Under the pieces are notes generated by a model. It did no database searches, was not told the origin of the DNA, and saw only the letters and a list, made by a program, of their open reading frames with translations. This document shows, piece by piece, positions 1 through 64,000 of a DNA stretch of 64,000 nucleotides (the stretch's first letter is position 1; each line of letters begins with the position of its first letter). The DNA lies in contig JAGBAX010000016.1 of the NCBI GenBank assembly GCA_017938765.1, positions 42,464 through 106,463 of the forward strand, in the 5' to 3' direction. The position numbers and the translations under genes are program-made. Source of the stretch: Alistipes sp. (GTDB lineage Bacteria; Bacteroidota; Bacteroidia; Bacteroidales; Rikenellaceae).

Positions 1-1016
1 CTATCTCGGCAGACCTTAAGGAGGAGGGTGGAAAACCTTCGTCTACAGGCTTCTCTGGCCGTGTAAACTTTGAGCATAAGGGATTTGTAGTGCGTGGCGA
101 GTATATTGATGCGGGCGAGCGTCACTATCCAAATGGAGCGTATGACGGAGTGAACGACCCACGCATTGACCTTATCAAGAATGGTAATGCGCAGCTTGTT
201 GAGCTTGGCTATAGCGGTCACGGCTTAGGAGTCAATGTCACTGCTCGAAGACTTGAGTATATGGATATGCCGACGGTATACCGTAACACATCTACTGCCA
301 ATGCGCTCAACTATATTCCAGCCCTTACGGCGCAGTACTCATACCTGCTGATGAATCTCAACCCATACATTGTGCAGCCAAGTACACTTCTTGGCTCATA
401 TATCGCCCCAGGAGAGATTGGTGGTCAGGTAGATATCTACTACAATGTTGCTCGCCGCACAAAGCTCGGTGGTAAGCGCGGTATGAAGCTCGGTCTTAAT
501 TACTCAACCTACTGGTCGCTTGCTGCTGACCGTAGTGCCAAGGCTGATAATCTGCTCTGGCAGAGTATAAACTTTACACTTGAGAAGCAGATAACTCGTA
601 AGTTTAAGCTAAACTTCCTCTACTCATTCCAGGAGTATAACGACTCACATGGCGTGAATAACTACACTTGGAAGACCAATATCTTTGTTGCGGATATGCT
701 CTATAAGTGGACTCCGACACTCTCTACACGCCTTGAGTTGCAGTACCTGCTCTCAAAGGATGATGACAGGGATTGGATGGCGGCACTTGCGGAGGTCAAC
801 TTTGCGCCTCACTGGAGTGTCTATGTGAGCGATATGTACAATCACGGTAAGACCAATCTGCACTACTACAACGCGGGCGTGAGCTATACCAAGTCGCGTA
901 CTCGCATTCAGCTGAGCTATGGTCGTAACCGCGCGGGTGTTGTCTGCTCTGGTGGTGTTTGCCGAAATATTCCAGCATATACGGGTGCTAACTTAATGAT
1001 TACAACCTCTTTCTAA
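1..1016 (+). CDS. DUF6029-type outer-membrane barrel-like protein, 5' part missing
   Basis: The reading frame is open from the window edge (first full codon at base 3) to the TAA at 1014-1016, so the true start lies upstream. The visible ~338 residues are rich in alternating aromatic/polar strands and end in TTSF, a terminal Phe as in outer-membrane barrels. A C-terminal signature, RIQLSYGRNRAG followed by VCSGGVCR, is shared with the complete paralogue at 32094-33662, as are the stretches ALNYIPALTAQYSYLL and APGEIGGQVD. On that basis I place it in the Bacteroidetes DUF6029 family, whose function is unknown. It sits 3 bp before the Omp28-like gene, the same gene pair as in the second locus, so the two products probably work together at the outer membrane. 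Family name is from memory; homology to the paralogue is directly visible. Confidence 0.8.
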   Translation, partial: ISADLKEEGGKPSSTGFSGRVNFEHKGFVVRGEYIDAGERHYPNGAYDGVNDPRIDLIKNGNAQLVELGYSGHGLGVNVTARRLEYMDMPTVYRNTSTANALNYIPALTAQYSYLLMNLNPYIVQPSTLLGSYIAPGEIGGQVDIYYNVARRTKLGGKRGMKLGLNYSTYWSLAADRSAKADNLLWQSINFTLEKQITRKFKLNFLYSFQEYNDSHGVNNYTWKTNIFVADMLYKWTPTLSTRLELQYLLSKDDDRDWMAALAEVNFAPHWSVYVSDMYNHGKTNLHYYNAGVSYTKSRTRIQLSYGRNRAGVVCSGGVCRNIPAYTGANLMITTSF

Positions 1017-1019
1017 ACT

Positions 1020-3878
1020 ATGAAAGGTATTGCAAAATATATAACCCTCTGCCTTGCACTGCTTGCTGTTGGCTGTCACGGCGATGTGAACGACCTTGTT
1101 GTGGATAATCAGCAGAAGCCTACGCCTGATGATAAGCCAGATACACAGTCGGGCCTTGTGCTGAGTGTAGACCGCACAACTATTGAGGCGGACGGTGTAG
1201 ACTGTTGCACCTTCTCGCTAACCCTTGATGGAGAGGAGCTTATGGCGGACGATACGACCCTTGCCAATGTATATATTAAGCACGAGAAGAGCGGCAATCG
1301 CCTTGAGCGCTATGCAACGACATTCTCGGCCGTAAAGAATGGAAACTACTCCTTTGTAGCAACATATAAGGGTCAGCAGTCTGAAAACTCTGTGCAGGTT
1401 AAGGCTGTAAATCGTCAGAAGTATGAGCCTTATGGCCAGAAGATTATGGTCTACGACCTTACAGGAGCATGGTGTCCAAATTGTCCTACGATGACGGCAG
1501 GACTTGCCAATGTAGATGAGCTGTGGCGTGAGAATATGGTTGTTCTGGCCGTTCACAATGGCGACCAGTGGGCTCTTAAGTATCAAGGAAACGACCTTGC
1601 AACTACAATGCTCTCTCAATTTGGAGGTCTAGGCTATCCGAGTTGCGTGTATGACCTTCAGTATCTGAATGGCAATGCCCGCTCGCCAAAGGAGATTGGC
1701 GATATTATTGAGAAGCATATTGCCGCTTATCCTGCAACTTGTGGAGTGAAGATAGAGAGCACGCAACTTGTCGGAAACAGACTTACTATTGATGCAGCAC
1801 TTACTTCGGCTACAGGTGGCGAGTATGAGTTTGGATATGCTGTTCTGCTTGATAATCAGTACTATACAGGAGGTACGGCTGTAGATGGCATCTATAACGA
1901 TATTGTTGTTGCTCACTCGGATAACTTCCTTGAGATGACATCGGCAAAGATTACCACAGCACCAAATATTGAGCGTACAAAGAGCTTTACTGTTACAGAC
2001 CTTAAGTATACCGATGCAAATGATATGCGCGTTGTGGTCTTCGCCCTTACAAAGGTCGGCGGAAAGGTCTATGTAGATAATGCCAATGTCTGCAAAGTAG
2101 GGCAGGGCGCTGACTATATGGCTGTAGAGTTTTATGACGGTGTGCCAGAGCAGAAACTCACTATCTCTGCCGACAAGAGTACTATTGCTGCCGATGGCGC
2201 AGATGCTGTGACCTTTACTGTTAAGTACGGGGCAACGGATGTGAGCAAGGATAAGTCACTGACTATCATCCGCACATATAACGGTGAGCAGACTGAGATG
2301 GGTGGTGGCGTGAATAGCTTTACAACCACCGTTGCGGGTAACTACACCTTCAAGGCGCGCTACTATAAGGGTGGCGAGATTCTCTCTGAGAATGAGGTGG
2401 CTGTTGAGGCTCTCTCTGCTGTAGCTGGTCAGGCGCAGAACTTCCGCCATAAGCTGCTTGGTATGCAGTTTACATCTATCGGCTGTCAGAACTGCCCAAC
2501 GCTGAGCAATGTTATCAAGTCTATACAGGTGGCTCAGCCAGACCGCCTTGTGCCAGTGTCGTTCCATATAGATTTTAATGTATCAGACCCTATGAAGATT
2601 GCTATGGGCGATACATACTATAACGCTCTGAAGGGCAATGGCCTTCCAATGTTCTACCTTGACCTTCGTGCTGGCGAGCATATGACCTCAAATCGCTCGG
2701 TTATTGAGTCGGAGATGAAGTTCCGTGTAGAGAACTACCCTCCAACCTGCGGTGTGGCTATTAATACATCTTATGATGCAGATAGCCGCGAGCTTACTAT
2801 CACTCCGCGCATAAAGTCCAATACCGCCTCGGCATATCGTTACCTTGTGATGTTAGTTGAGGATGGTATCGTTGCGCAGCAGTATGGCATTACGGGCAGT
2901 TATACACATAACAATGTTGTTCGCGCTGTGCTCTCTGATAATATATATGGTAACCGCTTTAATAACGGCACAACACTCACTGCGGGTGTAGATACTCCGC
3001 TCTCGGCACCTCTAAAGGTTACCCTTGCAAGTAATTGGAAGGTTGAGAATATGAGGGTTGTTGTCAGCGCGCTCACATCGTCAGATGGCGGTATGACCTA
3101 CAACTGCAATAACACAAATGAGTGCGAGTTAGGCAAGAGTGTCGGCTACGCTATTGAGAGCAACGAGGGTACAGGCGGCGATGAGACAGCCGATGTAGCA
3201 TTTAACCGCCACGTCTCTGTCTTTGAATTTACGGGTACTTGGTGCGCTATGTGCCCAAGTGGTTACGTGTTCCTTAAGTATCTTATTGAGGATTGGTGGA
3301 GTCACGATACAGTCCACATTCTCGCCCTGCACGACTCTACGGCAGACGACCCTATGGGTATACCTGTGACAAATACAATCTTTACAGACTTTGGACTTAC
3401 GGGCTTCCCAGCCTTTGTTGTCGATTTGCGAGAGGGAACGACCGAGAAGACCGAAATTCAGCCGATGATTGAGAGTTCGTTTAGGGACTATCCTGCAACG
3501 TGTGGCGTGAAGATGACAAGTACCGACAGTAGTGTAGATGTTGAACTCTATGCTGCCAAGAGTGGTACTTACCGCGTTGCGCTCTATATCCTTGAGGATG
3601 GTATTGTTGCAAGACAGAACAATAGTGGAACATATAAAGACGACTACGTCCATAACCACGTTGTGCGAAAGATGATTAGCTCTCTGTATGAGGGTGATCG
3701 CGTGGGCGAGATAAAGGCGGGGCAGAAGGCCTCAAAGAGCTACTCGTTTAGCCTTGACAAGAGCTGGAAAAAGGAGAATTGCACCCTCTGCGCCCTTGTT
3801 ATTGACAGCAGCCAGACGGTTATCAACGCCGCAGTGTGTCCTATTGGCTCAAGTGTAGATTACGACATTAAAAAGTAG
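1020..3878 (+). CDS. Large lipoprotein with three Omp28-like thioredoxin-fold modules
   Basis: 952 residues. Signal peptide with lipobox (ALLAVGC, Cys about residue 19), so a lipid-anchored envelope protein. It consists of an Ig-like segment (start about residue 48, LSVDRTTIEADG) plus a thioredoxin-like module, repeated. CxxC-type motifs lie near residues 150 (WCPNCP), 487 (GCQNCP) and 740 (WCAMCP). The third module has no clear Ig-like partner. Each module carries a conserved PATCGV or PPTCGV stretch about 100 residues later and a DxxxHNHVVR-like stretch. The paralogue at 33667-35112 has just one such module (WCGYCP), so this gene looks like an internal triplication. Omp28-related proteins are Bacteroidetes surface lipoproteins; a redox or folding role for barrel partners is only inference. 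It lies directly behind the DUF6029 gene and 5 bp before the next lipoprotein gene, so one operon. Confidence 0.8.
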   Translation: MKGIAKYITLCLALLAVGCHGDVNDLVVDNQQKPTPDDKPDTQSGLVLSVDRTTIEADGVDCCTFSLTLDGEELMADDTTLANVYIKHEKSGNRLERYATTFSAVKNGNYSFVATYKGQQSENSVQVKAVNRQKYEPYGQKIMVYDLTGAWCPNCPTMTAGLANVDELWRENMVVLAVHNGDQWALKYQGNDLATTMLSQFGGLGYPSCVYDLQYLNGNARSPKEIGDIIEKHIAAYPATCGVKIESTQLVGNRLTIDAALTSATGGEYEFGYAVLLDNQYYTGGTAVDGIYNDIVVAHSDNFLEMTSAKITTAPNIERTKSFTVTDLKYTDANDMRVVVFALTKVGGKVYVDNANVCKVGQGADYMAVEFYDGVPEQKLTISADKSTIAADGADAVTFTVKYGATDVSKDKSLTIIRTYNGEQTEMGGGVNSFTTTVAGNYTFKARYYKGGEILSENEVAVEALSAVAGQAQNFRHKLLGMQFTSIGCQNCPTLSNVIKSIQVAQPDRLVPVSFHIDFNVSDPMKIAMGDTYYNALKGNGLPMFYLDLRAGEHMTSNRSVIESEMKFRVENYPPTCGVAINTSYDADSRELTITPRIKSNTASAYRYLVMLVEDGIVAQQYGITGSYTHNNVVRAVLSDNIYGNRFNNGTTLTAGVDTPLSAPLKVTLASNWKVENMRVVVSALTSSDGGMTYNCNNTNECELGKSVGYAIESNEGTGGDETADVAFNRHVSVFEFTGTWCAMCPSGYVFLKYLIEDWWSHDTVHILALHDSTADDPMGIPVTNTIFTDFGLTGFPAFVVDLREGTTEKTEIQPMIESSFRDYPATCGVKMTSTDSSVDVELYAAKSGTYRVALYILEDGIVARQNNSGTYKDDYVHNHVVRKMISSLYEGDRVGEIKAGQKASKSYSFSLDKSWKKENCTLCALVIDSSQTVINAAVCPIGSSVDYDIKK

Positions 3879-3883
3879 ATATT

Positions 3884-6202
3884 ATGTTTAAGAAGTTTTT
3901 GACAGTTATGCTCTGCGCGCTACTTACCATTGGCGTTGCAGTCTCATGTGGAGAGAATGCCCCTGTAGATGATAATCAGCAGGAGCAGCCTGAAAATCCA
4001 GATCCAGATCCAGAACCGGAGCCAGACCCAGATCCAACTCCCGACCCTGACCCAGACCCAACTCCAGAGCCAGAGCCGGACCCAGACCCAAATAATCCAG
4101 TGCAGACCCCAGTAGATATCTATCCAGGTATTCCTACTCCAATTGTAGCTTATCAGGATAAGGTTATCGCATCAAAGGATGGTGTGAGCGTTGAGGTTAC
4201 TAAGATTGAGAATCAAAACTTTGTCTTCAACCTTGTACCAGGAGAGGCTGTACAGTCTTACCGCCTTGATGTATATCCACTTGCACACCTCTACAACTCG
4301 CTCTATGAGCGTATGAAGTCTGAGGGTCGAAATACCCTTGAGGCTCGCGATGTAGATACATATATTCGTGATATTATCTTCAATGCTACAGGCTCTGGTG
4401 GCTTTACCTTTGACCCAGCAACTCATCAGGACTATGCAAATAAGGAGTTTGACTGGATGAATACAAGCTATTCACAGGCTCGCGTAGTGCCAGATGCAGA
4501 GTATATTATCATCGTTATTGCTTGCTATGATAGTCAGGGTACTGACGATGGCGAGATGTCACTGTGCTATGTTAAGACCACTGCAAACCCTCTTATTGGC
4601 GACCCTCGTGTAAATGTGAATGTAAAGACTAACTATACCGCTATGGATATCACTTACGAGCCAAATAGTGACTGTAAGTACCTCTATCAGTGGTGTAGCA
4701 ACGAGTCTGACCTTATGCCGTATATCAATACCTATGGCGAGAAGCTCTATATTGACTTTATGCGCCATACAGTTATCGGCGACCCTATCTCGGCAAGTGA
4801 TACAGACTCAACACACTTCTACATTGACTTTGGTCAGGATGCCTCTTCAGATGTGCCTCTTATGGCAACAGCTATCGCCCTTGATGAGAACTATACACCT
4901 GCAAAGACAATGGACTCAAAGGTCTTCACACTCAAGGAGAAGCCAACTGTTGAGGCTGCACAGTGTAAGATAGAGATTGTTGAGAATCGTGTCGGTGCAT
5001 CTTACTCTTGGATTAAGCTTACAACAGAGGCTAACGCGCCATTTATGTTCTACAAGTTCCTTACACCAGAGCAGGCTGCATATTATCAGACAAAGGCTAC
5101 TGCAGAGGAGTTGAAGGGCTTTGCTGTAACCCTTAATAACGACGGTTATGGCTTTAAGAATGAGGCATATAGCTACAATGAGGCTACACAGCAGTATGGT
5201 GGTAGCTTCTCTGCTGAGGAGGTGCACTACCTTAATCCAAATACAGAGTATGTAATCGCCTATGTAGGTCGTAACCGTGTGCAGGAGCTTGGCGATGTGC
5301 AGTTTACACCACTCTTTAAGACAAAGGCTCTTGTTACTGACAACCCAGCAGCTTGTAAGTCTACAGCCGAGCTTACCCTTGAGTCTAATGGCCGAACAGC
5401 AGTAAAGATTAATGTTAAGTACGACATTGCAAACCACGCAGGTATTCGCTTCCAGTATATTGAGCCAGTGCTTGATAGCAGTGTTCAGCCATCTGTAGAC
5501 TCAAGCCGTGAGACCTTCATCTCATTCCTTGGCTTTGGTATGCCAGGCGATGCAGAGGGTCTTGTTTCAAACAACTGGGCAGCCGATAAGGGTGGCTTTG
5601 ATACATTTACCCTCCCAGGCTTCACACCAGGAACAAAGATTAAGTACGCCTATATGTGCGAGGATTGGGATGGCGTTGTTGGCGAGCTTAAGTTTGCCGA
5701 GGTAACCCTTCCAGGTGTTGCAGCAGGAGATGATGTTACAGCAAGCATCACTGGTAAGCACAATCCAGCTACTGGCACTGTAACATTTACCTTTACCGCT
5801 AACGACCAGACCGCGCGTATGCTCTACCTTGCAGGCGATGTGGAGATGGATAATGACGCACTGGGTATCAAGTACTTGGGTAATGAGAACTACTACACTG
5901 CCGAGGAGATGCTCAAGAAGTGGACAACATACTGCGGTGCGCAGGGACTTTCAACCGACAACATTATCACAACCCTTGAACAGCCAGCAGATAGAGTCGT
6001 TATTGCTCTTTGCCTTGCATATAGCCAGAACAATGTTCGTAGCACTGTTGCCTACTGCATATGGGACGGTACAGCCTTTAAGACACTGAAGGATTACTAT
6101 CCAAGCTATAATCCATCGTCAGTAGCTGCTGCCGCTCCTGCACCATCAACCCTTCGTGTACCACAGCCTCGCAAGGCTCTGCGCGCGTGGGAGTATAGAT
6201 AG
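3884..6202 (+). CDS. Surface lipoprotein with long Pro-Asp/Glu linker
   Basis: 772 residues. An N-terminal signal peptide ends in a lipobox (AVSC, Cys about residue 22). From about residue 33 follows a ~35-residue acidic proline linker made of DP, EP and TP dipeptides, then Ile/Val/Thr-rich repeats resembling Ig/fibronectin-like modules (LNPNTEYVIAYVGRN). Such lipobox-acidic-linker layouts are typical of Bacteroidetes lipoproteins flipped to the cell surface. I recognise no enzymatic motif. The C-terminus is basic (PRKALRAWEYR), like the 947-residue lipoprotein at 29184-32027, which also has a proline-rich linker and a basic tail, so they may be distant relatives. The linker DNA is a degenerate 6-bp repeat (near 4000-4095) that could change length by slippage. 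Function unknown. Confidence 0.75.
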   Translation: MFKKFLTVMLCALLTIGVAVSCGENAPVDDNQQEQPENPDPDPEPEPDPDPTPDPDPDPTPEPEPDPDPNNPVQTPVDIYPGIPTPIVAYQDKVIASKDGVSVEVTKIENQNFVFNLVPGEAVQSYRLDVYPLAHLYNSLYERMKSEGRNTLEARDVDTYIRDIIFNATGSGGFTFDPATHQDYANKEFDWMNTSYSQARVVPDAEYIIIVIACYDSQGTDDGEMSLCYVKTTANPLIGDPRVNVNVKTNYTAMDITYEPNSDCKYLYQWCSNESDLMPYINTYGEKLYIDFMRHTVIGDPISASDTDSTHFYIDFGQDASSDVPLMATAIALDENYTPAKTMDSKVFTLKEKPTVEAAQCKIEIVENRVGASYSWIKLTTEANAPFMFYKFLTPEQAAYYQTKATAEELKGFAVTLNNDGYGFKNEAYSYNEATQQYGGSFSAEEVHYLNPNTEYVIAYVGRNRVQELGDVQFTPLFKTKALVTDNPAACKSTAELTLESNGRTAVKINVKYDIANHAGIRFQYIEPVLDSSVQPSVDSSRETFISFLGFGMPGDAEGLVSNNWAADKGGFDTFTLPGFTPGTKIKYAYMCEDWDGVVGELKFAEVTLPGVAAGDDVTASITGKHNPATGTVTFTFTANDQTARMLYLAGDVEMDNDALGIKYLGNENYYTAEEMLKKWTTYCGAQGLSTDNIITTLEQPADRVVIALCLAYSQNNVRSTVAYCIWDGTAFKTLKDYYPSYNPSSVAAAAPAPSTLRVPQPRKALRAWEYR

Positions 6203-6230
6203 AAATTTAACTTACAAACCTTAATTTTAG

Positions 6231-6288
6231 TCCGACAAATCAGGAGTCGGCAGATATTTTTAACAGGTGTGCGCCTGATTCACACACC
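6231..6288 (+). promoter_or_regulatory. Two leader hairpins with complementary loops (possible kissing pair)
   Basis: In the 106-bp gap before the 1003-residue lipoprotein gene, CCGAC (6232-6236) pairs with GTCGG (6246-6250). GTGTG (6267-6271) pairs with CACAC (6281-6285). The first loop contains AATCAGG (6238-6244) and the second CCTGATT (6274-6280), which are exact reverse complements. The two hairpins could dock loop-to-loop, or the loops could pair alternatively. No T tract follows, so it is not a plain terminator. A leader-RNA role is inference. Confidence 0.4.
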
Positions 6289-6308
6289 ACTATTAAAAGT
6301 TCAATTTT

Positions 6309-9300
6309 ATGAGAAACTTTTACGCAATTTTCAAGGGCGTGTTGTCAACTCTCGTGCTTACTGCAATGGTTGCAGTATCTTGTACAGAGCCATATGATGA
6401 CACCCAGATTCGTCAGGAGATTGCAGACCTTTATGAGAAGGTAAGCAAACTTGAGGAGAAACTTAATAGCGAGGTTACTGCTCTCAAGGCTCTGATTGAC
6501 GAGAAGACTGTTGTTGCATCTGCAACTAAGAACAACGACGGCTCTTGGGAGATTCTTCTTACTTCAGGCGAGAAGATTACTGTCTACCCACAGTATCAGC
6601 CAGAGCCACAGGCTCCAGAGGTTAATAATGGTTGTGTAACCGTTATTAAGGATGGCGATGTTTACTACTGGGCTCAGATTGTTGATGGCAAGGCTGTTGC
6701 TATCACTGATGCTGCTGGCAACAAGATTCCTGTTGCTCACAGCGCTACTCCTCAGTTCCGCGTAAACCCAGTTACTGGCGATGTAGAGCTTACAGTTGAC
6801 GGTGGTAACACATGGGTAGTAGTTGAGAAGGCAGAGCAGGAGGAGACTCCAGAGCCTACTTGCATCTTTACTGGTGTAGTAGACGGTGAGACTTCAATTG
6901 ACTTTACTCTTGCTTCTGGCGAGGTTATCTCTGTACCAAAGGCTGAGACTATTGACTTCGGCGTTCAGGCTGGTAAGACTTTCGTTACTCCAGGTCAGAG
7001 TGTAGATGTAGCTCTGAAGGCAGAGAACATTGACGACCTTACAGTAATTGCAAAGCCAGAGGGTTGGAAGACTTCAATCAGCGGTAAGACCCTGACTGTA
7101 ACAGCTCCTGCACAGGAGAAGCTTGACGCAGGCGAGGCTGAGCTTGAGGGTCTTGTAAAGATTCACGCTGCAGGTGGCGATGGTAAGTGTATGGTAGGTA
7201 AGCTTGCTGTATCTGCTGCTACTGCAACTATCGTACTTGAGATTGTTGGTGATAATCTTACTATCTACAACAATGCAACAAACTCTTGGGGTGATATTGC
7301 ACCTGCTTACTATGGTCTTATGCCACAGTCAGAGTTCTCTGCTGCTGCTATTGCTAAAGGCATGAACGACTACACTCTAAATATGCTGTACTCTTATGAT
7401 CCACAGGTAACTGTATCTCTTAAGGAGGTTTACAATATGATGCAGGGCAAGTATGATCCAGCATCTTATGTAGATATTCCTACAGGTCAGTCTTATGTTC
7501 TTTGGGCAGTTTCAGAGGGCCAGGGTAGCTGGTATGAGCCTTATGTATATACAGAGAGTGATGTATTGTTCTCTGTTTACACCCCTGCATTCCTCAATGT
7601 TGAGTCTACAGCTGTTACATTCAACTCTGTAAAGATTTCTGCTGTTGGTGGTGGTTATGCTGGCTACATCGTAGGTGTAGTTTCTGCTGCGACTGCAGAT
7701 GAGGCAAAGATGCAGATTGAGAACGCATTTGGCAACTGGCAGATGGGTTGGGGTATGTTCGGCGCAGAGCTTAATGAGCTCAACTACAAGGGAGATATCC
7801 TTGGCTTCGGCGATGCATACTACCCTGCAGTTTATCCTAACACTACTTATGTAGTATATATCCTTCCACTTGTTGATGGTAAGGCAGAGTCAGAGTACCT
7901 TGTTTCTGACCTTAAGACCTACGCGTTCACTACTCCAAACATTGAGGCTGGTGGCTCTGCAACCCTTGCATTTGAGGCTCTTGAGACCACATACTCAAAC
8001 ATTGAGGTTGCTATCAAGGGTTCAGAGAACACAACAATGATCTACTCTGTATTTGCTACTGCTGATCAGTTTGCAGCATACAAGACTGATGAGGAGCTTA
8101 TCCAGTATGTTATTGAGTACAACACTGCTTACGATATGATTACTGTCGGCAATGAGTCTACTGCTTACATCTCATCTCTTAAGCCAGGCGATGCAGCAAC
8201 TGTTCTTGCATTTGCTGTTGATACAGAGGGTAAGTACAGCAAGCTCTACAAGCAGGAGTTCAAGACCAACACCCTTAATTACAACACTATGAAGGTTAAT
8301 GTTGATGCCGCTGCTTCAAAGGTAGATGTAACTACTGCATCTATCAAGGTTTCAACCGAGGGTGGTACTCCAGTATCTTACCGCTATATCGCTGTTGATA
8401 CAACTGGTTACTCTTGGAAGGACGAGGCAACAACTGAGACACAGCTTGCTCTTAACTCTAACTGGAATGTTAAGACTATCGCTGTTGCTGATGTTGTAGA
8501 CGGTTATATCAACCTTGAGGACCTTACAACAAACAACCAGTACGCATTCGGTATCGTAGCTATTGACGCTGAGGGTAACCCTTCACACGCTACTTTCCAC
8601 TACTTCACTCCATCACTTCCAGAGTACCCAATCATCCGCTCTACAAACGAGGCTTATGCTGCAATGGTTCCTACTGTTGAGTCTGTAGTTGCTTGGAACT
8701 CTGACTACGGTGCATTTGATGTAACAGTTACTGTTACTCCTGCTGCAGGTACTACAAAGTACTGGGTAGCTGTTTGGGATTCAGAGAGTGCAGTTGCTCC
8801 AGATTCACCTGCAAAGGATATCATCGACAACCTTATGCTTAAGGAGGGTCAGTACTATGGTAGTGTTTCTGGTACAGAGGCTGCTACATTCACTCCATCA
8901 TACAAGTCTGGTCGTACATACGATGTTAAGGCTGTTGTTTATGTAGCTTGGTGCGACGCTGCTGGTAACTACTATGAGGCTGTTCAGAAGCCAGTATTCA
9001 CTGCTCCATACATTGCATCTACCGAGGCTGCTTGGACCGCTTCAGAGCCAACCGTTGAGGCAACTCTTGAGGCTGGTGTACTCACATACTCAGTAACTCC
9101 AGGTGCAGGTGCAGCAGAGATTTATGTTCTTGCAGTGCCTAACAAGCTCTACTACGATGATGACGATCTTACTTACGCACTTCCACTCCACGCTGATGCT
9201 GTAAAGAGTACAACTGCTGTTAGCGGTACTCTTGAGAATGTTGCAGAGAATGCTACAGTAGCTGTTGCTTGGACTGATGCTGCAGGTAATATCTATCAGG

Positions 9301-9320
9301 TTAAGAAGGTTGAGAAGTAG
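6309..9320 (+). CDS. DUF4988-type surface lipoprotein with coiled coil and FnIII-like repeats
   Basis: 1003 residues. Signal peptide and lipobox (VAVSC, Cys about residue 25) are followed by TEPYDDTQIRQEIADL, then a short heptad coiled coil (about residues 33-65). Next comes the domain NDGSWEILLTSGEKITVY typical of DUF4988 proteins. The remainder is a string of Thr/Val-rich beta modules with recurring LKPGDAATVLAFAVD-like and NNQYAFGIVAIDAEGN-like segments, suggesting fibronectin-III-like repeats. There is no catalytic motif. Codon use is unusually uniform (GCT, GTT, ACT rich), which suggests high expression. It is the last gene of the surface locus and is followed by a strong terminator. The role is likely structural or adhesive at the cell surface, but this is inference. 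Confidence 0.8.
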   Translation: MRNFYAIFKGVLSTLVLTAMVAVSCTEPYDDTQIRQEIADLYEKVSKLEEKLNSEVTALKALIDEKTVVASATKNNDGSWEILLTSGEKITVYPQYQPEPQAPEVNNGCVTVIKDGDVYYWAQIVDGKAVAITDAAGNKIPVAHSATPQFRVNPVTGDVELTVDGGNTWVVVEKAEQEETPEPTCIFTGVVDGETSIDFTLASGEVISVPKAETIDFGVQAGKTFVTPGQSVDVALKAENIDDLTVIAKPEGWKTSISGKTLTVTAPAQEKLDAGEAELEGLVKIHAAGGDGKCMVGKLAVSAATATIVLEIVGDNLTIYNNATNSWGDIAPAYYGLMPQSEFSAAAIAKGMNDYTLNMLYSYDPQVTVSLKEVYNMMQGKYDPASYVDIPTGQSYVLWAVSEGQGSWYEPYVYTESDVLFSVYTPAFLNVESTAVTFNSVKISAVGGGYAGYIVGVVSAATADEAKMQIENAFGNWQMGWGMFGAELNELNYKGDILGFGDAYYPAVYPNTTYVVYILPLVDGKAESEYLVSDLKTYAFTTPNIEAGGSATLAFEALETTYSNIEVAIKGSENTTMIYSVFATADQFAAYKTDEELIQYVIEYNTAYDMITVGNESTAYISSLKPGDAATVLAFAVDTEGKYSKLYKQEFKTNTLNYNTMKVNVDAAASKVDVTTASIKVSTEGGTPVSYRYIAVDTTGYSWKDEATTETQLALNSNWNVKTIAVADVVDGYINLEDLTTNNQYAFGIVAIDAEGNPSHATFHYFTPSLPEYPIIRSTNEAYAAMVPTVESVVAWNSDYGAFDVTVTVTPAAGTTKYWVAVWDSESAVAPDSPAKDIIDNLMLKEGQYYGSVSGTEAATFTPSYKSGRTYDVKAVVYVAWCDAAGNYYEAVQKPVFTAPYIASTEAAWTASEPTVEATLEAGVLTYSVTPGAGAAEIYVLAVPNKLYYDDDDLTYALPLHADAVKSTTAVSGTLENVAENATVAVAWTDAAGNIYQVKKVEK

Positions 9321-9341
9321 GCCTTCTGACTATAATTTCTT

Positions 9342-9374
9342 GAGCTCGGACTGTCAGTCCGGGCTCTTTTTTTT
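9342..9374 (+). terminator. Rho-independent terminator of the surface-protein locus
   Basis: GAGCTCGGACTG pairs with CAGTCCGGGCTC (one T-G wobble), followed by eight T. It overlaps the -33 element of the downstream rnpB promoter. Confidence 0.9.
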
Positions 9375-9403
9375 GGATGTTTAGCAAAGAGTTACTACCT
9401 TTG
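9372..9403 (+). promoter_or_regulatory. rnpB promoter
   Basis: TTTG at 9372-9375, a 20-nt spacer, then TACCTTTG at 9396-9403. This matches the Bacteroidetes -33/-7 consensus and places the transcript start at about 9408, exactly at the RNase P helix P1. Confidence 0.85.
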
Positions 9404-9407
9404 CCAC

Positions 9408-9766
9408 GCAGATTCGGTTCATCGCTGCTTGGGAGGGGTAACCCTCTTGAGGGGAGGAAAGTCCGAGCAACATAGAGCACCACACAAGTTAATGGCTTGA
9501 TGTCCGTGAGGGTATAGTAGCGTAACAGAGAATAACCGCCCGAAAGGGTAAGGGTGAAAAGGCGGGGTAAGAGCCCACCGCGAGGGCAGCGATGTCTCTC
9601 GGCAGTACGCCTTGTGGGTTGCAAGGTTATGTATATCGGCAATTAAGGGTTGCTCGCCCGATGCCGAGGGGTAAACCGCTAGAGACGATAGGAGACTATC
9701 GCCGTAGATAAATGATGAACTGGGGAGGAAACTCTTGACACAGAACTCGGCTTATAGAATCTGCAG
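9408..9766 (+). ncRNA. rnpB: RNase P RNA (class A)
   Basis: Catalytic RNA of RNase P, which removes tRNA 5' leaders. The 5' end GCAGATTC (9408-9415) pairs with GAATCTGC (9757-9764) to close helix P1. The conserved core is visible: GAGGAAAGTCCGAGCA near 9464, ACAGAGAATAACCGCC near 9525, AAGGGTGAAAAGG, and GGTAAGAGCCCACCG near 9567. The length of about 358 nt fits class A RNAs. A strong promoter lies just upstream and a terminator just downstream. An 18-nt piece of the 3' end recurs inverted at 9834-9851, and a 15-nt piece recurs directly at 9916-9930. Confidence 0.95.
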
Positions 9767-9770
9767 TTAT

Positions 9771-9802
9771 GTCCTACATCGGTGCGATGTGGGACTTTTT
9801 TA
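9771..9802 (+). terminator. rnpB terminator
   Basis: GTCCTACATCG pairs with CGATGTGGGAC around a GTG loop, followed by six T. It starts 5-7 nt after the RNase P RNA 3' end. Confidence 0.9.
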
Positions 9803-9833
9803 TTTGTGTCAGTAGACTTGTGGCGTACGGTTA

Positions 9834-9955
9834 CAGATTCTATAAGCCGAGAAGTGTGTTACCTATCCCCCAAACCCCCTTTCTGTAAAGGGGGCTTGTC
9901 GCTACGCTCCTTACGGAATCTGCAGTTATGAGGCTGACCAAGAGGTCAGCCTCAT
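9834..9955. repeat. Rearranged copies of the rnpB 3' tail plus extra hairpins
   Basis: 9834-9851 is an exact 18-nt inverted copy of the rnpB end (partner 9746-9763). 9916-9930 (GAATCTGCAGTTATG) is an exact direct copy of 9757-9771 and, like it, runs straight into a hairpin: a perfect 12-bp stem, ATGAGGCTGACC with GGTCAGCCTCAT, at 9928-9955. Between them lies another hairpin, CCCCCTTT/AAAGGGGG (9875-9894). No coding potential is evident. The block forms the first part of a 470-bp gene-free stretch (9767-10236). Confidence 0.65.
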
Positions 9956-9959
9956 TTGC

Positions 9960-9997
9960 TATTAGCCGTTAGCCATTAGCCATTGGCTGTTAGCAGT
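9960..9997. repeat. TTAGCNN heptamer tract
   Basis: Degenerate 7-bp units (TTAGCCG, TTAGCCA, TTAGCCA, TTGGCTG, TTAGCAG). Similar tracts lie at 48774-48824 and, partly inverted, at 56365-56469. Two of the three tracts sit just upstream of the 228-nt structured repeat. Confidence 0.6.
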
Positions 9998-10005
9998 TTA
10001 GCGGT

Positions 10006-10233
10006 ACAGACTTCATCTGTGTGTTTATTCGGATTTAGGTTGCTGCCGTAAGGTAGTGAAAGAGAAAATATCCACCAAAGGTGAAGCTTGCTTGAAACCA
10101 AAGGTGGATATTTTTTATTTCAATAACTCGCAGAGTTACCCTAAATCCGCATCAGCATGGAAGAGAAACGAAGTTTCTCAGAAAGTTTTTGCACGCCCTG
10201 CTTTTTTCAAAAAGCGGGCAGTACTGCGTAGCC
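10006..10233. repeat. Structured intergenic repeat, copy 1
   Basis: Almost identical to 48841-49069 except for the centre. Visible pairings: ACAGA/TCTGT around CTTCA; outer stem CGGATTTAGG/CCTAAATCCG; CTGCC-GTAA-GGTAG; a long central hairpin AATATCCACC/GGTGGATATT with inner AAGC/GCTT; AACTC-GCA-GAGTT; GAGAAAC-GAA-GTTTCTC; and GCCCTGCTTTTT/AAAAAGCGGGC. The central stem differs completely in copy 2 yet still pairs. The element ends 3 bp from the stop codon of the minus-strand DUF819 gene, so it would lie in that gene's 3' UTR. The strand of function is unknown. Confidence 0.85.
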
Positions 10234-10236
10234 GAA

Positions 10237-11394
10237 CTACAGCAAGCCCAGCAGGTAGCACATAAGCACGCCGAAGTGGTTGCCTATGGCGTATCCGACC
10301 ACGCCCACGCTCAGACCTGTGACGATAATATCTTTATTGCGCATTGCGGCGGCTGCCATAGGTACAAATGGTGGCGAGTTAATAAATGCTACGGAGGAGA
10401 TTATCATTGCGTCGGCATCTACCTTCATCACTCGGCAGAGTAGCGCGTGCAGGGCAAGGGATACAAACACGGCGACGGTCATAAAGGCAAACTGGTTTAT
10501 TCCGCCCGCGATATTGAGGTTTGAAAAGTCTGCCATTGAGGCAATTACCATGCTGAAGATGTAAATCAGGTAGATGCCTATGTCGTAGCTTACGGTCAGC
10601 GCTTTAATAGGCTTTATAAATGAGCATACTACGCCAAGAGTCGTTAGCAGAAGTATAAACACGACCATAAACCACCCCTCAGGCATCACTATTGCCACGC
10701 CACCGCTTGCTGCGGCTACGATGAGTGTTACACCGACTGTTTTCAGTAACTGCTTTATGCCATCCTTGGTGAGCAGTATGCTGTATGGATTGTGGTTTGA
10801 AGCATCCTGGCTCTCTGCCTCTGCTGTCTCTGTAGTAAGCACTGTTTGTTGTCCGTACAGACGGCGGAAGAGTCGTATGCCGAATGAAAATAGGAAGACA
10901 AAGTAGCTGAACGAGATGATAATATCGTACGAATTGACAAGAATAAAGCTCTCGCTCTTGATTGTAAATATTGTCTGCAGGGCTGCCGCATTGAGTGTGC
11001 CACCGGTGTACATTCCAGAGATTATTCCGCCCATTTCTGCACCCTCGTCTACCTTATGTCCAAAAAGGATATAGCCTAATGCTACGGCCAAAGCTACAGA
11101 GATAAATCCGCTGAAGACGAGTTTAAGCTGTAGTCGTGCCTCGCCCTTTGCAAAGTTGCAGCCAAAGAGCATCATCGGTATGGCGAGCGGTATAAGAGCG
11201 TTGGGCAGAAAATCTTGCAGGACTGCCATCTGCTCTGTTGCAAAGGGGATATTACCAAGTATCATTCCCAGCGCATAGAGCACCATTATTGGGCCAATCT
11301 TGCCTATTATAGCATACTTGCGAGCCAACCACAGCACAAGGGCAGGGGTGACAAAGTAGATGGCAAGAAGGATTAAGTAATTGATGATGCTCAT
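10237..11394 (-). CDS. DUF819 family membrane transporter
   Basis: 385 residues with about ten hydrophobic helices. The layout and motifs (MMLFGCNFAKGEARLQ, YTGGTLNAAALQ, VAFINSPPFVPMAAAA) match the DUF819/YjcL-like family of uncharacterised inner-membrane proteins distantly similar to Na+-coupled carriers. The substrate is unknown. It starts 3 bp after the stop of the upstream minus-strand gene (11398-12225), so the two form an operon driven from the promoter at 12246-12253. The structured repeat follows directly after its stop codon. Confidence 0.8.
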   Translation of the reverse strand: MSIINYLILLAIYFVTPALVLWLARKYAIIGKIGPIMVLYALGMILGNIPFATEQMAVLQDFLPNALIPLAIPMMLFGCNFAKGEARLQLKLVFSGFISVALAVALGYILFGHKVDEGAEMGGIISGMYTGGTLNAAALQTIFTIKSESFILVNSYDIIISFSYFVFLFSFGIRLFRRLYGQQTVLTTETAEAESQDASNHNPYSILLTKDGIKQLLKTVGVTLIVAAASGGVAIVMPEGWFMVVFILLLTTLGVVCSFIKPIKALTVSYDIGIYLIYIFSMVIASMADFSNLNIAGGINQFAFMTVAVFVSLALHALLCRVMKVDADAMIISSVAFINSPPFVPMAAAAMRNKDIIVTGLSVGVVGYAIGNHFGVLMCYLLGLL

Positions 11395-11397
11395 AAT

Positions 11398-12225
11398 CTA
11401 AAATCTGTAGAATGCGCGAACAAAGAGACGGTCGTTCTTTGAGCCCTCGCCCGTATGTGGCATATCTGGGCTGCAATGCGAGTAGGTGGCATTACGAAAA
11501 TCCTCCGCCTCGGTAGAAGAGTAGTAGTACATCAGCGGGTTGAGAGGCTTGCCACCACACTCTTTGAGTAGAGCGTTGTACTGCTTGCGCACCTCTCGGC
11601 GAGGTTTGTTTCGCGAGCCTCCATTGACAATAGTACCCATATGCCACACCTCTGTAAGAGCTGGTAGATACCAACCTTCGCCCTTATCCCTGCACCACTT
11701 TGCAGCGGGGAAATCCTCCCAACTTAAGTTGTTATTAGCGATACACTTTTCCAGAGCCTTCATATTCTCACGGCCGTCAATGCGGTCTGTGCAACCACAA
11801 CTTACAGCCCTCTTGCGCTCTATTGTAGACCACGATAAATCAGCCTCGTCAATAGAGATTATCGTGCCGTGACGACCACCATCTGTTGTGGCGATGACAA
11901 CACCCTCTACACCATTTTTGTTGTAGTAAGCCCCGATGTCGTAAATCTCGTTATCCGCGCTCTGTGTCGGTTGAGGCTCTGCAACGACTGTTTTATTAAA
12001 TGTGTCGCGCGCACCATCTGCATACTCTATATACTCAATATCCGAGGTCGGCAGGGTGTAGAGCGGAGCCTTGGTCTTATATCTTACATACTTGATACTC
12101 TCTTTTGAAACTTCAAGTACCGATACCTTCATCTGCTCGCCACTACGCTTGACAAGTAGGTCTTGAGCTGTCAGAGATAACACTGAGGCTATAAAAAGTG
12201 CTATAAAAGTGATTGTTCGTCTCAT
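11398..12225 (-). CDS. Secreted hypothetical protein with DUF1566-like C-terminus
   Basis: About 275 residues from the ATG at 12225 (MRRTITFIALF). The in-frame ATG at 12240 lies where transcription should start, and longer versions would run through the promoter. It has a Sec signal peptide ending near LSLTAQ. An N-terminal ~60-residue beta domain (LLVKRSGEQMKVSVLEV) resembles one often seen in Bacteroidetes secreted proteins. The C-terminal part (KGEGWYLPALTEVWHM, YYYSSTEAEDFRNAT) resembles DUF1566/lectin-like folds, in which WYLPxxxE is common. No catalytic site is obvious. It is co-transcribed with the DUF819 transporter and divergent from ftsY. Confidence 0.65.
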   Translation of the reverse strand: MRRTITFIALFIASVLSLTAQDLLVKRSGEQMKVSVLEVSKESIKYVRYKTKAPLYTLPTSDIEYIEYADGARDTFNKTVVAEPQPTQSADNEIYDIGAYYNKNGVEGVVIATTDGGRHGTIISIDEADLSWSTIERKRAVSCGCTDRIDGRENMKALEKCIANNNLSWEDFPAAKWCRDKGEGWYLPALTEVWHMGTIVNGGSRNKPRREVRKQYNALLKECGGKPLNPLMYYYSSTEAEDFRNATYSHCSPDMPHTGEGSKNDRLFVRAFYRF

Positions 12226-12245
12226 TTTCGTATCTTTCATTGTTA

Positions 12246-12253
12246 CAAATATA
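12246..12253 (-). promoter_or_regulatory. -7 element for the 11398-12225 gene
   Basis: On the minus strand 12253-12246 reads TATATTTG. It lies back-to-back with the ftsY element at 12265-12272, giving a compact divergent promoter pair. Confidence 0.6.
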
Positions 12254-12264
12254 GTAAAAATCAC

Positions 12265-12272
12265 TATATTTG
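12265..12272 (+). promoter_or_regulatory. -7 element for ftsY
   Basis: TATATTTG, 28 bp before the ATG at 12301, matches the TAnnTTTG consensus. No clear TTTG -33 box was assigned. Confidence 0.65.
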
Positions 12273-12300
12273 CGTTGATAATTTTGTTTTTATTTTTGAT

Positions 12301-13311
12301 ATGGGATTTTTTGACCTTTTTAAGACGAAAAAAAAGGAGGAGCAGAGTGCTCAAACTCCAGAACAGACTATAGCGGCTGCTGAGCAGGAACAGCGCGAAC
12401 TTAGTGAGGGTCTTGCGAAGACTAAGCAGGGATTTTTCTCAAAGATTGCGCGCGCTATTGCTGGTCGCTCAACAGTAGATGCTGAGGTGCTTGATGAGCT
12501 TGAGGAGGTGCTTATTACATCCGATGTTGGCGTAGATACAACAGTGAAAATTATCAACCGCATTGAAGAGCGTGTTGCTCGCGATAAGTATGTTAGTTCA
12601 GATGAGCTGCAGGATATCCTTTACGACGAGATTGCTCGCCTTATGGAGGAGGCAGAGGGAAGAGCCGATAGCTTTGGGCTTGATGTCAAAGAGGGTATGC
12701 CTTATGTGGTTATGGTCGTGGGCGTAAATGGCGCAGGTAAGACCACTACTATTGGCAAGCTCGCTGCACAGCTCACTCGCGCAGGTAAGAAGGTCTATAT
12801 CGGTGCTGCCGATACATTCCGCGCTGCGGCTATTGACCAGCTCGCTGTGTGGGCAGATAGGGCAGGGGCAACGATGATTAGTCAGCAGATGGGCTCTGAC
12901 CCTGCATCGGTAGCCTTTGATACGCTCAAGAGTGCAGTGTCAAATGGCGCGGATGTGGTGCTTATAGATACCGCTGGCCGACTACATAATAAGGTTGGAC
13001 TGATGAACGAGCTGACGAAGATTCGTAATGTTATGGCAAAGGTTATTCCAGATGCTCCACACGAGGTTATGCTTGTTCTGGACGGCTCTACGGGTCAGAA
13101 TGCCTTTGAACAGGCTCGCCAGTTTACTGCCGCTACGCAGGTTACATCGCTATCTATCACTAAGTTGGACGGTACGGCAAAGGGTGGTGTAGTTATCGGT
13201 ATTAGCGATACGTTCCGCATTCCAGTGCGCTATATTGGCATTGGCGAGGGTATAGACCAGCTTAAGATTTTTGACCGTCACGACTTTGTAAAGGCGCTTT
13301 TTGGTAAATAG
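12301..13311 (+). CDS. ftsY: Signal recognition particle receptor FtsY
   Basis: 336 residues. This GTPase docks SRP-ribosome complexes at the inner membrane for co-translational membrane insertion. An N domain (about residues 35-110, helical) precedes the G domain, with P-loop GVNGAGKTTT near residue 140, the DTFRAAAIDQL motif, DTAGR near 222 and TKLDGTAKGG near 294. The acidic A region is short, as in many Bacteroidetes (FKTKKKEEQSAQTPEQT). The rimO ATG begins 1 bp after the stop, so the genes are co-transcribed. Confidence 0.97.
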   Translation: MGFFDLFKTKKKEEQSAQTPEQTIAAAEQEQRELSEGLAKTKQGFFSKIARAIAGRSTVDAEVLDELEEVLITSDVGVDTTVKIINRIEERVARDKYVSSDELQDILYDEIARLMEEAEGRADSFGLDVKEGMPYVVMVVGVNGAGKTTTIGKLAAQLTRAGKKVYIGAADTFRAAAIDQLAVWADRAGATMISQQMGSDPASVAFDTLKSAVSNGADVVLIDTAGRLHNKVGLMNELTKIRNVMAKVIPDAPHEVMLVLDGSTGQNAFEQARQFTAATQVTSLSITKLDGTAKGGVVIGISDTFRIPVRYIGIGEGIDQLKIFDRHDFVKALFGK

Positions 13312-13312
13312 T

Positions 13313-14602
13313 ATGCAGAAGATAAACGTTATAACACTTGGCTGTGCAAAGAATCGTGTAGACTCAGAGCATATTGCCGCGCAACTGGCTGCTATGGGCT
13401 ATCAGATTCTATTTGATAGCGACAGAACAGATGCCAAGATTGTTGTTATAAACACTTGTGGATTTATTGGCGATGCCAAGCAGGAGAGTATCGATACAAT
13501 CTTTGAGGCGGTGAATGCTAAGAATGCAGGCCTTATAGATAGACTCTTTGTTATCGGTTGTCTTTCGGAGCGCTATGCAGACTACTTGCGCGAACAGATT
13601 CCAGAGGTAGACGACTATTTCGGCGCTCGTGACCTCTCTGGTGTTGTGAAGGCTCTGGGTGGAGAGTACAATAGCGACTCTACGGCTCGCGAGCTATCAA
13701 CACCAAAGCACTACGCCTATTTGAAAATTTCTGAGGGTTGTAATTGGCGCTGTGGATACTGCGCTATTCCAGGCATCCGAGGCAAGCATATCTCTGTGCC
13801 TATGGAGCGCCTTATTGAGGAGGCTGAGAGCCTTGCAGCTGCGGGCGTTAAGGAGCTGATGGTTATCGCGCAGGATACAACTTACTACGGTATGGACCTC
13901 TATGGGGAGCGCAAGTTGGCAGAGCTATTAGAGAAACTCTGTCGCATTAAGGGCATAGAGTGGATTCGCCTGCACTACGCCTATCCAGTAGATTTCCCAC
14001 AGGATGTTATAGATGTTATGGCGCGCGAACCGAAGATTTGTAAGTATCTTGACATTCCACTACAGCATATATCTGACAATCAGCTCTCGCTAATGCACCG
14101 CCGCCATACTAAGGCTGAGGCTATAGAGCTGCTGAATCGCTTGAGAGCTGCTATCCCAAATATTGCTATCCGCACAACTATGCTTGTGGGCTATCCTAAT
14201 GAGAGCGCGGAGGACTTTGAGGAGCTGTGTGAGTTTGTAGAAGAGCAGTGCTTTGAGCGACTGGGCGTGTTCCCATACTCGGAGGAGGAGGGTACATTCT
14301 CGGCAGAGAAACTTACTGACAATGTGCCTGAGCGAGTAAAAAATTACCGCGTAGATAAGCTGATGACAATCCAGAGCGATGTGTCGTTGTATAATAATGA
14401 GTATCGCGTAGGTTGCATTGAGCGCGTGATTATTGACGAGCGTCGTGGCGACTACTATGTTGGCCGTAGCCAGTACGACTCGCCAGAGGTGGATCAGGAG
14501 ATTTTTATTCCAGTAGGGGGTAAGCGCCTCTATCGCGGCCGCTTCTATAATGTCCGTATAACCAAAGCGGACAGCTTTGATATGATTGCAGAACTTGTTT
14601 AA
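13313..14602 (+). CDS. rimO: Ribosomal protein S12 methylthiotransferase RimO
   Basis: 429 residues from ATG 13313; an upstream TTG at 13301 would overlap ftsY and is less likely. This radical SAM enzyme adds a methylthio group to an aspartate of ribosomal protein S12 using two Fe-S clusters. The N-terminal MTTase domain has three cysteines (TLGCAKNRVDSE, NTCGFIGDAK, IGCLSERY). The radical SAM cluster motif is CNWRCGYCAIP, followed by PGIRGKHIS. A C-terminal TRAM domain covers about residues 355-428. It is translationally close to ftsY. Confidence 0.95.
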   Translation: MQKINVITLGCAKNRVDSEHIAAQLAAMGYQILFDSDRTDAKIVVINTCGFIGDAKQESIDTIFEAVNAKNAGLIDRLFVIGCLSERYADYLREQIPEVDDYFGARDLSGVVKALGGEYNSDSTARELSTPKHYAYLKISEGCNWRCGYCAIPGIRGKHISVPMERLIEEAESLAAAGVKELMVIAQDTTYYGMDLYGERKLAELLEKLCRIKGIEWIRLHYAYPVDFPQDVIDVMAREPKICKYLDIPLQHISDNQLSLMHRRHTKAEAIELLNRLRAAIPNIAIRTTMLVGYPNESAEDFEELCEFVEEQCFERLGVFPYSEEEGTFSAEKLTDNVPERVKNYRVDKLMTIQSDVSLYNNEYRVGCIERVIIDERRGDYYVGRSQYDSPEVDQEIFIPVGGKRLYRGRFYNVRITKADSFDMIAELV

Positions 14603-14613
14603 TAAATAGAGAT

Positions 14614-15822
14614 ATGGCAAAGTATATTCTTAAAGAGGTAAAGACAGCCTCTGACGAGAAGGTTTGGTTGCATGTTGACCGTCCAATCTATAAAGGTAAC
14701 CCTATGTGGGTTTGTCCTCTTGATAACGACATTAGCAGAGTCTTCAATCCTCAGGTAAACAAGAAGTTTAACAATGGCGAGGCTATCCGTTGGACAGCTT
14801 TTGATAGCGCTACGGGCGAGGCCGTGGGTCGTATTGCGGCCTTCTATGAGAACAATGCCAGTGAGGATTATGAGCAACCAACAGGTGGTTGCGGATTTTT
14901 TGAGTCTATTGACAATCAGGAGGTTGCAAATCTGTTGTTTGATGCATGCCGCGACTGGCTCGCCTCAAAAGGTATGGAGGCAATGGATGGCCCAATAAAC
15001 TTTGGCTCAAGAGATGCGTGGTGGGGACTTCTGGTGGATGGCTATCAATACCAGCCACTCTATACCAACCCATATCATCTGCCTTACTACAAGGAACTGT
15101 TTGAGAATTACGGTTTTCAGAACTATTTTAACCAGAATACATATGTTTGGCGTGCCGAGAGTGGCGTGCTGAGCGAGATTGCCCTTGAGAAGGCGCGACG
15201 TGTGCTCTCTAATCCTGAGTACCAAATCAGAGATGTGAGCAATACAGACCTTTCGCAGGCGGCAGAGAATCTGAGAACAATTTACAACAAGGCGTGGGCG
15301 CTCTTTACGGGCGTAAAGCCTATGAGTGAGGCGGAGGCGCAGAAGTTGATGCAGACTCTAAAGCCTATTATTGACCCTAATTTGATATACTTCGCATATC
15401 ACAATAATGAGCCAATTGGTTTCTTTGTTATGGTGCCAGACCTTAATCGCATTATTGGCAAGTTCAACGGTCGCTTTGGTATTATTGAGAAGCTTCGCTT
15501 AATGTGGGAGTTGAAGGTTAGTAAGTCGTGCGACAGAGTCTTTGGAATCATCTTCGGTATTACCCCAGAATTCCAGGGTAAGGGTATAGAGAGCGCTATT
15601 ATGACCTATATCCTTGAGAATTATATCCAGACAGGTCGCTCGCATTATAAGTCATTTGAGTTTGCGTGGATTGGCGACTTTAATCCAGTTATGAACAAGA
15701 TGATTGAGCGTTATGTATGCGCTACACGCCATAAGATGCACACCACATACCGCTATCTCTTTGACCGTACTAAGGAGTTTACCCGTTGCCCTCGCATCGG
15801 ATTTAAGCGACCAGCAAAATAA
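14614..15822 (+). CDS. GNAT-like acyltransferase fold protein
   Basis: 402 residues, soluble. The N-terminal half contains WHLxxDRPIYKGNP-like and MDGPINFGSRDAWW segments; the second half contains GFFVMVPDLNRIIGKF and FGITPEFQGKGIESAI, the last resembling the acetyl-CoA-binding R/Q-x-x-G-x-G/A loop of GNAT enzymes. Related Bacteroidetes proteins are annotated as hypothetical or GNAT-superfamily. The substrate is unknown. It lies 11 bp after rimO and 18 bp before gcvT, so it is probably in the same operon. Confidence 0.65.
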   Translation: MAKYILKEVKTASDEKVWLHVDRPIYKGNPMWVCPLDNDISRVFNPQVNKKFNNGEAIRWTAFDSATGEAVGRIAAFYENNASEDYEQPTGGCGFFESIDNQEVANLLFDACRDWLASKGMEAMDGPINFGSRDAWWGLLVDGYQYQPLYTNPYHLPYYKELFENYGFQNYFNQNTYVWRAESGVLSEIALEKARRVLSNPEYQIRDVSNTDLSQAAENLRTIYNKAWALFTGVKPMSEAEAQKLMQTLKPIIDPNLIYFAYHNNEPIGFFVMVPDLNRIIGKFNGRFGIIEKLRLMWELKVSKSCDRVFGIIFGITPEFQGKGIESAIMTYILENYIQTGRSHYKSFEFAWIGDFNPVMNKMIERYVCATRHKMHTTYRYLFDRTKEFTRCPRIGFKRPAK

Positions 15823-15840
15823 CCTTAAAAACTATATAAA

Positions 15841-16935
15841 ATGAAAACTACACCGTTTACAAACTATCACATAGCTGCAGGTGCGAAGATGGCTCCTTTT
15901 GCAGGCTATAATATGCCTATTGAGTTTACGGGCATTAAGGATGAGCATACAACTGTTCGCAATGGCGCTGGCGTATTTGATGTCAGCCATATGGGCGAGA
16001 TTTGGATTAAGGGCGAGAAAGCCCTTGCCCTGCTGCAAAAGATTATGTCTAACGACTGCTCAAAGCTCTATGACGGTAAGGTGCTCTATGCTTGCATGCC
16101 TAATGGTCAGGGAGGTATTGTTGACGATGTGCTTGTATACCGCTTTTCTGAGACAAAGTATATGCTCTGCGTTAATGCTGCTAATGTAGATAAGGACTGG
16201 AACCATATTCTTAAGTATGGTGAGCAGTTTGGTATGCGTGAGGGCGTTGAGCTTGAGAACGCATCAGATCGCATCTGCCAGCTGGCTATTCAGGGACCAG
16301 ATGCTATGAAGATTGTCCAGAAGATGTGCAGTGAGCCTGTAGTGGATATGGAGTACTACACCTTCCGCCAGATGAATGTTGCAGGTTGTGATGCGATACT
16401 CTCTATTACTGGTTATACTGGCGCAGGTGGCTGTGAGATTTATCTGCATAATGCTGACGCTGAGACTATGTGGAAAGCTCTGTGGGATGCTGGCGAGGAG
16501 TATGGCCTGAAGAATATTGGTCTTGGCGCACGCGACACCCTGCGCCTTGAGAAGGGCTTCTGCCTCTATGGTAACGATATCTCTGATACCACATCGCCTA
16601 TTGAAGCGGGTCTGGGTTGGATTACCAAGTTCGTTGACGGCAAGGATTTCGTTGACCGCGACCTACTTGCACAGCAGAAGGCCGAGGGTGTTAGCCGTAA
16701 GCTTGTGGGCTTTAAGATGATTGATCGCGGTATCCCTCGCCACGAGTATCCACTTGCAGACCTTGATGGTAACAATATCGGCGTTGTAACCTCTGGAACA
16801 ATGTCTCCTACCCTTAATGTTGGCATCGGCCTTGGCTATGTTAAGACCGAGTTTTCAAAGGTGGGCACTGTTATCGCGGTGGAGGTGCGTGGCAGATTGC
16901 TCAAAGCAGAGGTTGTTAAGATACCTTTCCTATAG
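15841..16935 (+). CDS. gcvT: Glycine cleavage system T protein (aminomethyltransferase)
   Basis: 364 residues, the usual length. It transfers the methylene group from lipoyl-bound aminomethyl (H protein) to tetrahydrofolate, releasing ammonia. Family motifs: [36 protein letters not shown] (Asp replaced by Tyr-Thr-Gly context as in family), [20 protein letters not shown] and the C-terminal [16 protein letters not shown]. No gcvH or gcvP lies in the window, so the other subunits must be elsewhere. It connects to the folate one-carbon pool also fed by FtcD at 27277-28971. Confidence 0.95.
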
Positions 16936-16945
16936 TATTGACTAC

Positions 16946-16976
16946 TGGGTGGAGGGCGACAACTGCCCTCTACTCA
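16946..16976 (+). terminator. Stem-loop after gcvT, possible terminator
   Basis: A 12-bp stem, TGGGTGGAGGGC/GCCCTCTACTCA with two G-T wobbles and a 7-nt loop, 10 bp after the gcvT stop. No T tract follows, so termination efficiency is doubtful. Confidence 0.45.
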
Positions 16977-16995
16977 GAGGCTAATAGCGCGAAAT

Positions 16996-17026
16996 TTTGA
17001 TATTTCAAACTAAATGCCTACCTTTG
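16996..17026 (+). promoter_or_regulatory. Promoter of the TlpA-like lipoprotein gene
   Basis: TTTG 16996-16999, 19-nt spacer, TACCTTTG 17019-17026. The element overlaps an upstream in-frame ATG at 17014, so translation must start at 17035. The transcript would then be leaderless or nearly so. Confidence 0.8.
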
Positions 17027-17034
17027 GCGACGTT

Positions 17035-17568
17035 ATGAGAACCATTTACAACATTTTGGTAGTATTGTTACTGCTCTGTAGCGTGACAGGTTGTAGTGCA
17101 ATGTATGATGAGGATATGCCGTCATACGATAAGACTACGCTTGTACGTGTGGGCGAGGCTGCTCCAGATTTTACTGTCACGACTCTTGACGGAAGTTCTG
17201 TTACGCTCTCGCAGTTGCAGGGTCGTACGGTGCTACTTGTCTTTTTCGCTACGTGGTGTCCAGATTGCCACAAGCAGTTAGATGCAATAGAGGCTATACA
17301 GAGCAATTTTGATAGTTTAAAGTTATCAATTCTTGCCGTATCACGCGGTGAGGAGGTGAGTGATGTTCGCGAGTTTGTGAATCAGAGAAACTACACCTTT
17401 GCTGTTGGTGTAGATAGTGAAAATAGTGCCTACTCGCTCTATGCTACGCAGTATGTGCCGCGCTGCTTTGTCATCGATCCGCTTGGTCGTATCGTAGCTT
17501 TGTCGGCAGAGTATAATGCCGATGAGTTTACTATGTTGTGTGATATTATCGGTTCGCTGATGCAATAG
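17035..17568 (+). CDS. TlpA-like thioredoxin lipoprotein
   Basis: 177 residues from ATG 17035; the ATG at 17014 lies upstream of the -7 box. Lipobox LCSVTGC puts the acylated Cys near residue 20. The rest is an AhpC/TSA-type thioredoxin fold (GEAAPDFTVTTLDGSS) with active site FFATWCPDCHKQ and the cis-Pro region YVPRCFVIDP. It is a periplasmic thiol-disulfide reductase/oxidoreductase, lipid anchored. The partner is unknown. It is monocistronic and followed by a bidirectional terminator shared with ruvC. Confidence 0.85.
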   Translation: MRTIYNILVVLLLLCSVTGCSAMYDEDMPSYDKTTLVRVGEAAPDFTVTTLDGSSVTLSQLQGRTVLLVFFATWCPDCHKQLDAIEAIQSNFDSLKLSILAVSRGEEVSDVREFVNQRNYTFAVGVDSENSAYSLYATQYVPRCFVIDPLGRIVALSAEYNADEFTMLCDIIGSLMQ

Positions 17569-17590
17569 CTTGTTACTAAACTATATATAG

Positions 17591-17621
17591 AAAAAATACA
17601 GCTTTAGGGCTGTATTTTTTT
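17591..17621. terminator. Bidirectional terminator between the TlpA-like gene and ruvC
   Basis: AAAAAATACAGC pairs with GCTGTATTTTTT around a short loop. It serves convergent genes from both sides. Confidence 0.88.
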
Positions 17622-17625
17622 GTTG

Positions 17626-18228
17626 CTATCTCTTTACTCGTTTAGGATTCTCACTAATAAATTGTTCCCACGATTTGCTGCCTCTTTTGCGGGCTGTTTT
17701 TTCGCCGCCAAGACCCTTTATGCGACTCTCGCCAAGTGCAGCATTAAGTGGCGATGATGTGGCGTAGTAGTGGCATAGTGCAACGGCCATACCATCTGTA
17801 GCATCAAGGCGACGGGGCGGATTGTCAATCTTGAGCGTGCGCATAACGATAGCCGCTACCTGCTGTTTAGAGGCTGCTCCAGAGCCAGTTATCGCCTGCT
17901 TAATGCGTGTAGGAGCATACTCGGCAACGGGCTTATTACAACTCAGCGCGGCGGCCATAGCAACGCCCTGCGCTCTGCCGAGCTTGAGCATACTCTGCAC
18001 ATTCTGCCCGAAGAATGGCGACTCAAGGGCAACCTCCTTTGGAGAGTACTCCGTAACAAGTGCCCTCACTCGCTCAAAGATATAGCGCAATTTGTCATAT
18101 GGGTCGCAAATCTTGTGCAGGTCAATATCTCCCAGTACAATAGGTGTAAGAGTTCTTCCATCAACCTCCAAAATTCCGTAACCCATATAGTTTGTACCTG
18201 GGTCAAGACCTAAAATGCGATATATCAT
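17626..18228 (-). CDS. ruvC: Holliday junction resolvase RuvC
   Basis: 200 residues. This endonuclease cleaves Holliday junctions with RuvAB. Catalytic acidic residues are visible: Asp in ILGLDPGTNYMGYG, Glu in EVALESPFFGQN, and Asp pair in RRLDATDGMAVALCHYY. The C-terminal basic tail (KTARKRGSKSW, PKRVKR) is a little longer than in E. coli. It overlaps the upstream DUF6385-like gene by 4 bp, so it is the last gene of the hut-containing operon. Confidence 0.95.
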   Translation of the reverse strand: MIYRILGLDPGTNYMGYGILEVDGRTLTPIVLGDIDLHKICDPYDKLRYIFERVRALVTEYSPKEVALESPFFGQNVQSMLKLGRAQGVAMAAALSCNKPVAEYAPTRIKQAITGSGAASKQQVAAIVMRTLKIDNPPRRLDATDGMAVALCHYYATSSPLNAALGESRIKGLGGEKTARKRGSKSWEQFISENPKRVKR

Positions 18229-18551
18229 CCCTTTGAAGCTATCTGAATTTGCAACTTAAACTCCGCACCCTTAATGTCGGTCTTTAAGCGGATGTAATTG
18301 CCAAAGTGTGAAACCTTTACGAAGTATAGTCCACGCTCTGTTATTGTCGTAAAGGCTGTTCCCTCATCTGCCCAGTGTATTCCGTCGTGAGAAATCTGCA
18401 CCTTGGCATCAAAAGTGCCACTGCCAATAACATCTTCAATATATACAAAGAAGATAACTTCATCTGCCCAGCCAACCTCATATGGATGGGTCTCAAAGCC
18501 CTCTGCGAAGGACTTTTTTATCTCTAAATGAGCTGCATTAAACTGTTTCAT
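18225..18551 (-). CDS. Small beta-rich protein of unknown function (DUF6385-like)
   Basis: 108 residues, no signal peptide or membrane helix. The sequence is beta-rich (VQISHDGIHWADEGTAF, LYFVKVSHFGNYIRLK) and resembles small single-domain proteins annotated DUF6385; the name is from memory. It starts 5 bp after the stop of the 313-residue gene and overlaps ruvC by 4 bp (ATGA). Given the tight coupling with the FAD oxidoreductase and the 313-residue protein, these three may act together. Confidence 0.6.
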   Translation of the reverse strand: MKQFNAAHLEIKKSFAEGFETHPYEVGWADEVIFFVYIEDVIGSGTFDAKVQISHDGIHWADEGTAFTTITERGLYFVKVSHFGNYIRLKTDIKGAEFKLQIQIASKG

Positions 18552-18556
18552 ACTCT

Positions 18557-19498
18557 CTACTCCTGTGATACTACAAATGAATCAATGTATAGGAACACGC
18601 GGCGGTTAGTGTCGGTCTCAAGCCATATTACAGGGTTGATAAGTCCGTCAATTCTGCGGTATTTATCTACGGCAGTCATCTTTATACCGCGCATGTCAAA
18701 AATCTTGTTCTGGCACTGCATCTCAACATACTCGCGCTCAACAATATCTACCTTCAGACGCAAGTACTGCCAGTTAATCTTGCAGTCGGTTTCGTTGTAG
18801 ATAAGATTCTGCGTGCCCCCTGGAACATCCTTATAACCAGCGTGGTAACCGTCTGGACGGCGCTCGCCAAACCACCAGCAGTCAACGCCCCACTTGCACC
18901 AGTCGCCATCAAGACCAAAGGCCCACTCTTTGTCTGTTCCTGGAGTTGCTTGTATATACTGCCACTTGCGCATAGGCTTGCCATCTACGGTGTTGAGATA
19001 ACGCACACCCCAGAAGAAGCGGTTGTTGTCATCCTGCGTGTCTGAGCCGATACCAAAGGCGCGGATAGAGTTCTCGTGCAATCCTGGTTGTTCACCATCT
19101 CCATCTACCTCATTCTGCTCGCCAGTGTATGCAAACCAGCACTCATACTGCAAGTATCTTGCATTTGGGTCCATATTTGACAGTCGCTTGATTGCGTGAC
19201 CCATAGAGCCTGGCGCGGGTGGCATTGAGTATGGGTTTGCAACGGGACGAGTGGAGAGTTTAAGTGAGTAAGTGCCTGACATTGAGCCGTGTGTGCCGGG
19301 AAAGCGGAATGTTGCCGAGCTGAGCATCACTGGCGGCCACTGGTCCTTATTGACCTTTGTTGGCGGAACATCAAAGTCGGGATGCTCCGTAAAATTTGGA
19401 AGCAAAACCATCCAGCCGTTAAAGCCTCGGTCAAAAATGTCGTAGCAAAGCACCCTCTTTAGTGGGTTAAACTTGCTGTAGAGCATAATCTTATCCAT
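18557..19498 (-). CDS. Uncharacterised 313-residue protein (DUF6772-like)
   Basis: 313 residues, no signal peptide. It is rich in Trp and Tyr (KWGVDCWWFGERRPDG, WFAYTGEQNEVDGDGE), suggesting a beta-sandwich, perhaps carbohydrate-binding-like, but I recognise no catalytic motif. DUF6772 is a tentative label from memory. It overlaps the FAD-dependent oxidoreductase gene by 8 bp and lies 5 bp before the small DUF6385-like gene, in the operon that begins with the hut genes. Confidence 0.6.
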   Translation of the reverse strand: MDKIMLYSKFNPLKRVLCYDIFDRGFNGWMVLLPNFTEHPDFDVPPTKVNKDQWPPVMLSSATFRFPGTHGSMSGTYSLKLSTRPVANPYSMPPAPGSMGHAIKRLSNMDPNARYLQYECWFAYTGEQNEVDGDGEQPGLHENSIRAFGIGSDTQDDNNRFFWGVRYLNTVDGKPMRKWQYIQATPGTDKEWAFGLDGDWCKWGVDCWWFGERRPDGYHAGYKDVPGGTQNLIYNETDCKINWQYLRLKVDIVEREYVEMQCQNKIFDMRGIKMTAVDKYRRIDGLINPVIWLETDTNRRVFLYIDSFVVSQE

Positions 19499-20795
19499 AC
19501 AACTCTATACCTTTATTTGTTAAACGATTTTGTAACTCTTTTACATCCAGATTTCGCGGAGTAGTGCCATTCTGAGAGCACATTGCTGCCGCAACACCCA
19601 CAGCCTCGCCCATAGCCATACAGATGCTCATCACGCGGTAGGATGCGTGGGCGCGGTGTGTGCCTGATATGCAGCGACCTGCGGTGTACAGGCCCTCAAC
19701 ACCCTTTGGGGTAAAGCAGCGGTAAGGCAAATCATAAGGGTCGCAGTACTGAATATGCTCCTCTGCCTGACCAGAGCCCTCAGGGTTGTGAATATCTACG
19801 ATAAACTCTGCGCGGTGGACAATAACATCGTCAAAGCGACAACCTGCGGCCATCTCCTCGGCAGTGATAATGTAGTCGCCAATTACTCGGCGAGTCTCGC
19901 GAACACCCGTTGTCGTGCCGCTTGAAATTATACGGCAATTTTCATAACCCGGAATATGCTTGTGGAAGAAGTCCATTAGGGTAAGTATCTGCTCGCGAAG
20001 CTCAAGGTCAGCCTTGAAAATATGGTCTACGCGGGTCATATCAACGCCGTTTACCTGCGTTGTATTTACCTGACGCTCACCGCTATGCGTTGTTGGATGC
20101 AATCGCACGGCAGCTATGCGCTCTGGAATCTCTCCCTCAAGGCTCAGACGCTTGCAGTAGTCCAAAAATCGCTCATCGCCAAGCCTTACATCGTCTACAT
20201 CGCCAATACAGATAACGCCCTTGCTCTCATCTACGCCATCAATGGTAAACTCAAGTGTTACGGGTTGCATAAGTCCATCCTCGCGACCCTTTTCTGTTGC
20301 AGCACCTGCAAGGTAGCTTACTATTCCATCGCCCGTAGCGTCAATAGTTACCTTGCCAAGCAGTGCAAACTGACCCTCGCCAGATGTGGCGATAATGCCC
20401 TTCAGTGTATCCCCCTCCTTGATAACATCTGTTACGGTAGTTTGTAGGTAGACATCTATATTTGGATGGTTTACAAACTGCATAAGGCGAATTTTAGCCA
20501 TCTCAAAGTCGTGTGCGCGACCCGTTACGCCAATCATATCGTTCTCTGGCACGCCAAGAAGCTCTACCAGCTCATCGCGCATAGTCCCCTTGCCAACCAT
20601 ACCAAGTATTGGCCCGACATAACCTGTTGTGAGGTTTCCTCCAACAACGCCATAGCGCTCTACAAGGGCTACTTTTGCACACTCGCGGGCTGCCGCCACA
20701 GCAGCGCAAATTCCTGCAGGGCCAGAGCCTGCAACAACAACATCGTAGTAGCCTCGTACCTGAAGTTGTTTAGTGTAGTTAATTGTGTTTTGCAT
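19491..20795 (-). CDS. FAD-dependent oxidoreductase (PF12831-type)
   Basis: 434 residues. The N-terminal Rossmann dinucleotide-binding motif DVVVAGSGPAGICAAVAA is followed by LVERYGVVGGNLTTGYVG, typical of the FAD_oxidored/PF12831 family. A C-terminal FAD-site motif GLYTAGRCISGTHRAH is also present. It is cytosolic. Substrate unknown. Its position behind hutI and a sodium:solute symporter suggests oxidation of a compound imported by that symporter, or an auxiliary step in imidazole-compound catabolism; this is inference. It overlaps the symporter gene by 17 bp. Confidence 0.85.
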   Translation of the reverse strand: MQNTINYTKQLQVRGYYDVVVAGSGPAGICAAVAAARECAKVALVERYGVVGGNLTTGYVGPILGMVGKGTMRDELVELLGVPENDMIGVTGRAHDFEMAKIRLMQFVNHPNIDVYLQTTVTDVIKEGDTLKGIIATSGEGQFALLGKVTIDATGDGIVSYLAGAATEKGREDGLMQPVTLEFTIDGVDESKGVICIGDVDDVRLGDERFLDYCKRLSLEGEIPERIAAVRLHPTTHSGERQVNTTQVNGVDMTRVDHIFKADLELREQILTLMDFFHKHIPGYENCRIISSGTTTGVRETRRVIGDYIITAEEMAAGCRFDDVIVHRAEFIVDIHNPEGSGQAEEHIQYCDPYDLPYRCFTPKGVEGLYTAGRCISGTHRAHASYRVMSICMAMGEAVGVAAAMCSQNGTTPRNLDVKELQNRLTNKGIELYG

Positions 20796-22509
20796 CTATG
20801 TATCTATAAATAGCATATACTGCGGCAATGCCTACCATTACGGCAATACCACCAACCATAATTCTCTCTACGGCAGCATCATAACTCTCTGTAAACAGCT
20901 GCTGAACAAGCAGTGCAGCAATGGCAAGTAGTGTGACAACAAAGCAAGTCACTGCCATATGTGAGTAACGCTTCGTCGCGCGTTTCATCTCTGCGCTCGG
21001 CTCGGTATCTGCCTGAGGGTCAAGTATCGCCTGCACACGGGCATATCCAGGGTCTATTGTCCCCTTGTGCTTTGCCCACAACTCCATTATTGCCAGTAGA
21101 ATTACTGGTACAACAGTGCCGATAACGGACTCAAGCACATTTGGATTTATCCACTCAAAGTTTGCACGGACAGCATCGCTAAACTTAAATGCAAGGCCGA
21201 AAATTCCGCAGGCGTATGTGATAATCATTGCTGTAAGCAAGTGCTTCTGTGTCAGTCGCTTAGAGAATACTCCCCACACAGATGGGATATATAGTGGGCC
21301 GATAATCATCGTAAGAATTGTCACAACAACCTTCTCCGCGCCACCCGCATATGGGATAAGCAGTGCCAGAGCGATAATTGCCGCACCAAAGGCGAAGGTA
21401 AAGATTCTGCCTATGCGAATAAGCCCCTTCTCACCAACCTCAGGGTGCTTCTGACCGTAGATGTCGTATGTAAAGACATTTGCAAAGACATTGAGTGTGC
21501 CCGACACGGTAGAGAGTGTTGCCGAAACCATTGCTGCGAGCATAACGCCGAGCATACCCTTCATCAGCACATGGTCGGACATAAGGATATAGGCCTGCTC
21601 TGGATTTGCTGTCGGCTCAATCTGTCGGAAGACCATTGCTGGGAAGTACCAGATAAGTGGCGTAAGCAGGTAGAGCGCACCGACAAGATATGTACTCTTT
21701 TTTGCATCGCTTACTGTCGGCACACTGATATATCGCTGTACAAATGGCCAGTCGCCACCAATGGTAAAGCTATTGACAAAGAACCACAGTATCAGCCAGA
21801 ACCAAGGATACTCTGCACTCACTGGCGTAAAGTAGCCCTCTGGTGCGTTAGCAACAAAGTTGTCCAATCCGCCTATGGCATTGATTGATAACGGAATCAT
21901 AAAGATTACCACCGTAATAAGCACTCCAAACTGTATTACATCGGTCATCAGCACCGCAAGAAAACCTCCTAAAATAGTGTATAGCAGTGTGATAATGCCA
22001 AGGATAACTATCGCCCAACTGACAGCTAAATGGCCACTTGCGTCTGCCATAAAGTGCCCCTCAGGAAGAGTCATCAGGGTAGACATCACAATGGCAATGG
22101 CATATAGTGCTACGGCAGTGTGAAATCCTCTACCGATGATGCCCAGTAGGGTGTAGAAGTTGAGCGAGCGCTTGCCAAAGCGGATGGTGAGATACTCTCC
22201 AGGCGATTTAATCTTCATCTCGCGCCACTTGCCCGACAAGTATCTGCCGACAAAGAAGCTGGCAAATCCCAGTATGTTTCCGATAAGCACAGCTACAAAG
22301 CCAGAACGGAACGCCACGCCACCCCAGATAACAAATGTGCTTGCCGAGAAGAGTGTCATATAGGTGGACATTCCAGAGAGCCACCACGAGGAGTTTCTGC
22401 CCGCGATAAACATATCGGCTGAGGACTTAATGCTTCGCGAGACAAGCACACTTACCGCTATAAGCCCCAGAAAGTAAAGTACAATTACGATGTAGTCAAT
22501 TCCTACCAT
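20779..22509 (-). CDS. Sodium:solute symporter (SSS family)
   Basis: 576 residues from ATG 22509 (MVGIDYIVIVLYFLGL); an upstream ATG at 22566 would overlap hutI and adds a non-hydrophobic leader. About 13-14 membrane helices. SSS motifs: SSADMFIAGRNSSWWLSGMS, ISVPTVSDAKKSTY and the Na+-site region AAMVSATLSTVSGTLNVFAN. Substrate not evident. Being embedded in a histidine-degradation operon, histidine, urocanate or another imidazole compound is a plausible cargo. It lies 28 bp after hutI and overlaps the FAD oxidoreductase gene. Confidence 0.88.
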   Translation of the reverse strand: MVGIDYIVIVLYFLGLIAVSVLVSRSIKSSADMFIAGRNSSWWLSGMSTYMTLFSASTFVIWGGVAFRSGFVAVLIGNILGFASFFVGRYLSGKWREMKIKSPGEYLTIRFGKRSLNFYTLLGIIGRGFHTAVALYAIAIVMSTLMTLPEGHFMADASGHLAVSWAIVILGIITLLYTILGGFLAVLMTDVIQFGVLITVVIFMIPLSINAIGGLDNFVANAPEGYFTPVSAEYPWFWLILWFFVNSFTIGGDWPFVQRYISVPTVSDAKKSTYLVGALYLLTPLIWYFPAMVFRQIEPTANPEQAYILMSDHVLMKGMLGVMLAAMVSATLSTVSGTLNVFANVFTYDIYGQKHPEVGEKGLIRIGRIFTFAFGAAIIALALLIPYAGGAEKVVVTILTMIIGPLYIPSVWGVFSKRLTQKHLLTAMIITYACGIFGLAFKFSDAVRANFEWINPNVLESVIGTVVPVILLAIMELWAKHKGTIDPGYARVQAILDPQADTEPSAEMKRATKRYSHMAVTCFVVTLLAIAALLVQQLFTESYDAAVERIMVGGIAVMVGIAAVYAIYRYIDAKHN

Positions 22510-22537
22510 ATAGAAAGTTTTTAGGTTTGTAGTCAGC

Positions 22538-23776
22538 CTATTTAATAATCTCTCCGCCCAAAACAATGCTCGAAATTAGTGGCGTGTTATAGGCGTAGGT
22601 GAAGTATTCAAAGGATGGTATAGGCTTGGTAATAAAGAAGTTAGCCGCCTTACCAACGGTTATTGAGCCGTAGCGGTCGCTAATTCCCATAGCTGCTGCA
22701 CCGTTGAGCGTTGCTGCCCATAGAGCCTCTGTAGGTGTCATACGCATACGAATAGAGGCGAGCGAAGTTACAAAGCGCATATTGCCAGATGGCGATGAGC
22801 CAGGGTTGTAGTCCGAGGCGAGTGCTACGGCAAGGCCTGCATCAATCATCTTGCGGGCAGGTGGGTAACTCATACCGAGGAAGAATGCCGCGCCAGGTAG
22901 TAGGGTAGGCATTGTTGCGCTCCCTTTCAGAGACTCTATTTCATCTTCGCCGCTACTCTCAAGGTGGTCTACGGACAAAGCACCAAGCCTTACGCCTAAC
23001 TGTACTCCACCAGAGTAGTCAAGCTCATTGGCGTGTATCTTTGCTTTTAGACCAAACTCTGCAGCCTTTGTTACTATCTGCTCGGTCTGCTCGGTTGTAA
23101 AAAATCCTCGGTCACAAAATACATCTACAAACTCAGCTATGCCCTGTTTGGCTACGGCAGGGAGCATTGTGCTGCAGATAAGCTCTACATACTCACTCTG
23201 ACGACCTTTGTAGTCGCGTGGCACAGCATGTGCACCGAGAAATGTAGCCTTAACGGCTATTGGGGCACTCTTTGCTATGCGACCAATTACGCGGAGCATC
23301 TTCAGCTCGTCCTCTGTTGTAAGGCCATAGCCCGACTTTATCTCTATCGCGCCTGTGCCCATAGCAATAACCTCATTTATGCGCTCCATAGCTTGATTAT
23401 AGAGTTCATCCTCAGAGGTATTGTGTAGTCTATCTGCCGAATTGAGGATACCTCCTCCACGCTGGGCAATCTGCTCATATGTCAGCCCGTGAATCTTATC
23501 TACAAACTCCTGCTCACGACTGCCTGCATAGACAATATGGGTGTGTGAGTCGCAGTATGACGGAAAGAGCATACCTCCCATAGCATCTAACACCTCAAAG
23601 CCCTCGCCACTCGGACAGCTATCCATACTTCCAAAGGCGGTAATCACTCCATCTTCAGCCGTAAGCCACGCGTTATCTATACGCTCCATACTATCCATCT
23701 CTAAGCCAGAAATGCGAGTGCGAGCAGCAGTGTCAATACCTACAATAGTACCTATGTTTATTACAAGAAGCCTCAT
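22538..23776 (-). CDS. hutI: Imidazolonepropionase
   Basis: 412 residues. It hydrolyses 4-imidazolone-5-propionate to N-formimidoyl-L-glutamate, the third step of histidine degradation. It is an amidohydrolase-fold metalloenzyme: metal ligands in DSHTHIVYAG, downstream KIHANELDYSG, VDHLESSGEDE and ALASDYNPGSSPSGNM. It overlaps hutH by 4 bp (ATGA). Confidence 0.96.
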   Translation of the reverse strand: MRLLVINIGTIVGIDTAARTRISGLEMDSMERIDNAWLTAEDGVITAFGSMDSCPSGEGFEVLDAMGGMLFPSYCDSHTHIVYAGSREQEFVDKIHGLTYEQIAQRGGGILNSADRLHNTSEDELYNQAMERINEVIAMGTGAIEIKSGYGLTTEDELKMLRVIGRIAKSAPIAVKATFLGAHAVPRDYKGRQSEYVELICSTMLPAVAKQGIAEFVDVFCDRGFFTTEQTEQIVTKAAEFGLKAKIHANELDYSGGVQLGVRLGALSVDHLESSGEDEIESLKGSATMPTLLPGAAFFLGMSYPPARKMIDAGLAVALASDYNPGSSPSGNMRFVTSLASIRMRMTPTEALWAATLNGAAAMGISDRYGSITVGKAANFFITKPIPSFEYFTYAYNTPLISSIVLGGEIIK

Positions 23777-25257
23777 TTGTTGTTCTGCAAGAAGGTTATA
23801 GATGCGTCAATCAGTGGATACATCACTCTGTCGTTGTCAATATATGGCACAACTTGACGATACCTCTCCACAAGTCGCTCAACAGCCTCAGAGGAGCGTA
23901 GTGGACGGCGGAACTCAAGCGCCTGCGCAGCATTGAAGAGCTCTATGGCAAGCACGCGCTCGGTGTTATCTACCACGCGGGCGAGTTTTGTTGCAGCATT
24001 TGAGCCCATACTTACATGGTCCTCCTGACTCTGTGACGATGGAATGGAGTCTACAGAGGCTGGCATACAGAGTCCCTTATTTTGACTGACGATAGATGCG
24101 GCAGTGTACTGCGGAATCATAAATCCGCTATTTAGACCCGGCTTGGCAACAAGGAACGAAGGTAGGCCACGACTGCCAGAGATAAGACGGTATGTTCTGC
24201 GCTCGGAGATATTAGCAAGCTCGGCTACGGCAATGGCAAGGAAGTCCATTGCAAGTGCTATAGGTTGGCCGTGAAAGTTACCTGCGCTGACAACCATATC
24301 CTGCTCTGGGAATACTGTCGGATTGTCCGTAACACTGTTTATCTCATTCTCTAAAACGGTTGATACATAGGCTATTGTATCCTTTGTTGCTCCGTGAACT
24401 TGCGGTATACAGCGGAATGAGTATGGGTCTTGAACATGCTCCTTCTTGCGAGAGATAATCTGGCTACCTTCAAGAAGCGCTCTCATTCTCCGAGCAGTCT
24501 CTATCTGTCCGCGATGGCTGCGCACAATATGCACCTCGTCGCAGAATGGCTCTATGCGACCATCAAAGGCGTCAAGAGATACGGCTGCAATTTTATCAGC
24601 CTGACCGCTCAGCCTTATAGCCTTGAGCAGTGACCACACGCCATATGCGCTCATAAATTGAGTACCATTGAGCAGTGCCAATCCCTCCTTTGACTGTAGG
24701 GATATAGGCTCCCAGCCAAACTGCTCCATAACCTCCGCAGTAGGCATAGGCATACCCTCTACTTCAACTTCGCCAAGTCCTAAAAGAGGAAGGCAGAGGT
24801 GCGCCAGAGGTGCAAGGTCGCCTGATGCGCCAAGAGAGCCTTGCTGATAGACTACTGGAAGCACATTGTTGTTGAACATATCTATAAGTCGCTCTACAGT
24901 AGTAAGTTGCACTCCCGAATGACCATAGCTTAGCGACTGCACCTTGAGCAGTAACATCAGCTTGACAATCTGGCTTGGCACTTTGTCTCCCGTGCCGCAG
25001 GCGTGAGACATAACAAGGTTTTTCTGCAGTGTGCCAAGTTCATCTGCGCTAATGCTGATATTGCACAGTGAGCCGAAGCCTGTGGTAATGCCGTAGATAG
25101 GCTCTGTCTGGCTGCTCATCTTGTTGTCAAGATACTCGCGACAGCGGACAATGCGGTTTTCTGCATCCTTGCTTAGCGCAATCTGTATGTTGTTCTCAAG
25201 AATCTCGCCCACGCGCTCAATAGTCAGTCGCTCGGCTGATATATAGTGAAGTTCCAT
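23773..25257 (-). CDS. hutH: Histidine ammonia-lyase
   Basis: 494 residues, as usual. It deaminates L-histidine to trans-urocanate. The Ala-Ser-Gly triad that cyclises to the MIO cofactor is in GSLGASGDLAPLAHL (about residue 144). Other family motifs are YGITTGFGSLCN and SQSQEDHVSMGSNAA. The start codon overlaps the hutU stop by one base, so translation is coupled. Confidence 0.97.
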   Translation of the reverse strand: MELHYISAERLTIERVGEILENNIQIALSKDAENRIVRCREYLDNKMSSQTEPIYGITTGFGSLCNISISADELGTLQKNLVMSHACGTGDKVPSQIVKLMLLLKVQSLSYGHSGVQLTTVERLIDMFNNNVLPVVYQQGSLGASGDLAPLAHLCLPLLGLGEVEVEGMPMPTAEVMEQFGWEPISLQSKEGLALLNGTQFMSAYGVWSLLKAIRLSGQADKIAAVSLDAFDGRIEPFCDEVHIVRSHRGQIETARRMRALLEGSQIISRKKEHVQDPYSFRCIPQVHGATKDTIAYVSTVLENEINSVTDNPTVFPEQDMVVSAGNFHGQPIALAMDFLAIAVAELANISERRTYRLISGSRGLPSFLVAKPGLNSGFMIPQYTAASIVSQNKGLCMPASVDSIPSSQSQEDHVSMGSNAATKLARVVDNTERVLAIELFNAAQALEFRRPLRSSEAVERLVERYRQVVPYIDNDRVMYPLIDASITFLQNNK

Positions 25258-27272
25258 TATTGTAATGATTTTTTGATTAGGTTTTCGTCTGCAAAATTAG
25301 GTAGTGTAACTTGTAGCTCTGGTGTTACCTCCATCTGTCGGCGGATAGCATCTATAGCCCCCTTGTTGCGCGCCCAACTGCGGCGAGCAATGCCGTTATT
25401 GACATCCCACAGTAACATTTCGCGGATATGACGGTCAGACTCGTCGCTGCCATCTATAAACATACCGAAGCCGCCATTGATAACCTCGCCCCAGCCTACG
25501 CCGCCACCATTGTGGATAGATACCCATGTAGCGCCGCGAAAACTATCTCCAATAACATTGTGAACAGCCATATCGGCAGTAAGGTTAGAGCCGTCGTAGA
25601 TGTTAGATGTCTCGCGATATGGCGAGTCCGTGCCAGATACATCGTGGTGGTCGCGACCAAGGACAATCGGCGCCGATATCTCGCCTGAAGCAATAGCGCG
25701 GTTGAACGCCTGTGCAATTTTCATTCGTCCCTGACAGTCGGCATAGAGTATTCGTGCCTGAGAGCCTACAACAAGGCGATTCTTGCCCGCCTCAACAATC
25801 CAGTGTATGTTGTCCTCAAGCTGTCCTACGATATCCTCTGGTGCTGTTTTGGCAATTTCGCGCAGAACTTCTGCCGCTATGCGGTCTGTAGCCTCAAGGT
25901 CAGCGGCCTTGCCCGATGTACAAACCCAGCGGAAAGGGCCGAAGCCGTAGTCAAAGAACATAGGGCCCATAATGTCTTGAACATAAGATGGATAGCGGAA
26001 CTTTACTCCATCCTCTGCCATAATATCTGCCCCTGCGCGAGAGGACTCAAGAAGGAAGGCGTTGCCATAGTCAAAGAAGTACATTCCGCGAGCAGTAAGC
26101 TTGTTTATTGCTGCCACCTGTCGGCGCAGTGACTGCTGCACAGCCTCGCGGAAACGCTCTGGCTCCTCGGCCATCATACGGTTTGACTCCTCGTAGCTGT
26201 ATCCTACTGGGTAGTAGCCTCCCGCCCAAGGATTATGGAGCGAGGTCTGGTCAGAGCCAAGGTCTACAGCGATATTTTCATCAGCAAGTCGCTCCCAGAG
26301 GTCTACAACATTGCCTACATAGGCAAGCGAGACAACCTCCTTTGCAGCAACAGCACTTCGTACTCTAACGACGAGCTCATCAAGCGAGTAGTGCAGTTCA
26401 TCTACCCAACCCTGCGAGTGTCGCTTCTCGGCAGCCTTTGGGTTTATCTCGGCAACGACACTTACCACCTGCGAGATATTGCCCGCCTTTGGCTGTGCGC
26501 CCGACATACCCCCAAGACCAGAGGAGATAAATAGCATTCCGCGAGCATCGGTCTGTCCCTCCTTGTACCTTTTGCGGGCGGCGTTCATAACGGTAATTGT
26601 CGTGCCATGAACAATACCCTGCGGGCCTATGTACATATACGAACCTGCGGTCATCTGACCATATTGCGATACTCCCATAGCGTTCATTCGCTCCCAGTCG
26701 TCTGGCTTAGAGTAGTTTGGAATAACCATACCGTTTGTAACCACTACGCGCGGCGCATCTGGGTGGGATGGGAAGAGTCCAAGTGGATGGCCAGAGTACA
26801 TTACAAGTGTCTGACTGTCAGTCATCTGGCTCAGATACTTCATCGTTAGGCGGTACTGTGCCCAATTCTGAAATACAGCGCCATTACCGCCATAGGTTAT
26901 CAGCTCGTGTGGATGCTGTGCTACGGCCTTGTCAAGGTTGTTCTGTATCATCAGCATTATAGCTGCCGCTTGGCGACTGCGAGCAGGGTAGTGCTCTATA
27001 GGGCGCGCATACATCTCATACTCAGGACGCAAACGATACATATAGATTCGCCCATACTTGCGTAGCTCCTCGGCAAACTCTGGTGCGAGTGTCTCGTGGT
27101 GCTTGGGGTCAAAATATCGCAGAGCATTATGTAGTGCCAACTCCTTCTGCTCTGGGGTGAGGATATCCTTACGCTTTGGGGCGTGGTTTATCGTTGTATC
27201 GTAGGGCTTGGGTGCAGGAAGAGTCTCTGGAATGCCTGCACGGATGCTATCTTGAAACTCGCTGAGTGTCAT
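25257..27272 (-). CDS. hutU: Urocanate hydratase (long form)
   Basis: 671 residues, about 110 longer than the common ~555-residue enzymes; the long form is usual in Bacteroidetes to my knowledge. It converts urocanate to imidazolonepropionate with a tightly bound NAD+. Motifs: YGGNGAVFQNWAQYRLT, TAGSYMYIGPQGIVHGT, SSGLGGMSGAQPKAG (NAD binding) and WVSIHNGGGVGWGEVING. It begins 4 bp after the ftcD stop. Confidence 0.96.
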   Translation of the reverse strand: MTLSEFQDSIRAGIPETLPAPKPYDTTINHAPKRKDILTPEQKELALHNALRYFDPKHHETLAPEFAEELRKYGRIYMYRLRPEYEMYARPIEHYPARSRQAAAIMLMIQNNLDKAVAQHPHELITYGGNGAVFQNWAQYRLTMKYLSQMTDSQTLVMYSGHPLGLFPSHPDAPRVVVTNGMVIPNYSKPDDWERMNAMGVSQYGQMTAGSYMYIGPQGIVHGTTITVMNAARKRYKEGQTDARGMLFISSGLGGMSGAQPKAGNISQVVSVVAEINPKAAEKRHSQGWVDELHYSLDELVVRVRSAVAAKEVVSLAYVGNVVDLWERLADENIAVDLGSDQTSLHNPWAGGYYPVGYSYEESNRMMAEEPERFREAVQQSLRRQVAAINKLTARGMYFFDYGNAFLLESSRAGADIMAEDGVKFRYPSYVQDIMGPMFFDYGFGPFRWVCTSGKAADLEATDRIAAEVLREIAKTAPEDIVGQLEDNIHWIVEAGKNRLVVGSQARILYADCQGRMKIAQAFNRAIASGEISAPIVLGRDHHDVSGTDSPYRETSNIYDGSNLTADMAVHNVIGDSFRGATWVSIHNGGGVGWGEVINGGFGMFIDGSDESDRHIREMLLWDVNNGIARRSWARNKGAIDAIRRQMEVTPELQVTLPNFADENLIKKSLQ

Positions 27273-27276
27273 ACTG

Positions 27277-28971
27277 TTATCCTATTTTCTGATTTACAAT
27301 TTGTAGTATCTCTGCCTCTTGTGCTACCGCCTTGCGGGCAATCTCATTCGCTTCGCTGATAAGTCGCTCGGCTCTCTGACTATCCTTCAGCCCTGCGGCA
27401 TTAATTTTTACATTTAGCTCCGCGCCAAGTACGGCACTGCGCGCAGCAAGTGCGCCCACGCCTGCATCTGATACGGAGTTAGGGTTGCCCGTCTCTGCCA
27501 TAGCCTTGACAATCTCAAAGCACTCATAGGCAGCCTTCATGGTCTTGAGAGGAACCTCTGTAGCATAGAGTGTTGCGCTCTGCAGTGCGGCACTGCGGGC
27601 TGCCTTCTCCTCGGCTGTGGTTTTAGGCATTGCAAAGACAGCCATAATGCGGTTAAAGGCCTCGGTATCCTCATCCACAAGGGCAAGCAGTCGGCTGACA
27701 AGCTCCTGTCCACGCTCGGCATAGTCTGAAAACTCCTCCCAGCGCTCATCCCAACCCGCCTTGTGTGACGATAGGTTGGCAACCATAGTGCCTAAAGCCG
27801 CTGCAAGTGCGCCCATATATGCTGATATTGAGCCTCCACCAGGGGCTGGCGACTCGCTCGCCGTCTCAAGGGCAAAATCTGTGCAGGTCATATCTACAAG
27901 TCGCTTTGAGACCTTATCCTCAAGCATATACTCAATAATCTTCTCCTCTGGCACAAATGGCTTCAGCTCGTCAAGACCCATACTCTTTACCGCCATACGG
28001 ATAATCTCACTCTCGGCAATACCTACTGAGCGATGCTGCTTGCGTAGGAAGTACTTTCCCGCCTCAATAAGGGTGCGCTTCGGTACAAGGCCGACAATCT
28101 CAGTGCCTGTAACGCGTATGCCGCGCTCATTTGCTGCACGAGATACCTCATCAAAGGCTATGTGAAGCGGTGTGAGGGCAATGTCTGTGATGTTCATTGA
28201 TACCTGTGCAATGCCGTACTCCTCTATGTACCAGCCAATCGCCTTTGTCCCCTTGAGCGTTCCGGGACGCATCAGAGGCTCGCCATTTTCGTCTGTGACA
28301 ATCTTGCCAATGATAGGATTTCCCTCACGCACTGGGCGACCCTTCTCGCGAACATCAAAGGCAATGGCATTTGCACGACGAGTAGAGGTGGTGTTGAGGT
28401 TGTAGTTTACAGCAATAAGGAAGTCACGCGCTCCAACGGCCGTAGCACCACTTCGGGCGGTGCTTTCGTTCCACTCTTCGCCACCGAAGTCTGGAGCAGA
28501 AGCGGGGTCAGTAAATCGCTGTGCCAAAGCCTCATACTCGCCTTCACGACAAACGGCAAGATTCTTTCGCTCAGGAGTGTAGGCTGCCGCCTCGTAGCAG
28601 TAGACAGGAATGTGTAGCTCCGTAGCTATTCGCTTTGCAAGTTCTCTTGCCATTTCGGCACACTCCTCAAGGGTTACGCCTGACACTGGTACAAGTGGAA
28701 GCACATCTGTCGCTCCCATGCGGGGATGAGCGCCCTTGTGCTTGCGCATATCAATCAGCTCGGCTGCGCGCTTAACACCTGCAAAGGCGGCCTCGACAAC
28801 ATCCTCTGGAGAGCCTGCAAAGGTCACCACAGTGCGGTTTGTCGCCTCGCCAGGGTCTACATCCAGCAGACGAACATTTGCCGCAGATGTTATGGCAGCG
28901 GTAATCTGATTTATAACCTCCATATCGCGCCCCTCGCTAAAGTTGGGCACACACTCAATAATCCTCTTCAT
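27277..28971 (-). CDS. ftcD: Glutamate formimidoyltransferase / cyclodeaminase fusion
   Basis: 564 residues from ATG 28971 (MKRIIECVPNFSEG). An upstream in-frame ATG at 29028 would place the promoter element inside the coding region. The N-terminal half (about 1-300) is formiminotransferase, with ECVPNFSEGRD and KHKGAHPRMGATDVLP. The C-terminal part (about 355-560) is the cyclodeaminase, beginning ESPAPGGGSISAYMGAL. It transfers the formimino group from formiminoglutamate to tetrahydrofolate and then releases ammonia, ending histidine degradation with glutamate. It is the first gene of the hut operon. Confidence 0.95.
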   Translation of the reverse strand: MKRIIECVPNFSEGRDMEVINQITAAITSAANVRLLDVDPGEATNRTVVTFAGSPEDVVEAAFAGVKRAAELIDMRKHKGAHPRMGATDVLPLVPVSGVTLEECAEMARELAKRIATELHIPVYCYEAAAYTPERKNLAVCREGEYEALAQRFTDPASAPDFGGEEWNESTARSGATAVGARDFLIAVNYNLNTTSTRRANAIAFDVREKGRPVREGNPIIGKIVTDENGEPLMRPGTLKGTKAIGWYIEEYGIAQVSMNITDIALTPLHIAFDEVSRAANERGIRVTGTEIVGLVPKRTLIEAGKYFLRKQHRSVGIAESEIIRMAVKSMGLDELKPFVPEEKIIEYMLEDKVSKRLVDMTCTDFALETASESPAPGGGSISAYMGALAAALGTMVANLSSHKAGWDERWEEFSDYAERGQELVSRLLALVDEDTEAFNRIMAVFAMPKTTAEEKAARSAALQSATLYATEVPLKTMKAAYECFEIVKAMAETGNPNSVSDAGVGALAARSAVLGAELNVKINAAGLKDSQRAERLISEANEIARKAVAQEAEILQIVNQKIG

Positions 28972-28997
28972 AGACAAAACACAAATTTTTTGACTAT

Positions 28998-29005
28998 CAA
29001 AGATA
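28998..29005 (-). promoter_or_regulatory. hut operon -7 element
   Basis: The minus strand 29005-28998 reads TATCTTTG, 27 bp before the ftcD ATG. A weak CTTG lies 20 nt upstream. It excludes the longer ftcD start. Confidence 0.65.
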
Positions 29006-29183
29006 GGGATTAATTTTCGGTTTTGCAAGAGGTTTTATTATTTTGCTGTAATTACTTGATTTATAGTGTGTTATGTTTAGTTGTGCGATTTTTTTGAAAT
29101 TTATCCCCTAAAAGTGAATTTTTTGTCGTATCTTGTGCCGTTAAAAGCATACTAACTAATATTAAATATCAATTTACATTTTT

Positions 29184-32027
29184 ATGAAAAAATTCACTTT
29201 AATTATGTCTCGTTTGCTGACCATCTTCGCGGCAGTAGCTCTTGTTGCTTGCGGTCAGACAAATGAAGAGATTGACAACAAGGATCCAAATCCAGATGAG
29301 AAACCAGATCCAAAGCCAGACCCAGAACCAGACCCAGAGCTGACGTTTAAGTTTGCTGCTGAGCTTGTAAAGGCTGGCTCATCAACAGCACAGATTAAGC
29401 TTACAACGGAGAACATTGCCCAGTACGCTTATGTTGTTGAGACTGCTGACACAAACCTTACTCCAGACCTTATTTTTGCTACTGGAACACCATCTCCTTG
29501 TGACGATGGCGACAATTTGGTTGATATTGCCTCGCTGAGCCCTGATACAGACTATGTTGCCATTTTCGCTGGTGCAACTATTGAGGATGAGTTCTACGAG
29601 GATATCGTAAAAGTTACATTCAAGACTGAGGCATTTACTGAGGAGCTTACTATTTTTGATGTTGACTATATGTCATTCTCTGCTCACTTTAACTATCCAA
29701 AGGATAAGATTACTGAGGGTAATGTCGTAAAGTGGGGTATTAGCGAGTTCCCTGTATACTACACAAACCGCAATTTGAAGGGCTTTACAGATGCTGAGAT
29801 GCTCAATATGAATGATGGTGTGTACCACAACTATGTTACAGAGCCTACAACGTGGTTGTTCAATGAGGATAACAGCTATGTTGGAGGTCCAAGTGAAGAT
29901 GCACCTGTATACTACGACCCAATCGTTCCTGGTCAGCCAATGTATCTGATGCTTGGTGAGTTTACCTATAGCAATGAGGACCACTGGGGATGGGGCTCTG
30001 GCTACTACAGCGCACTGTTTGACTTTAACAACTATGTAGCAGAGTTCTATGCAACAGGTAAGATGCCAGACGATTCAAAGTTCTGGACTGGCTACAACAA
30101 GAAGGTATTTGTTCAGGCAAAGGAGCCTGCAAAGATGAGCGCAAAGCCAGAGATTACACTCAACCTTACTCCTCTGGGTGGAAAGGTTAAGGTTACACTC
30201 CCTAAGGGATGCTATGGTATGTGTATCGGTCTTATGGATACGCCTACTATGCTTGAGCTTCTCCCTCTGCTTAATAACAACCGCAACTACATACAGTGGT
30301 ATATCACCTCTTTCCACTCATTTATGAGCGGTATATCGTTCACTACATTTGAGGATACTACCGTGCAGCTTGAGGACAACTTCTATATGAAGCAGAATAC
30401 AAACTACACTCTCTATGTAACCACTTTGGGTGATGAGATTGGTTCAAAGCAGAGCTTTAAGACTGTAGACTTTACACTTCCAAAGCCTACAAAGCCAGCT
30501 CCAACAGCTGCTGTTAAGGGTATTGTAAACCCAGAGACCAATAAGGCTGAGCACGACTACGTATGGTTCAATCTCAAGTGTAGCTCTGCTAATGCTATTG
30601 CAGCTAAGTATCTTGCTAACTATGAGCGTGAGTGGGCGGCTATGGTTAATTCTACAATGAAGAGCTATAATGTCAGTGAGCCAGAGGCTATTGATATTAT
30701 GATTCAGACATATGGTCAGAGCCTTACTGCCGAGGAGGTTGCTGCAATCAACCTTGCTGAGGGTTGGAATGTGAACTTCACTACACGCCCAGATGCAGCA
30801 ACTGTTTGCGGCCTCAGCGTTATGAACGACGAGGGTACTTGGGGCAGTGCTATTGATATGTACCGCTCTGCAAAGGAGCCTGCTGCAACACCAGTACAGT
30901 CAACTCTCTTTGAGGACCTTAAGGGTGAGTGGACAGCAACAACAACTATCCGATATAAACACTACCACTACTGTAAGCTCCCAGAGAATGAGGATCACCG
31001 CAATGATGATACACAGTGTGGAAATCCAAAGGACAATAAGGAGAATAACTATCTGATTACTCGTGACGAGCCTATCTCAAGCAAGGTTGTTATCGGTGAG
31101 GTTGGTTATGAGCAGACCCTTCCAGAGGAGGTTTACCAGCTCTTCTTTGAGGCTTCAAACCTCAAGACAAAGGAGGAGGTAGATGCTGTTTACAACCAGT
31201 TCAAGACTGCTGTAGACGACTTCAATACAAGTGTTCGCAACCAGAACCGTATTCTCTGTCAGGGCTTTACCCTTGAGTATGATGCTGATATTGTAACTTG
31301 CCCTATTCCAGAGCACACTGGTGGCCCAGATGGTAAGATTCCTACAAAGTATGCAAGCCCATATGAGCTCTTCATCGCTGATGCAGATACATACTCGGCT
31401 TACAACTACGAGTCTCCAGTATACGACTTCGGTCCAAAGTGGTATCTTGAGATTGGCGCAGACGGTAAGGTTACAGCTCCATTCAATGTAAACTACTTCG
31501 CCCCTATGGCACAGTGGTATGAGAATGTATACCAGTTTATTGGTGCTTGTGAGTACGCTACTGCTCCGTATATGAAGGATAACGCTGGCAATATTGTAAA
31601 TGGTCACTTCCCAGTAGAGGTTTCTGCAGACAAGAATACCATTACAATCTATCCATTCAAGCATACATTCACTCGTACTGACGATAATGGTAGTTCGCAG
31701 ACAATTACTGCCGACTTCTACCCTCAGATTACTCGTGATATGGGTAGCGGTCAGTATCAGCTCTACAGTATGATTGTTGCACCAATCGTGCTTACACGAA
31801 ACGGTGCCGCTGCTCCTGCTGCAGTCTCTGCTGATGCTCCTGCAATGAAGTCTGAGCTTGAGTCTATCTATAAGGTTGCTCCTCGCCAGGCTCCAAAGAG
31901 CCGTACAGCTCTGCCTATTGTAGAGACCGTTAAGTCTCCAAAGGTTGTCAACTATCGTCTGCAGACTGCCGAGGAGGCTCGCGAGGCATTCCTCCGCATT
32001 GCAGATAAGCGTAACGCTCACAACTAA
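29184..32027 (+). CDS. Large surface lipoprotein with Pro-Asp linker
   Basis: 947 residues. Lipobox ALVACG (Cys about residue 23), then an acidic proline linker (repeated DP/KP/EP, about residues 33-53). A first beta module has SPDTDYVAIFAGATIEDE, like the FnIII/Ig-like modules of the first surface locus, followed by a large region with no family I recognise. The C-terminus is basic (LRIADKRNAHN). It begins the second surface locus and is followed by a stem-loop and the DUF6029 and Omp28-like genes. Likely surface exposed; function unknown. Confidence 0.75.
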   Translation: MKKFTLIMSRLLTIFAAVALVACGQTNEEIDNKDPNPDEKPDPKPDPEPDPELTFKFAAELVKAGSSTAQIKLTTENIAQYAYVVETADTNLTPDLIFATGTPSPCDDGDNLVDIASLSPDTDYVAIFAGATIEDEFYEDIVKVTFKTEAFTEELTIFDVDYMSFSAHFNYPKDKITEGNVVKWGISEFPVYYTNRNLKGFTDAEMLNMNDGVYHNYVTEPTTWLFNEDNSYVGGPSEDAPVYYDPIVPGQPMYLMLGEFTYSNEDHWGWGSGYYSALFDFNNYVAEFYATGKMPDDSKFWTGYNKKVFVQAKEPAKMSAKPEITLNLTPLGGKVKVTLPKGCYGMCIGLMDTPTMLELLPLLNNNRNYIQWYITSFHSFMSGISFTTFEDTTVQLEDNFYMKQNTNYTLYVTTLGDEIGSKQSFKTVDFTLPKPTKPAPTAAVKGIVNPETNKAEHDYVWFNLKCSSANAIAAKYLANYEREWAAMVNSTMKSYNVSEPEAIDIMIQTYGQSLTAEEVAAINLAEGWNVNFTTRPDAATVCGLSVMNDEGTWGSAIDMYRSAKEPAATPVQSTLFEDLKGEWTATTTIRYKHYHYCKLPENEDHRNDDTQCGNPKDNKENNYLITRDEPISSKVVIGEVGYEQTLPEEVYQLFFEASNLKTKEEVDAVYNQFKTAVDDFNTSVRNQNRILCQGFTLEYDADIVTCPIPEHTGGPDGKIPTKYASPYELFIADADTYSAYNYESPVYDFGPKWYLEIGADGKVTAPFNVNYFAPMAQWYENVYQFIGACEYATAPYMKDNAGNIVNGHFPVEVSADKNTITIYPFKHTFTRTDDNGSSQTITADFYPQITRDMGSGQYQLYSMIVAPIVLTRNGAAAPAAVSADAPAMKSELESIYKVAPRQAPKSRTALPIVETVKSPKVVNYRLQTAEEAREAFLRIADKRNAHN

Positions 32028-32044
32028 TTTTAACCACTACTATC

Positions 32045-32070
32045 AGAAACTCTCCGATTGGGGAGTTTCT
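32045..32070 (+). other. Intercistronic stem-loop
   Basis: AGAAACTCTCC pairs with GGGGAGTTTCT (11 bp, one wobble) around GATT, in the gap before the DUF6029 gene. There is no T tract, so it is more likely a processing/stability or partial termination element than a full terminator. Confidence 0.5.
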
Positions 32071-32093
32071 GGTCGTATCTGAACACAATGTTT

Positions 32094-33662
32094 ATGAAGA
32101 GACTATTTAGTTTTGTCGTAGCTGTAGCCGTTGCTCTGTCAGCCTCTGCGCAGATTGCTTTGGGCGAGAAGGGTGGAGTAATCTCTGGTAGCGTTGAGAG
32201 TAATAATATCGTCTATTTTAACGATAGCGCACTCTCTACTCCAGCTCCAGATACACACTTTGGCTCTAACGACTACATTAAGGTAGACTACGCTGTAGAC
32301 CGCTTCAGTGCGGGTATTCAGGTGGAGACCTATCTGCCAGCACTGCAGGGCTATGAGATTGGTAGCTATGGCAACCAGTTTAAGGTGCTTGTGCCGATGG
32401 TCTATGCACAGTGGCAGGATAAGAGCTACTCTGTAACAGTCGGTAATATGTACGAGCAGTTTGGTAATGGACTTGTTTTCCGTAGCTTTGAGGACCGTCA
32501 GCTCGGTTTTAATAACTCTCTGCTCGGTGCAAGGGTTACCTATAACCTTGGCGACTACTTCGCTGTCAAGGCTATCTATGGCCGCCCACGCCTCTATACA
32601 AACTATCAGACCGGTTGGGCTGGTGGTGCTGACTTGAGCCTCTCACTTGGCGATATGTTCGGTATGCAGAAGGGCGCACTCTTTATTGAGGGTAGCTATG
32701 TAAATCGCTATGAGAAGGTTAGTGACATTGCAGCAGACAATCTGCTCAATATGTACTCTGCCCGCATTAACTTTGACCACTCTGGCTTTTCGCTGCGTGG
32801 CGAGTATGTAGGCAAGGGTAAGGACTATACACAGCTTGGCAATAAGGGCTGGGCAGGTTATGGTGAGATTGGCTGGGCAGGCAAGGGATTCAGCTTTACA
32901 GGCTCTGTGCGTGCGCTGAGCCGTATGCTTACTCCGCTTGCCGCTGGTGGTGCAGGTACGGGCAATACGCTCAACTATCTGCCTGCTATGACACGTCAGT
33001 ATACATATATGCTTGCAAACCTTGAACCTTATCAGGTGAATGCCGAGGGCGAGATTGGCGGTCAGGTGGATTTCTACTACACCTATCGTAGTAAAAATAA
33101 CCGCTACCGCTACTGGAACTTCCACGCAAACTACTCTACCTACTACACACTGCGTAAGGAGCAGAGCAAGAGTGGTAACCGCGAGCGACTGTGGCAGGAT
33201 ATCAATGTAGATGTAACACGCCAGTGGTCAAAGAAGCTCAAGACAACCCTCCTCTACTCTTTCCAGGAGTGGAATCCTTATCACGGCTCCCACCACCGCA
33301 CCTATGTGTCAAATATCTTTGTTGCAGATGTGCAGTATAAGTTTGACCGCAAGAAGTCTCTGCGCGTGGAGGCTCAATATCTGCTCTCTGGCGAGCATGA
33401 GGGCGACTGGGGTGCAGCGCTTGTTGAGTTTAACCTTGCACCAAAGTGGAGCTTCTTTGTGAGCGATATGTATAACATCGGTCGTGGCGATAAGGGTACA
33501 GATAAGAACTACTACTCTGTGGGTGGTAGCCTTACTATCAAGCGTACCCGTATTCAGCTGAGCTACGGTCGTAACCGCGCAGGATATGTATGCTCTGGTG
33601 GTGTATGTCGCTACTCTCCAGAGTATAACGGAATTAACATTGCAGTAACCGCTTCATTCTAA
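32094..33662 (+). CDS. DUF6029-type outer-membrane barrel-like protein
   Basis: 522 residues from ATG 32094 (MKRLFSFVVAVAVALSASAQ), which gives a clean Sec signal peptide; another ATG lies 6 bp upstream, and longer starts would include the stem-loop. It is rich in alternating beta strands and ends in TASF, as in outer-membrane barrels. It shares NTLNYLPAMTRQYTYML, GEIGGQVDFYYTY and the C-terminal RIQLSYGRNRAGYVC-SGGVCR signature with the partial protein at the window start. Function unknown. It is followed 4 bp later by an Omp28-like gene, the same arrangement as in locus 1. Confidence 0.8.
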   Translation: MKRLFSFVVAVAVALSASAQIALGEKGGVISGSVESNNIVYFNDSALSTPAPDTHFGSNDYIKVDYAVDRFSAGIQVETYLPALQGYEIGSYGNQFKVLVPMVYAQWQDKSYSVTVGNMYEQFGNGLVFRSFEDRQLGFNNSLLGARVTYNLGDYFAVKAIYGRPRLYTNYQTGWAGGADLSLSLGDMFGMQKGALFIEGSYVNRYEKVSDIAADNLLNMYSARINFDHSGFSLRGEYVGKGKDYTQLGNKGWAGYGEIGWAGKGFSFTGSVRALSRMLTPLAAGGAGTGNTLNYLPAMTRQYTYMLANLEPYQVNAEGEIGGQVDFYYTYRSKNNRYRYWNFHANYSTYYTLRKEQSKSGNRERLWQDINVDVTRQWSKKLKTTLLYSFQEWNPYHGSHHRTYVSNIFVADVQYKFDRKKSLRVEAQYLLSGEHEGDWGAALVEFNLAPKWSFFVSDMYNIGRGDKGTDKNYYSVGGSLTIKRTRIQLSYGRNRAGYVCSGGVCRYSPEYNGINIAVTASF

Positions 33663-33666
33663 CGCT

Positions 33667-35112
33667 ATGAGAAAGTTTTTATATACTATGGTTGCACTTC
33701 TTGCAACCCTTACAACAACCTCGTGCCTCTACGGTGTAGGTAGTGACGAGGGGCTGGATGTAGAGAATACTACAGGCTTTAAGGTTGAGGTCTCTGCAAC
33801 TATTATCTCGGCTGATGGCGAGGATACAGCAGTTTTCCGCGTGCTCTATAATGGCGAGGATGTTACAGCAGAGGCTACTCTGTACGATAATGCTACCAAT
33901 CAGCCATATGAGACAATGAGTTTCTCGACCTATACATCAGGAATCTACCAGTTCTATGTTATCTGGGGCGAGCATCGTAGCGAGGTTATTGATGTGCAGG
34001 CTGTTCAGGCAATGGACCTCTCTGATAGAGACGAGCAGGGACTGACAGTAACCCTCTCTACAAACCTTGTTCAGGTGGGTAAGCAGTATGCTGCCTTTAT
34101 TGTCCGCTATGATGGCAAGGTGCTTGAGCCAGCAGAGATGGAGAAGGTGAAGATTTACAATGCCGAGACGGACAATGGCGTAGCTCTTGATAAGGTTGTA
34201 GCTGTCTACAATGGTAAGGAGTATGTTCTTCCTTCATATACAGCCAATAAGGCTGGTAAGAAGAGCTTCTGGGTGGGCTATAAGACCAAGAATACTCGCG
34301 AGACACCAGTGACAATCACTGCCGTAAGTAGTGCCATTCCATCTCGTCCTGTAGACCCACAGCCGGCAAATACAGACTTTGTACACCGCGCTATGTTTAC
34401 ACAGCTCACAGGTACTTGGTGTGGATATTGCCCTAATATGATTGAGGCGTTCCACTATATGTTTGAGAACGAACAGTATAAGGATAAGTTTGTGCATACA
34501 GCAGTTCATGGCGGTGACGAGTTTAGACTTACATTGCCAAATGGCCGCGACCTTGCATCTATCCTTAATAACTCTGGTAGCTACCCATATACAATTGCAA
34601 ACCTTGCCTATGGTCTGAATACTAACAACTCTGTTGATAGCAATATCAGCGCTATTATGGGTGCTATTGAGAATACACTCAAGACTCCTGCTCGCGCAGG
34701 TATTGCAGTGCGCACAGAGCTTAAGGATAATATGTTGCTTGTTCGCGCATCTGTAAAGGTCTCTCACGATGGTGAGTACTCTATCGGTGCTTGGCTTGTT
34801 GAGAGTGGCCTCCATGCTGCACAGAGTAACTATACAGATATCAAGGAGGATTATATTGACATCCACGAGAATGTAGTTCGCATTGCTGACTCAAATCCAG
34901 AGGGTAGCGACTTCAAGGGTCACCCAATGGGCCATATCGGTAAGGGCGAGAGTGCAGACCACCTCTTTATTATGGAGTTAGACCCAAGTTGGAAGGCGGA
35001 GAACTGCCACTTAGTGCTCTTTGTCTCAACAACACAGTATAACCAGTACACTATTACAAACGCAGTTAAGACTGTGTCACTCACTTCGGGTGTAGAGTTT
35101 GAGTATAAGTAG
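33667..35112 (+). CDS. Omp28-like thioredoxin-fold lipoprotein, single module
   Basis: 481 residues. The signal peptide has lipobox TTTSC (Cys about residue 20). Two Ig-like segments (VEVSATIISADGED; LTVTLSTNLVQVGKQ) are followed by the thioredoxin-like domain starting near HRAMFTQLTGTWCGYCP (CxxC about residue 252) and ending ITNAVKTVSLTSGVEFEYK. It matches one module of the 952-residue protein at 1020-3878. Presumably envelope, lipid anchored; client or redox activity unknown. Confidence 0.8.
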   Translation: MRKFLYTMVALLATLTTTSCLYGVGSDEGLDVENTTGFKVEVSATIISADGEDTAVFRVLYNGEDVTAEATLYDNATNQPYETMSFSTYTSGIYQFYVIWGEHRSEVIDVQAVQAMDLSDRDEQGLTVTLSTNLVQVGKQYAAFIVRYDGKVLEPAEMEKVKIYNAETDNGVALDKVVAVYNGKEYVLPSYTANKAGKKSFWVGYKTKNTRETPVTITAVSSAIPSRPVDPQPANTDFVHRAMFTQLTGTWCGYCPNMIEAFHYMFENEQYKDKFVHTAVHGGDEFRLTLPNGRDLASILNNSGSYPYTIANLAYGLNTNNSVDSNISAIMGAIENTLKTPARAGIAVRTELKDNMLLVRASVKVSHDGEYSIGAWLVESGLHAAQSNYTDIKEDYIDIHENVVRIADSNPEGSDFKGHPMGHIGKGESADHLFIMELDPSWKAENCHLVLFVSTTQYNQYTITNAVKTVSLTSGVEFEYK

Positions 35113-35131
35113 TGAACTGTAACACTTTTAC

Positions 35132-35171
35132 AATTAGGGAAAGTCAGTACTGACTTTCCCTAATTATTTTT
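35132..35171 (+). terminator. Terminator of the second surface locus
   Basis: 34-nt perfect palindrome (35132-35165: 17-bp arms AATTAGGGAAAGTCAGT) followed by ATTTTTT. Confidence 0.92.
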
Positions 35172-35213
35172 TGCTATAATCTGTTGCAAATGAGAATTGT
35201 TGAAAAAAATTGT

Positions 35214-35221
35214 TAAATTTG
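35214..35221 (+). promoter_or_regulatory. -7 element for the RyR/TIR cluster
   Basis: TAAATTTG, 21 bp before the ATG at 35243. No good -33 TTTG box was found at the expected distance, so the promoter may be weak or activated. Confidence 0.55.
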
Positions 35222-35242
35222 CATTAGTAATATATTGTAACT

Positions 35243-37402
35243 ATGAAATTGGTACTTGTTGGAGGCCTCTCGTTTATCGGATTTGTCGCTATGTTGTATA
35301 TGTTATGGCGATTTTTTAACCGAAGCATCAAGGCGGATAGGGTAATGGCTAAGGGCGAGTTTAAGACTCTCTTTTTTATCTTTCTTTTTGTTGTCTCTGT
35401 GCTGCTGACCGTTTCGGGCGTGTTGTACTGCGCCGGTATTAAGGGTAGTAGTTTTGTTGGTAGTGGCGAGGAGTCAGATACAGGTGTGCTGTGGGCGCTT
35501 CTCTATCACTGTATGGATCCAGGAAACTTAAGTGATGTAGCAAATTCAAGCCATAGGGTTGTGGCACTACTTGTGGCGCTGTTTGGTATTGTTGTGCTGA
35601 ATGGAGTGCTTATTTCATCTATTGTCAGCCTCTATGAGAGGTTTGTAAATAGGTGGGAGAAGGGCTTGGCCAGATACCATTGCGAACTTAAGAGGTCAAA
35701 ATTTGTGGTAATTATTGGTAGCAACGAGCTTATTGCCGACCTTATTCGTCAGATATTTGCCCGCGAAATTGTGGTGGACTATGTCGTTGTACAGACAAAT
35801 GGAGATGTTGAGGCTCTGCGTAAATATTTGTCTTCGTTCCTTTCGCACCAAGATGAGCAGAGGGTTGTGCTCTACTATGGCGAGCAAAATTCGGCAGACG
35901 ATATTGCGGATTTGCATTTGGAGTGTGCCAGTGAGGTCTTTATCCTTGGGGATAGTGTTGAGGATGAGAGCTATAAGACAAACCACGATGCGCTGAATAT
36001 GCAGTGCCTTAGAATTATTGCAGACCAGTTGTCTCAGATTACACCGCGTAAGTCTCACGATAAACAGGATAAAAGGGAACGCCTTATTTGCCATGTGATG
36101 TTTGAGTATCAGACATCCTTCTCAATCTTCCAGTTTGCCGATATCAGTAATACAATAGAGTCGCTTATTGACTTTAGACCATTCAACTACTATGAGCAGT
36201 GGGCGCAGCGCGTATTTGTAAACCGAGACCTTACCCCTGCCGATATAGGTGTTGAGAAATACCTGCCATTAGAGGGGCGAGAACCTATAACTGTTGATAG
36301 TAAGGATTTTGTCCACCTTGTTGTTGTCGGAATGTCTAAGATGGGCGTCTCTATGGCTATTGAGGCGGCACATCTGGCACACTATCCAAACTTTACAAAG
36401 GATAGCAACCTTAAGACCCGCATAACATTTATTGATACCGACTGCACGAATGAGATGGGATACTTCCAAGCCCGCTTTAAGGAGCTTTTTGCCCTATCAA
36501 GATGGAGAGTGCAAACCGCTAAAGATGGTAATATATCGTATGATACCACCAAGTGGGAAAATGGAGATTTCTTTAAGAATAATAGCTATTTAGGCGATGA
36601 TTTTATAGATGTAGAGTGGGAGTTTATTGAGGGTGGTATTGAGACCAAAGAGGTTCAGAACTACCTTAAGGCGGCGGCGACAAATGCCAATGCGCGCCTT
36701 AACCTCGCTATCTGTCTTCCGCAGGATAACCAGAGCGTGGCAGCGTCGCTCTATCTGCCTGATGAGGTCTATGAGAAGGCTGTGCAAGTGCTTGTATATC
36801 AGCGTCACGGCTCGGCAATTATTGATAGCATTTCGCACAACGGCAATAGCAACCAGTACTATACTCACCTACGAGCATTCGGAATGCTTCAGTCTGCGTA
36901 TGACGACACTCTGGCCGAACTGTCGTTCAATGTTGCCAAGATTATGGATAGCCACTACTACATTATGTATCAGCAGGTTAATAAGGAAAATAATGTTGTT
37001 GAGGTCAGCCACACAAACATTCGTGGAAAATCTAAGGCTGCCAAGCTGTGGAGTAATATCTACAATGCAAATACTATTTGGACAAAGCTGCGCAGTATCA
37101 ACTACGCTACAAGGCAGACAATCAGTGAGCAGGATGTTGTAGCATTAGCGCGTACGGAGCATAACCGTTGGTCTGTTGAGCAACTGTTGATGCGCTTTAG
37201 GGCGCTTACGGTGCAGGAGCAGGAGGATGTGTGCAGTGGTAAACTTATTAAAGAGGCTCTGAAGGGCGATAAGATGGCGCATCTTGATATCTGTAGCTTT
37301 GAGCGCCTTAAAGAGATTGACCCAGTGGCAACAAAATACGACGAGGGCTTTATCCGCATCATCCCAGAGATTCTTGAGACGGTAAAGACCGATTGTAAAT
37401 AG
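35243..37402 (+). CDS. Channel-like membrane protein with two Rossmann domains and C-terminal RyR-like domain
   Basis: 719 residues. Membrane helices at about 4-24, 43-66 and 105-128. A pore-like re-entrant stretch (LWALLYHCMDPGNLSD, about 81-97) lies before the last helix, a layout like the CASTOR/POLLUX-type and RCK-gated ion channels. A first Rossmann domain starts FVVIIGSNELIADLIRQIF (about 154), the second VVVGMSKMGVSMAIEAA (about 358); both resemble TrkA-N/RCK nucleotide-binding folds. The C-terminus (about 630-712; ARTEHNRWSVEQL, then CSFERLKEIDP and KYDEGF) aligns with the RyR domain of the 96-residue neighbour. Predicted inner-membrane ion channel gated by a nucleotide or NAD-derived ligand; this is inference. 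First gene of the cluster, 24 bp before the TIR gene. Confidence 0.75.
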   Translation: MKLVLVGGLSFIGFVAMLYMLWRFFNRSIKADRVMAKGEFKTLFFIFLFVVSVLLTVSGVLYCAGIKGSSFVGSGEESDTGVLWALLYHCMDPGNLSDVANSSHRVVALLVALFGIVVLNGVLISSIVSLYERFVNRWEKGLARYHCELKRSKFVVIIGSNELIADLIRQIFAREIVVDYVVVQTNGDVEALRKYLSSFLSHQDEQRVVLYYGEQNSADDIADLHLECASEVFILGDSVEDESYKTNHDALNMQCLRIIADQLSQITPRKSHDKQDKRERLICHVMFEYQTSFSIFQFADISNTIESLIDFRPFNYYEQWAQRVFVNRDLTPADIGVEKYLPLEGREPITVDSKDFVHLVVVGMSKMGVSMAIEAAHLAHYPNFTKDSNLKTRITFIDTDCTNEMGYFQARFKELFALSRWRVQTAKDGNISYDTTKWENGDFFKNNSYLGDDFIDVEWEFIEGGIETKEVQNYLKAAATNANARLNLAICLPQDNQSVAASLYLPDEVYEKAVQVLVYQRHGSAIIDSISHNGNSNQYYTHLRAFGMLQSAYDDTLAELSFNVAKIMDSHYYIMYQQVNKENNVVEVSHTNIRGKSKAAKLWSNIYNANTIWTKLRSINYATRQTISEQDVVALARTEHNRWSVEQLLMRFRALTVQEQEDVCSGKLIKEALKGDKMAHLDICSFERLKEIDPVATKYDEGFIRIIPEILETVKTDCK

Positions 37403-37426
37403 AGACTATCTCGCTGCACTTAAATA

Positions 37427-40123
37427 ATGGAGACTACTTTTCACTACTACGCTTTTATAAGCTACTCAACCAAAGACTCAAAGTGGGCTAAGTGGCTCAG
37501 ACAAAGCATTTCATACTACCATATTCCCTCCTCTGTTAAGAGGAGCAAGGTCGGTGTGCCAGATAAGCTGCAGCCAATCTTTATCTATGAGTATGATTTG
37601 TCTGGCAACCTGCTACACAATGTTATACAAAAGGAGCTTTTGGACTCTAAGTACCTTATTGTGATATGCTCTCCAGAGGCTGCGCGCTCTAAGTATGTCA
37701 ATGATGAGGTGCAGACCTTTGTAGATCAAGGCCGTGAGGGGTATATCATCCCTTTTATTGTAGATGGTCAGCCAAACTCTGCAGACCCTGCTACTGAGTG
37801 CTTCCCACCCGCGCTGCTGAACCTGTTAAGAAGTGGCGATAAGAGCAAGGAGATTAGAGGCGCAAATATAGCGACAAATGGCAAACATCAGGCACTTGTG
37901 GATGTTGTTGCGACGATGATTGGTGTTCGCCGTGACGAGATTTGGAATAGCTACCGAGTGCGACAAATACGCCAGCGCGTGGCTATGGTGGCTGTGGCAG
38001 TTGTCGCTCTGCTCTCAGCCCTGTTTTACTGGGACTACACTCGCCCGACATATAGATACTTTGCCGACTATGTGGATGTTTGGGGCGTACCTTCGGGCGT
38101 TGTGGAGGTTGATAGTAAGACACGGGCGCAACGAAACGGAACATATCGCTTTGAGTACCGCCGAATACCGTTAGGCCAGAGGAATGCTTATAACTGGCGA
38201 CTTGCAGCGGTGAGCTATGTCAATTCAGCAGATAGGCCGCGTGAGATTAGTAATAGTGAGTATAATGACCGCTATCCAATTCAGAAACTGATTTATAGTC
38301 CGCAAAATGGGGTGCTGACAGATATAGTCTACTGCAATGAGAATGGCCGAGAGCAACTCCAGCATAGATTATCTCGTCGTGGTAATTCAGTAGCCTCTGT
38401 TGTAGATATTGAGAGTGCTGTTGCTGGTGAGAGTATCAGCTTTTCAAAGAGCTTCTCGCTGCTTTCAGATGCAGAGGAGGCGAAACCGTCGCGCATTGTA
38501 AGATATCTCTATGAGCGTAATGCGGATGGATATATTACCAAGATGACCTACCATGCAAATAACGACCATAACTTTAGCCGGAGCGCTGTTGCGGATAATA
38601 ATGGCGTCTGGGGCGTGGCATTTGACCTTGACTCACTTGGTCGCCGCGTGGCTCTGCATTACCTTAATCAGGATGGCTCTTACTACTGCAATAAGATAGG
38701 TGTTGCCTCTCGCCACTATAAGTACGATGCACAGGGTGAAATTACTGAGTGTCGTGCGCTCAATTTAGCAGGTAAACCGATACTGAATGAGTATCTGTGG
38801 GCAACAGCTGTTTCCAAAATTGACTCTCACCGAAATATCGTCCAAAAGGAGTATTATGGCGTAGATGGCAAACCTTGCTTACATAAGGATGGTTATGCGA
38901 GAGAGGTTATATGTTATGATGACTCTTGGATCGTTATAGAGCGTGCTTATTATGGTGCGGATGGCAAGCCATGCTTTCACAAAGATGGTTATGCTAAAAT
39001 TGTCTATCACGATGTTGACTACGATATTACTGAGGCTACTTTCTACGGTGTAGATGGTAAACCTTGCCTAAATAGTGATAATATTGCCAAATATGTCGTT
39101 AGGTACGATGAGTGCGGAAATATTGTAGAGTCAGCGACTTATGGTTTGGATGATAAACCATGCTTGGATATGTATAGGGTTGCCAAATATGCTTGTGTGT
39201 ACGATGAGCGTGGAAATGTGGTGGAGGCCTCTTACTATGGCGTTGATGGTAAACCATGTTTAAGGGTGGATGGTAATGCAAAATTGATTGCTAAGTATGA
39301 CGACAGAGGAAATGCAATCTGCGAGGCTTATTATGGATTAGACGGCAACCCTTGTGTGAATATAGGGGGCTTTGCTAAATCGACATCCCGATATGATGAA
39401 CGCGGTAATAGGGTAGAGCGTGCTTACTATGGTTTAGATGGTAACCTTTGCCTCGGTAAGAGCGGTTATGCAAAGAGAATATCTCAGTTTGATGATAGGG
39501 GCAATGAGATAGAGTGTACTTATTACGGTATAGATGGTAATCTTTGCCTAAATGAGAATGGTTATGCAAAGAGGGTATCTCGGTTTGATGATAGAGGTAA
39601 CGAAGTAGAGTATGCATATTATGGAGTAGATGGTAAACTCTGTTTATCATGTGATAGCTATGCTAAATCAACTGTTGAGTTCAATGAGCGCGAAAATATG
39701 GTAGTACAAAGCTATTATGGCGTTGATAGTAAGCCTTGTTTGATTTATGACGGTTATGCTCAATGTGTGTCAAAGTACGATGATAGAGGAAATTTGGTAG
39801 AGGTTACCCTATATAGGGTAGACGGTAAACCATGTTTTGATAGGTATGGTATTGCAAAGGTCGTTTACTTGTATGATGAAAGAGGAAATCAAACCGTTGA
39901 GGCATATTATGGCGTAGATGGCAATCCTTGCTTGAACGGGAATGATTTTGCGAAGGCTGTTTATCAATACGATGAGAGTGGAAACGAGATAGAGGCGGCT
40001 TTCTATGGGCTAAGTGGCAAACTTTTGAGGCGCACTGTTTATGAGCACGATGAGCGCAGAAATGTCGTAAGTGAGACCGTTTATGCCCCAAACGGAGATG
40101 TTATATCTAAACTATTTACCTAA
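37427..40123 (+). CDS. TIR-domain membrane protein with C-terminal 32-residue YD-like repeats
   Basis: 898 residues. An N-terminal TIR domain (about 5-150) has HYYAFISYSTKDSKWAKWL, YLIVICSPEAARSKYVNDE and IIPFIVDGQP. Glu94 in YVNDE sits where TIR NADases carry the catalytic glutamate. One membrane helix (about 185-202) is preceded by Arg residues, so TIR should be cytosolic and the C-terminal part outside the inner membrane. From residue 476 to the end run about 13 repeats of 32 residues, consensus YYGVDGKPCL-x5-AK-x4-YDERGN-x3-EA, loosely like RHS/YD repeats, each with a Cys. A possible NAD-consuming signal producer coupled to an external sensor. It lies 15 bp before the next gene. Confidence 0.78.
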   Translation: METTFHYYAFISYSTKDSKWAKWLRQSISYYHIPSSVKRSKVGVPDKLQPIFIYEYDLSGNLLHNVIQKELLDSKYLIVICSPEAARSKYVNDEVQTFVDQGREGYIIPFIVDGQPNSADPATECFPPALLNLLRSGDKSKEIRGANIATNGKHQALVDVVATMIGVRRDEIWNSYRVRQIRQRVAMVAVAVVALLSALFYWDYTRPTYRYFADYVDVWGVPSGVVEVDSKTRAQRNGTYRFEYRRIPLGQRNAYNWRLAAVSYVNSADRPREISNSEYNDRYPIQKLIYSPQNGVLTDIVYCNENGREQLQHRLSRRGNSVASVVDIESAVAGESISFSKSFSLLSDAEEAKPSRIVRYLYERNADGYITKMTYHANNDHNFSRSAVADNNGVWGVAFDLDSLGRRVALHYLNQDGSYYCNKIGVASRHYKYDAQGEITECRALNLAGKPILNEYLWATAVSKIDSHRNIVQKEYYGVDGKPCLHKDGYAREVICYDDSWIVIERAYYGADGKPCFHKDGYAKIVYHDVDYDITEATFYGVDGKPCLNSDNIAKYVVRYDECGNIVESATYGLDDKPCLDMYRVAKYACVYDERGNVVEASYYGVDGKPCLRVDGNAKLIAKYDDRGNAICEAYYGLDGNPCVNIGGFAKSTSRYDERGNRVERAYYGLDGNLCLGKSGYAKRISQFDDRGNEIECTYYGIDGNLCLNENGYAKRVSRFDDRGNEVEYAYYGVDGKLCLSCDSYAKSTVEFNERENMVVQSYYGVDSKPCLIYDGYAQCVSKYDDRGNLVEVTLYRVDGKPCFDRYGIAKVVYLYDERGNQTVEAYYGVDGNPCLNGNDFAKAVYQYDESGNEIEAAFYGLSGKLLRRTVYEHDERRNVVSETVYAPNGDVISKLFT
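38852..40075 (+). repeat. Tandem 96-bp coding repeats
   Basis: About 13 degenerate 96-bp units inside the TIR gene, each encoding a 32-residue unit with YDERGN and DGKPCL-like cores; at least one more degenerate unit precedes them. Units are diverged at DNA level, so recent expansion is not obvious. Confidence 0.85.
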
Positions 40124-40138
40124 TAGAGACTTGTAGTT

Positions 40139-42310
40139 ATGTTTGTGGATCAGATACTTAGTTGGTTGTCGTGTTTTGCGAGTGATAATTTTAGGGCGGA
40201 CTCTCTGTTGCTTGATTTGGGGCAGAGTACTGTCAACCTATCTACCATAGGCTCGTGGATAGTACTTTTTCTGGTGCTACTTGTGGTGTTTATCTACTTT
40301 CTGCGCAAGACTCGCATCTTTGAGTGGATATCAAAGCATATACTCTCGTTTGCGATTGTAGTATGGCTGTGGGGCGTTGTCGTCTACATTGTCGGCTTCT
40401 ATAATGGCGAAGTGAGTGGCCTCTCGGTAGTGCTACGTGCCATTATTGCCTCGTTTAAGATGTTTGTGGTCTCAAACGAGTTGGCGCGAGTAGTGCCACA
40501 GCTGCACTCCGATGCGCTCTATATGACGATGTTTGCTGTTGTGCACTTTGTTGCGGCGTTTATAACCTTTCTCTTTATCTTCAAGATGATAGGTTATAAG
40601 ATAAAGTCGTATATAGATATCGTAGTTTGTAGATATTGGCATAGTAAAGAGAGAAGGGTGCACATCTTTTGGGGTATAAACCAAGCCTCGCAACTGCTTG
40701 CTCAGAGCATTCGCCGTCAGCTCAAGAGCGATATAATCATCTTTGTAGATGTAGATAAGGAGGGTGGTGAGGCAAGCAACAAGCAGAGCTCGATAAGCAC
40801 GATAACAAATATGATTACCATCCGCAATAGCGATATTGTCAATCTGGACGCTATTGGCGCGCTTGTAGACCACTGCTATGGAGGCCCTGCGGCGGTAAGT
40901 GAAGCGGAGGCAAACAAGGTATTCAAGGCTCTGCATCTGCGAAATATAGCTCAGATTGTTCGCAAGAGTAGTAAGACCAATCTATACCTACTCTCTGAGG
41001 ACGAGGGCGAAAATATCGCGGGTGCGCTCAACTTGCAGAAGGATACAATTCTCAATACGCTTGGTCGCGGTAGGGTAGAGATATATGTCCATGCACGACG
41101 TCGCGCGTGTGATGATGTGCTGAACGTCTCCTCTCAGAGCCAGTGCAATATCAATATAGTAGACTCGGCATACTTGGCTGTTCAGACCCTCAAATGCTCA
41201 GAGAGTGCTTTGCCAGTGAGTTGCGTGGATATTGATACAAAGACAGGACTTGTAGATACTCCATTCAACTCGCTTATTATCGGCTTTGGAACGACAGGTC
41301 AAGAGGCCTTCAAATTCTTGTATGAGTTTTCAGCCTTTGTTGATAGTAAGTTGCATAGAAGTAAATTTTGTTGCCATGTGGTGGATGAGAAGATGGATAG
41401 TATCGCGGGTCTTGTACGCGCTCAGATGCCTGCTATTACTAAAGAGGAGTTGGTGCTTATCAAGACAAGTGTCAACTCTGTAGAGTTCTGGCAACGCATA
41501 GAGAAGATTATCTCGGAGCTTAACTATGTGGTAGTTACACTCAATAACGACAACTTAGGGCTCTCAACAGCTGTAAACCTCTTTAAGTATGCACTCAAGT
41601 GCCGAAACACTTCATCGCCAATGATGAAGATTATGCTCCGCTGCTATGATAGTCGCAATCAAGCGCGTATGAAGGAGGTTATTGGTGGTCTGAATAGCTC
41701 TACCGAAGGGTCTAATGTCAAGATAAACCTCTTTGGATTAAATTCTGAGCTGTACGACTATCGTTTGATAGTCTCCGATGCTACTATTTGTCAGGCTATG
41801 GAGTTCAACCGCATATATGAGAACTCAACTCTTACGGCCGAGGAGCAGTGGCAGAAGAATTTTGGCCCAGAGGCTGTTGAGACGATAATTAGCAAGGGGT
41901 ACAATCGCTATCACGCCGTGTGTGAAATTAATCGCAAGGTGTCCCAGAATATCTCAAATGCCCTGCATTGCACGACCAAGCTGATGCTTATGGGACTGGA
42001 TACAGATAAGGCTACAGAGCGACTAAAACTCTTCTGTGGCTATGTCGCTACCCGTAAGTCTGGTACAACAACATACCAGTGTGATACTCCAGAACAGCGC
42101 CTGCTTCTTAATATGGCTATCGTAGAGCATGAGCGCTGGGTGGCATCTCATAAACTTATGGGCTACACATTCGGAGAGAAGAGTAGTGCTTCAAAACAGC
42201 ACCCTTGTATATGCTCTTGGGACTCTCTTGACCAGACTACGCAGTCTTATGATTGCAATGTCGTAGACACCACAATAAAACTCGCCTACGAGCAGTTAAG
42301 TAATAAGTAG
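40139..42310 (+). CDS. Second membrane protein with two Rossmann domains and RyR-like C-terminus
   Basis: 723 residues. Helices at about 34-56, 64-88 and 131-156, with an amphipathic segment near 95-115 (LSVVLRAIIASFKMFV). Rossmann domain 1 starts VHIFWGINQASQLLAQSI (about 174), domain 2 starts SLIIGFGTTGQEAFKFL (about 378). The C-terminal ~60 residues (VEHERWVASHKLMGYTFG, KQHPCICSWDSLD, SYDCNVVD) match the RyR domain. Domain order equals that of the 719-residue protein, but the sequences are strongly diverged, so they may form a heteromeric complex. The membrane part lacks the DPG pore-like motif of the first protein. Function unknown; predicted ligand-gated membrane effector or sensor. Confidence 0.72.
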   Translation: MFVDQILSWLSCFASDNFRADSLLLDLGQSTVNLSTIGSWIVLFLVLLVVFIYFLRKTRIFEWISKHILSFAIVVWLWGVVVYIVGFYNGEVSGLSVVLRAIIASFKMFVVSNELARVVPQLHSDALYMTMFAVVHFVAAFITFLFIFKMIGYKIKSYIDIVVCRYWHSKERRVHIFWGINQASQLLAQSIRRQLKSDIIIFVDVDKEGGEASNKQSSISTITNMITIRNSDIVNLDAIGALVDHCYGGPAAVSEAEANKVFKALHLRNIAQIVRKSSKTNLYLLSEDEGENIAGALNLQKDTILNTLGRGRVEIYVHARRRACDDVLNVSSQSQCNINIVDSAYLAVQTLKCSESALPVSCVDIDTKTGLVDTPFNSLIIGFGTTGQEAFKFLYEFSAFVDSKLHRSKFCCHVVDEKMDSIAGLVRAQMPAITKEELVLIKTSVNSVEFWQRIEKIISELNYVVVTLNNDNLGLSTAVNLFKYALKCRNTSSPMMKIMLRCYDSRNQARMKEVIGGLNSSTEGSNVKINLFGLNSELYDYRLIVSDATICQAMEFNRIYENSTLTAEEQWQKNFGPEAVETIISKGYNRYHAVCEINRKVSQNISNALHCTTKLMLMGLDTDKATERLKLFCGYVATRKSGTTTYQCDTPEQRLLLNMAIVEHERWVASHKLMGYTFGEKSSASKQHPCICSWDSLDQTTQSYDCNVVDTTIKLAYEQLSNK

Positions 42311-42382
42311 TGAAAAATGTAGGAGTAATTTTTGATATATTTTGGCGTGGGGACGCTCTTTATTAATGAACTAAATTGATTT

Positions 42383-42673
42383 TTGATGAAAAATAGTTAT
42401 GTACCGCAACCAATGGATACAAGTGATATCCAGTTGCCAGAAGAGTTGAATGAGTTGGTAGAGAAGATGGCTCGTAATGTTCACGAGGTGTGGGCAGAGG
42501 GTCGTATTAACGAGGGTTGGAGTTATGGTCAGACACGAAATGATGCCCTCAAACAGCACCCTTGTCTTGTTCCGTATGAGGAGCTACCCGATTCAGAGCG
42601 CGAGTATGACCGCCACACAGCCGTGCAGACGTTGAAGCTTATCTGTAAGTTGGGATTTAAGATTACAAAGTAG
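42383..42673 (+). CDS. Stand-alone RyR-domain protein
   Basis: 96 residues, cytosolic. Residues about 22-93 form one complete RyR domain (PF02026-type): MARNVHEVWAEGRINEGWSY, HPCLVPYEELPDSEREYD and TAVQTLKLICKLGF. The family is named for the repeats of the ryanodine receptor, and bacterial single-domain members are known. It lies 72 bp after the second channel-like gene on the same strand and is followed by a strong terminator, so it closes the cluster. Probably a small ligand-binding subunit or regulator; inference. Confidence 0.88.
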   Translation: MMKNSYVPQPMDTSDIQLPEELNELVEKMARNVHEVWAEGRINEGWSYGQTRNDALKQHPCLVPYEELPDSEREYDRHTAVQTLKLICKLGFKITK

Positions 42674-42685
42674 TGTCCAAGCGCA

Positions 42686-42728
42686 ATAAAAAAATAGACC
42701 TTACCGCAGTAAGGTCTATTTTTTTATT
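42686..42728. terminator. Bidirectional terminator after the RyR cluster
   Basis: AATAGACCTTAC-CGCA-GTAAGGTCTATT (42693-42720) flanked by an A run and a T run. It serves the RyR cluster and the convergent TlpA-like gene. Confidence 0.92.
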
Positions 42729-42744
42729 GTTGATTATCAACTCT

Positions 42745-43809
42745 TTAGAATAGCTCGTCAAGTTTCTCAATAAGAGCCTCGCCGCGCAGGTTCTTAGCGA
42801 TAATCTCGCCATTTGAGCAGTCGATAAGGAAGTTTGTAGGGATGCTCTCTACGACATACTCCTCGGCTGCAGGGTTATTAAAGCTCTGCAATAGGCTAAC
42901 ATTTACCCACTTCATATTCTGCTTCTTGATAGCGCCTTTCCAAGCCTCTGCATTGCGGTCAAATGATACGCCGTAAATCTCAAAGCCCTTCTTGCTATAC
43001 TTTGCATAAGCCTGCTTAAGATATGGCATCTCGCCCATGCAAGGACCACACCATGAAGCCCAGAAGTCAAGAAGTACATACTTGTTGCCAGCCTTCTCAA
43101 CTACGCTCTGAAGAGATACTGTCTCACTATCAGGTGTTGGCTGCTCAATGTTGATATATGTAGGGGTAAAGTCGCTACCCTCAGCCTTAGGCTCTGTGCG
43201 CATCTTGCGAGCCGCCTTATCAAGTGCCGCCTTAACTACATCAAGCTCCTTCATAGGCTCTGACAGTGCGTTAAGCTTTGCGGTCATCTCTGCAGCAGAG
43301 AGCTCATAGCCCTTCTGCTCAATAAAGAGGATAACACCGAAGATATTATCTATATTGCCCTCAATAGCCTTGTCAATAAATGCATAGTACTCCTCAATCA
43401 GTACCTCACGCTGCTCATCGTCTGCAGCCTGTGCATAGCGCTGGTTGAAGGCTGTCATATCGGCGTTGTACTGGTTAAGGGCGTCGTTTGCAGGGGTGCC
43501 AGAAGCAACTACAGAGCTATCGGCAACATTTCCAGATACGGTAATTGTACCATCCTCAGTAAATACAGCTGTAAGTACCTCGTCTGCAGTACGCAGAGCG
43601 TAGTATCCAGCAGTTGGAGTGTCAATGTTGAACACAAACTTACCATTGTTAATCTCTGTGCTATCTACCACTGCACCATTACGATTAGGCTCAGCAAGGT
43701 AAATAGTTCCATCCTCAACACCAAGAACATCGCCATTAATAACTGCTCGGTGGTTGTTGCAGCCTACAGCCGCAGCTGCTACTGCAAAAATTGCAAAAAT
43801 CTTTCTCAT
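42745..43809 (-). CDS. DUF4369 / TlpA-like disulfide reductase lipoprotein
   Basis: 354 residues. Lipobox AAVGCN (Cys about residue 17). The N-terminal DUF4369 domain (about 22-125; INGDVLGVEDGTIYLAEP) is followed by a helical linker and a thioredoxin domain with active site DFWASWCGPCMGEMPYL and cis-Pro segment VESIPTNFLID. A typical Bacteroidetes periplasmic thiol reductase. It follows the related 211-residue lipoprotein by 2 bp and ends the recF-lpxD operon. Confidence 0.9.
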   Translation of the reverse strand: MRKIFAIFAVAAAAVGCNNHRAVINGDVLGVEDGTIYLAEPNRNGAVVDSTEINNGKFVFNIDTPTAGYYALRTADEVLTAVFTEDGTITVSGNVADSSVVASGTPANDALNQYNADMTAFNQRYAQAADDEQREVLIEEYYAFIDKAIEGNIDNIFGVILFIEQKGYELSAAEMTAKLNALSEPMKELDVVKAALDKAARKMRTEPKAEGSDFTPTYINIEQPTPDSETVSLQSVVEKAGNKYVLLDFWASWCGPCMGEMPYLKQAYAKYSKKGFEIYGVSFDRNAEAWKGAIKKQNMKWVNVSLLQSFNNPAAEEYVVESIPTNFLIDCSNGEIIAKNLRGEALIEKLDELF

Positions 43810-43811
43810 TG

Positions 43812-44447
43812 TTAATCTATTTTTGTTGTTTGTAAACTCCTCTTAAGCTCCTCTATAGCCTTTGTCTTCTGCATTGCAGGCGATAGACGAGAGATAAACT
43901 TCTCCTTCTGTTCAGTGCTGTAGCTGTTGCTACTTAAGGTAAACAGATAGACGCTTGCAAAGTTGTCAAGGTTTCTGTTGATGCTCTTGCGCACCAACTC
44001 CTCGTAGGCGTTGTTTATTGCCTTGCGCTCCTCGGAGCTAAAGGCCTCCTTGCCTCTCTCTTGCAGCTCCATCCCTTTAACAACGAAATTGCGCAGCGCA
44101 TTATTGCCCTTTGTGCCACCAATAACAAGGCCTCCTGTCGGGCTGTTGTCATCCTCAGCAACTGTTATTGTGCCAACCTCAAGAATCACTGGTGTAAAGC
44201 GAGTTATCTCAAATCTGTCAACGAGGTTTGTACTGCTGATGTTACGCATCGGGATAAGTGAATCCACAACCCCCTCAAAGCGGTAGTGGCCTGCAGTAAC
44301 TACAGCCGAATCAATCACATCGTACCCACTAAAGAGGTAGTAGAACTCCCCATCAGCCTTTGAGGTGCTGCCCTCAATGATGTAGGTGTTGCTTGTCGGT
44401 GCGCAGGCTGTAAGCAGTAGCGCAAAAACTATAATTATACTCTTCAT
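43812..44447 (-). CDS. DUF4369-domain lipoprotein lacking thioredoxin
   Basis: 211 residues. Lipobox LLLTAC (Cys about residue 15). The DUF4369-like N-terminal domain (YIIEGSTSKADGEFYYL) and helical linker correspond to the first two thirds of its downstream neighbour, but it stops before any CxxC thioredoxin domain. It could be a truncated duplicate or a dedicated partner. The start overlaps the lpxD stop by one base (TAATG). Confidence 0.75.
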   Translation of the reverse strand: MKSIIIVFALLLTACAPTSNTYIIEGSTSKADGEFYYLFSGYDVIDSAVVTAGHYRFEGVVDSLIPMRNISSTNLVDRFEITRFTPVILEVGTITVAEDDNSPTGGLVIGGTKGNNALRNFVVKGMELQERGKEAFSSEERKAINNAYEELVRKSINRNLDNFASVYLFTLSSNSYSTEQKEKFISRLSPAMQKTKAIEELKRSLQTTKID

Positions 44448-45484
44448 TACTCCTTCTCTGTAAGTTCTGCAACGCTCTTCTCAAGGTTTCTAACTTTGCG
44501 AGCAAGCTCTGGGAGCTCCTTGAAAATAGCAAAGCTACGGTAGTAACCCATACCCTTCAGTGCAGGTGAGCCGAAGCGAATCTCACCAGATGGCACATCG
44601 CGGTCAATACCGCTCTGAGAGCCAATCTTTACATTGTCGCCAATAGTAATGTGGTCAGCAATACCAACTTGACCTGCAAGGAAACAGTTTCTGCCAACCT
44701 TTGATGTTCCTGCGATACCCATCTGGGCTGATGATACGGTATTCTCGCCAATCTGTACATTGTGACCTACTTGAATAAGGTTGTCAAGCTTCACTCCGCG
44801 ATGAATAATAGTAGAGTCGGTCTTTGCGCGGTCAATACAAGTGTTTGCGCCAATCTCAACATCGTCCTCAATAATCACATTGCCAAGCTGTGGAATCTTG
44901 TCAAAGCCTCCTGCTGCATTAGGTGCAAAACCGAAGCCATCAGCACCGATAACAGCACCTGCATGGATAATACAGCGACTGCCAATCACACAACCCTCGT
45001 AAATAGATACGCGAGGGTAGAGGGTTGTCCCTGCACCGACCTTTACATTGTCGCCCACATAGCAGTGTGGATAAATCTTTGCGCCATCGCCAATCACTGC
45101 GCCCGCCTCAATTACGGCAAAGTCGCCGATATAACAGTTCTGACCAACAGTTGCCTTCTCAGAGATAGATGCACGCTGTGAAACGCCACTCTTCTGCGGC
45201 TTCATAGCCTGATACATCTGTAGTAGCTGAAGCACGCAAGCTCCGACATTGTCAACCTTAATAAGTGTCGCTGCAACTGGTTGCTTTGGCTCAAAAGATT
45301 TGTCTACCAGAACTATAGAACACTGGGTAGTGTATAGATACGGCTCATATTTTGGATTTGAAAGATAGGCAAGGCCTCCCTGCTTGCCATCCTCAATAGA
45401 GGAAACGGTGTGTACTGTGGCATTCTTGTCGCCCACAACCTCGCCAGAGATTAGTCCGGCAATCATCTCTGCTGTAAACTGCAT
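44447..45484 (-). CDS. lpxD: UDP-3-O-(3-hydroxyacyl)glucosamine N-acyltransferase
   Basis: 345 residues. Third step of lipid A synthesis: it N-acylates UDP-3-O-acyl-glucosamine from an acyl-ACP. It has an N-terminal uridine-binding domain ([20 protein letters not shown]), then left-handed beta-helix hexapeptides from about residue 105, including [16 protein letters not shown] and the catalytic-His region [12 protein letters not shown], and a C-terminal helix. It lies 19 bp after coaD. Confidence 0.95.
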
Positions 45485-45503
45485 ATTGTCTGTTTTAAGT
45501 TTT

Positions 45504-45977
45504 CTATTTCAAATAATCGTTAATATCTATCCCTTCGGGCATAAACTCTGATACGTCGTGGTTAAAGGAGAGTAGCTCGCGCACGATACTTGACGAGATG
45601 TGCGCATACTCATCTGGCGTAACGAGCATCACAGTCGTAATCTCTGGGAATAGACGGCGGTTTGTCGCCTCTATAGAGCGCTCAAAGTTAAAGTCCGTCG
45701 TGTTTCTAATACCACGAATCATCGCTACAGCACCACACTGACGCGCAAAGTCGCCCGTAAGGCAACTGTACGAGGTAACCTCAATGCGACTCTCGCCCGC
45801 ATAGCGGTCCTTGATAAGCTGTACTCGTTGCTCAATGGTAAGTAGTCCGCGCTTGGAGATATTATCCCCAACGGCGATAATAACCTTGTCAAAGAGGCGC
45901 AACGCCCCCTCAACAAGCGACTCGTGTCCCCTTGTAAATGGGTCAAATGATCCAGGAAAAAGTGCAATTCTCTCCAT
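45504..45977 (-). CDS. coaD: Phosphopantetheine adenylyltransferase
   Basis: 157 residues from ATG 45977 ([18 protein letters not shown]). Longer starts up to 46070 run through the promoter element. It makes dephospho-CoA from 4'-phosphopantetheine and ATP. Motifs: [10 protein letters not shown] (nucleotidyltransferase HxGH-like) and the C-terminal [12 protein letters not shown] (ISSTxVR motif). It has its own promoter and may also be read from recF. Confidence 0.95.
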
Positions 45978-45985
45978 AATAGCTA

Positions 45986-45993
45986 CAAAGGTA
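45986..45993 (-). promoter_or_regulatory. coaD -7 element
   Basis: The minus strand 45993-45986 reads TACCTTTG, 8 bp before the ATG, so the mRNA would be leaderless or nearly so. No -33 TTTG at the usual distance. Confidence 0.6.
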
Positions 45994-46074
45994 ATAATAA
46001 ATTTTAGAAGCTTATTAAATTTGCCTACAAAATTACGAGAAGTTGTTTGAGATTTATAAATCTTTAACAACTTC

Positions 46075-46365
46075 TTACTGGACTATCACTTGATTGACTA
46101 AATTTACGCCAGCCTTCTGATTTATTGCACGAGCAAGCGCATCACGCTGCATCATAAGTTCTGTGCGGATAACGGCAGAGGTTACATGGACATAGAGCGT
46201 ACCCTTGACAAGTCGCACCTGACGAGTCTGCTCGGCAACCATAGGCCCTACGACCTGTCGCCAAGTATCTGGAAGCGCGCCTTCGGCAATCTTTGCCGCT
46301 ATATTTGGACTCTTAAAGAGTTGGTCAAGAAGCTCTCCAACACTCTTTGGCTCTGTTCTTTTCAT
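46075..46365 (-). CDS. DUF721 (DciA-like) protein
   Basis: 96 residues. Motifs PDTWRQVVGPMVAEQTRQVR and KGTLYVHVTSAVIRTELMM match the DUF721 domain of DciA-type proteins, which in other bacteria help load the replicative helicase DnaB. The position directly after recF (2 bp) is a conserved arrangement in Bacteroidetes. A replication-initiation role here is inferred from family and context. Confidence 0.85.
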   Translation of the reverse strand: MKRTEPKSVGELLDQLFKSPNIAAKIAEGALPDTWRQVVGPMVAEQTRQVRLVKGTLYVHVTSAVIRTELMMQRDALARAINQKAGVNLVNQVIVQ

Positions 46366-46367
46366 CG

Positions 46368-47453
46368 CTACAAAACTTTTCCATATGTGACATCAAAGAG
46401 TTTGTACTCCGCTCCGCTATTCTCAAGCAGTCGCTCCATACGCTCGTGGCTACAGTCGGTAATTACAATCTGCCCGAAGGTGTTACCTGCCACAAGCGAT
46501 ATTAGCTCTGCAACGCGACTCTCGTCCAACTTATCAAACACGTCGTCAAGTAGTAGTATCGGAGTTTTGCCCGTCTCGGCTGCAATAATCTGATACTGAG
46601 CAAGCTTAAGCGCGATGATAAAGGACTTCTGCTGACCTTGCGAGCCATACTTGCGCAGTGGCACATCGCCAATGGTAAAGTGTATGTCGTCCCTCTGAAC
46701 ACCGGCAGTAGTGTAGCCTAATATGCAGTCCTTTTCGCGTGAGGCGAGAAGAAGGTTGCTCAGTGACTCCTCTAATAGGTCGGAGTTGTAGTCAAGCCAT
46801 ACTGTCTCGCGGTCGCCAGAGAGAATTTTATAGTACTGAGCCACAATAGGTTGTAGTCTGCTAATCATTTCGCGCCTACGCTCAAAAATCTTTGTGGCTG
46901 CGGCCTCAAGTTGCATATCGTAAATCTGGAGCATCTGCTCATCAGAGCCAATTTTTAGGTATTTATTTCGCTCGGCAAGCGCTGTGTTATAGCGGATAAG
47001 AGCAGAGAGGTAGTCGTGGTCAAACTGAGAGATAAAGGCGTTGATATACTTGCGGCGCTCCTCTGCACTGTCGCTAATGAGCATTGAGTCGGCAGGCGAG
47101 ACAATCACCGTAGGGATAAATCCAATGTGGTCAGAAAATCGCTCATAGGCCTTGCCGTTGCGCTTTATAATCTTCTGAGAGCCACGAGTATAGCTACATA
47201 CAATCTGCTCGCGACGCTCACTGTCGCTAATAAATGTGCCGTCAATCATAAAGCTATCCTGCCCGTGTAGTACGCACTGTCGGTCGCTCATACCGATTGC
47301 CGACTTGCACATTGACAAGTAGTAGATTGCATCCACGATATTTGTCTTGCACGTTCCGTTGTCGCCGACAAAGCAGTTTATGCCACGCAAAAACTCTATA
47401 TCTTGCTGTGGCAGATTCTTAAAGTTTATAAGAGAGAGTCTCTTTAAGTACAT
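46368..47453 (-). CDS. recF: DNA repair ATPase RecF, with altered Walker A
   Basis: 361 residues from ATG 47453 (MYLKRLSLINFKNLP); an ATG 21 bp upstream is near the promoter. An SMC-like ATPase that helps load RecA at gaps. Family features: INCFVGDNGTCKTN near the N-terminus, signature YGSQGQQKSFIIALKLAQ and Walker B PILLLDDVFDKLD. The P-loop reads GDNGTCKT: the normally invariant Gly before Lys is Cys35 (codon TGC at 47351-47349), one base from GGC. All else looks intact. It heads the recF-DUF721 operon. Confidence 0.93.
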   Translation of the reverse strand: MYLKRLSLINFKNLPQQDIEFLRGINCFVGDNGTCKTNIVDAIYYLSMCKSAIGMSDRQCVLHGQDSFMIDGTFISDSERREQIVCSYTRGSQKIIKRNGKAYERFSDHIGFIPTVIVSPADSMLISDSAEERRKYINAFISQFDHDYLSALIRYNTALAERNKYLKIGSDEQMLQIYDMQLEAAATKIFERRREMISRLQPIVAQYYKILSGDRETVWLDYNSDLLEESLSNLLLASREKDCILGYTTAGVQRDDIHFTIGDVPLRKYGSQGQQKSFIIALKLAQYQIIAAETGKTPILLLDDVFDKLDESRVAELISLVAGNTFGQIVITDCSHERMERLLENSGAEYKLFDVTYGKVL

Positions 47454-47471
47454 AGTCTTACATTTTGGACT

Positions 47472-47479
47472 CAAAGTTA
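47472..47479 (-). promoter_or_regulatory. recF -7 element
   Basis: The minus strand 47479-47472 reads TAACTTTG, 18 bp before the recF ATG. Confidence 0.6.
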
Positions 47480-47551
47480 CGAAAATATGCTGAACAAAAT
47501 ATATTTTTCAAAAAAAAGTATGGAATTTATGGATTATTAACTAAAAAATCT

Positions 47552-47559
47552 TACTTTTG
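47552..47559 (+). promoter_or_regulatory. -7 element for the TPR protein gene
   Basis: TACTTTTG, 63 bp before the ATG at 47623. Divergent from the recF promoter. Confidence 0.6.
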
Positions 47560-47622
47560 CAGTTTGAAGGCAAAAATTAACCGAATTAGAGTAAAATACG
47601 AATTATAAAAAATAAAAAAATT

Positions 47623-48303
47623 ATGGCAAAAAAAGAGAATCAGCAGGAGGCAGCAGTTGCCGAGGCTGTAAGCAAAACAGAACAGTTTTTCCAGCAGAAC
47701 GGCAAGAAGGTCGTTATTGCACTTGTAGTTGTTATTCTGGTAGTAGTTTGTGGCTACCTCTACAAGAACTTCGTTATTGATAGCAATGCTGAGAAGGCTT
47801 CAGAGATGATTGTTGAGGCTCAGGACCGTTTCGCTGGCGAGAACCCAGACTTCGCTCTGGCTCTTAATGGTGACGAGAATGGCGCTGGCTTCCTTGATGT
47901 TGTAGAGCAGTATGGCTCAACAGCTGCTGGTAACATTGCAAAGCACTATGCAGGTATCTGCTACCTTCGTCTTGGTGACCTTGAGAATGCTGAGAAGTAT
48001 TTGGCACAGTATGATGCTGTTGACGAGCTCGCTTCTGAGGTTGTAAATGCTCAGAACCTCGGTCTTCGTGGCGATGTTGCTGTTGAGAAGGGTGAGTATG
48101 AGGCAGCTGTAGCCCTCTATAAGAAGGCTGTTGCAGCTTCTGCAAACATCTATACCGCTCCAGTTTACCTCCTCAAGCAGACTCTTGTTTACGCTCAGCT
48201 CGGCAATAAGGCTGAGGCTCAGAAGTGCCTTGATGCTCTTCAGGCAGAGTATCCAATGTCTACTGAGGCTCGCGAGGCTGAGAAGGTTGTTGGTAGCTTG
48301 TAG
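47623..48303 (+). CDS. Membrane-anchored TPR protein
   Basis: 226 residues. Cytosolic N-terminus rich in Lys, Gln and Glu, one membrane helix (about 29-48; VVIALVVVILVVVCGYLY), then tetratricopeptide-like repeats (AGICYLRLGDLENAEKYLAQ; GLRGDVAVEKGEYEAAVALY; QTLVYAQLGNKAEAQKCLDAL). The layout resembles YfgM/ancillary SecYEG-associated proteins. It is the usual neighbour of ribH in Bacteroidetes, which fits the next gene. Codon use is biased as in highly expressed genes. Confidence 0.8.
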   Translation: MAKKENQQEAAVAEAVSKTEQFFQQNGKKVVIALVVVILVVVCGYLYKNFVIDSNAEKASEMIVEAQDRFAGENPDFALALNGDENGAGFLDVVEQYGSTAAGNIAKHYAGICYLRLGDLENAEKYLAQYDAVDELASEVVNAQNLGLRGDVAVEKGEYEAAVALYKKAVAASANIYTAPVYLLKQTLVYAQLGNKAEAQKCLDALQAEYPMSTEAREAEKVVGSL

Positions 48304-48322
48304 TATCTACCGATGCAGACAT

Positions 48323-48362
48323 TAGAGAGTTGGGAGTCATGCTCTCAACTCTCTATCTTTTC
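48323..48362 (+). terminator. Terminator after the TPR gene
   Basis: TAGAGAGTTG-GGAG-TCATG-CTCT-CAACTCTCTA followed by TCTTTTCC. The next gene therefore needs read-through or its own promoter. Confidence 0.75.
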
Positions 48363-48389
48363 CAGATTAATCTTATATATAAATATAGT

Positions 48390-48776
48390 ATGATCTCTCC
48401 ATCTGAAATAAAGGTCGGTATTGTCGCCGAGCAGGGCCTTGATATTTGGTCGGCAATCACATGTCTTAGACAGAACGGATGCATAGACGAGAATATCGTC
48501 GTAAAGTATGTTCCGCCGTTTCAAATAGCACTTGGTGCACTCTTTTTTGCTGAGTATACAGATGTGGATTGTACTATAGTCATTGCCCGTGAGAAGAGTG
48601 AGCCTATAGCCACAGCACTGCTTAACCTGCAGATACAGTGGAATATGCCTATTGACTACGCCGAGTATCCCGCTCTTGATTGCGACTCTGTTATCCGTAT
48701 GGTACTACTGCAGAGCGAGATGGCCGAAAAGGCAGGGGCTTTGCAAGATAATAAGGCGCAGCATAGTAGCTGTTAG
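48390..48776 (+). CDS. Degenerate lumazine-synthase-like protein
   Basis: 128 residues from ATG 48390; earlier in-frame ATGs at 48330 and 48339 lie within the terminator hairpin. The first two strands and helices follow 6,7-dimethyl-8-ribityllumazine synthase: IKVGIVAEQGLDIWSAI, ENIVVKYVPPFQIALGA and TDVDCTIVIAR, matching the family pattern NIIVKxVPGSFEL and TDVDAVIVIG. The catalytic block (G-x-T-x-H-F-x-x-V with active-site His) is missing, replaced by EKSEPIATALLNLQIQW, and the protein is about 25 residues short. It occupies the usual ribH position after the TPR gene. It is probably not an active synthase; it may be a structural or binding paralogue. Confidence 0.7.
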   Translation: MISPSEIKVGIVAEQGLDIWSAITCLRQNGCIDENIVVKYVPPFQIALGALFFAEYTDVDCTIVIAREKSEPIATALLNLQIQWNMPIDYAEYPALDCDSVIRMVLLQSEMAEKAGALQDNKAQHSSC

Positions 48777-48824
48777 TTATTAGCTGTTAGCTATTGGCTA
48801 TTGGCTATTAGCAGGCTAACGCAG
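48774..48824. repeat. TTAGCNN heptamer tract
   Basis: Units TTAGTTA, TTAGCTG, TTAGCTA, TTGGCTA, TTGGCTA, TTAGCAG beginning at the stop codon of the lumazine-synthase-like gene. It lies upstream of repeat copy 2, as at 9960-9997. Confidence 0.6.
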
Positions 48825-48840
48825 TACAGGGAATTTAGTG

Positions 48841-49069
48841 ACAGACTTCGTCTGTGTGTTTATTCGGATTTAGGTTGCTGCCGCAAGGCAGTGAAATGGA
48901 AAATAGAGTCTAACACTCAAGCTTGCTTGAAGGTGTAAAGACTCTATTTTTTATTTCAATAACTCGCAGAGTTACCCTAAATCCGCATCAGCACAGAAGA
49001 GAAACGAAGTTTCTCAGAAAGTTTTTGCACGCCCTGCTTTTTTCAAAAAGCGGGCAGTACTGCGTAGCC
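48841..49069. repeat. Structured intergenic repeat, copy 2
   Basis: About 229 nt matching 10006-10233. Its central hairpin is AAAATAGAGTCT/AGACTCTATTTT with inner CAC/GTG and the same AAGCTTGCTT apex. The flanking helices are conserved, including CTGCC-GCAA-GGCAG, where a G-T pair of copy 1 becomes G-C. It ends 2 bp from the stop codon of the minus-strand radical SAM gene, like copy 1 at the DUF819 gene. Confidence 0.85.
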
Positions 49070-49071
49070 AA

Positions 49072-49818
49072 CTAATATCCCAGTTCGGCTTGGAGGCGAG
49101 CAATCTCGTCGGCGGGAACGGCTTGCAATGTCTTGCAAGGGGTGTCGCGGGCGATGGTGTAGCACATAATCTGCTTTGGGCGGATGCGCTGTAGGGCAGA
49201 GCGTAGGGCGGCGATGTGTTCGGCTGTTGTGTTGTCAATCTTTTTGCCGTTATACTCGCCGCGCAGGAACATTATCTGCACAATAAGGTTACCCTCAAAG
49301 GCTGCAAGTTGGTCAATAACCCTATCTACAGAGTAGTTGCAGCAGGGCTTGTTCATATCTACCACTGTGCTATCAAAGGCGGCGTCAAGCTTTAGTATAT
49401 TGTTATCTACGCGCAGTAGGGCGCGAACAACATCCTCTCGGTGTAGCTGTGTGGCGTTGCTCAGCACCGATATCTTCGCCTTTGGGGCATATTTATCTCT
49501 TAGGGCTATTGTATCGTCAATAACCCCCTCAAAGTCGGGGTGGAGCGTAGGCTCGCCGTTTCCAGCAAAGGTAATCACATCTGGTAGTACCCCATCCTCT
49601 GCCATCTGAACAAGGCGGCTCTCAAGTGCTGCGGCGACATCAGCGCGGCTGTTGAAGCTCTCCTTACCTCGGTTGTCGTCATTCCATCCGCACTCGCAGT
49701 AGATGCAGTCAAAGGTGCAGAGTTTACTGTGTAGTGGTAGTAGATTTACGCCTAACGATACTCCGAGGCGGCGCGAGTGAACGGGTCCGTATACTATCTG
49801 TGGATATAGTGCAGTCAT
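49072..49818 (-). CDS. Radical SAM protein
   Basis: 248 residues. The Fe-S cluster motif C-x3-C-x2-C is in CTFDCIYCECG (about residues 34-44), followed by the SAM-binding GNGEPTLHPDF. The N-terminal YGPVHSRRLGVSLGVNLLP is shared with a group of small uncharacterised radical SAM proteins. There is no extra C-terminal Fe-S domain. Substrate unknown. It has its own promoter and is divergent from the nucleoside hydrolase gene. Confidence 0.88.
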   Translation of the reverse strand: MTALYPQIVYGPVHSRRLGVSLGVNLLPLHSKLCTFDCIYCECGWNDDNRGKESFNSRADVAAALESRLVQMAEDGVLPDVITFAGNGEPTLHPDFEGVIDDTIALRDKYAPKAKISVLSNATQLHREDVVRALLRVDNNILKLDAAFDSTVVDMNKPCCNYSVDRVIDQLAAFEGNLIVQIMFLRGEYNGKKIDNTTAEHIAALRSALQRIRPKQIMCYTIARDTPCKTLQAVPADEIARLQAELGY

Positions 49819-49836
49819 AGTGAAAATAATTTTTCA

Positions 49837-49844
49837 CAAATGTA
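49837..49844 (-). promoter_or_regulatory. -7 element of the radical SAM gene
   Basis: The minus strand 49844-49837 reads TACATTTG, 18 bp before the ATG. Confidence 0.6.
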
Positions 49845-49866
49845 GTGATTTTTCTTTAGAATAGAG

Positions 49867-49874
49867 TATCTTTG
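49867..49874 (+). promoter_or_regulatory. -7 element of the nucleoside hydrolase gene
   Basis: TATCTTTG, 23 bp before the ATG at 49898. Confidence 0.65.
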
Positions 49875-49897
49875 TAGTCAAACAAACCTATAAAACT

Positions 49898-50914
49898 ATG
49901 AAAAAGCTCATTCTTATACTTGCAGTTGCTTTTACTACTATCTTTGCTGTTCAAGCCGCCAAGCCTGTGAAGATTATCTTTGATACCGATATGGGTAACG
50001 ATGTGGACGATGTTGTCGCCCTTGATATGCTATATAAATATATAGACGAGGGAACTATTGACCTTCTCGGTATCCTTTCAAGCAAGCGAGAGTTGGGGAG
50101 TATCAAATTTATTGATGCTATGAACACAATTTATGGATACCCAAATATCCCTATCGGAATAGTAAAAACATATCCAAGTGAGAATTATGTTTGCACGGAC
50201 AAAAGACTCAACTATGCAGACTATACTGTGGCCCAGCATAACTACCCTCATACTATCAAAGATTGGGATGCTGTGGAGGATGGATACAAGCTTCTTCGCA
50301 AGTTGCTCAGTAAGCAGGAGGATGGTAGTGTGACCCTTGTGATGGTGGGATTCTCTACTAACCTTGTGCGTATGCTTGACTCAAAGGCGGATGAGTATTC
50401 AGAGCTTGATGGCAAGAGCCTGCTGGCGAAGAAATTGGATAAGGTTGTAATTATGGCGGGCAACTTCCACGAGAAGAAGAAGGAGTATAATGTCTATAAG
50501 GACCACTATGCAGCTGTTCGCTTCTATGCCGAGTGTCCAGTGTCAATGTTGTTTACGGACTATGCTCTTGGTAAGAGTACGCTCTATCCATATCAGACTG
50601 TGTATGAGGGATTTAAGTACTGTGAGAACCATCCACTTCCACTCTCTTTCCACTACTATGCCCAGATGCCATATAACCGTCCACTGTGGGACCCAACGGC
50701 AGTTCTGTTTGCAGCCGAGGGACACAAGGGCTATGCTTCGCTCTCTAAAAAAGGATATGTCACTGTTGACCAGAAGTCAATCACAGATTTTACAGTTGAT
50801 AAGCACTCAAATCGTCAGTACTATGAGGTCAATGATGCTCAAAGAGCGGCTATTGTTCGCCGAGTTGTAGAGCTAACGATGCGAGGTCCAAAAAATCCTT
50901 ACAACAAGAAATAG
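49898..50914 (+). CDS. Secreted nucleoside hydrolase
   Basis: 338 residues. A Sec signal peptide (MKKLILILAVAFTTIFAVQA) puts it in the periplasm, unlike cytosolic relatives. The Ca2+-binding signature of inosine/uridine-preferring nucleoside N-ribohydrolases is present: FDTDMGNDVDDVVAL near residue 30. Further family segments: VTLVMVGFSTNLVRML, KVVIMAGNF and RPLWDPTAVLF (C-terminal Asp). It releases bases from nucleosides for salvage; preference cannot be told. It stands alone between two promoters. Confidence 0.88.
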   Translation: MKKLILILAVAFTTIFAVQAAKPVKIIFDTDMGNDVDDVVALDMLYKYIDEGTIDLLGILSSKRELGSIKFIDAMNTIYGYPNIPIGIVKTYPSENYVCTDKRLNYADYTVAQHNYPHTIKDWDAVEDGYKLLRKLLSKQEDGSVTLVMVGFSTNLVRMLDSKADEYSELDGKSLLAKKLDKVVIMAGNFHEKKKEYNVYKDHYAAVRFYAECPVSMLFTDYALGKSTLYPYQTVYEGFKYCENHPLPLSFHYYAQMPYNRPLWDPTAVLFAAEGHKGYASLSKKGYVTVDQKSITDFTVDKHSNRQYYEVNDAQRAAIVRRVVELTMRGPKNPYNKK

Positions 50915-50984
50915 TGCTACAGAGCTCTGTGATAATGTTTTTGAATTTTTGTTAACAACTTGTCAAAAATTATCTGAAGAAAAA

Positions 50985-51017
50985 TTTGGATATTTAGATA
51001 TTTTGTCCCTAAATTTG
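50985..51017 (+). promoter_or_regulatory. Promoter of the B12-dependent RNR gene
   Basis: TTTG 50985-50988, 21-nt spacer, TAAATTTG 51010-51017. It predicts an ~80-nt leader. Confidence 0.75.
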
Positions 51018-51040
51018 TGGTACAAAATATCAGAATTAAT

Positions 51041-51064
51041 TAGTCTCTTTCGGGAGACTATTTT
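51041..51064 (+). promoter_or_regulatory. Leader hairpin with T run before the RNR gene
   Basis: TAGTCTC pairs with GAGACTA (51041-51060), followed by TTTT. It looks like a short attenuator-type hairpin inside the leader. No cobalamin riboswitch core was recognised. Confidence 0.4.
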
Positions 51065-51103
51065 CGCCTAAATAGAACAACTAATAAATAAAACTGATAT
51101 ATT

Positions 51104-53641
51104 ATGAATAAAACCCCTAAAAAGGTCGATTATGCCGCTGCCGTGGCTGCTGCCAAAGAGTATTTTGGTGGTGATGAGTTGGCCGCAACAGTCTGGGTGA
51201 GCAAGTATGCTCTGAAGGACTCTTATGGCAATATCTACGAGTCATCTCCAGTTCAGATGCACGAGCGTATTGCTTCTGAACTTGAGCGTATTGAGAACAA
51301 GTACCCTAATCCGCTCTCTTTTGCTCAGATTTTTGAGCTGCTTGACCACTTCCGCTATGTTATTCCGCAGGGTGGCCCTATGACTGGTATTGGAAACAAC
51401 TTCCAGGTAGCTTCGCTCTCTAACTGTTTCGTTATCGGACATAAGAATCCTGCAGACTCTTATGGTGGTATCTTCCGTATGGATGAGGAGCAGGTGCAGC
51501 TGATGAAGCGTCGTGGTGGTGTGGGTCACGACCTATCGCACATCCGTCCTGCGGGTAGCCCAGTGCTTAACTCTGCGCTTACCTCTACGGGTATTGTTCC
51601 ATTTATGGAGCGTTACTCTAACTCTACACGTGAGGTTGCTCAGGATGGCCGTCGTGGAGCTCTGATGCTCTCGCTCTCAATTAAGCACCCAGATGCAGAG
51701 AAGTTTATTGACGCTAAGCTCGATACAAATAAGGTTACAGGCGCTAATGTCTCAATTAAGATTGACGATGAGTTTATGCGCTCTGTAATTGAGGGTCGTA
51801 CATACACTCAGCAGTTCCCTATTGGTGCAGCTGAGCCTCAGTTTGTTCAGAACATTGACGCTCGTAAGCTCTGGTCTAAGATTATCCACAATGCTTGGAA
51901 GTCTGCAGAGCCAGGTGTGCTATTCTGGGATACTATTATCCGCGAGTCTGTGCCTGATTGCTACGCAGATATGGGCTTTACAACGGTCTCTACAAACCCT
52001 TGTGGTGAAATTCCGCTCTGTCCTTATGATAGTTGCCGACTACTGGCTATCAACCTCTATAGCTACGTTGAGAATCCATTTACCAAGGAGGCTACATTTA
52101 ACTTTGACCTCTTTAAGCAGCATATCCACAAGGCTATGCATCTGATGGATGATATTATTGACCTTGAGCTTGAGAAGGTTGATCTTATTATTAAGAAAAT
52201 TGAGTCTGACCCAGAGGATTTGGATGTTCGTCAGGTAGAGATTAACCTCTGGAAGAAGATTAAGGATATGGCACTCAAGGGTCGTCGTACAGGCTTGGGT
52301 ATTACTGCCGAGGGCGATATGCTCGCAGCCCTGGGTCTTCGTTATGGCTCGGAGAAGGCGCTGAAGTTTGCTGTTGAGGTTCACAAGACCCTTGCTGTTG
52401 AGGCTTACCGCGCATCTGTGATGATGGCTCGTGATCGTGGCGCATTTGGCGTGTTTGATGCCGAGAAGGAGAAGAATAATCCTATGATTGCTCGCTTGCG
52501 CGAGGCTGATAGCTCACTGTACGAGGATATGCTCAAGTATGGCCGTCGTAATATTGCTATGCTTACTATCGCTCCTACTGGTACAACTTCACTGATGTCA
52601 CAGACAACTTCTGGTATTGAGCCAGTCTTCCGTCCAGTATACAAGCGTCGTCGTAAGATTAACCCATCAGACAAGAATGTTGTTGCGACATTTGTGGATG
52701 AGCAGGGTAACTCTTTTGAGGAGTACAATGTATACCACCATAAGTTTGTAGATTGGCTTACAATTAACGGCTACGACACATCTCGTTTGCAGAGCATTCA
52801 GGATGAGGAGCTGCAGCGTTGGGTAGATGCTTCGCCATACCACCGTGCAACAGCAAATGATATTGACTGGGTAGCAAAAGTTCGTATGCAGGGTGCTATT
52901 CAGAAGTGGGTTGACCACTCAATCTCTGTGACTGTAAACCTTCCAAATAATGTCTCTGAGGAGCTTGTTGCCGATGTATATCGTGCAGCGTGGGAGAGTG
53001 GCTGTAAGGGTATTACCGTATATCGTGACGGTTGCCGTGCAGGTGTGCTTGTAGATAAGAAGTCTAAGAAGGAGCAGCCAAAGTGCGAGGAGCCTACACA
53101 GTCTAACCGCCGACCAAAGTCTCTGCCTGCAGAGGTTGTTCGCTTCAAGAATGGTAAGGAGGATTGGATTGCATTTATCGGTCTACATGAGGGTCATCCA
53201 TATGAGATTTTTACTGGTAAGATTGAGGATGATGCAATGTATATCCCACCAAAGATTACTAAGGGTAATATCCTTAAGGTTCGCGAGGAGGATGGTACAA
53301 AGCGCTATGACTTCCAGTATACTGACCGCTACGGCTATACAAATACAATCGGTGGTATCTCGCGCCTCTTTAACGAGAGTTTCTGGAACTACGCAAAGCT
53401 TATCTCTGGTGTTCTTCGCTATAATATGCCTATAGACAAGGTTGTTTCGCTCATTGATGGTCTGCACCTTGATGATGAGAATATCAATACTTGGAAGAAT
53501 GGTGTTAAGCGCGCGCTGAAGCAGTATATTGAGGATGGAACTCGTTCAAAGGGTAAGTGTCCTCAGTGTGGCCAGGAGAATATGGCTTATCAGAATGGCT
53601 GTCTTACATGTATGAGCTGTGGCTACTCAAAGTGCGGTTGA
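51104..53641 (+). CDS. nrdJ: Adenosylcobalamin-dependent ribonucleotide reductase (class II)
   Basis: 845 residues. It reduces ribonucleotides to deoxyribonucleotides using a B12-derived radical. Class II features: SLSNCFVIG (substrate-site Cys), STNPCGEIPLCPYDSC (Asn-x-Cys-x-Glu active site), and APTGTTSLMSQTTSGIEPVF, the phosphate-binding region. The C-terminus is a zinc-ribbon-like CPQC-x16-CMSC-x3-KC typical of long NrdJ, with cysteines that can reduce the active site. It needs no NrdB subunit and works with or without oxygen. Monocistronic, with a strong terminator. Confidence 0.93.
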   Translation: MNKTPKKVDYAAAVAAAKEYFGGDELAATVWVSKYALKDSYGNIYESSPVQMHERIASELERIENKYPNPLSFAQIFELLDHFRYVIPQGGPMTGIGNNFQVASLSNCFVIGHKNPADSYGGIFRMDEEQVQLMKRRGGVGHDLSHIRPAGSPVLNSALTSTGIVPFMERYSNSTREVAQDGRRGALMLSLSIKHPDAEKFIDAKLDTNKVTGANVSIKIDDEFMRSVIEGRTYTQQFPIGAAEPQFVQNIDARKLWSKIIHNAWKSAEPGVLFWDTIIRESVPDCYADMGFTTVSTNPCGEIPLCPYDSCRLLAINLYSYVENPFTKEATFNFDLFKQHIHKAMHLMDDIIDLELEKVDLIIKKIESDPEDLDVRQVEINLWKKIKDMALKGRRTGLGITAEGDMLAALGLRYGSEKALKFAVEVHKTLAVEAYRASVMMARDRGAFGVFDAEKEKNNPMIARLREADSSLYEDMLKYGRRNIAMLTIAPTGTTSLMSQTTSGIEPVFRPVYKRRRKINPSDKNVVATFVDEQGNSFEEYNVYHHKFVDWLTINGYDTSRLQSIQDEELQRWVDASPYHRATANDIDWVAKVRMQGAIQKWVDHSISVTVNLPNNVSEELVADVYRAAWESGCKGITVYRDGCRAGVLVDKKSKKEQPKCEEPTQSNRRPKSLPAEVVRFKNGKEDWIAFIGLHEGHPYEIFTGKIEDDAMYIPPKITKGNILKVREEDGTKRYDFQYTDRYGYTNTIGGISRLFNESFWNYAKLISGVLRYNMPIDKVVSLIDGLHLDDENINTWKNGVKRALKQYIEDGTRSKGKCPQCGQENMAYQNGCLTCMSCGYSKCG

Positions 53642-53659
53642 TGCAGTAAGAGTACTATG

Positions 53660-53697
53660 AAAAATAGAGTCTACAGCGGTAGGCTCTATTTTTTTTA
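53660..53697 (+). terminator. Terminator after nrdJ
   Basis: AAATAGAGTCTAC-AGCG-GTAGGCTCTATTT, followed by a T run. The stem base AAAATAGAGTCT equals that of the repeat copy 2 central hairpin. Confidence 0.92.
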
Positions 53698-53727
53698 TCT
53701 TTTCAGCAGAAAAAAATTGGCGAATAT

Positions 53728-53758
53728 TTTGTATATTGTAAAATAATTGTTACTTTTG
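53728..53758 (+). promoter_or_regulatory. Promoter of the OmpA-like gene
   Basis: TTTG 53728-53731, 19-nt spacer, TACTTTTG 53751-53758; leader about 50 nt. Confidence 0.8.
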
Positions 53759-53812
53759 TCGGTAATTTATACGGTAAAGGGATAAATTAATGCTAATTTA
53801 ATTATAAACATT

Positions 53813-55033
53813 ATGAAGAAGATTTTTGTATTTATCGTCGCTTTGGCGGCTTTCGCAGCAACTGCTGGCGTAGCAGCTGCGCAGGAGCAGAATGAGAAGA
53901 AGCCTCACGTTCAGGGCTTTATATCTAACAAGTTCTGGGATAACTGGGAGATTCAGGGTGGTGTAGGTCCTACATTCACCGTTAAGACTGGTAGCGGTAT
54001 CGCTGATGCTAACCACTGGGCTGGTTATGCTGCAGTTGGTAAGTGGTTCCACCCTGTATTCGGTGTTCGCTTTGCTATGGAGGGTGGTAAGTTTGACTAC
54101 CTCAGCGCTGTTGGTAACTACAACGTAAACACTTCATTTATCTTTGCTCACCCAGACTTAATGGTTAATCTGAGCAACTGGATTGGTGGGTATAAGGAGC
54201 GTGTTTACAATGCAGTTCTGCTTGGTGGTGCTGGTATCGCAGCTACAAGCCTTCACCCAGACAACAAGAGCACACGTACACTTGAGTATGCGTTCAACTT
54301 CGGTCTTCAGAACCGCTTCAATGTTTGCAAGTGCCTCTCTGTAGACCTTACAATGAACTATATGCTTGCAACTGCAAACCTCTATCCAGTTCAAAAGATT
54401 AAGAACTCACGCTTCAACGCACTTAACTTCTATGTAGGTGTTACTTACCGTTTCAACAAGCGTACTTACGATCGCGCAGGTATGACAGAGGCTGAGGCTA
54501 AGGCAGCTCTTGGTCGTCTTTCAGCAGCTGAGGCTGATGCAGCAGCAGCAAAGGCTGAGAACGAGCGTCTTGCAAAGCTCTCTGCTGAGCAGGCTCAGGC
54601 ACTTGAGGCAGCAGCTGCTGCAGCAGCACAGCGTGACGCAGCACTTAAGTCTGCAGAGGAGAAGCTCGCAGGTTATTCTGCACAGGCATCTTCTGCTAAG
54701 GAGGCTGTTGATACTGCAAACTTCGAGGAGATTCTGTTCTACCTCTATGGTTACGGTGTACTGAATGAGAACAACAAGACTCGTCTTGACCTGCTTGCTG
54801 AGCACATCAAGAACGCAGACAGCGACAAGGTATTCAAGATTGAGGGCTTTGCTGATCCACAGACTGGTAGCAAGAAGGCTAACATCCGCCTTGCTGAGAA
54901 GCGCGCTCGCCTTGTTTACGAGTACCTCGTATCAAAGGGTGTTGACTCTTCAAAGCTTAGCTGGAAGAACTGCGGCACTGAGAACCTTCCATTTGGTAAG
55001 AAGGAGCAGAACCGTGTAGTAGTAATCTTCTAA
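53813..55033 (+). CDS. OmpA-family outer-membrane protein
   Basis: 406 residues. Signal peptide ends VAAAQ. Residues about 25-220 form a beta-barrel (WEIQGGVGPTFTVKTG, AGYAAVGKWFHPVFGVRFA, NFYVGVTYRF). An Ala-rich helical/coiled linker follows (about 223-300, many Ala-Glu-Lys), then a C-terminal OmpA-like peptidoglycan-binding domain (about 305-406; IEGFADPQTGSKKANIRLAE, KRARLVYEYLVSKGV). It should tie the outer membrane to peptidoglycan. Strong promoter and biased codons suggest an abundant protein. Confidence 0.9.
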   Translation: MKKIFVFIVALAAFAATAGVAAAQEQNEKKPHVQGFISNKFWDNWEIQGGVGPTFTVKTGSGIADANHWAGYAAVGKWFHPVFGVRFAMEGGKFDYLSAVGNYNVNTSFIFAHPDLMVNLSNWIGGYKERVYNAVLLGGAGIAATSLHPDNKSTRTLEYAFNFGLQNRFNVCKCLSVDLTMNYMLATANLYPVQKIKNSRFNALNFYVGVTYRFNKRTYDRAGMTEAEAKAALGRLSAAEADAAAAKAENERLAKLSAEQAQALEAAAAAAAQRDAALKSAEEKLAGYSAQASSAKEAVDTANFEEILFYLYGYGVLNENNKTRLDLLAEHIKNADSDKVFKIEGFADPQTGSKKANIRLAEKRARLVYEYLVSKGVDSSKLSWKNCGTENLPFGKKEQNRVVVIF

Positions 55034-55052
55034 AGTTAGCTCAATAAACTAT

Positions 55053-55086
55053 AGTACCGAGTCAATTTGGCTCGGTACTTTTTTAT
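55053..55086 (+). terminator. Terminator after the OmpA-like gene
   Basis: AGTACCGAG pairs with CTCGGTACT, followed by TTTTTT. Confidence 0.92.
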
Positions 55087-55098
55087 ATATAGGTAAAT

Positions 55099-55129
55099 TT
55101 TGAATTTTGAATTGGTTTAGTTACCTTTG
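55099..55129 (+). promoter_or_regulatory. ackA promoter
   Basis: TTTG 55099-55102, 19-nt spacer, TACCTTTG 55122-55129; 29 bp before the ATG at 55159. Confidence 0.85.
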
Positions 55130-55158
55130 CAAGTTAGTAACAAATTTAATAAAAAGAT

Positions 55159-56361
55159 ATGGTAATTTTAGTTTTGAACTGTGGAAGTTCATCAATTAAG
55201 TATCAGGTGATTGACATCTGCGACGGTAGTCACACATTGCTTGCAAAGGGTCTTGTAGAGCGTATTGGCCTTGCGGAGGGCGACCTTACACATAAGCCAG
55301 TAGGTAAGGAGGTTTTCCATCTCCACCAGCCGATTGCTGATCATACAACTGGTATCCGCCTTGTTCTTGAGGCTCTGACAGATGCTACTCACGGCGTTAT
55401 CGCCTCTCTTGATGAGGTTAAGGCCGTAGGTCACCGCGTTGCTCACGGTGGCGAGTTCTTTGCCAAGAGCTGTGTTGTAGACGAGAGCGTAAAGGCGAAG
55501 ATTCGCTCTCTGTTTGACATTGCTCCGCTTCATAACCCTGCAAACCTTGAGGGTATACTCTCTATTGAGAAGGTACTTCCAGAGGTTAAGCAGGTGGCAG
55601 TCTTTGATACCTCTTTCCACCAGACAATCTCTGCTGAGAACTACCTCTACGCAATACCTTATGAGTACTACGAGAAGTATCGTGTACGTCGCTACGGCTT
55701 TCACGGCACGAGCCATAAGTTTGTCGCAGGCGTAGGTGCTACTCTTGCAGGCCTTGATATTAACAATAGCAAGATTATCACTTGCCACATCGGTAATGGC
55801 GCATCTGTGACCGCTATTGAGAATGGTAAGAGCGTATGTACATCTATGGGCTTCTCGCCAGTAGATGGACTTGTTATGGGTACACGCTGTGGCGATGTAG
55901 ACCCATCAGCGCTGCTCTTTATTGCCGAGAAGGAGGGTATGAATCTTGCAGATATCAACACTATGATTAACAAGCGTTCTGGTGTTGAGGGTCTGTCTGG
56001 CGTGTCAAGCGATATGCGTGATATTGATGCTGCATATGAGGCAGGTAATCCTCGCGCTATTGTTGCTCGTGACATCTACTACGCTCGCGTAAAGCAGTAT
56101 ATCGGTAAGTATGCCGCTCTTATGGGTGGTGTAGACCTTGTTATCTTTACTGGTGGCGTGGGAGAGAACTCTTGGGAGCTTCGCGCGGGTGCAACCTCTG
56201 GCCTTGAGTATATGGGCATTGCTCTTAACGATGAGGTTAATCGCGCAACTCGTGGCACAGATACAATTATCTCAGCCGAGGGCTCAAAGGTTAAGGTGGC
56301 TGTAATTGCTACAAATGAGGAGTTGGTAATTGCTACAGATACATATAATTTAACACGATAA
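55159..56361 (+). CDS. ackA: Acetate kinase
   Basis: 400 residues, standard length. It interconverts acetyl phosphate and ADP with acetate and ATP. Motifs of the ASKHA fold: LVLNCGSSSIKYQ, GHRVAHGGEFF, YGFHGTSHKFV, CHIGNGASVTAI, GFSPVDGLVMGTRCGDVDPS and FTGGVGENSWELR. It is clearly the acetate rather than the shorter butyrate kinase type. It is followed by a phosphate acyltransferase gene of the Ptb type, separated by 121 bp with inverted heptamer tracts. Confidence 0.95.
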   Translation: MVILVLNCGSSSIKYQVIDICDGSHTLLAKGLVERIGLAEGDLTHKPVGKEVFHLHQPIADHTTGIRLVLEALTDATHGVIASLDEVKAVGHRVAHGGEFFAKSCVVDESVKAKIRSLFDIAPLHNPANLEGILSIEKVLPEVKQVAVFDTSFHQTISAENYLYAIPYEYYEKYRVRRYGFHGTSHKFVAGVGATLAGLDINNSKIITCHIGNGASVTAIENGKSVCTSMGFSPVDGLVMGTRCGDVDPSALLFIAEKEGMNLADINTMINKRSGVEGLSGVSSDMRDIDAAYEAGNPRAIVARDIYYARVKQYIGKYAALMGGVDLVIFTGGVGENSWELRAGATSGLEYMGIALNDEVNRATRGTDTIISAEGSKVKVAVIATNEELVIATDTYNLTR

Positions 56362-56364
56362 ACT

Positions 56365-56469
56365 ATTGGCTGTTAGCCACTGGTTGTGACAAGCTATGAT
56401 GTTTATAGTACTATCACTTTAGTGGTACCTCTACAAGGCTAATAGCTAATAGCCAATGGCTAATAGTAA
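56365..56469. repeat. Inverted pair of heptamer tracts between ackA and the acyltransferase gene
   Basis: The left arm CTATTGGCTGTTAGCC is in the plus orientation of the TTAGCNN unit. The right arm (about 56437-56468: GGCTAATAGCTAATAGCC, then AATGGCTAATAG) is the reverse complement orientation, so the mRNA could fold a long imperfect stem. The right arm supplies an in-frame ATG at 56456 that I reject as start. Confidence 0.55.
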
Positions 56470-56482
56470 AAAAACAAAAACT

Positions 56483-57385
56483 ATGAAACATTTACAAGAG
56501 ATAGTAGAGGCTGCAAAGATTCGCGGTAGAAAGCGTCTTGCAGTAGCTTACGGACAGGATTCTCACACTATTGAGGCTGTCTATGATGCGTATAATGAGG
56601 GTCTTGTAGAGCCAATTCTCTATGGTGACCGTATCGTTATTGAGCAGGTGTGCAAAGAGCTTGATATTGATAGTTCTGTTTTCCGTATTATTGACGAGAA
56701 GACAGATGTTAAGGCTGCAGCACTCGCTGCTACAGCCGTTGCTACAGGCGAGGCTGATGTACTTATGAAGGGTATGCTTCCGACAGATAAGTATATGCGT
56801 GCAATACTTAATAAGGACCTTGGTCTCTGTCCTCCAAAGGGTGTGTTGAGCCATGTGTCAGTATTTGAGTGGTGCGGATACCATAAGCTCCTTCTTGCAT
56901 CAGATATCGCTATTATTCTTCAGCCAGATATCAAGCAGAAGCAGAAGCAGATTGACTACCTGCGTCAGGTGGCAGTTGCTTTAGGTGTTGAGACTCCAAA
57001 AATCGGTTGCGTAGCTCCATCAGAGCAGGTGCTTCCAGCATCAGTCTCATCTATTGAGGGTGCAATGCTTGCAAAGATGGCAGATCGTGGTCAGCTCGGT
57101 AATGTTGTTGTAGATGGTCCTCTGTCACTTGATGTTGCTCTGTTTAAGGAGGTTGCAGAGCATAAGAAGGTTAAGGGCTCAACTATCGCAGGCGATGTAG
57201 ATGCGCTTCTGTTCCCTAATATTGAGTCTGGAAACGTATTCTTCAAGTCTGTATCACATCTTGCAGGTGGTGAGATTGCAGCGATTGTTATGGGTGCAAA
57301 GGTGCCTTGTGTGCTTACATCTCGTGGCGACTCTGCAGCATCTAAGAAGTACTCTATCGCCCTTGCTTGTCTGCTTGCACGATAG
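56483..57385 (+). CDS. Phosphate acyltransferase (Ptb/Pta-like, short form)
   Basis: 300 residues from ATG 56483 (MKHLQEIVEAAKIRGR); the ATG at 56456 lies in the repeat. It belongs to the phosphate acetyl/butyryltransferase family (ADVLMKGMLPTDKYMRAIL, VDGPLSLDVALFKEVAEHK, GDVDALLFPNIESGN, SRGDSAASKKYSIALAC). Length and the VLMKG segment fit phosphate butyryltransferase-type enzymes rather than the ~330-residue Pta. With ackA next door it may convert acetyl-CoA to acetyl phosphate, or take longer acyl-CoAs; the sequence alone does not decide. Confidence 0.85.
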   Translation: MKHLQEIVEAAKIRGRKRLAVAYGQDSHTIEAVYDAYNEGLVEPILYGDRIVIEQVCKELDIDSSVFRIIDEKTDVKAAALAATAVATGEADVLMKGMLPTDKYMRAILNKDLGLCPPKGVLSHVSVFEWCGYHKLLLASDIAIILQPDIKQKQKQIDYLRQVAVALGVETPKIGCVAPSEQVLPASVSSIEGAMLAKMADRGQLGNVVVDGPLSLDVALFKEVAEHKKVKGSTIAGDVDALLFPNIESGNVFFKSVSHLAGGEIAAIVMGAKVPCVLTSRGDSAASKKYSIALACLLAR

Positions 57386-57395
57386 TTTGAATATT

Positions 57396-57440
57396 ATGCC
57401 GAGGCTACACCTACAAGATAGGTAGAGCTTCGGCATTTTA
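57396..57440 (+). terminator. Terminator after the phosphate acyltransferase gene
   Basis: ATGCCGAGGCT-ac-ACCTA pairs with TAGGT-ag-AGCTTCGGCAT, followed by TTTT; ends 15 bp before aroQ. Confidence 0.8.
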
Positions 57441-57454
57441 AATACCAATAAACA

Positions 57455-57880
57455 ATGAAAATCCTAATTTTAAATGGGGCAAACCTCAATCTGCAGGGTA
57501 AGCGCGATAGGGGAGTCTATGGCTGCGAGAGCTTTGACGAGTTTATTCCGCGCCTACAGCAGAAGTATGCCGACCTAACGATAGACTACTGTCAGACCAA
57601 TATTGAGGGAGAGATTGTTACGGCTCTGCACCAGGCAGAGGGTAAATATGACGGTGTGCTACTCAATGCTGGTGGATATACACACACCTCTGTAGTTATC
57701 CGCGATGCTATTGCGGCTATTGATACGCCAGTGGTTGAGATTCATATCTCCAATATAGCCGCCCGCGAAGATTTCCGCCATACAACGCTTATCGGTTCTG
57801 TGGCTATAGGTAGCATTGTTGGCTTTGGGCTCAACTCCTACATACTTGGTGTGGAGGCTCTTAAACTCCATCTTCAGTAG
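57455..57880 (+). CDS. aroQ: 3-dehydroquinate dehydratase, type II
   Basis: 141 residues. Third step of the shikimate pathway. Motifs: ILILNGANLNLQGKRDRGVYG (catalytic Tyr in the flexible lid; the family often has NLLGxRE), CQTNIEGEIV, LLNAGGYTHTSVVIRDAI and VEIHISNIAAREDFRH (catalytic His). It is followed 6 bp later by the flippase gene. Confidence 0.95.
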   Translation: MKILILNGANLNLQGKRDRGVYGCESFDEFIPRLQQKYADLTIDYCQTNIEGEIVTALHQAEGKYDGVLLNAGGYTHTSVVIRDAIAAIDTPVVEIHISNIAAREDFRHTTLIGSVAIGSIVGFGLNSYILGVEALKLHLQ

Positions 57881-57886
57881 ACGACT

Positions 57887-59329
57887 ATGGCCGAGCAACT
57901 AAGAGATAAGGTTACGGTAGGCGTGGCGTGGAGCGTAGCAGAGAAGATAGGCTCTATGCTTATGCAGATGGTTGTAAGCATTGTCGTGGCGCGACTGCTT
58001 ATGCCAGAAGACTTCGGTGTGCTTGCTATCCTTACCTTCTTTACTGCTCTTATGGCTGTTGTCGTTGATAGCGGATTTTCCCAAACGCTTATACGCAAAA
58101 CAGAGCCGACAGAGAGTGACTATAAGTCGGTCTTTGTCTTCAATGTAGTGACCTCTCTGGTGCTCTATGCAGTAATGACGGCACTAAGTCCCGCTATTGC
58201 GGCATACTATAACCTCCCTGTTATTAGTAAGATAGCCCCAGTGCTGTTCCTGCTGCTGCCCGTAAACGCACTCACTGTAATACAGAACACAATCTTCGCC
58301 CGTCAGTTCCGCTTTGCAACGCTCTCGCGTATAAACTTCGCATCGGCAACTATTGCGGGCGTTACTGCTATTACTATGGCGTGGTGCGGTTTTGGCGTGT
58401 GGAGTCTTGTGGCTCAACGACTTGCACAAGTGACAGTAAAGGCCGTTCTACTCTGGTGGCGAGGAGATTGGAGGTGCAAGGGAAGATTTGATTTCTCAGC
58501 TCTTAAGGCTATGAGTGGCTTCTCGTTCCGACTTATGGGCATAGATATTATCTCCTACCTATACAACAATATTGCACAGCTCTTTATCGGCAAGATGCAC
58601 TCTGCTACAACCCTTGGATACTATAATCAGGCACAGAAACTAAAGGAGCTGCCAGTAACATCTGTTGTGCAGTCGTTCCAGAGTGTCACTTACCCTGCTC
58701 TGGCTAATGTTAAGGGCGATAAGCAGAAGTTTGCCGATAGTTATCTGCGCGTGTTAGCTATCACGGCAGCTGTTATTGCGCCCGTTATGGTGGGTATGGT
58801 GGCTGTGGCGGACGATATGTTTATGCTGATGCTTGGCCAGAGGTGGATGCCGACTGTTCCTTACTTTAAGATACTATCACTTGCAGGGCTCTTCTATCCT
58901 ATATCTATGATTGCCTATAATGTGCTTAAGGTGGCAGGCGATGGAGGTGTAATTCTGCGTTTAGAGATAATAAAGAAGGCGATTATGACCATTATCCTTG
59001 TTCTTGCTATTCCGCACTCTGTGACAGCTATCGCTTGGGGTATGGTTGTAATGGCAGTAGTTGAGCTGATGCTCAATGCTCTCTATTCACTCCGCTTTGC
59101 AGAACTTAAGGCCTTTGATTTGGTTTGTACACTACTGCCTATTGCGCTGCTGACAACAGCTATGTACTTTGCAGTAAGAGTCGTAGGCTATTATACAGCT
59201 GATTTTGGATTGTTTGCGCGATTTATATTGCAAATTGCAGTAGGTGTTGCTACCTATCTGCTCGGTGCACTAATCTTTAGGATGAAGTTCCTTAAGGATA
59301 TCCTTCAGAGCGTAAAACGCATCATTTAA
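57887..59329 (+). CDS. Polysaccharide flippase (Wzx/MurJ-like, MOP superfamily)
   Basis: 480 residues, about 12-14 membrane helices. The N-terminus VAWSVAEKIGSMLMQMVVSI, then RLLMPEDFGVLAI and TLIRKTEPTESDY, match lipopolysaccharide-biosynthesis flippases that move lipid-linked sugars across the inner membrane. No glycosyltransferases are nearby, so the substrate is open. Its 3' end overlaps the convergent FtsB-like gene by 8 bp. Confidence 0.88.
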   Translation: MAEQLRDKVTVGVAWSVAEKIGSMLMQMVVSIVVARLLMPEDFGVLAILTFFTALMAVVVDSGFSQTLIRKTEPTESDYKSVFVFNVVTSLVLYAVMTALSPAIAAYYNLPVISKIAPVLFLLLPVNALTVIQNTIFARQFRFATLSRINFASATIAGVTAITMAWCGFGVWSLVAQRLAQVTVKAVLLWWRGDWRCKGRFDFSALKAMSGFSFRLMGIDIISYLYNNIAQLFIGKMHSATTLGYYNQAQKLKELPVTSVVQSFQSVTYPALANVKGDKQKFADSYLRVLAITAAVIAPVMVGMVAVADDMFMLMLGQRWMPTVPYFKILSLAGLFYPISMIAYNVLKVAGDGGVILRLEIIKKAIMTIILVLAIPHSVTAIAWGMVVMAVVELMLNALYSLRFAELKAFDLVCTLLPIALLTTAMYFAVRVVGYYTADFGLFARFILQIAVGVATYLLGALIFRMKFLKDILQSVKRII

Positions 59330-59636
59330 TTTTGTAGACCTGCTCGTTCTCGCGCTGCATATTATATCGCTCGCGAGCATACTGCTCAAGGTACTCATTA
59401 AATTGCAGACGGTAAAGAAGGGTGCTGTCTGCTTCAATCTGCCTCTGATACTGCTCCTGAAGCCTTGTAAGACGGTTTATCTCACGCTTAGAGCGGATAA
59501 TTCGCCATGCAGACTGAATGATGATAAATAGCGTTAGGGCAGAGATAACAATAGTGATAATGCGCCAAAATAGTAGTGACGCATCCGACAGCATACGGCC
59601 TAAAAATCCACCTTTTTTACCCTTGCCCCTTGCCAT
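59322..59636 (-). CDS. FtsB/DivIC-like septum formation protein
   Basis: 104 residues from ATG 59636 (MARGKGKKGGFLGRML). Basic cytosolic N-terminus, one membrane helix (about 21-43), then a coiled coil (REINRLTRLQEQYQRQIEAD) and the C-terminal YLEQYARERYNMQRENEQVYKI, typical of the family that bridges FtsQ and FtsL in the divisome. It overlaps the queE stop by one base and ends the operon. Confidence 0.88.
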   Translation of the reverse strand: MARGKGKKGGFLGRMLSDASLLFWRIITIVISALTLFIIIQSAWRIIRSKREINRLTRLQEQYQRQIEADSTLLYRLQFNEYLEQYARERYNMQRENEQVYKIK

Positions 59637-60262
59637 TATGGTATGTGCATATATTTGTGACTCTGTATAGATATGCTCCACTTAGGATTGTTCTTGGCAT
59701 ACTCTACAATAGCACTCATAATCTGTTTTGAGCGACTCCACTCTGGCTGTAGGTAGAGCAAACAGCCTTCTGAAACCTTTGCCGCATTTGCTTCTGCCCA
59801 CTCAAAATCCTCCTCGCTCTCAATAATCACCTTCAGCTCATCTGCGCGAGCAAAGGCCTCCTCTAAAGGTGGCTGCTTGCGCTTTGGCGAGAGACACACC
59901 CAGTCAAAGTGCCCGCTAAATGGGTGCGAGCCAGAGGTCTCAAGAAATATCTTTAGACCGCGCTCGTGAAGATGTGAAGTGAGTGGCTCAAGAGGGTAGA
60001 GCAGGGGCTCGCCGCCAGTGATTACAATAGACTGAGCCTTGCAGGCAACTGCGCGCTCAACGACTACACTCATATCTGTAGGCGGGTAGAGCTTTGGATT
60101 CCAAGTGTACTTTGCATCGCACCACTTACACCCTACATCGCAACCGCCAAGGCGTATAAAATAGGCGGGCTTACCGGTATGGAAGCCCTCGCCCTGTATA
60201 GTATAGAAATCCTCTACTAATGGCAGTAGTTTACCGCCCTGTAGTACATCAATATTATTCAT
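59636..60262 (-). CDS. queE: 7-carboxy-7-deazaguanine synthase
   Basis: 208 residues from ATG 60262; an ATG at 60274 is also possible. This radical SAM enzyme makes the 7-deazaguanine core for queuosine from 6-carboxytetrahydropterin. The cluster motif is GGCDVGCKWCDAKYTW, with FYTIQGEGFHTGKPAYFIR ahead and VITGGEPLLYP behind. It overlaps hpt by 8 bp. Other queuosine genes are not in the window. Confidence 0.92.
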   Translation of the reverse strand: MNNIDVLQGGKLLPLVEDFYTIQGEGFHTGKPAYFIRLGGCDVGCKWCDAKYTWNPKLYPPTDMSVVVERAVACKAQSIVITGGEPLLYPLEPLTSHLHERGLKIFLETSGSHPFSGHFDWVCLSPKRKQPPLEEAFARADELKVIIESEEDFEWAEANAAKVSEGCLLYLQPEWSRSKQIMSAIVEYAKNNPKWSISIQSHKYMHIP

Positions 60263-60800
60263 TATCAACGACATAGATGTCTTTTAGACCTCTGCCAACC
60301 TGGTCGTAATCAAGACCATAGCCCACGATAAACTCGTTGCCAATCTCCATAGCAACATACTTTATCTTGCGGTCATAGAGGTGCTTCTGAGGCTTGTAGA
60401 ACAGAGTGCAGACCTCAACGCTATTTGGATTAAGAGACTCAAGGTATGTGACCATATGCTCAATGCTGTGGCCAGTCTCAACGATATCCTCCACAAGGAT
60501 AATATCACGGCCAGTGATGTCAAAGTCAATGCCCAACTTGCGCATTACATTGCCGGTAGACTGAGTGCCCTGATATGAAGATACCTGTATAAAGGTCATC
60601 TCATTTGTAAAGGTTACCTTGCGCACCAAGTCTGAAAGAAATACCACTGCACCACACAGTACACCTACAAAAATCGGAGGCTTTGCTGTTGATGCGTAGT
60701 CCTTATTCAGTCGCTCTGCCACTGCTGCTACTGCTTTCTCAATCTGCTCAGCAGGAATCATCACCTTGAAGGTGCGATCTAAAAGTTTTACCTTATCCAT
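60255..60800 (-). CDS. hpt: Hypoxanthine phosphoribosyltransferase
   Basis: 181 residues. Purine salvage: it joins hypoxanthine or guanine to PRPP. The PRPP-binding loop is IILVEDIVETGHSI; the family segment VGVLCGAVVFLSDLVRKV lies upstream; the C-terminal FIVGYGLDYDQVGRGL contacts the base. It starts 19 bp after the pseudouridine synthase stop. Confidence 0.95.
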   Translation of the reverse strand: MDKVKLLDRTFKVMIPAEQIEKAVAAVAERLNKDYASTAKPPIFVGVLCGAVVFLSDLVRKVTFTNEMTFIQVSSYQGTQSTGNVMRKLGIDFDITGRDIILVEDIVETGHSIEHMVTYLESLNPNSVEVCTLFYKPQKHLYDRKIKYVAMEIGNEFIVGYGLDYDQVGRGLKDIYVVDNE

Positions 60801-60819
60801 TTGGGTTACTATTTGTTTG

Positions 60820-61932
60820 TTATTCGTATCTTCCTGATTTAATGCGGTTTACCTCGTCTACGGTAAGGAAGCGCCAAGCTCCGCGCTTGAGGTTTTTCTT
60901 TGTAAGGCCGGCATAGTATACACGGTCAAGCTTTGTTACCTGATAGCCAAGGTGCTCAAACATACGGCGTACGATACGGTTTCTTCCAGAGTGAATCTCT
61001 ACACCGACAGACTTCTTGTCATCTTTTAGCCAAGATATCTCGTCAAAGTATGCTGCGCCATCCTCAAGGGTCACACCCTCTGCAAGTGTATCAAAGTCAG
61101 CACGAGTAAGTGGCTGGTCAAGTGTTACCTCGTAAATCTTCTTCTTCTTTAGTGATGGGTGTGTAAGAGTGCGGGTAATATCGCCATCGTTTGTAAAGAG
61201 CAACAGTCCCAATGAGTTCTTGTCAAGACGACCTACTGGATATACACGCTCGGTGCAAGCTCCATCAATAAGCTCCATTACGGTCTTTGCTGCGTGGTCA
61301 TCCTCAAGAGTTGTAACATATCCCTTTGGCTTGTTCAGAAGTAGGTAGACGTGCTTCTCGCCCTGAATTTTCTCGCCATTGAAGCGTACCTCGTCGCCTG
61401 GCTTCACTTTTGTGCCAAGCTCTGTGACAATAACACCATTTACGCTTACGAGACCTGCTGCAATCAACTCATCAGCCTCACGACGTGAGCAGATGCCAGA
61501 CTGCGCTACAAAGCGGTTCAGACGAACCTCGCCAGTCTGCTTGTTAGGGTTGAACTTCGGATAGCTGCGACGCTCAGTTGTGCGTGGACGCTCACCTCTG
61601 CCCTCCTCACTGCGCTTTGCATATGGTTTTGCTGTGCCACGAGTTTGTGGTTTACCCTTGAAGCCACCCTCTGTGCGCTTGCCGTATGGCTTTGCAGATG
61701 TTGGACGAGATGGTCGTGCAGGACGAGCAGGACGAGCAGAACGCTCTGAAGTTGTAAACTCGTCACGCAGACGGTTATCCTCTGTAAAATGTGGGTTATA
61801 TGATGCGCGCTTCGGGCGTGAGAATGGACGCTCGCCACGCTCAGAGCGCTCCTTTGGAGCAGATGTGCGCACACGCTTATCTTTTGCAAATCGTGAAAGT
61901 GTTGACGAATTTTCTGTATTAAACTTTGCCAT
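60820..61932 (-). CDS. rRNA pseudouridine synthase (RsuA/RluB family) with basic N-terminal extension
   Basis: 370 residues from ATG 61932 (MAKFNTENSSTLSR); an ATG at 61953 overlaps the promoter. The first ~130 residues are low-complexity and rich in Arg, Lys, Ser and Pro (RPARPARPSRPTSAKPYGKR), probably disordered RNA-binding. An S4 domain follows (LNRFVAQSGICSRREADELI), then the synthase domain with catalytic Asp in PVGRLDKNSLGLLLFT. The target uridine (probably 23S rRNA) cannot be told. Confidence 0.92.
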   Translation of the reverse strand: MAKFNTENSSTLSRFAKDKRVRTSAPKERSERGERPFSRPKRASYNPHFTEDNRLRDEFTTSERSARPARPARPSRPTSAKPYGKRTEGGFKGKPQTRGTAKPYAKRSEEGRGERPRTTERRSYPKFNPNKQTGEVRLNRFVAQSGICSRREADELIAAGLVSVNGVIVTELGTKVKPGDEVRFNGEKIQGEKHVYLLLNKPKGYVTTLEDDHAAKTVMELIDGACTERVYPVGRLDKNSLGLLLFTNDGDITRTLTHPSLKKKKIYEVTLDQPLTRADFDTLAEGVTLEDGAAYFDEISWLKDDKKSVGVEIHSGRNRIVRRMFEHLGYQVTKLDRVYYAGLTKKNLKRGAWRFLTVDEVNRIKSGRYE

Positions 61933-61950
61933 AGTACTATATTTTGGCCG

Positions 61951-61958
61951 CAAAGGTA
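61951..61958 (-). promoter_or_regulatory. -7 element of the pseudouridine synthase operon
   Basis: The minus strand 61958-61951 reads TACCTTTG, 18 bp before the ATG at 61932. Confidence 0.65.
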
Positions 61959-62005
61959 GTTAAAATTTTTATTGCGTAGTGCTTATATGTGACAAATTAG
62001 ACTCT

Positions 62006-62437
62006 TTAGTCTACAATTAGACCCGATTGCGTAATCTTTACCTGATTAGAGACGTTAAAACTTGTCACAGTGACGTATGCTGTGCGCTGAGTAGTCTTCT
62101 CGTTTGGCTCAATGCTCAGCACAATGCCCGAAGTCCACTCGGCAAGGTCGCGCGTGGTCTGGTAGTTGTCAATAACCTTAACAATCTTTATCCAGCCCTC
62201 TTTGGGAGTCATATCTCCATTTTCGTCAATCTCCCAATTTGACTTGTCTGAAAAGTGTATGTTCACATCATCTACGCCTGTGCTCTGCACAGGAATTACA
62301 ATCTGACCACCCGCTGCAGTCATCATATAACTCTGCTCATCAAATGTAACCGAAGGCGTGTCTGTAAGATATTGTGAACAGCCGCATAGTGAGGCGGTTA
62401 GAACTACTATACCGATAAATTTTAGAATGTTTTTCAT
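62006..62437 (-). CDS. Small BACON-like lipoprotein
   Basis: 143 residues. Lipobox ASLCGC (Cys about residue 20). A single beta-sandwich follows (VTFDEQSYMMTAAGGQIVIP, then RTAYVTVTSFNVSNQVKITQ), resembling the BACON/Ig-like domain found in Bacteroidetes surface proteins, here without any catalytic partner. It is monocistronic and divergent from the MATE gene. Role unknown. Confidence 0.72.
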   Translation of the reverse strand: MKNILKFIGIVVLTASLCGCSQYLTDTPSVTFDEQSYMMTAAGGQIVIPVQSTGVDDVNIHFSDKSNWEIDENGDMTPKEGWIKIVKVIDNYQTTRDLAEWTSGIVLSIEPNEKTTQRTAYVTVTSFNVSNQVKITQSGLIVD

Positions 62438-62475
62438 AATGCTTCAAAAGTTTATACTAATACAAAATTATAAAT

Positions 62476-62509
62476 TTTGTTTTTGATTTCCAAATTTTAG
62501 GTAATTTTG
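62476..62509 (+). promoter_or_regulatory. MATE gene promoter
   Basis: TTTG 62476-62479, 22-nt spacer, TAATTTTG 62502-62509. The ATG at 62514 is 4 bp after the element, so the mRNA would be leaderless. Confidence 0.65.
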
Positions 62510-62513
62510 CACC

Positions 62514-63830
62514 ATGAACCGTGAGATTTTTAGAATAGCGATACCGAATATTATCTCCAGCATCACAGTGCCGCTGATGGGAATTTTCTCTACGGCAATA
62601 GCTGGCCATACGGGCGATAGTGCCGCTACTATTGGTGCTCTTGCTGTGGGTGTTTCAATCTTTAATTTTATCTATTGGAACTGTTCGTTTATCCGTATGG
62701 GTACAAGTGGTATTACGGCGCAAGCCTTTGGTGCTCAGGATTTTGAGACTACAACGGCTATGCTTGTTCGCGCTGTCGGTATCTCGGCAATTTTGGGTGT
62801 TCTGGTGCTTGTTTTGCAGTATCCACTTGGCGAACTTTCGCTGTGGATGATGAACGGCTCAAAGATGGTTTCTGACTACTTCTATGCTCGTATCTGGGCA
62901 GTGCCTGCGGGTATTATGCTCTTTGGACTCAATGGCTGGTTTACGGGTATGCAGAATGCTGTGATTCCTATGTGGACATCCATATTTATCAATGTACTTC
63001 ACGTGCTGCTGAGTTTGTGGTTCGTCTTTGGCTCTGATATGGGTATTACGGGTATTGCCTACGCCTCGGTCGTGGCACAGTGGAGCGGTATGCTTCTTTC
63101 GCTACTACTGCTGGTAGTCTATTTCAGAAAGACGCTACATCGTGTAGATGTTGCTAAAGTGCTGGATATGAGCGCACTGAAGGAGTTTTTCAAGGTCAAT
63201 GGAGATATTATTATCCGCACTTTCTGCATTGTTATGGTCTACACATTCTTTACCGCAGCATCTGCCCGTATGGGAAGCGATATTGTACTGGCCGTAAATA
63301 CAATGCTGCTACAACTTTTTACACTCTTCTCCTATATGAACGACGGCTTTGCGTATGCTGCCGAGGCTCTTACTGGTCGCTTTGTTGGGGCGAAGGATGA
63401 GTTGTCACTCAGACAGTGTATTAAACGGTGTGTTGTCTGGGCTTTGGGAACTGCTGTGGTCTGTATTGTTATCTACCTTTTCTGGTGGAAAAATATTCTG
63501 GGTCTGTTTGTGGGAGAGGAGTCTCAACTTCCTCAGATACTGGAGGTTGCGCAGAGGTACATCGGCTGGGTTATTGCTATACCTATGGCTGCAGCTTTGC
63601 CATTTTTGATGGATGGTATTATGGTCGGAGCAACCCTTACGCGAATACTGCGTAACTCAATGCTTATCTCTACGGTGGCCTACTTTGGACTCTACTACTC
63701 GCTCTATCCGTTTATTGGAAACAACGCTCTGTGGCTCGCCTTTACAGCCTATATGGCACTGCGCGGGATTGCTCAGTATTTTATGTCGGATAGGCTTGCA
63801 ATGGTGTATGATAAGAGCTCGACACAATAG
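62514..63830 (+). CDS. MATE family efflux transporter
   Basis: 438 residues with about 12 membrane helices in two homologous halves. Family segments: IPNIISSITVPLMGIFSTAI, GTSGITAQAFGAQD in the first half and NDGFAYAAEALTGRFVGAKD in the second. It probably exports toxic organic compounds in exchange for Na+ or H+. Of the two groups it resembles DinF-type members. Part of its 3' end (63736-63769) is repeated exactly at the window end. Confidence 0.92.
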   Translation: MNREIFRIAIPNIISSITVPLMGIFSTAIAGHTGDSAATIGALAVGVSIFNFIYWNCSFIRMGTSGITAQAFGAQDFETTTAMLVRAVGISAILGVLVLVLQYPLGELSLWMMNGSKMVSDYFYARIWAVPAGIMLFGLNGWFTGMQNAVIPMWTSIFINVLHVLLSLWFVFGSDMGITGIAYASVVAQWSGMLLSLLLLVVYFRKTLHRVDVAKVLDMSALKEFFKVNGDIIIRTFCIVMVYTFFTAASARMGSDIVLAVNTMLLQLFTLFSYMNDGFAYAAEALTGRFVGAKDELSLRQCIKRCVVWALGTAVVCIVIYLFWWKNILGLFVGEESQLPQILEVAQRYIGWVIAIPMAAALPFLMDGIMVGATLTRILRNSMLISTVAYFGLYYSLYPFIGNNALWLAFTAYMALRGIAQYFMSDRLAMVYDKSSTQ

Positions 63831-63837
63831 GCTGTTA

Positions 63838-63861
63838 GTCAATTGACTACTGTCAATTGAC
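63838..63861. repeat. Tandem palindrome after the MATE gene
   Basis: GTCAATTGAC twice (63838-63847, 63852-63861) separated by TACT; each copy is itself palindromic and the pair can form a 10-bp hairpin. It may serve as a weak terminator. Confidence 0.55.
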
Positions 63862-63966
63862 CATATCCATCAGTAAACAGATGTCTATAAGGCTCGCCTT
63901 CACTGCTTCGCCTCGGCATAGTTCAAACAAGCTTGACTCTGCCCTCGGCTTAATCGCAGCGTTGGT

Positions 63967-64000
63967 TCGCCTTTACAGCCTATATGGCACTGCGCGGGAT
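63967..64000 (+). repeat. 34-bp exact repeat of the MATE 3' region
   Basis: Identical to 63736-63769 within the MATE gene. It reaches the window edge, so its full length is unknown. The 100 bp before it are non-coding and hold no other clear feature. Confidence 0.85.

Follow-up and report, generated by a model that had tools for sequence, protein, structure and literature searches.

Do four adjacent genes in Alistipes sp., encoding a TIR protein, two membrane proteins and a free RyR domain, form a system in which a nucleotide made by the TIR protein acts on RyR-bearing channels? Here we report an analysis of this locus in a window of 64,000 nucleotides (GenBank assembly GCA_017938765.1, contig JAGBAX010000016.1, positions 42,464 to 106,463); coordinates below are positions in this window. 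By analogy, this gut-bacterial cassette suggests a phage-defence relay that resembles the animal cADPR-ryanodine-receptor pathway in build. Statements attributed to PMC13232231 (a preprint), PMC12627627, PMC12847820 and PMC6697748 refer to excerpts of these papers.

The cassette and its borders

Genes A to D are co-directional open reading frames (ORFs) on the forward strand spanning 35243-42673, as an earlier, sequence-only reading had outlined them, with intergenic gaps of 24 bp (A-B), 15 bp (B-C) and 75 bp (C-D). They make up a discrete cassette between terminator-like hairpins (Table 1), which the free RyR gene closes before the strong hairpin at 42684-42729, again as that reading had described. 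Homology to three congeners ends on the left at 35111 (G028, G003) or 35118 (G036) and restarts on the right at 42745 (42761 in G003). The spacer between the homologous flanks is 686 bp in G028, 269 bp in G003 and 64 bp in G036, whose contig ends 116 bp beyond it, versus 7.6 kb here. At 0.445, the G + C content of the cluster lies a little below that of the window (0.467), so that a strong sign of recent foreign origin is missing. A sigma-70 promoter scan gave 21 versus 16.5 in shuffles (s.d. 3.4), a barely higher value. PADLOC yielded no match for any of the four proteins, and no NCBIfam match came close to its cut-off.

Table 1. Features of the four-gene cassette and their positions in the window.
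Feature	Positions	Strand	Evidence
Cassette	35112..42744		Present here, missing from the corresponding position of congeners G036, G028 and G003
Terminator-like hairpin upstream of the cluster	35132..35165	+	Hairpin scan
Gene A, channel-like: predicted TM segments, two Rossmann/RCK-type domains, RyR-like C-terminus	35243..37402	+	ORF, Pfam, profiles, TM prediction
A, residues 92-95 (DPGN), selectivity-filter-like	35516..35527	+	Family alignment; by-eye comparison with the CASTOR filter printed in PMC6697748
A, RyR-like domain, residues ~632-705, with H640, W643, H680, D700	37136..37357	+	Profiles, alignment
Gene B: TIR domain, one predicted TM helix and a large repeat region at the C-terminus	37427..40123	+	ORF, Pfam, TM prediction, repeat analysis
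B, TIR domain, candidate catalytic Glu94 (codon 37706-37708)	37427..37921	+	Pfam, TIR alignment
B, predicted TM helix, residues 185-203	37979..38035	+	TM prediction
B, 32-residue repeats, ~12 copies (YYGVDGKPCL..), predicted outside the cytoplasm	38852..40003	+	Period 32, self-match 40%
Gene C, membrane protein with two Rossmann-type domains and a C-terminal RyR domain	40139..42310	+	ORF, Pfam, profiles, TM prediction
C, RyR domain with H664, W667, H688, D705	42056..42295	+	Pfam, profiles, alignment
Gene D, free RyR domain with H33, W36, H58, D75	42386..42673	+	Pfam, alignment
Strong terminator-like hairpin downstream of the cluster	42684..42729	+	Hairpin scan

RyR domains and their ligand residues

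Gene D encodes 95 amino acids from its ATG, or one more from the listed TTG start at 42383, and matches Pfam RyR (PF02026) at 7e-38, with 129.2 bits against a cut-off of 27.4. The domain of C scored 5.9e-6 and 26.9 bits in hmmscan, slightly under the curated 27.4, and 30.7 bits, over that cut-off, in a six-frame search. Protein A is called no more than RyR-like, because Pfam detects no RyR match (PF02026) in it. Its C-terminal end reached 5.2e-17 with a profile built in this analysis, a value that is not independent because the seed contained A itself; when the profiles of the A family and of D-type proteins were compared with each other, the E-value was 3.3e-5 and the probability 72%.

The phage RyR protein RyDEP, a homodimer, binds and cleaves 2'/3'cADPR via a His/Trp/His/Asp set (H75/W78/H100/D117), and conserved relatives bind the signal without cleaving it (PMC13232231). 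The four residues of D listed in Table 1 have the identical spacing (+3/+25/+42), and among 20 D-type proteins, chosen by hand from RyR loci, H33, W36 and D75 are invariant and H58 is kept in at least 90%. Equivalent residues are present in A and C alike: the H/W/H/D set is kept in 32, 32, 32 and 31 of 32 A proteins and in 20, 19, 19 and 20 of 20 C proteins, both sets consisting of full-length ORFs with profile E-values up to 1e-20. By analogy with the phage family, the RyR domains would be the signal sensors of the cassette, in line with the nucleotide-binding role proposed for them earlier. RyDEP differs in being a phage anti-defence protein, whereas the RyR domains considered here belong to host genes and occur both free and fused to channel-like proteins; no discussion of bacterial RyR-channel operons was found in the excerpted part of the preprint (PMC13232231).

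In crystals of animal RyR repeat12, a pseudo-dimer, adenine nucleotides stack on the matching Trp, and calorimetry detected no binding of AMP-PCP or ADP alone (PMC12627627). D aligns to repeat 1 of RyR2 with 79 bits and keeps the adenine-stacking Trp and two basic positions of the phosphate site (W36, R40, R51). Unlike D, the animal repeats are tandem, and a relationship of the channel parts was not found.

The membrane proteins A and C

Protein A (719 amino acids) has predicted TM segments at residues 3-21, 43-61 and 106-124, and its best Pfam match is a Slo-like RCK domain (7.8e-4), under the cut-off (19.5 versus 24 bits). A search of the PDB with A alone (phmmer) found nothing. The A-family profile, the only source of matches, placed DMI1 (8.9e-6) and CASTOR (8.9e-5) first among all PDB chains, followed by KCNT1 (0.009), Lmo2059 (0.063) and GsuK (0.077) and, further down, by the RyR protein of B. 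thetaiotaomicron (0.35) and MthK (0.54). The indicated relationship of the RCK region of A to the DMI1/CASTOR channels is weak but unprompted, and it favours the Rossmann/RCK channel type that the sequence-only reading had assigned to A. As in these plant Ca2+ channels, an acidic D-x-GN filter appears to precede the last TM helix: compared by eye, MDPGN in A corresponds to AD265SGN in CASTOR (PMC6697748). Across the A family, D92 is kept in 29 of 32 proteins and DPG in 21 of 32, with other forms in the remainder. Like DMI1, CASTOR and POLLUX, A has an RCK-type soluble part; unlike them it adds a RyR-like C-terminus, and the overall sequence similarity is weak. The RCK-gated channels GsuK, MthK and Slo2, weak matches of the profile, share with A the order of pore and RCK, but A has the acidic DPGN in place of a TVGYG filter.

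BLAST detected no similarity between A and C (723 amino acids; E 0.44), whereas their profiles align across the second Rossmann domain and the RyR domain (probability 99%, E 3.5e-18). The two had been described as identical in domain order; both indeed have a TM region, tandem Rossmann domains and a RyR-type end, but they are alike rather than identical, with dissimilar TM regions and a recognisable filter-like motif only in A. A D-x-GN filter was looked for in C and not found, and the C profile matched RyR domains in the PDB and, weakly, unrelated membrane proteins; by these marks C is not recognisable as a channel of the DMI1/CASTOR type. No close relatives of A were found in the viral contigs searched, no relatives of A in the plasmids searched, and no relatives of C in the phage records searched.

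The TIR protein B

Protein B (898 amino acids) matches Pfam TIR_2 (1.1e-10) and ThsB_TIR (8.4e-7), with a TIR profile score of 42.5 bits against a cut-off of 28, and has one predicted TM helix, which bears out its earlier description as a TIR-TM protein. Glu94, whose position we take to be that of the catalytic Glu of the TIR family, is kept in 53 of 53 aligned TIRs. B is atypical at two positions, Y90 (most commonly W) and N61 (G in 46 of 52), so that TIR activity is not assured; judged from its sequence, the domain probably makes an ADP-ribose-type signal from NAD+. The net charge is +2 in the 15 residues preceding the TM helix and 0 after it, and relatives of the repeat occur as stand-alone proteins with signal-peptide-like N-termini. 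No full-length relative of B was present among 60 relatives, phmmer with B alone found nothing in the PDB, and the ORFs scanned contained no TIR-RyR fusions.

Co-occurrence of TIR and RyR genes

In Bacteroidales, 12 of 34 TIR matches lay within 10 kb of a RyR (PF02026) match versus 0.26 expected, and TIR was present in 20 of 25 genomes with RyR versus 66 of 222 others (Fisher P 1.4e-6). Among 79 RyR loci, counted from match positions, a TIR gene lay within 5 kb in 34, A/C in 45 and either in 62. Of these 45 A/C loci, 28 had no TIR nearby; some of the contigs are short. Immediate neighbours were A/C-D in 22 loci, TIR-A/C in 12, TIR-D in 11 and one-each triplets in 4. One locus (L060) encodes a protein with both TrkA_N (1.5e-20) and RyR (7.4e-14) over cut-off, in one gene run with a TIR gene and separated from it by three genes. 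In Phocaeicola barnesiae DSM 18169 (L093), the pairs TIR-A and C-D share a single locus. SLATT, PycTM and AAA-type genes neighbour RyR at some other loci; on one plasmid, the RyR gene shares a run of same-strand genes with a PycTM effector, and a TIR gene is near.

With proteins matching both profiles assigned to A or C by the better E-value, A, C and TIR occurred together in 3 of the 79 loci. None of these had the order of the window, in a comparison of gene order that missed the central RyR ORF at five loci (L121, L134, L137, L151, L157), and the exact A-B-C-D set and order was found nowhere else among the loci examined; a single conserved operon of four genes was therefore rejected. The modules are reshuffled between loci. 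The conserved co-occurrence that the sequence-only reading had anticipated thus holds for the pairing of TIR and RyR and fails for the four-gene set, while the TIR and RyR domains on which it also depended are recognised by their profiles.

Proposed mechanism and alternatives

With moderate confidence, we interpret the cassette as Thoeris-like TIR signalling whose membrane effectors are gated through RyR domains. B would be receptor-like: a single TM helix would link repeats outside the cytoplasm to a TIR domain in the cytosol. It may sense envelope stress or phage contact, upon which the TIR domain would turn NAD+ into an ADP-ribose-type signal, most likely a cADPR isomer. This signal would bind A and C at their C-terminal RyR domains, which are coupled to RCK-type Rossmann domains, and open (or lock) their pores; A is the clearer candidate channel, of the DMI1/CASTOR type and perhaps Ca2+-permeable. 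The ion flux across the membrane would halt growth and phage production, and D may buffer or hydrolyse the signal and so set the threshold. The TIR-RyR clustering, the ligand residues, the PDB matches of the A profile, and the TIR, PycTM and isochorismatase-family neighbours of RyR genes elsewhere favour this reading. The A/C loci with no TIR nearby, the uniqueness of the four-gene set among the loci examined, the absence of A/C-D co-divergence, the two atypical residues of B, the missing filter of C, the calorimetry of repeat12, the RyR genes among virion-type genes and the negative PADLOC, NCBIfam and fusion searches weigh against it. The model of a TIR signal acting on channels, put forward from sequence alone, is supported with respect to the domains, the RCK relationship of A, the TIR-RyR pairing and the ligand residues, and not supported with respect to a conserved four-gene operon.

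Thoeris combines, in one operon, a TIR gene with an effector that has a nucleotide-binding domain, the effector being a membrane protein in type II (PMC12847820). The cassette would share this layout if its RyR domains are the sensors, and the TIR of B matches ThsB_TIR. In the Thoeris types compared here (I, II and IV, PMC12847820; a type VI is named in PMC13232231), the receptors described are SIR2-SLOG, TM-macro and caspase-like effectors. In the cassette, a RyR domain attached to an RCK-type channel is the predicted receptor instead, and the TIR protein B is receptor-like with a single TM. Pfam found none of these ThsA-type domains in A, C or D, and the PADLOC Thoeris models were unmatched.

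In a possible, though doubtful, variant of this scheme, D is no off-switch but a soluble protein that joins the RyR domain of A or C to complete a two-fold ligand clamp, like tandem repeat12. The dimeric builds of RyDEP (PMC13232231) and repeat12 (PMC12627627), the adjacency of D and A/C in 22 of 79 loci, and the single RyR unit in each of A and C are in its favour. It is opposed by the lack of co-divergence between A/C and D in a Mantel test of 33 pairs (r 0.06, equalled or exceeded in 413 of 2000 permutations), a weak test, by the occurrence of D beside TIR without A/C and in phages, where C was not found, and by the possibility that the RyR units within a tetrameric channel pair with one another.

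Metabolites commonly gate channels through RCK domains, and the cassette might serve ion homeostasis or envelope stress rather than defence, with RyR and RCK domains reading the NAD+/ADP-ribose or ATP state and the TIR domain as a scaffold. The acceptance of plain ATP analogues or ADP by animal repeat12 (PMC12627627) and the want of a known defence family among the PADLOC results fit this view, which we consider unlikely given the patchy, cassette-like distribution, module shuffling and TIR clustering, the SLATT, PycTM and AAA-type genes near some other RyR loci, and the relatives of D in phages that lie next or next-but-one to an isochorismatase-family gene in two of eight phage contigs.

It is improbable that the TIR protein is itself the effector, acting by NAD+ depletion, with the RyR-channel proteins as upstream sensors or brakes for NAD-derived nucleotides or ions. 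NADase effectors of the TIR type exist (PMC12847820), and A/C and D often occur without TIR, as expected of free-standing sensors; however, the layout of B, with one predicted TM helix and repeats probably outside, is closer to a sensor-synthase than to a soluble killer, and RyR domains of phage systems bind the products of TIR synthases (PMC13232231). A chance neighbourhood of unrelated genes, for which the uniqueness of the gene order among the loci examined could speak, is very improbable, since the co-directional, closely spaced genes lie in a single hairpin-bounded cassette and pairwise associations recur far above expectation, with the TIR-RyR pairing itself contradicting it.

Implications

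If the preferred reading of a TIR system with RyR-gated effectors is right, TIR immunity gains RyR as a class of receptors and RCK/CASTOR-like channels as a class of effectors, phage carriage of signal-binding RyR proteins is explained, and TIR products lacking known receptors, such as N1-cADPR (PMC12847820), gain a candidate receptor class. More tentatively, the cassette may be a bacterial cADPR-RyR-Ca2+-channel pathway, in which the cADPR isomer made by a TM TIR receptor opens a Ca2+-permeable CASTOR-type channel via its fused RyR domain and a free RyR domain clears the signal as an off-switch. RyR modules would then be host immune receptors for TIR signals that phages took as sponges and glycosidases; animal ryanodine receptors would share this module, and cADPR-RyR coupling would be an ancient immune device. 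Whether and how ryanodine receptors respond to cADPR has long been debated (the question is raised in PMC13232231), and small soluble RyR domains of bacteria, a type for which crystal structures exist, beside TIR and channel-like genes make it testable in vitro. In the literature searched, no paper described RyR proteins of the host as receptors for TIR signals. A comparative-genomics study of nucleotide-centric conflict systems from 2015 may already link RyR and TIR. A Pseudomonas phage and an Aeromonas plasmid each carry the RyR gene among virion-type genes, which indicates that RyR domains have further roles.

The four genes A (channel-like), B (TIR receptor-like), C (membrane protein) and D (free RyR domain) all run in the same direction, with gaps of 24 bp (A-B), 15 bp (B-C) and 75 bp (C-D), and the A-B-C-D unit is a clean cassette. 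Its site lies between genes for an Omp28-type lipoprotein and for a protein of thioredoxin type (this second label assigned by eye), which adjoin each other in three congeners: the flanking homologous stretches are spaced by 64 bp in G036, whose contig ends 116 bp beyond this junction, 686 bp in G028 and 269 bp in G003, versus 7.6 kb in the window. Congener homology breaks off at 35111 or 35118 and restarts at 42745 (42761 in G003); the arrangement at the site differs in a fourth congener, G006. In G028, the closest congener, this intergenic site holds a different stretch of 686 bp, and the site may therefore be a small insertion hot spot. A-family matches turned up in eight of the 36 congeners searched, a C of full length in none; in G036, a contig terminates with the last part of a C gene and then D. 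The window also contains a class A RNase P RNA (Rfam RF00010).

Coordinates of the cassette, its borders and other loci
Feature	Sequence	Coordinates	Product or detail
Cassette A-B-C-D	window	35243-42673	four genes, same direction
A	window		719 aa
B	window		898 aa
C	window		723 aa
D	window	ATG start at 42386	95 aa
Terminator-like hairpin, upstream	window	35132-35165	
Terminator-like hairpin, downstream	window	42684-42729	
RNase P RNA	window	9406-9770	
Different stretch at cassette site	G028 C3 (L172)	32775-33460 (2276-2961)	686 bp
AAA/STAND-RyR stretch	L060	3739-8859	
AAA/STAND-RyR stretch	L169	7887-12409	
RyR and PycTM run	L178	3656-11865	
D-like RyR near isochorismatase-family gene	L157	6375-6848	
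D-like RyR near isochorismatase-family gene	L158	6705-7295	
RyR gene, phage	L179	2827-3699	
RyR gene, plasmid	L180	3830-4213	
Sigma-like/RyR pair	L030	9405-10938	
Sigma-like/RyR pair	L031	9115-10819	
Sigma-like/RyR pair	L039	10414-12124	
Sigma-like/RyR pair	L043	3465-5131	
Sigma-like/RyR pair	L054	7291-8959	
Sigma-like/RyR pair	L056	7491-9036	
Large protein next to RyR gene	L038	9695-12700	~1000 aa
Large protein next to RyR gene	L033	4017-6986	~1000 aa

The strongest pointer to function is the full set of putative ligand residues in A, C and D, which is kept despite low family identity (24-57% to window A, 25-51% to window C). Pfam recognizes D as a complete RyR domain (7e-38); in the PDB, it comes closest to ryanodine receptors of animals and to Bacteroides-type structures labelled 'putative ryanodine receptor'. 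The C-terminus of A is a divergent RyR-like domain, detected by profile, and that of C an RyR domain (26.9 bits; C-family profile versus PDB, 2.8e-17). For RyDEP, a phage anti-defence protein that binds and cleaves 2'/3'cADPR, excerpts of a 2026 preprint (PMC13232231) give H75, W78, H100 and D117 as key residues; of eight relatives tested there, six bind these signals and cleavage was found in none. The equivalents in D are H33, W36, H58 and D75, spaced as in RyDEP; among 20 D-type proteins, picked from the loci then at hand, H58 is kept in at least 90% and the others are invariant. Among full-length ORFs in scanned loci (profile E up to 1e-20), all 32 A proteins keep the equivalents H640, W643 and H680 and 31 keep D700; all 20 C proteins keep H664 and D705, and 19 of 20 keep W667 and 19 of 20 H688. 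In crystals of animal RyR repeat12, adenine nucleotides stack on the equivalent tryptophan, and calorimetry gave no detectable binding of nucleotides alone (excerpts of PMC12627627).

Of all PDB chains, the plant Ca2+ channels DMI1 (8.9e-6) and CASTOR (8.9e-5) gave the best matches to the family profile of the 32 A proteins, in the region of the first RCK domain; these chains (538-554 residues) align from their start, so the pore itself lies outside that comparison. Weaker matches to KCNT1, Lmo2059, GsuK and MthK cover the pore or pore and RCK. CASTOR has the acidic filter AD265S(A)GNHA, in which D265N abolishes current (excerpts of PMC6697748), to be compared with MDPGN at residues 91-95 of A, between predicted helices; D92 is found in 29 and DPG in 21 of the 32 A-family members. 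C is homologous to A across the second Rossmann domain and RyR (E 3.5e-18). The membrane part of C contains no filter motif like that of A, and a pore function of C is uncertain.

The TIR domain of B was recognized by Pfam (TIR_2, 1.1e-10; ThsB_TIR, 8.4e-7). Its candidate catalytic residue, Glu94, is Glu in all 53 aligned TIRs; Y90 differs from the commonest residue, W, and N61 from the G present in 46 of 52. One TM helix is predicted (residues 185-203), and B contains a 32-residue repeat in about 12 copies. The repeats probably lie outside the cytoplasm, since stand-alone relatives with signal-peptide-like N-termini occur in G022 and L167. In the B-like TIR of L166, the TM helix is followed by WD40 repeats; that of L165 is WD40-like by eye and has no TM helix.

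RyR matches (PF02026) were found in 25 and TIR matches in 86 of 247 Bacteroidales genomes, the two draws being taken as one set (their listings agree). TIR was present in 20 of the 25 RyR genomes versus 66 of the 222 others (Fisher P 1.4e-6). In these 25 genomes, 12 of 34 TIR matches, in 11 genomes, lay within 10 kb of an RyR match versus 0.26 expected (Poisson P 1.5e-16, with rounded genome sizes, two of the 12 from one locus and relatedness uncorrected). Scanning one genome per species (84,980 species) with the D profile yielded at least 590 stretches; of the 590 looked at, 551 were confirmed, and the best 80 yielded 79 loci. Within 5 kb of RyR, 45 of these had A or C, 34 TIR, 17 both and 62 either; within 10 kb, the numbers were 49, 38, 23 and 64, leaving 15 with neither. 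These counts are descriptive and no test, since the A, C and TIR profiles were seeded from the window and from the surroundings of RyR genes in its genus and order; the contigs were often truncated. Immediate neighbours were A/C-D (22), TIR-A/C (12) and TIR-D (11), and one-each triplets occurred in four of the 79 loci (L098, L115, L136, L146). Loci mostly have either A or C: A alone occurs in 29, C alone in 17 and the two together in 3. L084, L093 (Phocaeicola barnesiae DSM 18169) and L112 resemble the window in content (A, C, TIR and D) but have another order, and G171 shows the order A-C-D at a contig end.

In the proposed scheme, B would sense a stimulus outside the cytoplasm and its TIR domain would turn NAD+ into an ADP-ribose-type signal; the RyR domains of A and C would bind this signal and alter the pore via the RCK domains, the ion flux would stop the infected cell, and D would buffer or clear the signal. 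We judge the scheme a little likelier to be right than wrong; the ion, the identity of the signal and the trigger are guesses. Against it counts that 28 of the 45 loci with A or C have no TIR within 5 kb. Across 33 pairs, distances of A/C and D were uncorrelated (Mantel r 0.06, equalled or exceeded in 413 of 2000 permutations), which weakly favours a shared small molecule over a fixed complex. No PADLOC model matched A-D, and no NCBIfam model came near its cut-off. Membership in Thoeris was considered; Pfam and PADLOC revealed no known ThsA-type effector or model, and the cassette is therefore filed outside Thoeris, as a new form of TIR-based nucleotide signalling. Among the papers searched, one links RyR and TIR domains in a bacterial context, and its subject is phage evasion; other papers, including a 2015 comparative-genomics study, may mention the association.

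RyR genes also occur in other defence and phage contexts. Besides a TIR gene, L060 encodes one protein that joins TrkA_N to RyR and another with two RyR domains in tandem and weak STAND/AAA signals. In L169, a SLATT effector domain near RyR scores slightly above its cut-off, and an AAA-domain protein carries RyR at its C-terminus. The large proteins of both loci (880-900 aa) combine AAA or weak STAND-like NTPase signals with one or two C-terminal RyR domains, and their genes adjoin TIR genes and 'GVTGHR' genes (SLOG-like by eye), one with a SLATT domain. In a phylum census, 16 of 22 matching genomes belonged to one genus (g217), mostly with two RyR matches per ~900-aa frame. On a Priestia aryabhattai plasmid (NZ_CP128553.1; L178), an RyR gene 50% identical to D closes a same-strand run opened by a PycTM effector, with an annotated cyclase gene (Pfam: TPR-S only) directly 5' of it and a TIR gene nearby on the opposite strand; a RyR-Pycsar combination is possible.

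Relatives of D were found in eight viral contigs and in 256 phage records; most matches in the phage records were partial, and three records were covered to at least 80%. In L157 and L158, the contigs of the eight whose neighbours were scanned, the nearest or second-nearest neighbour of the D-like gene belongs to the isochorismatase family; neighbours in L159 and L161, viewed by eye, were of other kinds. The isochorismatase family includes nicotinamidases, and these neighbours recall the NAD+-regenerating operon around RyDEP. RyR genes stand among virion-type genes in a Pseudomonas phage (PQ415074.1; L179) and with a baseplate gene on an Aeromonas plasmid (NZ_CP110646.1; L180), so phage RyR domains may also be structural or injected, a point against the proposed scheme.

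Six loci share a recurring pair, a protein of ~180-200 aa (sigma-factor-like by eye) followed by one of ~330-390 aa with a C-terminal RyR. In L030, the former had no Pfam match and the latter a weak C39-peptidase signal, and such a protein is possibly a protease effector read by RyR. Of the two ~1000-aa proteins next to RyR genes, that of L038 has a pyruvate-phosphate-dikinase ATP-binding domain (5.5e-38), and that of L033 resembles it at the start, by eye.
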